From: Chromatiales bacterium
GTDB taxonomy: Bacteria > Pseudomonadota > Gammaproteobacteria > Chromatiales > Chromatiaceae
Reading direction: 5' to 3'
Assembly: GCA_024712425.1 (NCBI GenBank)
Contig: JAKRWE010000010.1
Span: forward strand, 1-36,854
DNA length: 36,854 nt
Of the stretch, positions 1 through 36,854 are shown one piece after another (position 1 is the stretch's first letter; every line of letters starts with the position of its first letter). The notes beneath the pieces were generated by a model. It saw nothing but the letters and a program-made list of their open reading frames with translations. It was not told the origin of the DNA and ran no database searches. The position numbers and the translations under genes are program-made.

Positions 1-45
1 CAGGCCAGACTCGGAATTGGGATCCCGTTGGGTCGGTCGCATTGA

Positions 46-402
46 ATCCGGAACGTAACAACGAAGAAAAGTGTCGCGCCGCATGATCGAAAAGGCGACA
101 TCTATCTTGACAAATACCGGGCGCTGGCCGCCGCTGCATTTGGCGACATGGCGCTCGATATTGCCATCGATCATGGTGTGCCCGAGGTGCGGCTCGAGGA
201 TCACGAGGAACTCGGTGAGACGACGGCCTGGCTGCTGCTGGGACTGGCTGTGGTGCAGGGATGGTTCTATGCCACCGAAAACCGCGCCAAGGTCATCAAT
301 CTGCTGATGACACTGGGTTCCACCGCAGTGCTGGGCGTGCTGCTGGCCACCGCCTACCATGGCGGGGAGCTGGTCTACAAACTGGGTGTCAACGTGGGTT
401 GA
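46..402 (+). CDS. DUF2231-like membrane protein, C-terminal part (5' end missing or out of frame near the window edge)
   Basis: Open frame from 46 reads ...HDRKGDIYLDKYRALAAAAFGDMALDIAIDHGVPEVRLEDHEELGETTAWLLLGLAVVQGWFYATENRAKVINLLMTLGSTAVLG..., with two hydrophobic helices; in-frame stop at 43-45 upstream. Called ORF starts at 148. Confidence 0.5.
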   Translation: MRNVTTKKSVAPHDRKGDIYLDKYRALAAAAFGDMALDIAIDHGVPEVRLEDHEELGETTAWLLLGLAVVQGWFYATENRAKVINLLMTLGSTAVLGVLLATAYHGGELVYKLGVNVG

Positions 403-1069
403 GCCAGTCGGGCCCGGCCCGAAAGGCCCTGATCACCGGCCGGTCCGGCCTGGCGTCCCAGGCCAGGGCCGCTGTCGTGTCATGGGTTATGGGGAATGTC
501 AGGGATGGGAAGCGGTCGGGATCGGCTCTTTCGCCGAAGATCCCCTCGCCAAGGCACTTCTGGCGGGCCTCGTGTCGGGTCCAGCATGTAAAAAAGGCGC
601 GTTCGCCGTAGCCAGTCCGCGCCAGGTATTCGGTTTCGGCCGGGTCGAAGAGTCGCCGGGCGATCTGCTGGCGATGTTGCAGTGGCCTGATGATCTCGAG
701 GTCGACACCGACCGCCGTGTCCCGCGCCAGCGCTATCAGCAGCCAGGCCCCGGCATGGCTGAGATTGAAGTGCAGCGGCCCGGCCGCCAGCCGGGGCTTC
801 CCGCCGGGCGCGATTCGGATGGGTACCTGTGCCGGCTCGCAGTCCAGGTGGCTGGCGAGCAGGTGACGCAGCAGGCTGCGGGTGGCACAGTAATGGCGGC
901 GCATGTCCGGGTCGGGCATGCCCGAAAGACGCTGCTCCTCTTGCGCGGACAGCCACTGTCTGTGACAGCCCGACTCCTCCAGGGCCAGCAGCCACAGATG
1001 GATCTCGCCCGGGCTCAGCGGCGGGATGGAAGCCTGCATTTCCCAGTTCGGAACGGCTGAGTCATTCAT
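389..1069 (-). CDS. 4'-phosphopantetheinyl transferase (Sfp/AcpT superfamily)
   Basis: 226 aa; motifs FNLSHAGAWLLIALA, VGVDLEIIRP and WTRHEARQKCLGEG typical of Sfp-type PPTases. Confidence 0.85.
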   Translation of the reverse strand: MNDSAVPNWEMQASIPPLSPGEIHLWLLALEESGCHRQWLSAQEEQRLSGMPDPDMRRHYCATRSLLRHLLASHLDCEPAQVPIRIAPGGKPRLAAGPLHFNLSHAGAWLLIALARDTAVGVDLEIIRPLQHRQQIARRLFDPAETEYLARTGYGERAFFTCWTRHEARQKCLGEGIFGERADPDRFPSLTFPITHDTTAALAWDARPDRPVIRAFRAGPDWLNPR

Positions 1070-1091
1070 GCGGGAATGATACTATCTGCGG

Positions 1092-2852
1092 GTGACCGAA
1101 ACCGCTCCTGCACCAATCCCCGTTCCCCGTATTGCTCGCCGTGCCGATTCGCCCGAAAACGGTGGCACAGGGGATCTGCCCGCCGATCTGCCGGAAATCC
1201 TGCGCCGTATCTATGCCGCGCGCGGGGTGCGCAGCGCGGATGAGCTCGAGCGTTCGCTGTCGGGCATGATCCCGCCGCAGCGCATGACCGGTGCCGACCA
1301 GGCCGCCGGGTTGATCGCGGATGTCATTCAGCAAGGCGGACGCCTGCTGGTGGTGGGTGATTTCGATGCGGACGGTGCGACCAGTTGCGCGCTGAGCGTG
1401 CTGGCGGTGCGCGCCATGGGACATGCGGCCATCGATTACCTGGTACCTAACCGTTTCGAATACGGTTATGGCCTGACCCCGGAGATCGTGGCGCTGGCCC
1501 TGGAACGTTCTCCTGACCTGCTGGTCACCGTGGACAACGGTATCTCCAGCATCGCGGGCGTGGACGCGGCCAATGCCGCCGGCATCCCGGTGGTGGTGAC
1601 CGACCATCACCTGCCCGGAGATACACTGCCGGACGCCGCGGCCATCGTGAATCCGAATGTCCCGGGCAACACCTTCCCCTCCAAGGCCGCGGCCGGGGTT
1701 GGGGTGGTCTTCTATGTGCTGTTGCGCCTGCGTACGCTGCTGATCGAGCGCGGCTGGTTCGATCGGATCGGCCAGGCGCCGCCCAACATGGCGCAGTTCC
1801 TGGACCTGGTTGCACTCGGGACGGTGGCGGACGTGGTGCCGCTGGATCGCAACAACCGCATCCTGGTGTATCAGGGGCTGATGCGGATCCGCTCGGGTGA
1901 GTGCCGGCCGGGCATCCTGGCCCTGCTCGAGGCGGCCGGCCGCGATCATCGTCGGGTCCAGGCCAGTGACATGGGCTTCGCGGTGGGGCCGCGCCTCAAT
2001 GCCGCCGGGCGGCTGGACGACATGTCGCATGGCATTGCCTGTCTGCTCGCCGACTCCCTGGAGGCGGCGCGCCCGCTGGCACGGGAACTGGATGGGCTCA
2101 ACCGCCAGCGACGTGAGATCGAACAGGCGATGCAGCAACAGGCCGAGGCCATACTCGAGCAGCGGGAGCCGGACGAGGAGCACATGCCCTGGGGCATGTG
2201 CCTGTTCCAGGACGACTGGCACCAGGGGGTGATCGGCATCCTCGCGTCGCGCATCAAGGAACGTTACCACCGCCCGGTGATCGCCTTCGCTCCAGGAGAT
2301 GGAGATACCATCAAGGGCTCGGCACGATCGATACCCGGGCTGCACATACGGGATGCGCTCGATCGCGTCGCGGCATGTCACCCGGAGCTGTTGCAGAAAT
2401 TCGGCGGCCATGCCATGGCGGCCGGCATGACCCTGCGGCGCGCGGATTTCGAGCGTTTTTCCGAGGCCTTCGATGCCGTGGTGCGGGAACAACTCGATGA
2501 AGAGGATCTACAGGCAAGTATCACCTCGGATGGCGGCATCCCGGCAACCGAGATGACCCTGGATACCGCCCACCTCATCGCCGAGGGCGGCCCCTGGGGG
2601 CAGGGCTTTGTCGAACCGGTGTTCGATGATTTGTTCGAGGTGCGTTCCAGCCGTATCGTGGGCGAGCGGCACTGGAAGCTGGTGTTGCAGCACGAGGCCG
2701 GTGGCGCGCTCGTGGATGCCATCGCCTTCAACGCGGTCGCCGATCACCCCAAGCTGCCAGTACGCATCCACGCAGCCTATCGCATGGACGTCAACGAGTG
2801 GCGGGGCCAGCGCAGCCTGCAATTGCGCATTGAGCACATGGAGCCAGCATGA
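1092..2852 (+). CDS. recJ: Single-stranded-DNA-specific exonuclease RecJ
   Basis: 586 aa, GTG start; DHH-family motifs VVGDFDADGATSCAL, VTVDNGISS, VVTDHHLPG, GGHAMAAGMTL. Confidence 0.97.
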   Translation: MTETAPAPIPVPRIARRADSPENGGTGDLPADLPEILRRIYAARGVRSADELERSLSGMIPPQRMTGADQAAGLIADVIQQGGRLLVVGDFDADGATSCALSVLAVRAMGHAAIDYLVPNRFEYGYGLTPEIVALALERSPDLLVTVDNGISSIAGVDAANAAGIPVVVTDHHLPGDTLPDAAAIVNPNVPGNTFPSKAAAGVGVVFYVLLRLRTLLIERGWFDRIGQAPPNMAQFLDLVALGTVADVVPLDRNNRILVYQGLMRIRSGECRPGILALLEAAGRDHRRVQASDMGFAVGPRLNAAGRLDDMSHGIACLLADSLEAARPLARELDGLNRQRREIEQAMQQQAEAILEQREPDEEHMPWGMCLFQDDWHQGVIGILASRIKERYHRPVIAFAPGDGDTIKGSARSIPGLHIRDALDRVAACHPELLQKFGGHAMAAGMTLRRADFERFSEAFDAVVREQLDEEDLQASITSDGGIPATEMTLDTAHLIAEGGPWGQGFVEPVFDDLFEVRSSRIVGERHWKLVLQHEAGGALVDAIAFNAVADHPKLPVRIHAAYRMDVNEWRGQRSLQLRIEHMEPA

Positions 2853-3373
2853 GTGATTCCGAATTCGGGAATGAAACCGGTGGACGACCCAACAAGACCC
2901 AGCAGAAACGCGAGATCAGCGCGCGCACGGCACTGGTGGAACGGATGACGGGCCTGAGCGACCGGCAACTGGCCAGCCTGGGGCTGGACGGAGCGGCGGT
3001 TGCGGAGATTGCGAGGGTGCGGGCGATCAGGCCTTCGGGGGCGCGCAAGCGGCAGCTCAAGTTCTGTGTCAGACAGCTGCAGGGTGCCGACCTGTCCCAG
3101 GTCGAGCTGTACCTGGACGACCAGCAATCACAGCAGGTGGCGTTCAACCAGGCCTTCCATCATCTCGAGCGCTGGCGGGACCGTCTGATCGAGGAAGGCG
3201 ATGCCGCGCTGGGGGACGCTCTGGCGGAATGGCCGGGTCTCGACCGCCAGCAACTGCGGCAGCTGGTAAGGGAGGCGCGCCGCGAAAGGGATCAGGGCAA
3301 GCCCAGGGGCGCCGGGCGCAAGTTGTTTCGGTATCTGCGCAGCCTGGATGAAAACAGCGTCATACCGGATTGA
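2849..3373 (+). CDS. darP: Ribosome-associated protein DarP/YjgA (DUF615)
   Basis: 174 aa; RPNKTQQKREISARTALVERMTGLSDRQLASLGL...ARKRQLKFCVRQLQ...GRKLFRYLRSL typical of YjgA/DarP; overlaps recJ stop by 4 nt. Confidence 0.9.
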   Translation: MSDSEFGNETGGRPNKTQQKREISARTALVERMTGLSDRQLASLGLDGAAVAEIARVRAIRPSGARKRQLKFCVRQLQGADLSQVELYLDDQQSQQVAFNQAFHHLERWRDRLIEEGDAALGDALAEWPGLDRQQLRQLVREARRERDQGKPRGAGRKLFRYLRSLDENSVIPD

Positions 3374-3416
3374 AAACTGAGCTATAGTGAAAGAACTCAT
3401 GCTGATTCCGGTCTGT

Positions 3417-3842
3417 ATGGGTGTAAAAAGAAACAACAAACCCAGCGCGAGCCCAGCGATGCCACTCCTATCGAGTAAACGGCCGGTCCATCTCAACCTG
3501 TTCAAGATCCGCCTGCCGGTGGCCGGCGTGATGTCCATCATCCATCGCCTGACCGGGGCGATCATGTTTCTCTCGATCCCGCTGCTCATCTATCTGCTGG
3601 ACCGTTCCCTCATCAGCGAGGCAGGGTTCATGCAGGTGGTGGCCTTTCTGCACACGCCGCCTGGCATGCTGATGCTGTTCGGTTTGATGTGGTCGCTCAT
3701 GCACCATCTGCTGGCCGGCATCCGCTACCTGTTGATCGATATCGATCTCGGTGTGGACAAGCCGACCGCGCGCCTGAGCGCGCTGCTGGTCATCGTGAGT
3801 GGGCCGGTGCTGGGCCTGTTACTGACCTGGGGAATGTTATGA
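3417..3842 (+). CDS. sdhC: Succinate dehydrogenase cytochrome b556 subunit
   Basis: RPVHLNLFKIRLPVAGVMSIIHRLTGAIMF...SLMHHLLAGIRYLLIDIDLGVD; start ambiguous (3387, 3417 or 3459). Confidence 0.92.
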   Translation: MGVKRNNKPSASPAMPLLSSKRPVHLNLFKIRLPVAGVMSIIHRLTGAIMFLSIPLLIYLLDRSLISEAGFMQVVAFLHTPPGMLMLFGLMWSLMHHLLAGIRYLLIDIDLGVDKPTARLSALLVIVSGPVLGLLLTWGML

Positions 3843-4180
3843 GTCGCAAGGCATCCGGGCTCAAGGCGTGGGTGCTGCAGCGCGCCACGGCCATCTACAT
3901 CGGCCTGTTCAGTATCGTGCTGCTGGCGGTGTTGTTGTTCGATCCGCCGCGGGACTATGCGCAGTGGCGTGACTGGTTTGCTGACCCGCTGATCGGTATC
4001 GCCACCCTGGTCTATGTCGTCGCGATCCTGCTGCATGCCTGGGTGGGTATCCGGGACATCCTGATCGATTACGTAAAGCCGCTGGGCCTGCGGGTTACCC
4101 TGCTGGCGCTGGTGGCGCTTGGACTGCTGGCCTGTGGCCTGTGGGCGTCTCAATCCCTGATCCTGGTAAGGTTGGTCTGA
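3839..4180 (+). CDS. sdhD: Succinate dehydrogenase membrane anchor subunit
   Basis: MSRKASGLKAWVLQRATAIYIGLFSIVLL...HAWVGIRDILIDYVKPLGLRV; ATGA overlap with sdhC stop. Confidence 0.92.
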   Translation: MSRKASGLKAWVLQRATAIYIGLFSIVLLAVLLFDPPRDYAQWRDWFADPLIGIATLVYVVAILLHAWVGIRDILIDYVKPLGLRVTLLALVALGLLACGLWASQSLILVRLV

Positions 4181-5935
4181 ATGGCTTTGGCAAGAAGACG
4201 ATTCGATGCATTGATCATCGGTGCCGGCGGTGCCGGCCTGAACGCCGCGATCCAGTTGGCCAAAACCGATGCCCGGGTGGCGGTGGTGTCCAAGGTGTTC
4301 CCGACACGCTCGCATACCGTGGCGGCGCAGGGCGGCGTGAATGCGGCGCTGGCCAACGTGATGCCGGACAACTGGCACTGGCATATGTTCGACACGGTCA
4401 AGGGCTCCGATTACCTCGGTGACCAGGATGCGATCGAGTACATGTGCCGCGAGGCCATCCCCACCGTTTACGAGCTGGAGCACAACGGGGTCCCCTTCTC
4501 GCGCCTGGACAACGGCAAGATCTACCAGCGCCCTTTCGGCGGTATGACCCAGAACTTCGGTGGTGCCCAGGCCGCGCGCACCTGTGCCGCGGCCGATCGT
4601 ACCGGACACGCGATCCTGCACACGCTCTATCAGCAGAACCTGCGCGCCCGCACGCATTTCTTCGACGAGTATTTCGCCATCGACCTGATCCGTGATGACG
4701 AAGGCGCGATCCTCGGCGCGCTGGTGCTCGAGATCGAGACCGGCGAGCCGCTGTTGATCGAGGCCAAGGCCACGGTGCTGGCCACCGGCGGTTGCGGACA
4801 GGCGTTTCGCACCACCTCCAATGCGCATATCAATACCGGGGACGGCATGGCCATGGCGCTACGCGCCGGTGTGCCCCTGATGGACATGGAGTTCTTCCAG
4901 TTTCATCCGACCGGCATCGCCGGGCGCGGCATGCTGATCACCGAGGGTGTGCGCGGCGAGGGCGGTTACCTGATCAACAAGGACGGCGAGCGCTTTATGG
5001 AGCGCTATGCCCCCAATGCCAAGGACCTGGCCAGCCGCGACGTGGTCTCGCGCGCCATCGTCACCGAGGTCAAGGAGGGCAGGGGCTGCGGTCCCAATGG
5101 CGACCACGTGTATCTCAAGCTCGACCATCTCGGCGAGGAGATCATCAGCAAGCGGCTGCCGGGCATCCGGGAGAGCGGCCGGATCTTTGCCGGCGTGGAC
5201 GCGGCCAGGGAGCCGTTGCCGGTGTTCCCGACCGCGCATTACGCCATGGGCGGTATCCCGACCGACCGCTATGGCCGGGTGCTGGCTCCGGTCGGCACCG
5301 GCGAGGAGATCGTGCCGGGCCTGTACGCGGCTGGCGAATGTGCCTGTGTCTCGGTACACGGCGGCAACCGCCTCGGCGGCAACTCGCTGCTGGACATTCT
5401 GGTGTTCGGTCGCGCGGCCGGTCTCGATCTGCTGCAGCACATGGAGAGCCACCACCGGCCGATGGACGAGGCCAGCGTGGACAAGGCCATGGCCCGGCTC
5501 GAGCGCTGGGACCGGAAGGGCGAAGGCCTGAGCGTGGCCGAACTGCGCGAGGCCTTCCGTCGCTGCATGGAGGATCATGCCGGTGTCTTCCGCACCGAGG
5601 AGATCATGACGGAGGGTGTGGAGAGGCTCCGTGAACTGCGCGAGCAGCTGTCGGAAGTGCGTTTGCAGGATCACTCCAAGGTGTTCAATACCGCGCGTAT
5701 CGAGGCGCTGGAACTGGAGAACATCATGGCCTGCGGCATGGCGATAGCGGTCTCCGCGCTCAACCGCCAGGAGAGCCGGGGTACCCACTCGCGGCCGGAC
5801 TACCCCAAGCGTGACGATGTCAACTGGATGAAGCACAGCCTGTACCTGCTCGACGGTGACCAGCTGGACTACAAGCCGGTACAGACCAAGCCGCTGTCGG
5901 TGGAGACCTTTCCCCCGAAGGAGAGGGTGTACTGA
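4181..5935 (+). CDS. sdhA: Succinate dehydrogenase flavoprotein subunit
   Basis: 584 aa; GAGGAGLNAAIQLA, SHTVAAQGGVNAAL, HPTGIAGRGMLITEGVRGEGGYL, HGGNRLGGNSLLD. Confidence 0.98.
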   Translation: MALARRRFDALIIGAGGAGLNAAIQLAKTDARVAVVSKVFPTRSHTVAAQGGVNAALANVMPDNWHWHMFDTVKGSDYLGDQDAIEYMCREAIPTVYELEHNGVPFSRLDNGKIYQRPFGGMTQNFGGAQAARTCAAADRTGHAILHTLYQQNLRARTHFFDEYFAIDLIRDDEGAILGALVLEIETGEPLLIEAKATVLATGGCGQAFRTTSNAHINTGDGMAMALRAGVPLMDMEFFQFHPTGIAGRGMLITEGVRGEGGYLINKDGERFMERYAPNAKDLASRDVVSRAIVTEVKEGRGCGPNGDHVYLKLDHLGEEIISKRLPGIRESGRIFAGVDAAREPLPVFPTAHYAMGGIPTDRYGRVLAPVGTGEEIVPGLYAAGECACVSVHGGNRLGGNSLLDILVFGRAAGLDLLQHMESHHRPMDEASVDKAMARLERWDRKGEGLSVAELREAFRRCMEDHAGVFRTEEIMTEGVERLRELREQLSEVRLQDHSKVFNTARIEALELENIMACGMAIAVSALNRQESRGTHSRPDYPKRDDVNWMKHSLYLLDGDQLDYKPVQTKPLSVETFPPKERVY

Positions 5936-6627
5936 TGAAATTCATTGTTTCCCGCTTCAATCCCGACAGCGACAGCAAGCCTTATATGCAGACCTTCGAG
6001 GTCGAGGTGAGGTGCGGCATGATGCTGCGCGATGCCCTGATGGAGATCAAACGCCAGGATGAGTCCTTCGCATTCCGTCATTCCTGCGGGGAAGGGGTGT
6101 GCGGTTCGGACGGGGTAAACGTGAACGGCACCAATCGCCTGGCCTGTATCACCCCGGTGGCCGAGCTCAAGGAGCCGGTGGAGATACGGCCATTCCCCGG
6201 CCGGCCCATCATACGCGAGCTGGTCGTGGACATGAGCCAGTTCTACGAGCAGTACAAGGCCGTCGAGCCCTGGCTGGTGCGCAAGGACCCCATGCCGGAA
6301 CAGGAAATCCTGCAGTCCCCTGCGGATCGCGACAAGCTGGATGGTCTGTACGAGTGCATCCTGTGCGGGTGCTGCTCGACCGCCTGCCCGTCCTTCTGGT
6401 GGAACCCGGAGAAGTTCCACGGCCCGCAGGCCCTGTTGACCGCCTGGCGCTTCCTGGCCGACAGCCGCGATCAGGCCACCGACCGGCGTCTCGACGAACT
6501 GGAAGAGCCCTACAAGCTGTTCCGCTGCCATACCATCATGAACTGCGTCGAGGTCTGCCCCAAGGGACTGAACCCCACTCAGGCCATCGGGCACATCAAG
6601 CACCTGATGCTGAAAAAGGCGATCTGA
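5935..6627 (+). CDS. sdhB: Succinate dehydrogenase iron-sulfur subunit
   Basis: 230 aa; SCGEGVCGSDGVNVNG, CILCGCCSTACPSFWWNPEKFHGP, CHTIMNCVEVCPKGLNPTQAIGHIK. Confidence 0.98.
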   Translation: MKFIVSRFNPDSDSKPYMQTFEVEVRCGMMLRDALMEIKRQDESFAFRHSCGEGVCGSDGVNVNGTNRLACITPVAELKEPVEIRPFPGRPIIRELVVDMSQFYEQYKAVEPWLVRKDPMPEQEILQSPADRDKLDGLYECILCGCCSTACPSFWWNPEKFHGPQALLTAWRFLADSRDQATDRRLDELEEPYKLFRCHTIMNCVEVCPKGLNPTQAIGHIKHLMLKKAI

Positions 6628-6636
6628 CGGCCTGTA

Positions 6637-6900
6637 ATGCCGCGCGACGACGAACAGGCACGCGAACTCGCCCGCCTGCGCTGGCAGTGCCGGCGTGGCA
6701 TGCTGGAACTGGATGAGATCCTCCGGGCCTACGTCGATACCCGCTACCCTGGTGCGAGCGCCGGTGAGCAGGCCGCCTTCAGGCGCCTGCTGGATTACCA
6801 GGACCCGGAATTACAGCAATGGCTGCTGCTCGATAGGGAGCCGGAGAACGAGGATCTGCGCGCTATCGTCACGTTGTTGCGCGATGGCCCGGGCGCATGA
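6637..6900 (+). CDS. sdhE: FAD assembly factor SdhE
   Basis: 87 aa; LARLRWQCRRGMLELDEILRAYVD...FRRLLDYQDPELQQWLL, the SdhE RGMxE motif region. Confidence 0.92.
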   Translation: MPRDDEQARELARLRWQCRRGMLELDEILRAYVDTRYPGASAGEQAAFRRLLDYQDPELQQWLLLDREPENEDLRAIVTLLRDGPGA

Positions 6901-6922
6901 GCGGCCCGGGTGGGCGTATGCG

Positions 6923-7183
6923 CTACAGGGCTTCCCTTATCTGCGCCAGCAAGGCGACATAGCTGTCCATGTCACGTGAGCGGACCAGGCGTGTGAAATC
7001 ATGCAGTTGCCGGCCAAGTTCCTCGTTCTGTTCCTGGCTCAGGACATAGCGCTTGAGCTTGACCGCGGCATCGTCCAGATCGATCCCGGTGACCGGGTTC
7101 TGCGACGCCTCGAATTGGGCCGCCAGCCGCATGAAGTTTTCCACCAATGCATCTTTCGACTCAATCATTTCCGATTTCCTCAC
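6923..7183 (-). CDS. Small conserved-looking hypothetical protein at the end of the TRAP operon
   Basis: 86 aa ORF, 4 nt after dctM stop on the same strand; no family recognised. ATG may be the internal MIESKD. Confidence 0.6.
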   Translation of the reverse strand: MRKSEMIESKDALVENFMRLAAQFEASQNPVTGIDLDDAAVKLKRYVLSQEQNEELGRQLHDFTRLVRSRDMDSYVALLAQIREAL

Positions 7184-7187
7184 TACC

Positions 7188-8477
7188 TCAACTCAAACCA
7201 TACAACTCCGGAAAAACGAGAATGGAGATCACGACCGCTACCTGCATGGCGATAAAGGGCATCACCCCGCGATAGATGTCGATCGTCCGCACCGAGGGTG
7301 GCGCGACCCCCTTCAGGTAGAACGGGCTGAACCCGAACGGCGGGGTGAGGAAGGAGGTCTGCAGGTTCATCGCGATCAGGATCGCGAACCATAGCATATT
7401 GATACCCAAAGTCTCCGCGATCGGCGCCAGGATGGGGACCACGATGAAGGAGATCTCCACGAAATCGATGAAGAAGCCCAGCAGCATGATGATCAGCATG
7501 GACAGGATCAGGAAACCCCACTCGTTACCCGGCAGCTGGGTCATGAGATCCTCCACGATGGTGTCCCCACCGGTATAGGTGAAGGTCATGGAGAAGGCCG
7601 TGGCGCCGAGCAGGATGGCGAACACCATGGCGGTGATCTTGACTGTTTCCATTGCGCTGTCGAACAGCATCTTCCAACTGAACTTGCGGTATACCAGTGC
7701 CAGCACGATGGCACCGACGCTGCCCAGCGCCGAGGATTCCGTGGGCGTGGCAATACCGGCAAAGATGGAACCCAGGACCACGATGATCAGTGCCAGCGGC
7801 GGCAGGATGGCCACCAGGGCGTTGAGATACTGACGCTTGCGGGTGGAGCCGTCGTCCTTGAACGGTACGGCCGGCGCCGCATCCCTGTTGACCCAGGCGA
7901 TGCCGAGGACATAGACGACGTAGATCCCGACCAGGACGACGCCAGGGATGATGGCGGCCTGGAACAGGTCTCCGACCGGGATACCGAGCACGTCGCCGAG
8001 GATGATCAGGATGATGGAAGGCGGGATGATCTGGCCCAGGGTGCCGGCACCGCAGATGGTGCCGCAGGCAAGCCCCTTGTCATAGCCGTACTTGAGCATG
8101 ACCGGCAGCGAGATGACCCCCATGGCAACCACGCTGGCGCCGACGACACCGGTGGACGCGGCAAGCAGGGCACCCACCAGCACCGTCGATACCGCCAAAC
8201 CACCGCGTACCGAGCCGAACAAGCGGCCCATGGACTCCAGCAGTTGTTCCGCCAGGCGTGTCTTCTGCAGCACGATGCCCATGAAGATGAACAGGGGCAC
8301 GGCCATCAGCACCACGTTGTGCATGATGTTGAAGATGCGGAAGGGCATGAATTCGAACAGCTCCCAGCCTTCGGCCCAGACGCCGAAGATCAGGGCCACG
8401 CCGCCGAAGGTGAAGGCCACCGGAAAGCCCAGCAGGAGCAGCAGCAGGGCGACCAGGAACATGACGATGCCGACCAT
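7188..8477 (-). CDS. dctM: TRAP transporter large permease (DctM family)
   Basis: 429 aa polytopic; PLFIFMGIVLQKTRLAEQLLESMGRLFG, GTLGQIIPPSIILIILGD, IATPTESSALGSVGAIVLAL, TSFLTPPFGFSPFYLKGVAP. Confidence 0.93.
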   Translation of the reverse strand: MVGIVMFLVALLLLLLGFPVAFTFGGVALIFGVWAEGWELFEFMPFRIFNIMHNVVLMAVPLFIFMGIVLQKTRLAEQLLESMGRLFGSVRGGLAVSTVLVGALLAASTGVVGASVVAMGVISLPVMLKYGYDKGLACGTICGAGTLGQIIPPSIILIILGDVLGIPVGDLFQAAIIPGVVLVGIYVVYVLGIAWVNRDAAPAVPFKDDGSTRKRQYLNALVAILPPLALIIVVLGSIFAGIATPTESSALGSVGAIVLALVYRKFSWKMLFDSAMETVKITAMVFAILLGATAFSMTFTYTGGDTIVEDLMTQLPGNEWGFLILSMLIIMLLGFFIDFVEISFIVVPILAPIAETLGINMLWFAILIAMNLQTSFLTPPFGFSPFYLKGVAPPSVRTIDIYRGVMPFIAMQVAVVISILVFPELYGLS

Positions 8478-8480
8478 GGT

Positions 8481-9023
8481 CTAGACCTCCGGGTCGCTGG
8501 CGTGGTGTTGTGGCGGCTCCAGCCCCAGGAACTGGTTGACCGCATGTAGCAGGAAGCCCAGGCTGCTGATCATCACGCAGCCGAAGGACAGGGGGATCAT
8601 GGCCTTGATGATCCAGCGGTAGGGCAGTCCGCCGGGGTCGCCGCTCATCTCGCCGAGTTCATAGGCCTCGCGCGCGAAACCGATGCCGTAATCGGCCACC
8701 GGGTAACAGAACGGCCACAGGAACACGATAGTGCCGAAGATGTCGATCAGGGCCTGGCGGCGCGGGCTGGCCTTTTCGTACAGGATATCCACCCGCACAT
8801 GCCCGTCGGCCTGCAGGGCGTAGGCGACGCCGAACAGGAAGATGGCGGCGAACAGATGCCATTCCAGTTCCTGCATACCGATGGACACATCATTGAAGGC
8901 GTAGCGTTTCACCACGTCGTAGAACACATTGGCGACCAGCAGGAGCAGCAGGGTTGCGGAGAAATAACCGACCCCCACGGAAAACCGGCTGATGGCCTTT
9001 TCCGCCTTGAGCAATATGGACAT
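8481..9023 (-). CDS. dctQ: TRAP transporter small permease (DctQ family)
   Basis: 180 aa with 4 predicted TM segments, FNDVSIGMQELEWHLFAAIFLFGVAYALQADGHVRVDI; adjacent to dctM. Confidence 0.9.
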   Translation of the reverse strand: MSILLKAEKAISRFSVGVGYFSATLLLLLVANVFYDVVKRYAFNDVSIGMQELEWHLFAAIFLFGVAYALQADGHVRVDILYEKASPRRQALIDIFGTIVFLWPFCYPVADYGIGFAREAYELGEMSGDPGGLPYRWIIKAMIPLSFGCVMISSLGFLLHAVNQFLGLEPPQHHASDPEV

Positions 9024-9053
9024 GCTGATTCCCTGACAACTACATAAAAGACA

Positions 9054-9081
9054 AGGCGGCCATGGTAACCCATGACCGCCT
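9054..9081 (-). promoter_or_regulatory. Intercistronic stem-loop between dctP and dctQ
   Basis: AGGCGGCCATGG-TAAC-CCATGACCGCCT, 12-bp arms with one mismatch; on the minus strand followed by TGTCTTTTATG. Confidence 0.7.
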
Positions 9082-9107
9082 CTCCGGTTAAGCGGGTGAG
9101 TAGGATG

Positions 9108-10181
9108 TTATTCCATCTTGTCGCCAACCGAGTTCAGGTAGGCCTTGTCGGAGATGTTGGTCCAGGCCCGCACCTTCCGCAGGTAGACCTTTTGCGAATC
9201 GATGATCTCCTTCGCCAGCGGATCCTTGGCGGCGCGTTGCGCCAGCAGATCCTCGTTGGCCTTGTACATCGCGTTCAGCACCTCTTTGGGGAAGGTGCGG
9301 ATCTTGATGTTCGGGTACTCGGTCTTGATCTTTTCCCAGTTGACCGCGCTCTCGTGATAGGACTGGGCGTACATATCGTAGGAAACGGCCTTCATCGCGG
9401 TCACGAGAATGCTCTGCAGGTCCTTGGGCAGCTTGTCGAACTTCTTCTTGTTGACCAGAAACTGCAGTTCGGTGGCGGGCTCATGCCATCCGGTGTAATA
9501 GTAGGGAGCGATCTTGTGGAAGCCCATGCGCAGGTCCAGCGAGGGGCCTACCCATTCCAGGGCGTCGATGGTGTTGCGCTCCAGCGCGGTGTACAGCTCG
9601 CCCGCCGGGATGTTGGTCGGCTTGGCGCCCAGCTTGGCCAGCACCTCGCCGGCGAAGCCTGGTATCCGCATCTTCAGGCCCTTGAGGTCGTCCAGCGACT
9701 TGATCTCCTTGCGGAACCAGCCACCCATCTGGTTGCCGGTGTTGCCGCCGGGGAATGACAGCACGCCGTACTTGTCATAGACCTTCTTCATCAGGTCCAT
9801 GCCGCCGCCGTAGTAGAACCAGGCGTATTGCTCGGGCGCGGCCATGCCGAACGGCATGGTGGTGAAATACAGGGTGTTCGGATCCTTGCCCTTCCAGTAA
9901 TAGGAAGCGGAGTGACCCATGTCGTACTGGCCGGCACGGACCATGTCGAAGATGCCCAGCGGCGCCTTGTGCTTGTTCTTGGAGTCGATCTTGATCCGGA
10001 GACGGCCGTCGGACATCTCCTTGACCAGTTTGGCAAGGTTTTTGGTGGTGTCACCGAAGATCGGGAAGTTGGGTGGCCAGGTCTCGGCCAGACGCAGGGT
10101 GTAGGTCTTGGCAGCGAACGCGGTCGAGGCAGATGCCCCGAGCACCAGTGCCAGCGATGCACCAATCAGTTTCTTGAACAT
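9108..10181 (-). CDS. dctP: TRAP transporter substrate-binding protein (DctP/TakP-like)
   Basis: 357 aa; signal peptide MFKKLIGASLALVLGASASTAFAA; LAETWPPNFPIFGDTTKNLAKLVKEMSDGRLRIKI, KMRIPGFAGEVLAKLGAKPTNIPAGELYTALERNTIDALEWVGP; SD AGGAGGAACC. Confidence 0.93.
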   Translation of the reverse strand: MFKKLIGASLALVLGASASTAFAAKTYTLRLAETWPPNFPIFGDTTKNLAKLVKEMSDGRLRIKIDSKNKHKAPLGIFDMVRAGQYDMGHSASYYWKGKDPNTLYFTTMPFGMAAPEQYAWFYYGGGMDLMKKVYDKYGVLSFPGGNTGNQMGGWFRKEIKSLDDLKGLKMRIPGFAGEVLAKLGAKPTNIPAGELYTALERNTIDALEWVGPSLDLRMGFHKIAPYYYTGWHEPATELQFLVNKKKFDKLPKDLQSILVTAMKAVSYDMYAQSYHESAVNWEKIKTEYPNIKIRTFPKEVLNAMYKANEDLLAQRAAKDPLAKEIIDSQKVYLRKVRAWTNISDKAYLNSVGDKME

Positions 10182-10311
10182 GGTTCCTCCTGAAATGGGG
10201 GGATTGTTATTGAGAGCGTATCGGGCGAGCCGATCAGATGAATGTAGCGCACCCGGCGGGCGCGTACAATGGGGTTTTGGGTTGGCGACAGGGTAACGTC
10301 ATCCAACCCGT

Positions 10312-10466
10312 GCGGGGCGGGTCGCCTGCTCGGAAAAACGCCGTAAATACATCCCTGGCCGCTTACAGCTTCCTGCCTCCCGCGGCACTCGCACATCCCT
10401 GTGCATCGTAGGCTCTACGACGGCATCCCTGCCGTCGAAGTTTTCCAAGCAGGCGACCCGCCCCAC
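10312..10466. repeat. Intergenic inverted-repeat element with internal CATCCCTG hairpins
   Basis: Perfect 17-bp arms GGGGCGGGTCGCCTGCT (10314-10330) / AGCAGGCGACCCGCCCC (10448-10464) with near-matching GGAAAA extension; internal hairpins GCACA-TCCC-TGTGC (10391-10404), TCGTAG-GCT-CTACGA (10406-10420), CGACGGCA-TCCC-TGCCGTCG (10418-10437). Confidence 0.85.
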
Positions 10467-10567
10467 TTTTCAACGACTTACGAGTTTAGATGACGAGGTC
10501 CTGGGGCTGGAGACAGACATTCTGTCGGCCTGCCCGTCCCGCGGTGTTTCGGGTCATAATGAAGGCA

Positions 10568-10598
10568 CAAAAAAAGCCGGAGCCACCAGGACCTCGGC
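10568..10598 (-). terminator. Probable Rho-independent terminator after the PCuAC gene
   Basis: Minus strand GCCGAGGTCCTGGTGGCTCCGGCTTTTTTTG: GCCG(A)G/CT(C)CGGC stem with one bulge then a 7-T run, ~30 nt past the stop at 10630. Confidence 0.75.
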
Positions 10599-10629
10599 AA
10601 ACAACCCGCATGGGGTTGGGGAACGTTCT

Positions 10630-11166
10630 TTACCTGGCGCCGCCGCACTTGCCGGCGCCGCATTTTCCTTTCATGGCACCACATTTGCCGCCCATGGATG
10701 CGCCCTTGTTCATCATCATGCCCATGCCGACCTGACGGACCCTGAGATCGACCGGTACGGTACTGCCGTCGTCCAGGGTCAGGTCGATATGGATGGCCTC
10801 GCCCGGCTTGATCTGGTGTTTCAGGTCGATCAGCATCACGTGATAAGAGCCCGGCTTGAGCTCGACACTGCCGTGGGCCGGCACATCGATGGCATCGACC
10901 CGGCGCATGCGCATGACACCGTTGTCGTGAATGTGGTTGTGCAGCTCGGTTACCTCCGAGACATCAGATTTCGCCACCACCACCTTGCGGTCCTGATCCG
11001 AATCGTTACGGATCAGCATGAAGGCCCCACTGTTTCGTGCAGTGGGCGGTACAGCCCGTGCATAGGCATTTTCCACTGTCACGCCATTGGTGGCAGCTGC
11101 GGCAACCCGTGCCGCATTGATCGAGGTGGCCAGAAAGGCCGCAGTCAGAAGATGAGCCAGCTTCAT
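10630..11166 (-). CDS. Periplasmic PCuAC-type copper chaperone with Met/Cys-rich GKCG C-terminal tail
   Basis: 178 aa; signal peptide; AYARAVPPTARNSGAFMLIRN, TELHNHIHDNGVMRMRRVDAIDVPAHGSVELKPGSYHVMLIDLK (PCuAC Cu site); tail MGMMMNKGASMGGKCGAMKGKCGAGKCGGAR. Confidence 0.92.
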   Translation of the reverse strand: MKLAHLLTAAFLATSINAARVAAAATNGVTVENAYARAVPPTARNSGAFMLIRNDSDQDRKVVVAKSDVSEVTELHNHIHDNGVMRMRRVDAIDVPAHGSVELKPGSYHVMLIDLKHQIKPGEAIHIDLTLDDGSTVPVDLRVRQVGMGMMMNKGASMGGKCGAMKGKCGAGKCGGAR

Positions 11167-11630
11167 GGGTAGTCCTCCAGGGAAACAGGCATACAGAACG
11201 ACGACCCGGGCCGGGACACGGCACGGGTGCGAAAAAACGGCTTGGATTCAGGCCAGGGGCGGGCCGCGACTGGTCGTGTCGGTTGGCCGTGCGCGGGCAC
11301 AGCGACCGCTGTGCTCGCAAGGGTGGTGCTCCAGCTGAGCACCTGCATGGGCGGTTGAACAACAGCGACCACGGGGGACAGGTTGTTCAGCAGGTTCGAA
11401 AAGAGCATCGCAGCCGATGCATGCGGATGATGGCTGGTTGCGCCAGCGGAGGGATCCAGTTGGATATTCCTGGCCCCCTGCAGGGTGCAGATGACCACGG
11501 TGATACCGTTGCTGTCGCGCCGGTACTGGCTGTGCGCCTGCAGCGGGATGAGCAGTTGCACAAACAGCAGCGCCACCAGGCCCTTGGCCAGGCGGGCGCT
11601 TGTCCTGTGCTGTCTGAGTGCCTGCAACAT
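11163..11630 (-). CDS. DUF2946-like protein, translationally coupled to the PCuAC gene
   Basis: MLQALRQHRTSARLAKGLVALLFVQLLIPLQAHSQYRRDSNGITVVICTLQGARNIQLDP; hydrophobic N-terminus and VVICT motif; ATGA overlap with the PCuAC start. Confidence 0.65.
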   Translation of the reverse strand: MLQALRQHRTSARLAKGLVALLFVQLLIPLQAHSQYRRDSNGITVVICTLQGARNIQLDPSAGATSHHPHASAAMLFSNLLNNLSPVVAVVQPPMQVLSWSTTLASTAVAVPAHGQPTRPVAARPWPESKPFFRTRAVSRPGSSFCMPVSLEDYP

Positions 11631-11723
11631 CGCGTTTATGAGAACAAAACAGGCCGTAACTGTCCAGCGGGGAATGTGATTGTTCTGATCCGGCGCAAAC
11701 AATCGCTCACACCCGACAGGCTC

Positions 11724-12124
11724 CTAGCGGCGGACCGGCCTTGGGCGCCCGTTTTCATCCAGTGCCACATACACCAGCGTGGCATCGGCCACCAGGTCCT
11801 GGTCCTCGATATCATGGCTGCGCTGGCGGGAGGCCTCGGCCTCGATATGGACCGTGACCGAGGTGCGGCCGACCGAGACGATCTGCGAATAGCAGCTGAC
11901 CAGGTCGCCGACCTTGATCGGTGCGATGAATCGCAATTCCCGGACCGCCACCGTCGCCACCCGCCCGCCGGCCTCGCGGACCGCCAGGACACTGCCCGCA
12001 ATATCGATCTGCGACATCAGCCAGCCGCCAAAGATGTCACCCGCTGCGTTGGTGTCTGCGGCATTGCGACCATGCGGCAGGTAAGTTCACGAGGGCCGTT
12101 CAGGGCCTGTTCAGTGTCCGGCAT
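11724..12124 (-). pseudogene. YciA-like acyl-CoA thioesterase split by one frameshift (or sequence error)
   Basis: Frame from ATG 12124 reads MPDTEQALNGPRELTCRMVAMP; the next frame continues ADTNAAGDIFGGWLMSQIDIAGSVLA..., the hot-dog hallmark. Adding one G in ATGCCG-CAGAC at ~12057-12062 restores one ORF. Confidence 0.85.
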
Positions 12125-13919
12125 AGAGTCTCTCCGCCGCTTCATGGCATTGGTCCAGGATACGTTCACGCCGCAGTTTCAGGGTGGGCGTCACCAGCCC
12201 ATTATCGGGGGTCCAGGGTTGGGGCACCACCGCGATCCGGCGTATCCGGGCATAGCCCGGAAAGGCATGGGTGCGCTGTTCGATATGTTCCATCAGCACC
12301 GAGCACAGCCGTTCGTCATCGTAGAAATGCTGGTTGGCGGGGTCGAGATGCAGCCGCGCCGCGACCCGTTCCAACGCCTCGGGATTCGGCACCACCATCG
12401 CCGAGAGATAGGGTCTGCCTTCACCGATCACCATGACCTGTTCGACCAGTTCATCGAGTACGATGGCATTCTCCATGTCGCCCGGTGGCACCTTCTCGCC
12501 ATTCGACAGGACGATGATCTCCTTCAGTCGGCCGGTGATGCGGATATGCTGCTCGTTGTCGATCTCGACCTTGTCCCCGGTATGCAGCCAACCATCCTCG
12601 TCCCGTATGGCGGCAGTGGCTTCGGGGTTGTTCCAGTATCCCAACATCACGCTGGGACTGCGGGTGAGTAACTCGCCCTGGCCGCTGACCCGGACCTCGA
12701 TGCCGGGCAGGGGACGGCCGACGCTGGCGGGCAGATTGTCGTCCAGGCGGTTGGCGGCGATCACCGGGCTGGTCTCGGTCAGGCCGTAACCCTGCAGAAT
12801 GGGTATGCCCATGCCGATGAACAGGCGCGCCACATCCTCGTTCAGGGCCGCGCCGCCGCACACGGTGAAGCGCAGACGCCCGCCGAGTTTTTCACGGACC
12901 TTGCGCGCGACCAGCCAGTCCAGGAGCGGCTGCAGGAACAGCCAGGGAGTCCAGGCCACCCGTTTTTGTTGCACCTCGAAACGGCGCCAGCCCAGCTCGA
13001 CTGCGCGGGCAAACAAGCGGCGCTTGAGTGGCGACTCCCCGGACACCTTGTCCATGATGCGCCCGTACACCCGCTCGAAGATGCGTGGCACGGATATCAT
13101 CAGGGTGGGCCGGATCGCCAGCAGATCCTGGGCCAGTTGCGGGATGCCGCGGCAGAACGCGACCGGCGTGCCGCTGACGATGGGCAGGTAATAGCCCGCG
13201 GTACGCTCCAGGGTGTGCGACAGGGGCAGGAAGGAGAGCAGCAGATCCGAAGGATAGACCGGAATGACCTTGAGCGCGGCCTGGATGTTCCACAGGATGT
13301 TGTGGTGGCTCAGCATGACCCCCTTGGGACGGCCGGTGGTGCCGGAGGTGTACACGATGGTGGCGAGTGCGTCCGGATCGACGCGCTCCAGCCGGTAATC
13401 GGGGCAGGGCTCGATACAGCGCGCCTGGGCGAGCCAGTCGTGCACCGACATGACATTGGGCAGATCCGTATTCACGCATTCGAGGGTGACGATGCGTTGC
13501 AGACGCCCGAGCAGGTCCCTGATGTCAGCCAAGGCCTGCAGTTGAGCGCCGCTTTGCACCATCATCCACCGGACGCCGGCATCGGTCAGTATCCAGGCGA
13601 TGTTTTCCGCGCGGTCGTTGGTGTAGACCGGGACGGTCACCAGGCCGAGCCCCAATGCGGCCTGGTCGCACACAACCCAGTCCCGGTTGTTGCCACACAG
13701 GATGGCGATACGATCACCCGGCTCCAGGCCATCCTCCAGCATGCGGTTCTGCCACAGCGCAACCTCGTCCTGGGTCTGTTGCCAGGTGAAATCCTGCCAC
13801 GCACCGTCCCGGTAATCACGGTAGGCCAGTGCGTCGGGGCAGCGCAGGACGCGTTCGTGGAACGCCTCCGCCAGGGTCGGGGCAGCGTCCAGGGCGATCT
13901 GTTGTTGTTCCCGTTCCAT
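12111..13919 (-). CDS. Long-chain fatty-acid--CoA ligase (AMP-forming)
   Basis: ATIVYTSGTTGRPKGVMLSHHNI, GGAALNEDVARLFIGMGIPILQGYGLTETSP, GWLHTGDKVEID, GRLKEIIVLSNGEKVPP; ATG at 13919 preceded by GAGGAGGGAGTGAG. Confidence 0.93.
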   Translation of the reverse strand: MEREQQQIALDAAPTLAEAFHERVLRCPDALAYRDYRDGAWQDFTWQQTQDEVALWQNRMLEDGLEPGDRIAILCGNNRDWVVCDQAALGLGLVTVPVYTNDRAENIAWILTDAGVRWMMVQSGAQLQALADIRDLLGRLQRIVTLECVNTDLPNVMSVHDWLAQARCIEPCPDYRLERVDPDALATIVYTSGTTGRPKGVMLSHHNILWNIQAALKVIPVYPSDLLLSFLPLSHTLERTAGYYLPIVSGTPVAFCRGIPQLAQDLLAIRPTLMISVPRIFERVYGRIMDKVSGESPLKRRLFARAVELGWRRFEVQQKRVAWTPWLFLQPLLDWLVARKVREKLGGRLRFTVCGGAALNEDVARLFIGMGIPILQGYGLTETSPVIAANRLDDNLPASVGRPLPGIEVRVSGQGELLTRSPSVMLGYWNNPEATAAIRDEDGWLHTGDKVEIDNEQHIRITGRLKEIIVLSNGEKVPPGDMENAIVLDELVEQVMVIGEGRPYLSAMVVPNPEALERVAARLHLDPANQHFYDDERLCSVLMEHIEQRTHAFPGYARIRRIAVVPQPWTPDNGLVTPTLKLRRERILDQCHEAAERLYAGH

Positions 13920-13944
13920 CTCACTCCCTCCTCGGTCCGTGATC

Positions 13945-15924
13945 TCAGGCATGTGCCGGCTCGCCGCCATGCACATGCCCGTTACGATCGGTGTCGTGGG
14001 TGCGCAGATAATTCATGGGGCCGCCGCGGAAGGGCGCGAAGCCGGTACCGAAGATCACGCCGGCATCCACCAGGTCGGCATCCTCGACCACACCATCGCG
14101 CAGGCAGGCGACCGATTCGTTGACCAGGCGGTCGATCATGCGTGCGGCGAGGTCCGCCAGCGGGACCCTGTCCGGAACCCGCTTGGCGTGGACGGCCCGC
14201 CCCCGCTGCCAGCCGTAGAATCCCTGGCCGGTCTTCCTGCCCAGCTTGCCGGCATCCACATGCTCGCGCAGACGGGCAGGGATGCTGCCCCCGATCACGG
14301 GCACCAGCTCCTCGGCGACCGAGAGGCAGATATCCAGGCCCACCGTATCGGCCAGTTCGATCGGCCCCATCGGCATCCCGAACTGCAGGGCCGCCGCGTC
14401 GATGGTCTCCCGCGCGTGGCCCTCCTCCAGGAGCGTCACCGCCTCCAGCAGGTAGGGCATCAACACCCGGTTGACCAGGAACCCCGGCGATGACCGGACC
14501 GGCAGCGGCAATTTGTCGATATGACGGGCGAAGGCCAGTGCCCGGCTCAGCGTCTCCGCCGGAGTGCCCTCGTCGTGCACCACCTCCAGCAATGGCATCT
14601 TTGCCACCGGATTGAAGAAATGCAGGCCGACCAGTCGTCCGGGGTGTTCGAGTTCCTTGCCCAGCAGCTGCAGGGGGATGCCCGAGGTGTTGGTGGCGAG
14701 CAGGGCATCCGCACGCATCCGCGGCTCGAGCTCGGCGTACAGGGCGCGCTTGGCGTCGGCGTTTTCGTAGATGGCCTCGATCACCACGTCGGCCAGCGGC
14801 ACGCCATGGCCGCTGCAGTCCGGTGTCAGGCGGTCCAGCGCCTTGCGTATACGGTAGGGGTCCTTCAGCCGCCGTTCGAACAGGCGCTGTGCCCGGGCCA
14901 TGGCGTTGCCCAGAAGACCCGGTTCACGGTCCTGCAGGGTCACCTGCATGCCGCGCAGGGCGCACCAGGCGGCGATGTCGCCGCCCCATGATCCCGCCGC
15001 CGACCACGTGCACATGGCGTGGGCGAAAGGCCTTTCGGTCACCCATGCCCTTGAGCCGGTCCTGGAGGAGGAGCACCCGGATCAACTGCTGTGCGTTGTC
15101 CGATGTCAGCAGGCGTGCGACCTCGCGCGCCTCGCTGTGGTACAGGCCGCGGGCGCTGCCAGCATGACGCAGCCAGTGCCTGAGCAGCGCATAAGGCGCC
15201 GGATAGTGCTCCGGCCGCACCTTTTTGCGCAGCTCATGTTGCATGTAGGCCGCGACCAGCGGGCGCAGTGGCAGGGCGCCGGGCAGCCGCTGCAGCAGGC
15301 CTGCGCGATGCGGGTGGGGGCGCGTTGCGATGAGCTGCCGCGCGGCATTGCGCAACTGTCGTGCCGGCACGGCGTGGTCGATCAACCCCATGCGCTTCGC
15401 CTGGCGTCCGTTGATGGCGCGCCCCGAGAGCATCAGAGGCAGCGCCCGCAACGGTCCGGCGGCCCGGATGGAGCGTACCGTGCCGCCAAAGCCGGGAAAG
15501 ATGCCGAGGCGCACCTCGGGAAAGCCGAGGCGGGTATCCATGTCGTCACGCGCGACACGGTAGTCGCAGGCCAGGGCCAGTTCCAGTCCGCCGCCCAGGC
15601 AGTAGCCGTGTATCAGTGCCACGCTGGGAAAGGCCAGTGATTCGATGCGTTGCAGGATCTCGTGCACCCGCCGGATATAGCGTTCGGCCCAGGCCGTATC
15701 GTCGATTCCGGCGAAGGCCTTGACGTCCGCCCCGCGATGAATCCGCCCCGCTTGGCCGACTGGATGACCAGACCCCGGGGATGGCTCTGGGCGATCTCCA
15801 CGATCACCTCGTCCAGACCCTCCAGCATTGGCTCAGACAACACGTTGGCCTCGCCGCCCTGTTTGTCGATCGATAGCCAGGCGATGCCCTCGCCGTCTGT
15901 CTCCCAGTGAAAGTCGCTGTTCAT
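13945..15924 (-). pseudogene. FadJ/FadB-like bifunctional enoyl-CoA hydratase / 3-hydroxyacyl-CoA dehydrogenase split into three frames
   Basis: ORFs 15613-15924, 14924-15667 and 13945-15042 join as ...SAKRGGFIAG|ADVKAFAGIDD...CLGGGLELALACDYRVA...HVVGGGIMG|GDIAAWCALRG...TNTSGIPLQLL...LHFFNPVAKMPLLEVV. Breaks at G runs (CCCC on +) 15730-15733 and 14984-14987. Confidence 0.92.
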
Positions 15925-17233
15925 GACACACCCTCCTCACAGAGTTCCACTAGCATGGCGCCGCCCTGACCACCGCCGATGCGCAGGCTGGCCATGCCGC
16001 GCCTGCCGCCGCGTCGACGCAGGCTGTGCAGCAGATGCAGCACGATGCGTGCGCCACTGGCCCCCGCCGGATGGCCGAGACTGATGCCGCCGCCGTCCGG
16101 ATTGAGTCGTTCGTCATCGATAGCGCCGAAGGGCTGCGCGAGCCCCAGTTCGTCTCGGCAGAAGGCCTCGTCCTGCCAGGCCGCCAGGCAGGCGAGCACT
16201 TGCGCGGCGAAGGCCTCGTTGATTTCCCATTGATCGATGTCTCCACTGGCCAGGCCCTGGCGTTGCAGGATGGGGGGCCATGGCATACACCGGCCCAGCC
16301 CCATGTATTCCGGTTCGAGTCCGGCCCATTGGTTGTCCACGATGCGCCCGAGCACCGGCAGGCGGTGTTCCTTTACCGCCTCTGCCGAGGCCAGCAGCAG
16401 GGTGGCTGCACCGTCGCTCACCTGGGCGCTGTTGCCCGCACTAACCGAGCCGCCGATGCGATCGAATACCGGGCGCAGTGCGGCCAGCCTTTCCAGGCTG
16501 GTGTCGCTGCGCAGGCCTTCGTCGGCCAGGTAGACCCGCCCGTCACTGTCGTACAGCGGAACCACCTCCTCATCGAGCTGCCCGCCTTCCATTGCCTTGC
16601 CCAGCCGTTGATGGCTGCGCAGGGCGTAGCGGTCCATGGCCTCACGGTCGATAGCAAAGCGCTCGGCCAGTTCCTCGGCTGTCTGCCCCATGGAGATACC
16701 AACCACCGGGTCGGTGAGACCGCGCAGCAGGCCGATGACGGGCTTGAGGTGCCGGGCGCTGAGTCGCGTGAGCATCCGGCCACGCGCCGCCAGGGTACGT
16801 GCGCGCGACCAGTCAGCCAGCCAGGCCACCATCAGGTCGTTCAGCAACACCGGGTGATGGCTCATGGCCTCGGTGCCGCCCGCCAGCACCAGCTGCGCGC
16901 GCCCGCTGCGGATGCTCTGGGCCGCACTGTCGAGCGCCTGCATGCCGGAGGCGCAGTTGCGTTGAACCGTCCTGGCCGATGTGCGTTCGCTGCAGCCGAG
17001 GCGCAATGCCACCACACGCGCGATGTTTGCCTCGTCCGGGCCCGGGGCCACGCAACCCAGGATTACCTCGTCCAGCTGTGAGGGGGCGAGTCCGAGCTGC
17101 AGCAGCAGCGCGCGTGCGGCCGCATGTGCGAGATCCGCGGCATGGAAGGGGCCGGGGCGCCGCGCGCCTTGAGTTGTGGCGTACGGCGTCCATCGACGAT
17201 ATAGACATCAGCGGGTCGAGCTTGCGCGGTCAT
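15921..17233 (-). pseudogene. Acetyl-CoA acyltransferase (thiolase) with one frameshift near its N-terminus
   Basis: MTAQARPADVYIVDGRRTPQLKARGAP (frame 1) continues GPFHAADLAHAAARALLLQLGLAPSQLDEVILGCVAPGPDEANIARVVALRLG...QRNCASGMQALDSAAQSI...GGTEAMSHHP in the next frame; break at ~17152-17153. Confidence 0.92.
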
Positions 17234-19733
17234 GGCGTGCCTCCTCGATGGGATGGATATTGGCGGGTGTCGACCTGGCTGTCGAAGGCGCCTCGCGTCC
17301 CAGTGCATGTTGCCGACCCCAGTCGCTGAAGCTGTCGACCGCCACCACGGTCCGGCGCAGGCGTTGCATCTCCTCCAGCGCGCCCAGTTCCTCTGTGTCG
17401 ATCAGACCCTGCGCCAGCGCCTGCCGACCCTGTGTCAGCAGGTCGCGGCCATCGATCAGGCCGCTGCGACGCGCCTTGCCCAGGGTCTTCTCGATCGGCG
17501 CCACGCGGGCGGCCTGCAGGAAGGCCTGTTCGATCTGCCCCTCGCGGAAGGCCGGGTCATCGCTGATGAAGATGCCCCGGGTCAGGCGATCACGGGCGGC
17601 GCCCGGACGCAGCAGGATCGCGGTCACGTCATGGTCGAGACGGTCGTGTGGCTCGGTGAAGGGCGCGCCGGAGGGAAATACCACGATGCGCAACAACCAG
17701 CCCAGTGGGCGCCACGGCAGGTTGCGGAACAGCAGGCGAAAGGCCTCCTGCATCTGGTATGGCGACTGCTCCATGCACCAGTTCACCAGCGGCAGGTCGT
17801 CCTGCTGGCGCCCCTCGTCCTCGAACCGCTTGAGCACGGCGGAGCTCAGGTACAACTCGCTGAGGATGTCGCCGAGGCGTGCGGACAGCCGTTCCTTGCG
17901 CTTGAGTGAGCCGCCCAGGGTCATCATAGCCACGTCGGCGCACAGGGCGAAGGCCGCGCTCATCCAGCGCAGTCGCTGGTAGTAGCGGCGTGCCGGTCCC
18001 CTGACGGGCGCCGAGGAGAGACGGCCGCGCGTCAACCCCAGGAACAGGCTGCGCACCAGGTTGCCGAGCAGGAAACCCAGGTGTTCGAACAGGGCATGGT
18101 CGAAGTCCGCCAGGCCCTGGCAGCGATCGGGATTCTGTGCCGCCTTGAACTCCTTGAGCACCCAGGGATGGGCACGTACCGCACCCTGGCCGAAGATGAT
18201 CATGCTGCGGGTCAGGATGTTGGCGCCCTCGACCGTGATAGCAATCGGTATCGCCTGGTAAACCCGGCCGATCAGGTTGTTGGGTCCCAGGCAGATACCG
18301 CTGCCGCCCTGGATGTCCATGGCGTCGTTGATGCACTGGCGGTATTTTTCGGTGAGGTGATATTTGATGATGGCCGATATCACCGAGGGCCGTTCGCCGA
18401 TGTCGAGACCGCCCAGGGTCAGGTTGCGGGCAGCGTCCATCTGGTAGGTGAGACCGGCGATACGGGCCAGCGGCTTCTCGATGCCCTCGAAGCGGCCGAT
18501 GGGTATGTTGAACTGGCGTCGGATAGCCGCATAGGCGCCGGTATAACGCGATGCCAGCTTGCCCGCGCCCACGCTCAGGGAGGGCAGGGAGATGCCGCGT
18601 CCCTCGGACAGGCATTCGACCAGCATGCGCCAGCCGTGTCCTATTCCTTCGCGGCCGCCGATCAGCTGGGTCAGCGGTACGAATACGTCCCGGCCGCGGT
18701 TGGGGCCGTTCTGGAACGGTATGTCCAGGGGTACATGGCGATCGCCGATCTCGACCCCGGGCGTGTCCCGGGGGGCCAGGGCCAGGGTGATACCGAGGTC
18801 TTGTCGTTCACCCAGCAGCCCATCCGGATCGTAGAGGCGGAAGGCCAGTCCAAGCAGGGTGCAGACCGGTCCGAGGGTGATATAGCGTTTCTCCCAGTTC
18901 AGCCGGACACCCAGCACGTTCTGCTCGCCCCGCCATTCGCCATGACAGATCACGCCGCTGTCCGGAATGGCGCCGGCGTCGGAACCGGCGTCCGGCCCGG
19001 TGAGTGCAAAACAGGGAATCTCCTCGCCGCGTGCCAGTCGGGGCAGGTAGTAATCGCGCTGTTCACGTGTGCCATAGCTCATCAGCAGCTTGCCGGGGCC
19101 GAGCGAGTTGGGAACCATGGCGGTCACGGCCGCGGCCACGCTGCGGCTGGCGAGCTTCATGACCACCTCGGAATGGAGCTGGGCGGAGAAGCCCCTGCCG
19201 CCGTAACGGCGTGGGATGATCAGGCCGAAGAAACCCTCGCTGCGAATGAAATCCCATACCGCCGGTGGCAGGTCCTGCTCCTCGTGCGTGATCTGCCAGT
19301 CGTCCAGCATCCGGCACAGCTGTTCGGTGGGTCCGTCCAGGAAGGCCCGTTCTTCGGTGCTCAGGTGCGGGCGGGGCAGTCGCAGCAGACGTCCCCAGTG
19401 CGGGTTGCCCGAAAAGAGTTCCGCATCCCACCACACGGTACCGGCCTCCAGCGCCTCACGCTCGGTTCGGGACATGCCCGGCATGACCTTGCGGAACTGG
19501 CGCAGCAGCGGCGCGGTGATATAGCGGCGGCGGATGTGGGGCACACCCAACAGCAGCACCGCAGCGGTGGCGAACAACCACAGTGGCACCGATACGTACC
19601 ATCGGATATCGGTGCCCAGGGTCACGCTGGTGAGCCCGACGGCAAAGGCCCCCACCCAGATCGAGATGCCCGGGCCCCAGTAGGCCAGCGCCCACACGGC
19701 GCCGATGGTGATCAGAAGGCCGGTGAGCATCAT
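17208..19733 (-). CDS. fadE: Acyl-CoA dehydrogenase FadE
   Basis: 841 aa; two N-terminal hydrophobic helices; IIPRRYGGRGFSAQLHSEVVMKLASRSVAAAVTAMVPNSLGPGKLLMSYGT, CFALTGPDAGSDAGAIPD, DIQGGSGICLGPNNLIGRVYQAIPI. Confidence 0.95.
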   Translation of the reverse strand: MMLTGLLITIGAVWALAYWGPGISIWVGAFAVGLTSVTLGTDIRWYVSVPLWLFATAAVLLLGVPHIRRRYITAPLLRQFRKVMPGMSRTEREALEAGTVWWDAELFSGNPHWGRLLRLPRPHLSTEERAFLDGPTEQLCRMLDDWQITHEEQDLPPAVWDFIRSEGFFGLIIPRRYGGRGFSAQLHSEVVMKLASRSVAAAVTAMVPNSLGPGKLLMSYGTREQRDYYLPRLARGEEIPCFALTGPDAGSDAGAIPDSGVICHGEWRGEQNVLGVRLNWEKRYITLGPVCTLLGLAFRLYDPDGLLGERQDLGITLALAPRDTPGVEIGDRHVPLDIPFQNGPNRGRDVFVPLTQLIGGREGIGHGWRMLVECLSEGRGISLPSLSVGAGKLASRYTGAYAAIRRQFNIPIGRFEGIEKPLARIAGLTYQMDAARNLTLGGLDIGERPSVISAIIKYHLTEKYRQCINDAMDIQGGSGICLGPNNLIGRVYQAIPIAITVEGANILTRSMIIFGQGAVRAHPWVLKEFKAAQNPDRCQGLADFDHALFEHLGFLLGNLVRSLFLGLTRGRLSSAPVRGPARRYYQRLRWMSAAFALCADVAMMTLGGSLKRKERLSARLGDILSELYLSSAVLKRFEDEGRQQDDLPLVNWCMEQSPYQMQEAFRLLFRNLPWRPLGWLLRIVVFPSGAPFTEPHDRLDHDVTAILLRPGAARDRLTRGIFISDDPAFREGQIEQAFLQAARVAPIEKTLGKARRSGLIDGRDLLTQGRQALAQGLIDTEELGALEEMQRLRRTVVAVDSFSDWGRQHALGREAPSTARSTPANIHPIEEARHDRASSTR

Positions 19734-19755
19734 GTGATGATTCTCCTGTGTCGGT

Positions 19756-20702
19756 TCATGCGCGGTTGCCTCCCAGTTTCCCGAGCCAGCGGGGCAGATG
19801 CAGTCCCTCCTGCTGGGGATCCCCGGTGTCGCCTGTCTCGGCGGCGGTCGGAGATTCCGGCAGCGTTTCGTCTTCGTCAGGCGTTACCTGCGGCATGCCG
19901 TCGCGTTCGTCGTTGTAATAAGCGTCTTCGCTGCTCCACGGAAGCTTGCGGTACAGCCCCAGTTCATCGATGCCCAGGAAGGGGTATTTGATGATGCTGA
20001 AATAGGGTGAGGTATCGAAATCGCGCGGCGCAAATAGCTTGGGGTTGCGTTTGAAGAAGCGGATGCTGCCATCCTCGCCGCGGTCGATGAACGGCAGGAT
20101 GGGGTAGTCGACCGACATGAAGGCCTCGGTGATCAGGGTCGAGCACATGATGCGGGTCGGTTGTCCGGCGTTGTGCTGAAACAGGCTGGAACGCCAGCGC
20201 CGGGGCAGGATGCTCCAGGGAAAGAAAAAGCGCGCCAGATCCAGGATCTGGCGCAGGTCGTAGTCCAGTCCGAGATGACCGATGGCGTACGCGATCACCC
20301 GGTCGGCATCATCCGGTGAAAGGCTGTCGGGACGACAGATGCGCAGATGGTCCTGGCGGTAATGGGAGAGGGGGGTGACGATGGTGCCGCGGCCCATCAG
20401 GGCCTCGATCAACAGGTTTTCGTGCGGGTCGCCGTGGTAGTGTTTTTCGAGCGTCTCCCGCAGTTCCGGATCGCGGATGTCGTGCAGGCGGCCGATGTGC
20501 AGTGCGGCATGGCTCCAGGGGCTCTGGGTGATGACCTTGATGACCTCGGCGACCCGGCTGCGCCCCTCGACCAGCAGCACATCGCCCGGACGGAGTTCGA
20601 AACGCAGGCGTTTGAAGTCACAAAGGGGGGGAGCGGCGGTGGTCCGTCGCGGATCAGCCATTTGATGGCCTTGTCGTAGACCCATTTAACCAGCTTGCGC
20701 AT
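19756..20702 (-). pseudogene. YiiX/YebB-like permuted NlpC/P60 hydrolase, N-terminus frameshifted at a 7-G run
   Basis: MRKLVKWVYDKAIKWLIRDGPPPLPP (frame of ORF 20409-20702) then LCDFKRLRFELRPGDVLLVEGRSRVAEVIKVITQSPWSHAALHIG...PTRIMCSTLITEAF; His-before-Cys order typical of permuted papain-like folds. Break at 20625-20631. Confidence 0.8.
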
Positions 20703-20915
20703 GGCAAACTCCCAAACCTGTATAACCTGGAAGTATAGACCTGGAAATTCAAACAGTTACTTCATATATCATATTAATACAATCGTCCAATTAATATATA
20801 CATGCAAAGTTGTTTGTAAATACAATACGTTATCTAATCAATATATAAATTGGATGAACGTTGAAGTTCAGTGATATACAACAATACTTCGGATGAAGGA
20901 CGGCTCTTCAATACT
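20703..20915 (-). promoter_or_regulatory. AT-rich spacer, likely promoter region of the beta-oxidation operon
   Basis: Strongly AT-rich between GC-rich genes; minus-strand candidates such as TTTACA-N16-TATATT and TTGGAC-N16-TATATG upstream of the YiiX-like start at 20702. Confidence 0.5.
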
Positions 20916-21119
20916 TCAGAAGCGCCGGAACAGCCACAGGATCAAGGTCAGCAGGACGCTGATCACCACCATCGTGGTGATCGGAAAATAGAAAACGCAG
21001 CGCTCCTTTTCTATGACGATGTCGCCTGGAAGCCGTCCAAGCGGCAATTTGCGCAGCCACGGCCAGGACAGGCCGAGGAGCAGGAGCAGCAGGCCGTCAG
21101 CGATCAGGATGCGTTGCAT
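20916..21119 (-). CDS. DUF2905 small membrane protein
   Basis: 67 aa MQRILIADGLLLLLLGLSWPWLRKLPLGRLPGDIVIEKERCVFYFPITTMVVISVLLTLILWLFRRF; LGRLPGDI and PITTM(V)VISV(L)LTLILWL hallmark. Confidence 0.92.
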   Translation of the reverse strand: MQRILIADGLLLLLLGLSWPWLRKLPLGRLPGDIVIEKERCVFYFPITTMVVISVLLTLILWLFRRF

Positions 21120-22242
21120 ACCGCTACCGGTTCCTCGACCGCCGATGCCAGCGTTTGCGGTCGTGTGTGGAAATGCGGCGAGAAACGGACATAACCGCCA
21201 CGGCTGGCGCAGATCACGCCACGGGACATCAGTGCCCGGTAGATTCGTTCGCTATCGTGGCCGGCAATGCTGAACGAGAGAATGCCGGCCCGTTTGGATC
21301 TGGCTTCGGGGGTGACGATCTGCAGGCCGGGAACGGCGCACAGCCGTTCCCGCAGATGATCGATATTGTCCTGCAACAGACGCTCGACAGCCTCGAATCC
21401 CACCTCCTGCAGCAGTGACAGGCTGGCATCCAGCGCATGTATCCCGAGCATGTTGGGGCTGCCGCATTCGAAACGGCGGGCAGTGGGGATGGTCGCCAGT
21501 CGCCGGGTGCATAGTCGCCGGCCTGTGCCCGCATGGCCCAGCCAAACTCGGTCAGTTGCAGCTCGTCACGGATCGCCGGGTTGACGTAGAACAGGCCGAG
21601 CCCCTCGGGCGCTAGCATCCATTTGTGGCCGTCGGCGATCACGAAATCCGCGGGAACCGTATCCAGATCGAAGCGCACCGCGCCCAGGGACTGGATCGCG
21701 TCCACGCACAACAGCACGTTCGTTTCGCGGCAGGCTGCCGAGAGGCGTGCGAGATCCATGCGCAGGCCGGTGGCAAAGTGCACCGAACTGACCGCCATGA
21801 GCCGGGTATCGCCCGTTATCCGGTCGATGAGTGCCTGCTCGGGATCTGCCTCGGCGTTGATATCGACCTGATCGAAGGCCACCCCACGGTCAGCCAACGA
21901 CTCCCACACCACGCGATTGGAGGGGAAGTCGTCTGCGATTCCGATGATCCGGTCTCCCGCATGCCAATCGATCCCGGTGGCGACGAAGGACAGGCCTTCG
22001 GACGTGTTCTTGACCAGCGCGATATCTTCAGAGCAGGGGGCGTTGATCAGCCACGCGAGACGTTCGCGCAAGTTTTGCTCGACGGCCATCCAGTCGGGAT
22101 AGCGCGCGGCGCCGCGGGTCATGTTCTCGAAGGCGAAACGCTGCACGGCCTCGGCCGTGCGTTTGGGCCAGGGGGCGACCGCTGCATGATTGAGATAGCG
22201 GATTCCAGGTTCCAGCGGGAACTCGGCGGGCAGATAGCGCAT
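21104..22242 (-). pseudogene. Class V aminotransferase / cysteine-desulfurase-like protein with one frameshift
   Basis: MRYLPAEFPLEPGIRYLNHAAVAPWPKRTAEAVQRF...VKNTSEGLSFVATG...CVDAIQSLGAVRFDLD...ADGHKWMLAPEGLGLFYV...QAGDYA then in the next frame RRLATIPTARRFECGSPNMLGIHALDASLSLL...GGYVRFSPHFHTRPQ. Break at ~21490-21510. Confidence 0.9.
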
Positions 22243-22330
22243 GAGATGAAGTCCAGGGCGTTATGGGAATATGAACTTTCAAGGTACCCCACATCGATCT
22301 CGATCATACCCCGCGAGGCTCCCTTTCGGG

Positions 22331-22508
22331 CTGTCAACCCAATTCTAAAATGTCCCCTTTTCTCCCAAGCTGAAATGTCCCCTTGGTGAGTCCGGGGTCA
22401 TGAGGGGACGAGGGGGCGCCTCATCTCCAGGGATGGTCCGGTGCAGGCCTGTGGGCCCTGCGGTTGAGTTGGATGGTCTTGGCCTTCTCGACGGTGGCGT
22501 GGATGCTT
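22331..22508. repeat. Direct repeat copy A (ISNCY-type element end)
   Basis: 178 nt CTGTCAACCCAATTCTAAAATGTCCCC...GGTGGCGTGGATGCTT, one visible mismatch to 23129-23306. Confidence 0.9.
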
Positions 22509-22560
22509 TCCTCATCGTCCAAGGGGATGGGAGGCTCGCCTTCGTTGAGGATGCGATAAG
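22331..22560 (-). mobile_element. ISNCY-family transposase 3' fragment with IS end
   Basis: Minus strand reads YRILNEGEPPIPLDDEESIHATVEKAKTIQLNRRAHRPAPDHPWR* (stop at 22421-22423), resembling ISNCY transposase C-termini (...PAPDHPWR); truncated by ISL3-like sequence. Confidence 0.75.
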
Positions 22561-22840
22561 GGGCTCTTCCCCTGATCGAGTGGGTAGTTTAGCGTAGGGG
22601 AGCATGAGAGACGTTGATCTATACACCCAGATACTGGGTATCCAGGCACCTTGGCAGGTCACCGATGTGGAGGTGGATATGCCCCAGGGGCAAGTCACCG
22701 TCCACGTGGAGCGGGAGGCAGGTGCAAAGCTGTGTTGCCCGACCTGTGGTCAACCAGCGCCGGGCTACGACTCGCGACGTCGCCGCTGGCGCCATCTGGA
22801 TACGTGTCAGTACAAGACAATCCCCCTGTGTCAGGATACA
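22561..22840 (+). mobile_element. ISL3-family transposase 5' fragment
   Basis: ORF from 22604: MRDVDLYTQILGIQAPWQVTDVEVDMPQGQVTVHVEREAGAKLCCPTCGQPAPGYDSRRRRWRHLDTCQYKT, the ISL3 N-terminal zinc-ribbon region; then breaks off. Confidence 0.8.
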
Positions 22841-23128
22841 TGTCGCCTCCCCGAGTTGGGGTAAATTAGAGAGCAAACAGGGGGGCGGAAAAGAGGAACC
22901 AATGGCCCGTTATTCAGAAGAACGTAAGGCATCCGTGCTGAAGAAACTGCTACCGCCAAACAACCGGTCCGTAGCGGATGTGGCAAGAGAGGAAGGCATC
23001 TCGGAACCGACGCTATACAACTGGCGCAAGCAGGCGAAGGAGAAGGGCATGCCGGTACCGGGAAGTGGTAAACAGACGGATGATTGGTCAGCCGAGGCCA
23101 AGTTTGCCGCCGTTATTGAAACGGCGCC
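22826..23128 (+). mobile_element. IS3-family OrfA-like transposase fragment
   Basis: ORF from 22902 MARYSEERKASVLKKLLPPNNRSVADVAREEGISEPTLYNWRKQAKEKGMPVPGSGKQTDDWSAEAKFAAVIETA (HTH_Tnp_1-like); truncated at 23129. Confidence 0.75.
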
Positions 23129-23306
23129 CTGTCAACCCAATTCTAAAATGTCCCCTTTTCTCCCAAGCTGAAATGTCCCCTTGGTGAGTCCGGGGTCATG
23201 AGGGGACGAGGGGGCGCCTCATCTCCAGGGATGGTCCGGTGCAGGCCTGTGGGTCCTGCGGTTGAGTTGGATGGTCTTGGCCTTCTCGACGGTGGCGTGG
23301 ATGCTT
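23129..23306. repeat. Direct repeat copy B (ISNCY-type element end)
   Basis: 178 nt matching 22331-22508 with one visible mismatch (GGGTCCTG vs GGGCCCTG). Confidence 0.9.
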
Positions 23307-23592
23307 GGTCGAGGATCTCCTGCCGGAGCGCATCGGCGATCTGGTTGTTGGGGCGCCTGCCCCGGTGGCGGGAAACCAGTCCAGCCGCTCCCTCGGCCCG
23401 GTATCGGACCACCAGGCGCTTGATCTGCCGCACGCTCAAGTCCAACTGCCGTGCCGCCTCTTTCTGCCGCAACTGCCGGTCGACAACCTGCTGAACCACC
23501 CCCAGCCGGTCCACCGTCTTCTGTGTCATCGCAATGGTCTCCTCTGTCACCACCCCTCCCGAAATCAAAAGGGGACATTTTAGAATTGGACA
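23129..23592 (-). mobile_element. Internally deleted ISNCY derivative (MITE-like, ~464 bp)
   Basis: IRs CCAATTCTAAAATGTCCCCTTTT (left) and AAAAGGGGACATTTTAGAATTGG (right); encodes N-terminal MTQKTVDRLGVVQQVVDRQLRQKEAARQLDLSVRQIKRLVVRYRAEGAAGLVSRHRGRRPNNQ fused out of frame to the C-terminal end shared with copy A. Confidence 0.8.
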
Positions 23593-23636
23593 AAGGGGAC
23601 ATTACTGCTTTGGACTAACACAAGATCAGTATTCTG

Positions 23637-23665
23637 TTGCTATATTTCCAGTAATTTCATAAAAT
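23637..23665 (+). promoter_or_regulatory. Candidate sigma70 promoter of the yceD-rpmF-plsX-fab operon
   Basis: TTGCTA - 17 nt - TAAAAT, -10 ending 9 nt before the yceD ATG at 23675. Confidence 0.6.
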
Positions 23666-23674
23666 TGCGCGCTT

Positions 23675-24205
23675 ATGTTGTCGCAGCTACCCGAGCAAGC
23701 GGATCCTCTGCGCCTGTGCGAGCAGGGGAAGGTCTACGAGGGTCGCGTTGCGCTTCAGGGCTTTGCCCGCCTGGCGCCGCTTTTGACCTCTGACGAGGGC
23801 GAAGCGGCTTTTACGTTGCGCTTCGATCAGGATGACGAGGGTCGGGCGCGTATTCGTGGCCGGGTAAGGGCCGATCTGCAGGTGTGTTGTCAGCGATGCA
23901 TGGAGTCCATGCCGCTGGCAGTGGATATGGCGTTCATGCTGAGTCCGGTATCGGGTCCCAAGGAGGCGGAGATGCTGCCCCCGGCGTATGACCCGTTGCT
24001 GCTGGACGGGCAGCTGCTGCATCCCATCGATCTGATCGAAGACGAGTTGATCCTGGCTGTTCCGCCGGCGCCTCGTCACCCGGAAGCGGAATGCGGCGTG
24101 AAGCTGGCGGATTACCGCCGGAACGATGTCCCGGAGGCGGATGTCGAAGCGGAAACCGAAAACCCGTTTGCCGTGTTGCAGCAATTGAAGCGTGATCCGG
24201 ATTAG
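23675..24205 (+). CDS. yceD: YceD family protein (DUF177)
   Basis: 176 aa; VRADLQVCCQRCMESMPLAVD...IDLIEDELILAVPPAPRH...NPFAVLQQLK; upstream of rpmF. Confidence 0.93.
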   Translation: MLSQLPEQADPLRLCEQGKVYEGRVALQGFARLAPLLTSDEGEAAFTLRFDQDDEGRARIRGRVRADLQVCCQRCMESMPLAVDMAFMLSPVSGPKEAEMLPPAYDPLLLDGQLLHPIDLIEDELILAVPPAPRHPEAECGVKLADYRRNDVPEADVEAETENPFAVLQQLKRDPD

Positions 24206-24274
24206 CAGCGCCCGCCGAGGCGGTACCGAATACGGAAACCCGAATACAGAAACCGATTGTCCCAGGAGACGAAC

Positions 24275-24445
24275 ATGGCAGTCCAACAGAACCGTAAAAC
24301 CCCGTCCAAGCGCGGCATGCGTCGCGCACACGATGGCCTCAAGTCCGAAACCCTGTCGGTGGATCCGACCTCGGGTGAAACCCATCTGCGTCACAATGTC
24401 AGCCCCGATGGTTTCTACCGTGGGCGCAAGGTCGTCGAAAAATAA
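24275..24445 (+). CDS. rpmF: 50S ribosomal protein L32
   Basis: [56 protein letters not shown]. Confidence 0.98.
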
Positions 24446-24499
24446 GACCGATGATGCGCTGGCAACCGTAAGGCAGCGCCTTTCGGTGCCGAACACCCG

Positions 24500-25525
24500 A
24501 TGAGTTCAAAGATTACCCTGGCACTCGACGCAATGGGTGGTGATCACGGCCCCTCCGTGGTTGTCCCCGCGGCACTGCGCTATGCCAGCGCCAATCCCGA
24601 CTGCTCGCTGGTTCTGGTGGGCCAGGAGTCGGCGCTGCGCGCGTATCTGCCAGATAAGGGATTGCCCCCGCGGGTGAGTATCCGGCATGCCGCCGAGGTG
24701 GTCGGCATGGACGAGTCCCCCGCCAGTGCGTTGCGCGGCAAGAAGGATTCCTCCATGCGGGTCGCGATCAACATGGTCAAGACCGGTGAGGCGGACGCCT
24801 GTGTCAGCGCCGGGAATACCGGCGCCCTGATGGCCACCGCACGTTTCGTGCTCAAGACCATCCCCGGCGTCGATCGCCCGGCTATCATTACCGCGCTGCC
24901 GGCCGTCGAAGGGCGCACCTGGATGCTGGATCTCGGGGCCAATATCGACTCCAACGCAGACCACCTGCTGCAGTTTGCGGTGATGGGCGCGGAGCTCGTG
25001 ACCGCTGTCGAGGGTATCGCTGCGCCCCGGGTCGGGTTGCTGAATATCGGCGAGGAGGAGATCAAGGGTATCGAGTCGGTCAAGCAGGCGCATGTACTGT
25101 TACAGAACAGCGGGCTCAATTATGTTGGGTACGCCGAAGGCGATGACGTCTATCTCAAGGAAGGGTTGGACATCGTCGTTACCGACGGATTTATCGGGAA
25201 TGTTGCGCTCAAGAGCAGCGAGGGTGTGGCCAAGATGATTCGGCACTTCCTGTCGCTAGAATTCAAGCGCAACCTGTTGACCTGGGCGGTCGCGCTGCTG
25301 GCGCTGCCGGTGCTCAAGAATCTCAAGAACCGTATCGATCCCAGACGCTACAATGGCGCCAGCCTCCTGGGACTGAGAGGGATCGTGGTAAAGAGCCATG
25401 GAGGCGCCGACCAGTTCGCCTTTGAACAGGCGATCGGTATTGCACGCAAGGAAGTGGCGGCGGATATCGCCAACCGCATCACCGAGATGGTGGCAAGCCA
25501 ACTCCAGCACAAGGCCAGCGCATGA
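24500..25525 (+). CDS. plsX: Phosphate acyltransferase PlsX
   Basis: 341 aa; [69 protein letters not shown]. Confidence 0.97.
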
Positions 25526-26499
25526 CCCAATACGCCCGAATCACCGGAACCGGAAGCTATCTGCCGGAGAAGGTGTTGACCAATCACGATCTGGAAAAGA
25601 TGGTCGACACCTCCGATGAATGGATACGTGAGCGTACCGGGATCGTCAAACGGCATATCGCCGCCGAGGGTGAAACCACCTGTGATCTGGCGGAGCAGGC
25701 GGCATTGCGCGCCATGGAGGCCGCCGGCAAGGCGGCGTGCGACATCGACCTGATCGTGCTGGCCACGACAACGCCGGACAAGGTCTTTCCGAGCACGGCC
25801 TGCCTGCTGCAACAGCGCCTGGAAATACACGGTTGTGCCGCCTTTGATGTCCAGGCGGTGTGTACGGGTTTTATCTACGCCTTGGGCGTGGCCGAAAAAT
25901 TCATCCGCTCCGGCAGCCATCACTGTGCCCTGGTGATCGGCGCGGAAACCTTCTCGCGCGTGGTCGACTGGACCGATCGCGGTACCTGCGTGTTGTTCGG
26001 CGATGGTGCGGGCGCCGTGGTGCTCGGGGCCTCCCATGAGCCGGGTATTCATTCCACTCACCTGCATGCGGACGGCTCGTTCGAAAAGCTGCTGCACGTG
26101 CCGGGCGGCGTCTCGCGCGGGTTCGACTTCGATGATGAGGAAGGCGACCCTCATTTCGCCAAGATGCGCGGCAACGAGGTGTTCAAGATAGCCGTCAAGA
26201 CACTGGGGCGGATCGTTGACGAAACGCTCGAGGCCAATGGCATGAAAAAGGCCGATATCGACTGGCTGGTGCCACACCAGGCCAATATCCGGATCATCAA
26301 TGCCGCTGCGCGCAAGCTGAACATGCCGATGGACAACGTGGTGGTGACCGTGGATCAACACGGCAACACCTCGGCGGCCTCGGTGCCGCTGGCGCTGGAT
26401 ACCGCGGTACGCGACGGGCGCATCAAGAAAGGCGAGACCCTGTTGCTGGAGGCCTTTGGTGGCGGCTTCACCTGGGGCTCGGCACTGCTGACCTTCTGA
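25522..26499 (+). CDS. fabH: 3-oxoacyl-ACP synthase III
   Basis: 325 aa; [71 protein letters not shown]. Confidence 0.98.
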
Positions 26500-26506
26500 G
26501 GTTTCC

Positions 26507-27445
26507 ATGAACACATTTGCAATCACCTTTCCCGGTCAGGGCTCCCAAGCGGTTGGCATGCTCGCCGATCTGGCCGAATCGTTTTCCGTGGTGGGCGAGA
26601 CCTTCGAAGAGGCCTCGGACGCCCTTGGCATGGATCTCTGGGCCCTGACCCAAAACGGGCCGGCGGAAGAGCTCAACCAGACCCGGAACACCCAGCCGGC
26701 GATGCTGGCAGCCGGTGTCGGCGTGTGGCGCGTATGGAATCAACAGGGTGGTGCGCGGCCTGCTGTCATGGCGGGGCACAGCCTGGGCGAATACTCGGCC
26801 CTGGTGGCCGCTGAGGCGATCGGTTTTGCAGATGCGGTCCGGCTGGTTCGCGAGCGGGGACGGTTGATGCAGGAAGCCGTGCCGCAGGGCGAGGGCGCCA
26901 TGGCGGCCATTCTGGGCCTGAGCGATGAGCAGGTTCGCGATGTCTGTGACAAGGCAGCGCAGGGCGAGGTTGCCGAGGCGGTCAACTTCAACTCGCCCGG
27001 CCAGGTGGTGGTTGCCGGTAGCGCCGCCGCTATTGCACGCGCGGTCGACCTGGCCAAGGAGGCCGGGGCCAAACGTGCCTTGATGCTGGATGTCAGCGTG
27101 CCTTCGCACTGTGCCCTGATGCGTGACGCGGCCGATGAACTGTACCGGGTAATGCAGAATGTGGAGATGCAGGTGCCAAAGATTCCCGTCATCCACAACG
27201 TCAACGTGGCCGTTGCCGGCGATGTCGGTGAGATCCGCGAACTGCTCAAGCAGCAGCTGTACAGCCCGGTGCGCTGGGTCGAGACCGTTCAGGCGATGGC
27301 CGGGCAGGGCGTCTCAACATTGGTGGAGGCCGGCCCCGGCAAGGTGCTGACCGGGCTGGGCAAACGCATAGACAGATCACTGGCCGGCCTGGCGGTATTC
27401 GACGGCCCATCGTTGGAAAAAGCATTGGAGACGATCAATGGCTGA
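26507..27445 (+). CDS. fabD: Malonyl-CoA:ACP transacylase
   Basis: 312 aa; FPGQGSQAVGM, MAGHSLGEYSALVAAEAI, VNFNSPGQVVVAG. Confidence 0.98.
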   Translation: MNTFAITFPGQGSQAVGMLADLAESFSVVGETFEEASDALGMDLWALTQNGPAEELNQTRNTQPAMLAAGVGVWRVWNQQGGARPAVMAGHSLGEYSALVAAEAIGFADAVRLVRERGRLMQEAVPQGEGAMAAILGLSDEQVRDVCDKAAQGEVAEAVNFNSPGQVVVAGSAAAIARAVDLAKEAGAKRALMLDVSVPSHCALMRDAADELYRVMQNVEMQVPKIPVIHNVNVAVAGDVGEIRELLKQQLYSPVRWVETVQAMAGQGVSTLVEAGPGKVLTGLGKRIDRSLAGLAVFDGPSLEKALETING

Positions 27446-28178
27446 ACAGACAGTAGCGCTGGTCACCGGTGCAAGCCGCGGTATCGGCAAGGCGATTGCC
27501 GAGGCCCTGGGCGCACAGGGAATGACCGTTATCGGTACGGCGACCTCGGATGCGGGCGCCGAGGCCATCACCGAGTCACTGAAGGCGGCCGGTATCACGG
27601 GCAAGGGCATGTGCCTGAATGTTGCCGACGACGCCTCGGTCGATTCGGTGATCAAGGCCATTGGCGATGAATTCGGGACCACCACGGTGCTGGTGAACAA
27701 TGCCGGCATCACCCGTGACAATCTGCTGATGCGCATGAAGCCGGATGAGTGGGACGCAGTGATCAATACCAACCTGAGTTCGCTGTACCGCGTGTGCAAG
27801 GCCTGTCTGCGACCGATGATGAAGGCCAAGACCGGCAGGATCGTCAACATCGCTTCGGTGGTTGGCGTCAGCGGCAATGCCGGCCAGACCAACTATGCGG
27901 CGGCTAAGGCCGGGATGATCGGGTTTACAAAGTCACTGGCACAGGAAATCGGCTCGCGTGGTATCACGGTCAACGCGGTGGCGCCCGGATTCATCGATAC
28001 CGACATGACCCGCGAGCTGCCGGACGCACGGCGCGAGGCGCTGTTGTCATCCATCCCGCTGGCACGTCTTGGCAAACCGGAGGAGATCGCCGCCGCAGTG
28101 GCATTTCTCGCCTCGGATGCGGCCGGCTACATCACCGGCGAGACGATTCATGTCAACGGCGGCATGTACATGACTTGA
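27438..28178 (+). CDS. fabG: 3-oxoacyl-ACP reductase
   Basis: 246 aa SDR; LVTGASRGIGKAIAEAL, NNAGITRDNLLMRMK, YAAAKAGMIGFTKSLAQE. Confidence 0.98.
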   Translation: MAEQTVALVTGASRGIGKAIAEALGAQGMTVIGTATSDAGAEAITESLKAAGITGKGMCLNVADDASVDSVIKAIGDEFGTTTVLVNNAGITRDNLLMRMKPDEWDAVINTNLSSLYRVCKACLRPMMKAKTGRIVNIASVVGVSGNAGQTNYAAAKAGMIGFTKSLAQEIGSRGITVNAVAPGFIDTDMTRELPDARREALLSSIPLARLGKPEEIAAAVAFLASDAAGYITGETIHVNGGMYMT

Positions 28179-28282
28179 AGAAGTCGGCGTAACCAATTGT
28201 TATATATTATTTCATTAACCATTGCCGGATTGTCAAATCCCCTATGACAGCGGGCGATTTGCACATACAATACGGCCTCATC

Positions 28283-28308
28283 GCGTGAATACTGACTCAC
28301 GCATTTTT
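28283..28308 (+). promoter_or_regulatory. Terminator/attenuator-like hairpin in the acpP leader
   Basis: GCGTGA-ATACTGAC-TCACGC then ATTTTT, followed directly by GGAGG SD and acpP ATG at 28325. Confidence 0.55.
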
Positions 28309-28324
28309 GGAGGAATCAACCAAA

Positions 28325-28558
28325 ATGAGCACTATCGAAGAACGCGTCAAGAAAATCGTTGTCGAGCAACTGGGTGTAAAAGAAGACGAGGTCAACAACG
28401 AGTCCTCTTTTGTCGATGATCTGGGCGCGGACTCTCTGGATACCGTTGAACTGGTCATGGCCCTGGAAGAGGAATTCGAGACCGAGATTCCCGATGAAGA
28501 GGCGGAAAAGATCACGACCGTTCAACAGGCGATTGATTACGTCAACGCCCACAGCTGA
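28325..28558 (+). CDS. acpP: Acyl carrier protein
   Basis: [80 protein letters not shown] attachment site. Confidence 0.99.
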
Positions 28559-28579
28559 GTTACACGCTCAGTACCATTG

Positions 28580-28626
28580 AAGGCTGTTACCGGGCGCACG
28601 GTGCTTCCGGTACGGCCTTTTGATTT
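28580..28626 (+). terminator. Rho-independent terminator between acpP and fabF
   Basis: AAGGCTGTTACCGG ... CCGGTACGGCCTT stem followed by TTTTGATTT. Confidence 0.8.
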
Positions 28627-28656
28627 AAGCATGATCGTCACGAGGCCTGTCCCCTG

Positions 28657-29913
28657 ATGTCTGGTTTTGCAAATGAAAGAAGAGTGGTCGTAACCGGCCT
28701 GGGTCTTATCTCTCCTGTTGGCCAGGATGTGGCCTCGGGCTGGGAGAATATCCTTGCCGGCAAGAGCGGCATCCAGCCCATCACTCATTTTGAGATCGAG
28801 CCTTTCAGCGTCCACTTCGGTGGGCCTATCTACGGGTTCGATGTCGAGAAATACATCACCAAGAAAGAAGCCCGCAAGATGGATGCCTTCATCCATTACG
28901 GCATCGCCGCGGGTATACAGGCGATCCAGGACAGCGGTCTCGAGATCACCGACGAGAACCGTCGGCGCATCGGTGTGGCGATCGGCTCCGGTATCGGTGG
29001 TATCACAGGTATCGAAAACAGCTACGGTGCCTATCTGAAAGGCGGTCCGCGCAAGATTTCGCCCTTCTTCGTGCCGGCCAATATCATCAACATGGTCGCG
29101 GGTAATCTGTCGATCATGTATGGCCTGAAGGGGCCGAATATCTCCATCGTCTCCGCGTGCAGCACGGGCGCGCACAATATCGGTGACGCGATGCGCATGA
29201 TCCAGTACGGCACCGTGGACGTCATGGTGGCCGGTGGTGCCGAGATGGCCACCTCGCCGGTAGGCCTTGGTGGTTTCGCCGCGGCTCGCGCACTGTCCAC
29301 CCGTAACGATGACCCGCAGGCGGCCAGTCGCCCCTGGGATCGTGATCGTGACGGTTTCGTGCTCAGTGATGGCGCCGGCGTGGTAATGATTGAGGAACTG
29401 GAGCACGCCAAGGCGCGTGGCGCGACCATCTACGCCGAACTGGTGGGGTCCGCGATGAACTCCGACGCCTATCACATGACCTCCCCGTCGCCTGGCGGCG
29501 AGGGCGCGGCCGAGTGCATGCAACTGGCGCTCGAGGATGCCGGCATCAATCCTGAAGAGGTCGACTACATCAACGCCCACGGTACTTCGACGCCGGCAGG
29601 CGACGTGGCCGAGACCAACGCGGTCAAAAAGGCGTTTGGCGACCACGCCTACAAGCTGGCGGTCAGCTCGACCAAGTCCATGACCGGTCACATGCTGGGC
29701 GCGGCCGGTGGCGCCGAGGCGCTGTTTACCGTACTGGCCATCCGTGACCAGGTCATGCCGCCGACCATCAACCTGGACAATCCCGACGAGCAGTGTGACC
29801 TCGATTATGTCCCACACACCGCGCGTGAGACAGAGATCAATGCGGCCATGTCCAATTCGTTCGGCTTTGGTGGAACCAACGGGACCCTGGTGTTCCGTCG
29901 TTACACCGGCTGA
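28657..29913 (+). CDS. fabF: 3-oxoacyl-ACP synthase II
   Basis: 418 aa; [65 protein letters not shown]. Confidence 0.98.
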
Positions 29914-29923
29914 TTGAGCCGCA

Positions 29924-30775
29924 ATGCCGGCCCGCGCCTTCCTGAACGGTAAGCCGGCGACCGGCACGCTGTTCCGGGACAGGGCATGCCAGTTCGGTGA
30001 CGGCCTGTTCGAGACCCTGGCGGTTCGCAACGGAACCCCCTGCCTGTGGGGCCTGCACATGCAGCGTCTTGAACGGGGATGCGAACGGCTGGGCCTGCCG
30101 CCGGTGGATCGCGATCTGTTGTTCAACGAGGCCCAGGCCGCGTGCGCGAATCTCGAGCGGGGAGCACTCAAGATCGTTGTCAGCGCCGGTCCGTCACAGC
30201 GGGGCTATGCCCGGCCCCAGCCACTGACGCCCACTCGCTGGATCGCCTGTGAGGCTACGCAGGCAGTGCCCGGCTGTTCACGCGCGGATGGGCTGCGGGT
30301 ACAGGAATGCACCATTCGCCTGGGCGCACAGCCGTATCTGGCGGGTATCAAGCATCTCAACCGGCTGGAACAGGTGCTGGCCCGGGCCGAGCTTGCAGAC
30401 GGTATGGATGAGGGGCTGCTGTACGACCAATCCGGATCCCCCGTCGAGGGCATCGCCAGCAATCTGCTGGTCCGCACCCCCACCCGCACCCGCTACGTGA
30501 CACCGGCACTGGATGGCTGTGGCGTGGCCGGTACGGTCAGGCAGCTGCTGATCGATCGGGCGGAGGTTCTGGATCATCCCCTCGAGGTCCGGCAGATCCA
30601 GCGCGAAGAGTTGTTCGGGGCAGAGGGCCTGTTCATGATCAACGCGTTGATGGGCATCCAGCCGGTTGCGCAACTCGGTGGGCACTGTTTCCCGCAGCGG
30701 ACGCGGCCACCGGCACTGGAGTGGCTGCACCGGGCCTGCTTTACTTTTTCGGGGGATATCGCGTGCAACGCCTGA
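29924..30775 (+). CDS. pabC: Aminodeoxychorismate lyase
   Basis: 283 aa class IV aminotransferase; DRACQFGDGLFETLAVRNG, GIKHLNRLEQVLARAE, SPVEGIASNLLV; between fabF and mltG. Confidence 0.93.
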   Translation: MPARAFLNGKPATGTLFRDRACQFGDGLFETLAVRNGTPCLWGLHMQRLERGCERLGLPPVDRDLLFNEAQAACANLERGALKIVVSAGPSQRGYARPQPLTPTRWIACEATQAVPGCSRADGLRVQECTIRLGAQPYLAGIKHLNRLEQVLARAELADGMDEGLLYDQSGSPVEGIASNLLVRTPTRTRYVTPALDGCGVAGTVRQLLIDRAEVLDHPLEVRQIQREELFGAEGLFMINALMGIQPVAQLGGHCFPQRTRPPALEWLHRACFTFSGDIACNA

Positions 30776-31758
30776 TCGGTCTGGTCATCCTGCTCGCAAG
30801 CCTCGCCCTGGGCTGGTTCTGGATGGGATACCAGACCTTCCTCGAAACGCCACTGCATGTGCCGGCGCAGGGTCTGGTGCTGCAGGTGGACAAGGGGACC
30901 AACTTGCGCCAGCTGGCGCACCGCCTGACGCAGCAGGGGGTCCTGCAGAATGGCGATATGCTCTACTGGCACGCCCGCTGGTACGATCAGGCCCGGCGTA
31001 TCCGTGCCGGCGAGTTCCTCGTGCCGCCGGGCACCACGCCAGCGGGGCTGCTAGATATCCTGATCGCCGGCAAGACCATCGCCTACCGGCTTACCCTGGT
31101 GGAGGGGTGGAACTTCCGACAGGTGTTGCAGGCGGTGCGCAACGACCCGGTTCTGGAACACACCCTGGACACCATGGAACCGAAGGCGGTCATGGCCAGG
31201 CTGGGCTTTCCGGGGATCGATCCCGAGGGGCGTTTCTTTCCCGACACCTATGTCTTCCCACGCGGCACCACGGATGTCGGCTTCCTGCAGCGGGCCTATC
31301 ACCGCATGCAGCGGAAACTGACCCAGGCCTGGGCCGACAGGGCCCCGGATGTCGCGGTCAAGACACCCTACGAAGCCCTGATCCTGGCCTCCATCGTGGA
31401 GAAGGAGACCGGCGTACCAGAGGGGCGGGCGCAGATCGCCGGGGTCTTCTCCCGCCGTCTGAAACGGGGCATGAAACTGCAGACCGACCCGACCGTCATC
31501 TACGGCATGGGCGATCGCTATCAGGGCAATATCCGGCGCAGCGACCTGCGCGAGGACACACGATACAATACCTATGTGCATACCGGCCTGCCGCCGACCC
31601 CGATCTGCATGCCCGGGCGCGAGGCCATCGATGCGGCCCTGCACCCCGCGCCCGGGAAGGCACTGTATTTCGTCGCCAATGGTGGCGGGCGGCATGTCTT
31701 TTCCGATACGCTCGAGCAGCACAATGCCGCTGTCCGGAAATATCAACTCAAGCGGTAG
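30763..31758 (+). CDS. mltG: Endolytic murein transglycosylase MltG
   Basis: EGRFFPDTYVFPRGTTDVGFLQRAYHRMQ, LILASIVEKETGVPEGRAQIAGVFSRRLKRGMKLQTDPTVIYG, GLPPTPICMPGREAIDAALHP; likely GTG start at 30763. Confidence 0.95.
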   Translation: MQRLIGLVILLASLALGWFWMGYQTFLETPLHVPAQGLVLQVDKGTNLRQLAHRLTQQGVLQNGDMLYWHARWYDQARRIRAGEFLVPPGTTPAGLLDILIAGKTIAYRLTLVEGWNFRQVLQAVRNDPVLEHTLDTMEPKAVMARLGFPGIDPEGRFFPDTYVFPRGTTDVGFLQRAYHRMQRKLTQAWADRAPDVAVKTPYEALILASIVEKETGVPEGRAQIAGVFSRRLKRGMKLQTDPTVIYGMGDRYQGNIRRSDLREDTRYNTYVHTGLPPTPICMPGREAIDAALHPAPGKALYFVANGGGRHVFSDTLEQHNAAVRKYQLKR

Positions 31759-31767
31759 ACAGGCTAT

Positions 31768-32403
31768 ATGACACAGGGCGCATTCATCACCATCGAGGGC
31801 ATAGAGGGGGCCGGCAAGACCACCTGCATGCAGGTGCTGGCGGACCGGATCGAGGCGCACGGCATTCCGCTGCTACAGACCCGGGAGCCGGGTGGCACCG
31901 CCCTGGGAGAGGATCTGCGCGAACTGCTGCTGGGGCACCGGCATACCGGCATGGCAGACGATACCGAATTGCTGTTGATGTTCGCGGCGCGGGCGGAACA
32001 CATCCAGCGCCGGATACAGCCGGCCCTCGATCAGGGGCAATGGGTCCTGTGCGACCGCTTTACCGATGCCACCTATGCCTACCAGGGGGCCGGCAGAGAC
32101 ATCCCGGGCGAGCGCATCGCCATTCTGGAGCAATGGGTGCAGGGAGCGCTTCGGCCCGAATTGACCATCGTGATGGATCTGCCCGTCGCGCAGGGGCTGG
32201 AGCGGGCCGGGAAACGCTCGACCCCGGATCGTTTCGAAAGCGAGCAGGCGGCATTCTTCGAGCGTGTGCGACAGGGTTACCTGGATATCGCCCGACGGGA
32301 ACCCGGGCGCGTGCAAGTGGTGGATGCCTCGCGGGGCCTGGAGGAGGTAACGGCCGGCATAGCGCAGGTGATCGATGATTTTATCGGGGCGCGCAATGGG
32401 TGA
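31768..32403 (+). CDS. tmk: Thymidylate kinase
   Basis: FITIEGIEGAGKTTCMQVLADRI, LQTREPGGTALGEDLRELLL, DRFTDATYAYQGAGR. Confidence 0.97.
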   Translation: MTQGAFITIEGIEGAGKTTCMQVLADRIEAHGIPLLQTREPGGTALGEDLRELLLGHRHTGMADDTELLLMFAARAEHIQRRIQPALDQGQWVLCDRFTDATYAYQGAGRDIPGERIAILEQWVQGALRPELTIVMDLPVAQGLERAGKRSTPDRFESEQAAFFERVRQGYLDIARREPGRVQVVDASRGLEEVTAGIAQVIDDFIGARNG

Positions 32404-33415
32404 GTTCGACGACACCAACGCGCTGCCGGCGGCCTTGCCCTGGCATGTACGGGAATGGCAGCGTATCGGGCGGATGCTGTCCGATGATCGCCTGCCGCAT
32501 GCGCTGTTGCTGAGCGGTCCCCGGGGTGTGGGCAAGACGCTGTTCGCCCGTCGTCTCGCAGCCGCCCTGGTATGTGGAGACGAAAATGCCCAGGCACGCC
32601 CTTGTGGCCAGTGCCAGGCCTGTCGCCTTGCCGATGTCGGCACCCATCCCGACATCCACTGGCTGGCCCCCGAGGCGGAAGGCAAGCGTCTGCGCATCGA
32701 TGCCATCCGGGATTTGATCGGGCGCAGCACCCTGACCACCCAGTCGCAGGGACGGCGGGTCTTCGTGATCGCGCCGGCGGATGCGATGAACCGCGCCGCG
32801 GCCAACGCGCTGCTTAAGACCCTCGAGGAACCGGTGCCATCGAGTTGCCTGGTGCTGGTCAGTTCCGCGCCGCACCAGCTGCCGGCCACCATCCGCAGCC
32901 GTTGTCAGACCCTGAACTTCGGGCCCGTGACGCGGGAGCAGGCGGCCTCCTGGCTGGCCTCTGTCTGTGGCGACGATGGGGGGGCGCCGGCGCTGTCCCT
33001 TGCCGGCGGAGCGCCACTGCTGGCGCAGGCGATCCTGGAGAACGGCGGGCTCGAGTGTGCCGCTGGCATCATGGGCGATATGCTGGCGCTAAAGAATCGC
33101 ACGGGGAATCCGATACTTATAGCAGGGGCATGGGCCGAGCATGGCGTTCAGGCCCTGTTGGACGAACTCAAACGTATCCTTGTCGACCTGGTGCGGCTGT
33201 CCGTATTGGCGGCGACCCCATCGCGCCTGTTTATGGCGCAGCGACAGGAAGACTTGCAAAGTCTGATGAAAAACATACACTTACAGGCATTGTTCCAGTT
33301 TATGGACGAGCTGAACCGGTTGCAGCGGCAGTTGGGCCACAATCCCAACCCGCAGATGCTGGCCGAGCGCGTCGTAAATCATTGGCTGTCTATCACAAGA
33401 CCGGAGAAGGCTTGA
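32396..33415 (+). CDS. holB: DNA polymerase III subunit delta'
   Basis: LPHALLLSGPRGVGKTLFARRLAAALVC, CGQCQACRLADVGTHPDIHWL, VFVIAPADAMNRAAANALLKTLEEP; ATG at 32396 overlaps tmk stop. Confidence 0.96.
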   Translation: MGEFDDTNALPAALPWHVREWQRIGRMLSDDRLPHALLLSGPRGVGKTLFARRLAAALVCGDENAQARPCGQCQACRLADVGTHPDIHWLAPEAEGKRLRIDAIRDLIGRSTLTTQSQGRRVFVIAPADAMNRAAANALLKTLEEPVPSSCLVLVSSAPHQLPATIRSRCQTLNFGPVTREQAASWLASVCGDDGGAPALSLAGGAPLLAQAILENGGLECAAGIMGDMLALKNRTGNPILIAGAWAEHGVQALLDELKRILVDLVRLSVLAATPSRLFMAQRQEDLQSLMKNIHLQALFQFMDELNRLQRQLGHNPNPQMLAERVVNHWLSITRPEKA

Positions 33416-33764
33416 TGGCAACCCCCGCCCGAGGCAGGGCATCCTTTCACTGACGATCAAGGACCAGAACGCGCTGTATGCCGCGTATATGCAGTTCGTG
33501 GCCAATGGCGGGCTGTTCATCCCGACCAGCAAGACCTACAAGCTGGGCGACGAGGTCTTCATGCTGCTCAGTCTGATGGAGGAGGCAGAACGCATACCGG
33601 TCGCGGGCAAGATCGTCTGGATCACCCCGGTGGGCGCCGAGGGCAACCGCGCCGCCGGCGTGGGCGTACAGTTCAGCGACCAGGACAATGGCGTTGCCCG
33701 CAACAAGATCGAAGGCTACCTGGCCGGCAAGCTGAAATCGGATCGTCCCACCCATACCATGTAG
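33415..33764 (+). pseudogene. pilZ: PilZ type IV pilus assembly protein, N-terminus frameshifted
   Basis: ATG 33415 reads MATPA, next frame PRQGILSLTIKDQNALYAAYMQFVANGGLFIPTSKTYKLGDEVFMLLSLMEEAERIPVAGKIVWITPVGAEGNRAAGVGVQF; one C added to the CCC run at 33428-33430 restores the gene. Confidence 0.92.
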
Positions 33765-33807
33765 TTGCGGATTCGCCGCGATTCGTTCACCACGCCGGAA
33801 GCTGTTC

Positions 33808-34587
33808 GTGTTCATCGATTCCCATTGCCATCTCGATCGTGTCGATCTGGGTCCCTATGAAGGGGATTTCGGGGCCATGATCCGGGCCAACCGTGACGCC
33901 GGCATCGCCCACATGTTGTGTGTATCCATCGACCTGGAGTCCTATCCCGCCATGCTGGCACAGGTCGAGCCCTTCGAGGACATCTCGGTGTCGGTGGGCG
34001 TGCACCCCTGCGATCGTGACCGGCGCGACCCCACCGTCGATGAACTGGTGGAGAAAGCGAGCCACCCTCGCAACGTGGCGATTGGCGAGACCGGGCTGGA
34101 TTATTTCCGGGCCGAAGGCGATCTCGACTGGCAGCGTCAGCGCTTCCGCACCCATATCCGGGCCGCGCACGCTGCGAACAAGCCGCTGATCATCCATACC
34201 CGTGAGGCGCGCGAGGACACGATCCGCATCCTCAGGGAGGAAGGGGCGGAGCAGGTTGGTGGGGTCATGCACTGCTTTGCCGAGACCTGGGAGATGGCCG
34301 AGGCCGCTCTCGAGTTGGGTTTCCATATCTCTTTTTCCGGCATCGTGACGTTCAAGAACGCGGCGGCGTTACGGGATGTGGCGGGCAGGGTCCCGCTGGA
34401 GCGGATGCTGATCGAAACCGATTCACCCTACCTCGCGCCCGTCCCGTTCCGGGGCAAGCCGAACGAGCCCCGGCACGTGGTGAAAGTGGCCGAGACCATC
34501 GCCGGGTTGCGCGGCGTGTCGGTCGATGAGCTGGCAAGGATCACCAGCGAGAACTTCTATCGCCTGTTTCCGGCGCATCCCGACTGA
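33808..34587 (+). CDS. TatD family metal-dependent hydrolase
   Basis: 259 aa; FIDSHCHLDRVDL, VGVHPCDRD, AIGETGLDYFRAEGD, HTREAREDTIRILREEGAEQVGGVMHCFAETWEMAEAALELGFHISFSGIVTFKNA; GTG start. Confidence 0.95.
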   Translation: MFIDSHCHLDRVDLGPYEGDFGAMIRANRDAGIAHMLCVSIDLESYPAMLAQVEPFEDISVSVGVHPCDRDRRDPTVDELVEKASHPRNVAIGETGLDYFRAEGDLDWQRQRFRTHIRAAHAANKPLIIHTREAREDTIRILREEGAEQVGGVMHCFAETWEMAEAALELGFHISFSGIVTFKNAAALRDVAGRVPLERMLIETDSPYLAPVPFRGKPNEPRHVVKVAETIAGLRGVSVDELARITSENFYRLFPAHPD

Positions 34588-34620
34588 GACAGCCGGCCGA
34601 TGGATGGCAAGGGAGCTGCC

Positions 34621-35046
34621 ATGAGTCATATCGAGATACGACCCTCCCCCTGGGCGCGCCTGTGCGCAGTTGTATTATGGCTGAAGGGACTGTTTCTGAT
34701 CGGGTGGCAGCCCACCCACTGGGGCCGGGAAATGCAGCTGCTCTGGAGCGCCGCCCTGTGGCTGTCGGCCTGGCGTACCGCTGGCATTGTCCCCGGCACC
34801 CTGTGCCTGGCAGTCGATGCCCGGGGGTGGCAGCTGAGGTCGGCGGGTCAGGTCGTGCCGCTGCTGGCGGTCCGGCCCGGCATCGTCAGTCGTCACCTGA
34901 CCAGCGGTGTGCTCATCACGCCAAACCACCGCTATGCCTTGTTGGTGTTCGGTGACAGCCTGCCACCGGATCAACACAGGCGCTTGTGCCGCCTGCTCGT
35001 CGATGGGGTGAAGCCGGTTCAGGAGGTCTCGGGGCGGGGCGTGTAA
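34621..35046 (+). CDS. YgfX-like (CptA-type) small membrane protein
   Basis: MSHIEIRPSPWARLCAVVLWLKGLFLIGWQPTHWGREMQLLWSAALWLSAWRTAG...GVLITPNHRYALLVFGDSLPPDQHRRLCRLLV; two helices plus soluble tail, next to nadB. Confidence 0.6.
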   Translation: MSHIEIRPSPWARLCAVVLWLKGLFLIGWQPTHWGREMQLLWSAALWLSAWRTAGIVPGTLCLAVDARGWQLRSAGQVVPLLAVRPGIVSRHLTSGVLITPNHRYALLVFGDSLPPDQHRRLCRLLVDGVKPVQEVSGRGV

Positions 35047-36641
35047 TTGTCGGGAATCAGTACCGTGGGTTCTGCCTGGTCGGGATCGGTCTCGGGGAAG
35101 TCGATGTTGTAATGCAGTCCCCGGCTCTCACGCCGGCACAGGGCCGACTGCACGATCAGGTCAGCCACCTCCACGAGGTTGCGCAACTCCAGCAGGTCGT
35201 TGCTGACACGGAAATTGCTGTAGTACTCGGTGATCTCGCTGCGCAGCAGATCGATGCGTCGCTTGGCGCGCGCCAAGCGCTTGTTGCTGCGCACGATACC
35301 GACATAGTCCCACATGAAACGGCGCAGTTCGTCCCAGTTGTGCGAGACCACCACCTCCTCGTCCGAATCGGTCACGCGACTCTCGTCCCAGTGCGGTACC
35401 GCCACATCGGCTGGTGAGTCGGACAGGCGCTGCATGATCCGCTCGACCGCCAGTTCGCCATAGACCAGGCATTCGAGCAGTGAATTACTGGCCATGCGGT
35501 TGGCGCCGTGCAACCCGGTGTAGGCGGTCTCGCCAATGGCGAACAGGCCGGGGATATCGGTCTCGCCGTGGGTGTCGACCTCGATGCCGCCACAGGTGTA
35601 ATGGGCCGCCGGGACCACGGGCAAGGGTTCCTTGCGCATATCGAAGCCCAGCTCGAGGCAGCGGTTCAGGATGGTGGGGAAGTGCTCCTCGATGAACGCC
35701 GGCGACTGATGGCTGATGTCGAGGTAGACGCATTCCGCACCCAGTCGCTTCATTTCGTGGTCGATAGCGCGTGCCACGACATCCCGTGGCGCCAGCTCGG
35801 CGCGCTCGTCGTACTTCGGCATGAAGCGGGTGCCATCGGGCAGCAGCAGACGCCCACCTTCGCCACGAACCGCCTCGCTGATAAGAAAGGACTTGGCCTT
35901 GGGGTGATACAGGCAGGTGGGGTGGAACTGGATGAACTCCATGTTGGCCGCGCGGCAACCTGCCCGCCAGGCCATGGCGATCCCGTCACCGGTGGCCACG
36001 TCCGGGTTGCTGGTATAGAGATAGACCTTGGCGGCACCTCCGGTGGCCAGGACCACGCAAGGTGCGGCGACGGACACCACGTGGTCGGCCTCCAGGTCGA
36101 GCAGGTAGGCGCCGGCGCAGCACTTGCCCGGGTTCTGCCCGGGCTGGCGAATGAGATCGACCGCGATATGGTGTTCGAGGATGGTGACATTGGGACGCTG
36201 GCGGACCCGGTCGACCAGGGTCGTTTCCACGGCTCGCCCCGTGGCGTCGGCCGCGTGGACCACGCGCCGGTGGCTGTGGCCGCCTTCCCGCGTGAGGTGA
36301 AAGTGAGAGTCGCCGGTGGGCGGACTCTGGGTGAAGGCGACCCCCTGCCCGGCGAGCCAGCGGATCGCGGCTGGGCCGTGCTCCACCACCATGCGTACCA
36401 CAGACTCGACGCAAAGCCCGGCGTCAGCCTTTATGGTGTCCGCCACGTGCGATTCGAGCGAATCCGCAGAATCCAGTACCGCCGAAATGCCGCCCTGGGC
36501 GTACAGGGTGTTGCCCTCGGTCAGACCCCGCTTGGACACAACGGCACAACGTACAGAATCCGGCAGGCGCAGGGCCAGGCTCAGGCCCGCTGCGCCGCTG
36601 CCGATGATGAGTACGTCGAATTGAAGGGTTCTCTGGTTCAT
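35019..36641 (-). CDS. nadB: L-aspartate oxidase
   Basis: MNQRTLQFDVLIIGSGAAGLSLALRL, NTLYAQGGISAVLD, HPTCLYHPKAKSFLISEAVRGEGGRL, YTCGGIEVDTHGETDIPGLFAIGETAYTGLHGANRMASNSLLECLVYG. Confidence 0.97.
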   Translation of the reverse strand: MNQRTLQFDVLIIGSGAAGLSLALRLPDSVRCAVVSKRGLTEGNTLYAQGGISAVLDSADSLESHVADTIKADAGLCVESVVRMVVEHGPAAIRWLAGQGVAFTQSPPTGDSHFHLTREGGHSHRRVVHAADATGRAVETTLVDRVRQRPNVTILEHHIAVDLIRQPGQNPGKCCAGAYLLDLEADHVVSVAAPCVVLATGGAAKVYLYTSNPDVATGDGIAMAWRAGCRAANMEFIQFHPTCLYHPKAKSFLISEAVRGEGGRLLLPDGTRFMPKYDERAELAPRDVVARAIDHEMKRLGAECVYLDISHQSPAFIEEHFPTILNRCLELGFDMRKEPLPVVPAAHYTCGGIEVDTHGETDIPGLFAIGETAYTGLHGANRMASNSLLECLVYGELAVERIMQRLSDSPADVAVPHWDESRVTDSDEEVVVSHNWDELRRFMWDYVGIVRSNKRLARAKRRIDLLRSEITEYYSNFRVSNDLLELRNLVEVADLIVQSALCRRESRGLHYNIDFPETDPDQAEPTVLIPDNYTPRPETS

Positions 36642-36676
36642 ATGATTCCGGCAGTGTATCGGCCCGGCCAGGACTT

Positions 36677-36729
36677 CGTCATCTAAATTCGTAACCTTCG
36701 GAAAAGTGGGGCGGGCAGCCCGCCCCACT
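36677..36729 (+). repeat. Second copy of the dispersed repeat flank, ending in a perfect palindrome
   Basis: CGTCATCTAAATTCGTAACCTTCGGAAAAGTGGGGCGGG matches the reverse complement of 10457-10495 at 32/39 positions; then AGTGGGGCGGGC-A-GCCCGCCCCACT (36705-36729). Confidence 0.75.
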
Positions 36730-36854
36730 CGAGTTAGCAGGCTGTTGAAAACCGTGCCGATTCTGCCCTGTTTTCACCAGACGGAGGGGATCGACGGCCA
36801 TTGTTGCGAGTTGAGTTGACCCAAGAGGCCCAATGCACTGGAAAATGCTGACCC

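Follow-up and report, generated by a model that had tools for sequence, protein, structure and literature searches.

A MITE upstream of dctP in a Chromatiales bacterium carries a conserved pair of GGA-loop hairpins, a candidate binding module for CsrA

The inverted-repeat element that lies between the terminator of the PCuAC gene and dctP in a 36,854-nt stretch of a Chromatiales genome (this whole stretch is called the window below) is a MITE, a non-autonomous transposable element. Its core is a module of two GGA-loop hairpins topping a long base-paired stalk, which rides in separate MITE frames, has a covarying structure with invariant GGA loops, and is under structural selection on the GGA strand. 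We consider it probable, with some reserve, that this module binds one CsrA/RsmA dimer and that the dispersed copies act as CsrA sites. Transcription of the copies, CsrA binding and an effect on the host are what we infer from these features.

The original prediction described an element of about 155 bp at 10312-10466. This palindrome is real but was mis-bounded. A BLAST search with the element as query in its own genome, a 3.26 Mb draft of 426 contigs with its closest DctP relatives in Sedimenticola/Chromatiales, found about 40 copies of two sizes, and in their alignment conservation reaches well past the palindrome to CAGGG-NNN-CGTCATCTAA terminal repeats. The true unit is the 215 bp from 10289 to 10503, of which the palindrome is only the middle portion; it has 18-bp terminal repeats and is flanked by a degenerate 10-bp target duplication matching at 8 of 10 positions (Table 1). 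The inverted arms are present and longer than described, 24 nt (96% complementary) where 17 bp had been given. The three motifs occur where they had been claimed (10437-10418, 10404-10391 and 10357-10350), but the last, the third CAGGGATG, forms no hairpin, since it is unpaired in the predicted fold. The sequence CATCCCTG is found 11 times in the window against 2.4 expected (0/100 shuffles), three of these within 82 bp, and the minus-strand RNA of the element has a predicted folding energy of -96.4 kcal/mol (z = -7.6 versus shuffles).

Table 1. Coordinates of the MITE, its parts and neighbouring features in the window.
Feature	Position	Strand	Basis
dctP promoter -10 (TACATT), outside the element	10241..10246	-	same conserved promoter as the -35
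dctP promoter -35 (TTGTAC), outside the element	10264..10269	-	TTGNNN-17-TACATT conserved in L084, L086, L087 and L095
Target-site duplication, left copy (gggttggcga)	10279..10288		8 of 10 positions as in 10504-10513; other copies have exact or near-exact 10-bp duplications
Whole 215-bp MITE, long form of frame A	10289..10503	- (strand of the GGA hairpins)	BLAST copies in own genome; paired terminal repeats
Terminal inverted repeat, left, CAGGGTAACGTCATCCAA	10289..10306	+	copy alignment and repeat pairing
Stalk arm pairing with 10441-10464	10314..10337		24 nt, 96% complementary
Third CAGGGATG; hairpin-2 loop of short copies, unpaired in the window (long) copy	10350..10357	-	predicted fold and copy comparison
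Long-form hairpin GCCGC...GCGGC with AGGA in its upper part, weak in the window copy	10358..10386	-	copy alignment and predicted fold
Middle GGA hairpin GCACA-GGGA-TGTGC, long form only	10391..10404	-	missing from 164-bp short form
Hairpin 1, CGACGGCA-GGGA-TGCCGTCG (C-ANGGAN-G)	10418..10437	-	covariation over 52 relatives; GGA retention in two copy sets
Stalk arm pairing with 10314-10337	10441..10464		24 nt, 96% complementary
Terminal inverted repeat, right, CAGGACCTCGTCATCTAA	10486..10503	-	copy alignment and repeat pairing
Target-site duplication, right copy (gggctggaga)	10504..10513		match to left copy
Second MITE remnant, core-less and of the same frame, close to the end of the contig	36669..36735	+	copy search and terminal-repeat pairing

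Pairing of terminal repeats (CAGGGNNNCGTCATCTAA) gave 28 complete elements in the own genome. The long form measures 213-215 bp and the short form, without the middle hairpins, 162-166 bp, and two elements of 59 and 78 bp are core-less. Exact 10-bp target duplications are present at several copies: GTCTCCCGCG, GTCGATTGAT, CCCTGTCAGG and CTAAACACCC at copies C21, C22, C23 and C55. The terminal repeats, the paired copies and the 10-bp duplications identify the element, which is short, non-coding and multicopy with a target-site duplication of fixed length, as a MITE. No autonomous transposase with matching ends was found among the 26 DDE_Tnp_1 loci or at an ISAs1 relic of the 426-contig draft, where a partner may be collapsed or lost; ISAs1 or another DDE_Tnp_1 as the mobiliser of frame A was set aside for these loci, as none of them bears the terminal repeats.

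A covariance model of the short core found about 76 copies of the apical module in the own genome, in at least three different MITE frames. The second frame has TTCTACTTTGTC ends and 4-bp NTAN duplications (CTAA, GTAA, TTAA, CTAT, TTAT) and holds the same core type in long and short forms; the third (GGAAGGCAGG...) also holds it. The 10-bp and 4-bp duplications indicate different transposition systems for the frames.

Some further observations concern mobile DNA in the window. The remnant at 36669-36735 is apparently broken by the end of another element (TAG followed by GCAGGCTGTTGAAAACC). The right end of the MITE (10491-10504) and the PCuAC terminator region (10586-10599) share a 14-nt inverted match with one mismatch, which may be coincidence or a target preference. 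The segments 22331-22508 and 23129-23306 form a direct repeat of 178 nt, 99% identical and with AAAAGGGGACATTTTAGAATTGG inverted ends nearby, resembling another mobile element.

The structure of the module was assessed in an alignment of 52 cores, with at most three per genome. Standard pairs occupy 97.4% of the cells, and 12 of the 14 pairs show changes on both sides. The covariation score is 0.413, compared with 0.101 for shuffled alignments (0/500) and at most 0.091 when the partners are slid, and RNAalifold, unprompted, returned the identical fold. All four Watson-Crick types occur at several positions of hairpin 1, while hairpin 2 is found as UACA/UGUA, UCCA/UGGA, CCCA/UGGG and UAUA/UAUA. 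The stalk arms are wholly different between copies, even within one genome, and still pair over about 33 bp. Throughout this variation the loops stay the same: 59 distinct hairpin-1 stems carry steady ANGGAN loops across 48 genomes. When hairpin-1 loops were located solely by their distance from hairpin 2, GGA was retained in 121 of 124, and in a second copy set, for which GGA was not required for finding, in 44 of 45. Copies with stems and without GGA, which had been named as the outcome contrary to the original prediction, are thus not the pattern, the GGA loops being the most constant part of the structure. The loop-closing C-G pair is nearly invariant as well (120/124), both loops reading C-ANGGAN-G. 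The offset between the loops is 23 nt in 131 of 165 copies, which leaves 20 nt between the GGAs.

The selected strand was determined from isolated non-Watson-Crick pairs within clean stalk helices, with G.U and A.C weighted equally in the alignment. On the GGA strand there were 65 G.U versus 27 A.C pairs in the first set (p 9e-5) and 21 versus 4 when a second set, nearly all of it from other genomes, was counted (p 9e-4), or 86 versus 31 pooled (p=4e-7). This excess of G.U over A.C places the GGA strand under structural selection, and that strand is the minus strand favoured by the original prediction. It is no weaker where a copy is antisense to both neighbouring genes (24 versus 7), so read-through from these genes does not account for it. 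The fold of the GGA strand is also the more stable one in 110 of 131 copies, partly because of the loop bonuses of the energy model. An ssDNA hairpin of the GGA strand would likewise favour G.U over A.C. The excess fits RNA, and less simply ssDNA, from the GGA strand of the element or its source copies.

The loops resemble published CsrA sites, as had been predicted from the window. The module's loop consensus equals the Rsm-binding motif CANGGANG (PMC6849547), and hairpin 2 in its common version, UACARGGAUGU, agrees with the SELEX consensus RUACARGGAUGU (PMC7652899) at all but the first base. A CsrA dimer bridges sites 10-63 nt apart, best above 18 nt (PMC7652899), and the 20-nt GGA spacing is within this range and above the 18-nt optimum. 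The sequence thus presents what is expected of a CsrA/RsmA target, namely CANGGANG in hairpin loops and at least two sites 10-63 nt apart. The original prediction presupposed a csrA/rsmA gene, and five PF02599 matches above cut-off were found in the own genome. Among 40 carrier genomes examined, csrA was detected in 35; the five others (G003, G008, G012, G032 and G209) are drafts of 69-98% completeness. Two of the csrA-like genes of the own genome (L042/L043, G000:C143:354-512 and 2428-2586) lie on one short contig, separated by about 2 kb, in addition to three other csrA homologues, and are possibly paralogues on a repeated or mobile segment. An isolated CCGGTCAGGGATGACCGG hairpin is close to one csrA homologue (L040, about position 1044, G000:C31).

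Because both loop consensus and dimer spacing match published CsrA/RsmE sites, the reading we favour is a mobile module that binds CsrA. At the end of its long stalk the non-autonomous MITE carries a conserved RNA module, a pair of ANGGAN hairpins separated by 20 nt, and in the long form there are further GGA hairpins. Transcribed in the GGA direction, the module would most likely be bound by one CsrA/RsmA dimer across both hairpins. Dispersed copies could then serve as CsrA-binding sites, each a local clamp or protector on host RNAs, and dozens of them summed could form a mobile sponge for CsrA. A literature search, with subscription journals mostly outside its reach, returned no paper linking CsrA to MITEs.

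Two more specific proposals for the locus were not supported. A dedicated sRNA gene of the CsrB/RsmY type had been suggested; a consensus scan of 10150-10720 found neither a sigma-70-like promoter nor a terminator owned by the element. The other was that the element acts in cis as a leader through which CsrA controls the dctP TRAP operon; we now regard this as highly improbable. The GGA strand is indeed the dctP sense strand, and 20 bp separate the -35 box from the end of the element upstream. However, a TTGNNN-17-TACATT promoter, read by eye in relatives, stands between element and gene and leaves the element outside the mRNA. Relatives lack the element, including a Sedimenticola with the same gene order and a 92% identical DctP, and dozens of unrelated loci carry it. 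The promoter and the relative without the element indicate a lineage-specific insertion upstream of the dctP transcript.

The main rival to the CsrA reading is unlikely, if by no means negligible. It holds that the module is an ssDNA (or RNA) hairpin read by the mobilising or copying machinery, so that the GGA loops are a transposition signal and not a CsrA site. The strand-specific G.U excess is compatible with ssDNA of the GGA strand, and the core is common to many elements. In tandem contexts the copies do not favour either orientation to the genes (35 sense, 52 antisense; gene calls from a simple codon model, approximate), as such a signal would allow, and a gene-orientation bias was dropped as evidence of an RNA role. 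The duplications made by the Yersinia YPAL elements, which vary from 3 to 26 bp beside a dyad symmetry (PMC2229807), point the same way. The two frames examined, however, have terminal repeats and fixed duplications of 10 or 4 bp as left by DDE-type transposases, so the core is not needed at the ends. The own genome has 11 Y1_Tnp matches, and the 8 loci inspected lack the core hairpin within about 1.5 kb. The free N together with the fixed closing C-G pair is, moreover, the pattern of CsrA-type loops.

A neutral MITE family, in which DNA template switching (quasi-palindrome correction) maintains the pairing of the arms and the loops seem conserved because the copies are recent, would account for the patchy distribution, the burst-like copy numbers and the hypervariable, perfectly paired arms. 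We find it rather improbable, as the loops remain constant across genomes in which stems and arms diverge, and as palindrome correction at the DNA level predicts equal G.U and A.C and leaves the strand-specific excess unexplained. Still less credible is that the hairpins are mainly RNA stabilisers or insulators at 3' ends, with GGGA merely a stable GNRA-like loop. Convergent sites do outnumber divergent ones (38 versus 19), and YPAL is reportedly co-transcribed with upstream genes and may affect the stability of their RNA (PMC2229807). The first loop base is nevertheless G, U, A or C, and what is conserved is GGA with the preceding A, so the loop is not GNRA and this account of the GGGA loops is ruled out.

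The CsrA-like module is widespread, being found in more than 50 gammaproteobacterial genomes. With the short-core covariance model, 21 of 55 genomes were positive in a patchy pattern, with 0 to at least 100 copies per genome; two relatives gave 55 and at least 100 matches. In a phylum-wide sample the same model detected 32 of 397 genomes, all of the same class. A query with the Ysr224 consensus retrieved plasmid copies from Pantoea, Klebsiella, Citrobacter, Enterobacter and E. coli, while no match to the frame-A arm or to a guessed core turned up in plasmids, and phage records gave short fragments only, at most 40% of the query. One intergenic stretch (L440, G551:C1:92500-97000) holds six head-to-tail copies of GGA elements about 227 bp apart, like a multi-site sponge array.

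Among known systems, the sponge RNAs CsrB, RsmY and RsmZ likewise present repeated GGA hairpins on one strand, but they are single dedicated sRNA genes, whereas the window element is transposable and no promoter was seen for it. REP/BIME sequences (GTAG or CGTC repeats) are also small dispersed palindromes. In REPs the GTAG or CGTC tag is unpaired (PMC3733652), whereas the CGTC that precedes hairpin 1 is in part base-paired and shows covariation; a REP/RAYT origin was rejected, there being no unpaired tag and no core hairpin near the inspected Y1_Tnp loci. No Rfam family matched in the window at its gathering threshold, and miRNA-family matches to the element, stem-only and below gathering scores, were disregarded. 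TwoAYGGAY (RF01731), proposed as CsrA-binding from motif matches (PMC4333381), shares the two GGA-loop hairpins, a poorly conserved outer stem and multiple copies in gammaproteobacteria. Its linker and hairpin-2 sequences differ, and the window copy, at 16.6 bits, misses its gathering score of 43; at one locus (L299, G287) TwoAYGGAY and core-family (Ysr224) matches overlap.

Ysr224 (RF02770), the model of a Yersinia sRNA, is one of the bacterial sRNA families annotated most often (PMC9029176). Short copies reach 40-44 bits (E about 1e-8) in the own genome and in relatives, and the model matches the core in 40 of 370 genomes, but on the complementary (UCC) strand, so that the family appears to be modelled opposite to the structurally selected strand. 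The gathering score of 70 bits was reached in 0 of the 370 genomes, the best match being 44.2 bits in a relative. YPAL/RU-2 of Yersinia is multicopy, mobile and intergenic, and its published 168-nt RU-2 sequence (PMC2759123, Table 1b) includes this core, CGTCCGCGCCAAGGATGGCGCGGCTCGAGCCTACATGGATGTATTTACGGCG, when read on the GGA strand. YPAL has internal repeats only (PMC2229807), whereas the repeats of the window element are terminal and 18 bp long, its duplications measure 10 bp, and its long form contains additional GGA hairpins. Judged by sequence, the core is homologous and the vehicle different. The literature search found no CsrA link for YPAL.

We tentatively propose, as a possibility short of being probable, that several unrelated MITE families took up a portable RNA module binding a CsrA dimer and that it spread through Gammaproteobacteria, where transposition would place as many as about 100 CsrA sites in a genome and tune the CsrA network by copy number. 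If true, this would provide a directly testable case of bacterial transposable elements distributing sites for a global RNA-binding regulator. It would also correct the strand of Ysr224 and unite YPAL/RU-2, Ysr224 (on its other strand) and TwoAYGGAY, so far catalogued separately, in one superfamily of mobile carriers of a CsrA-site pair.
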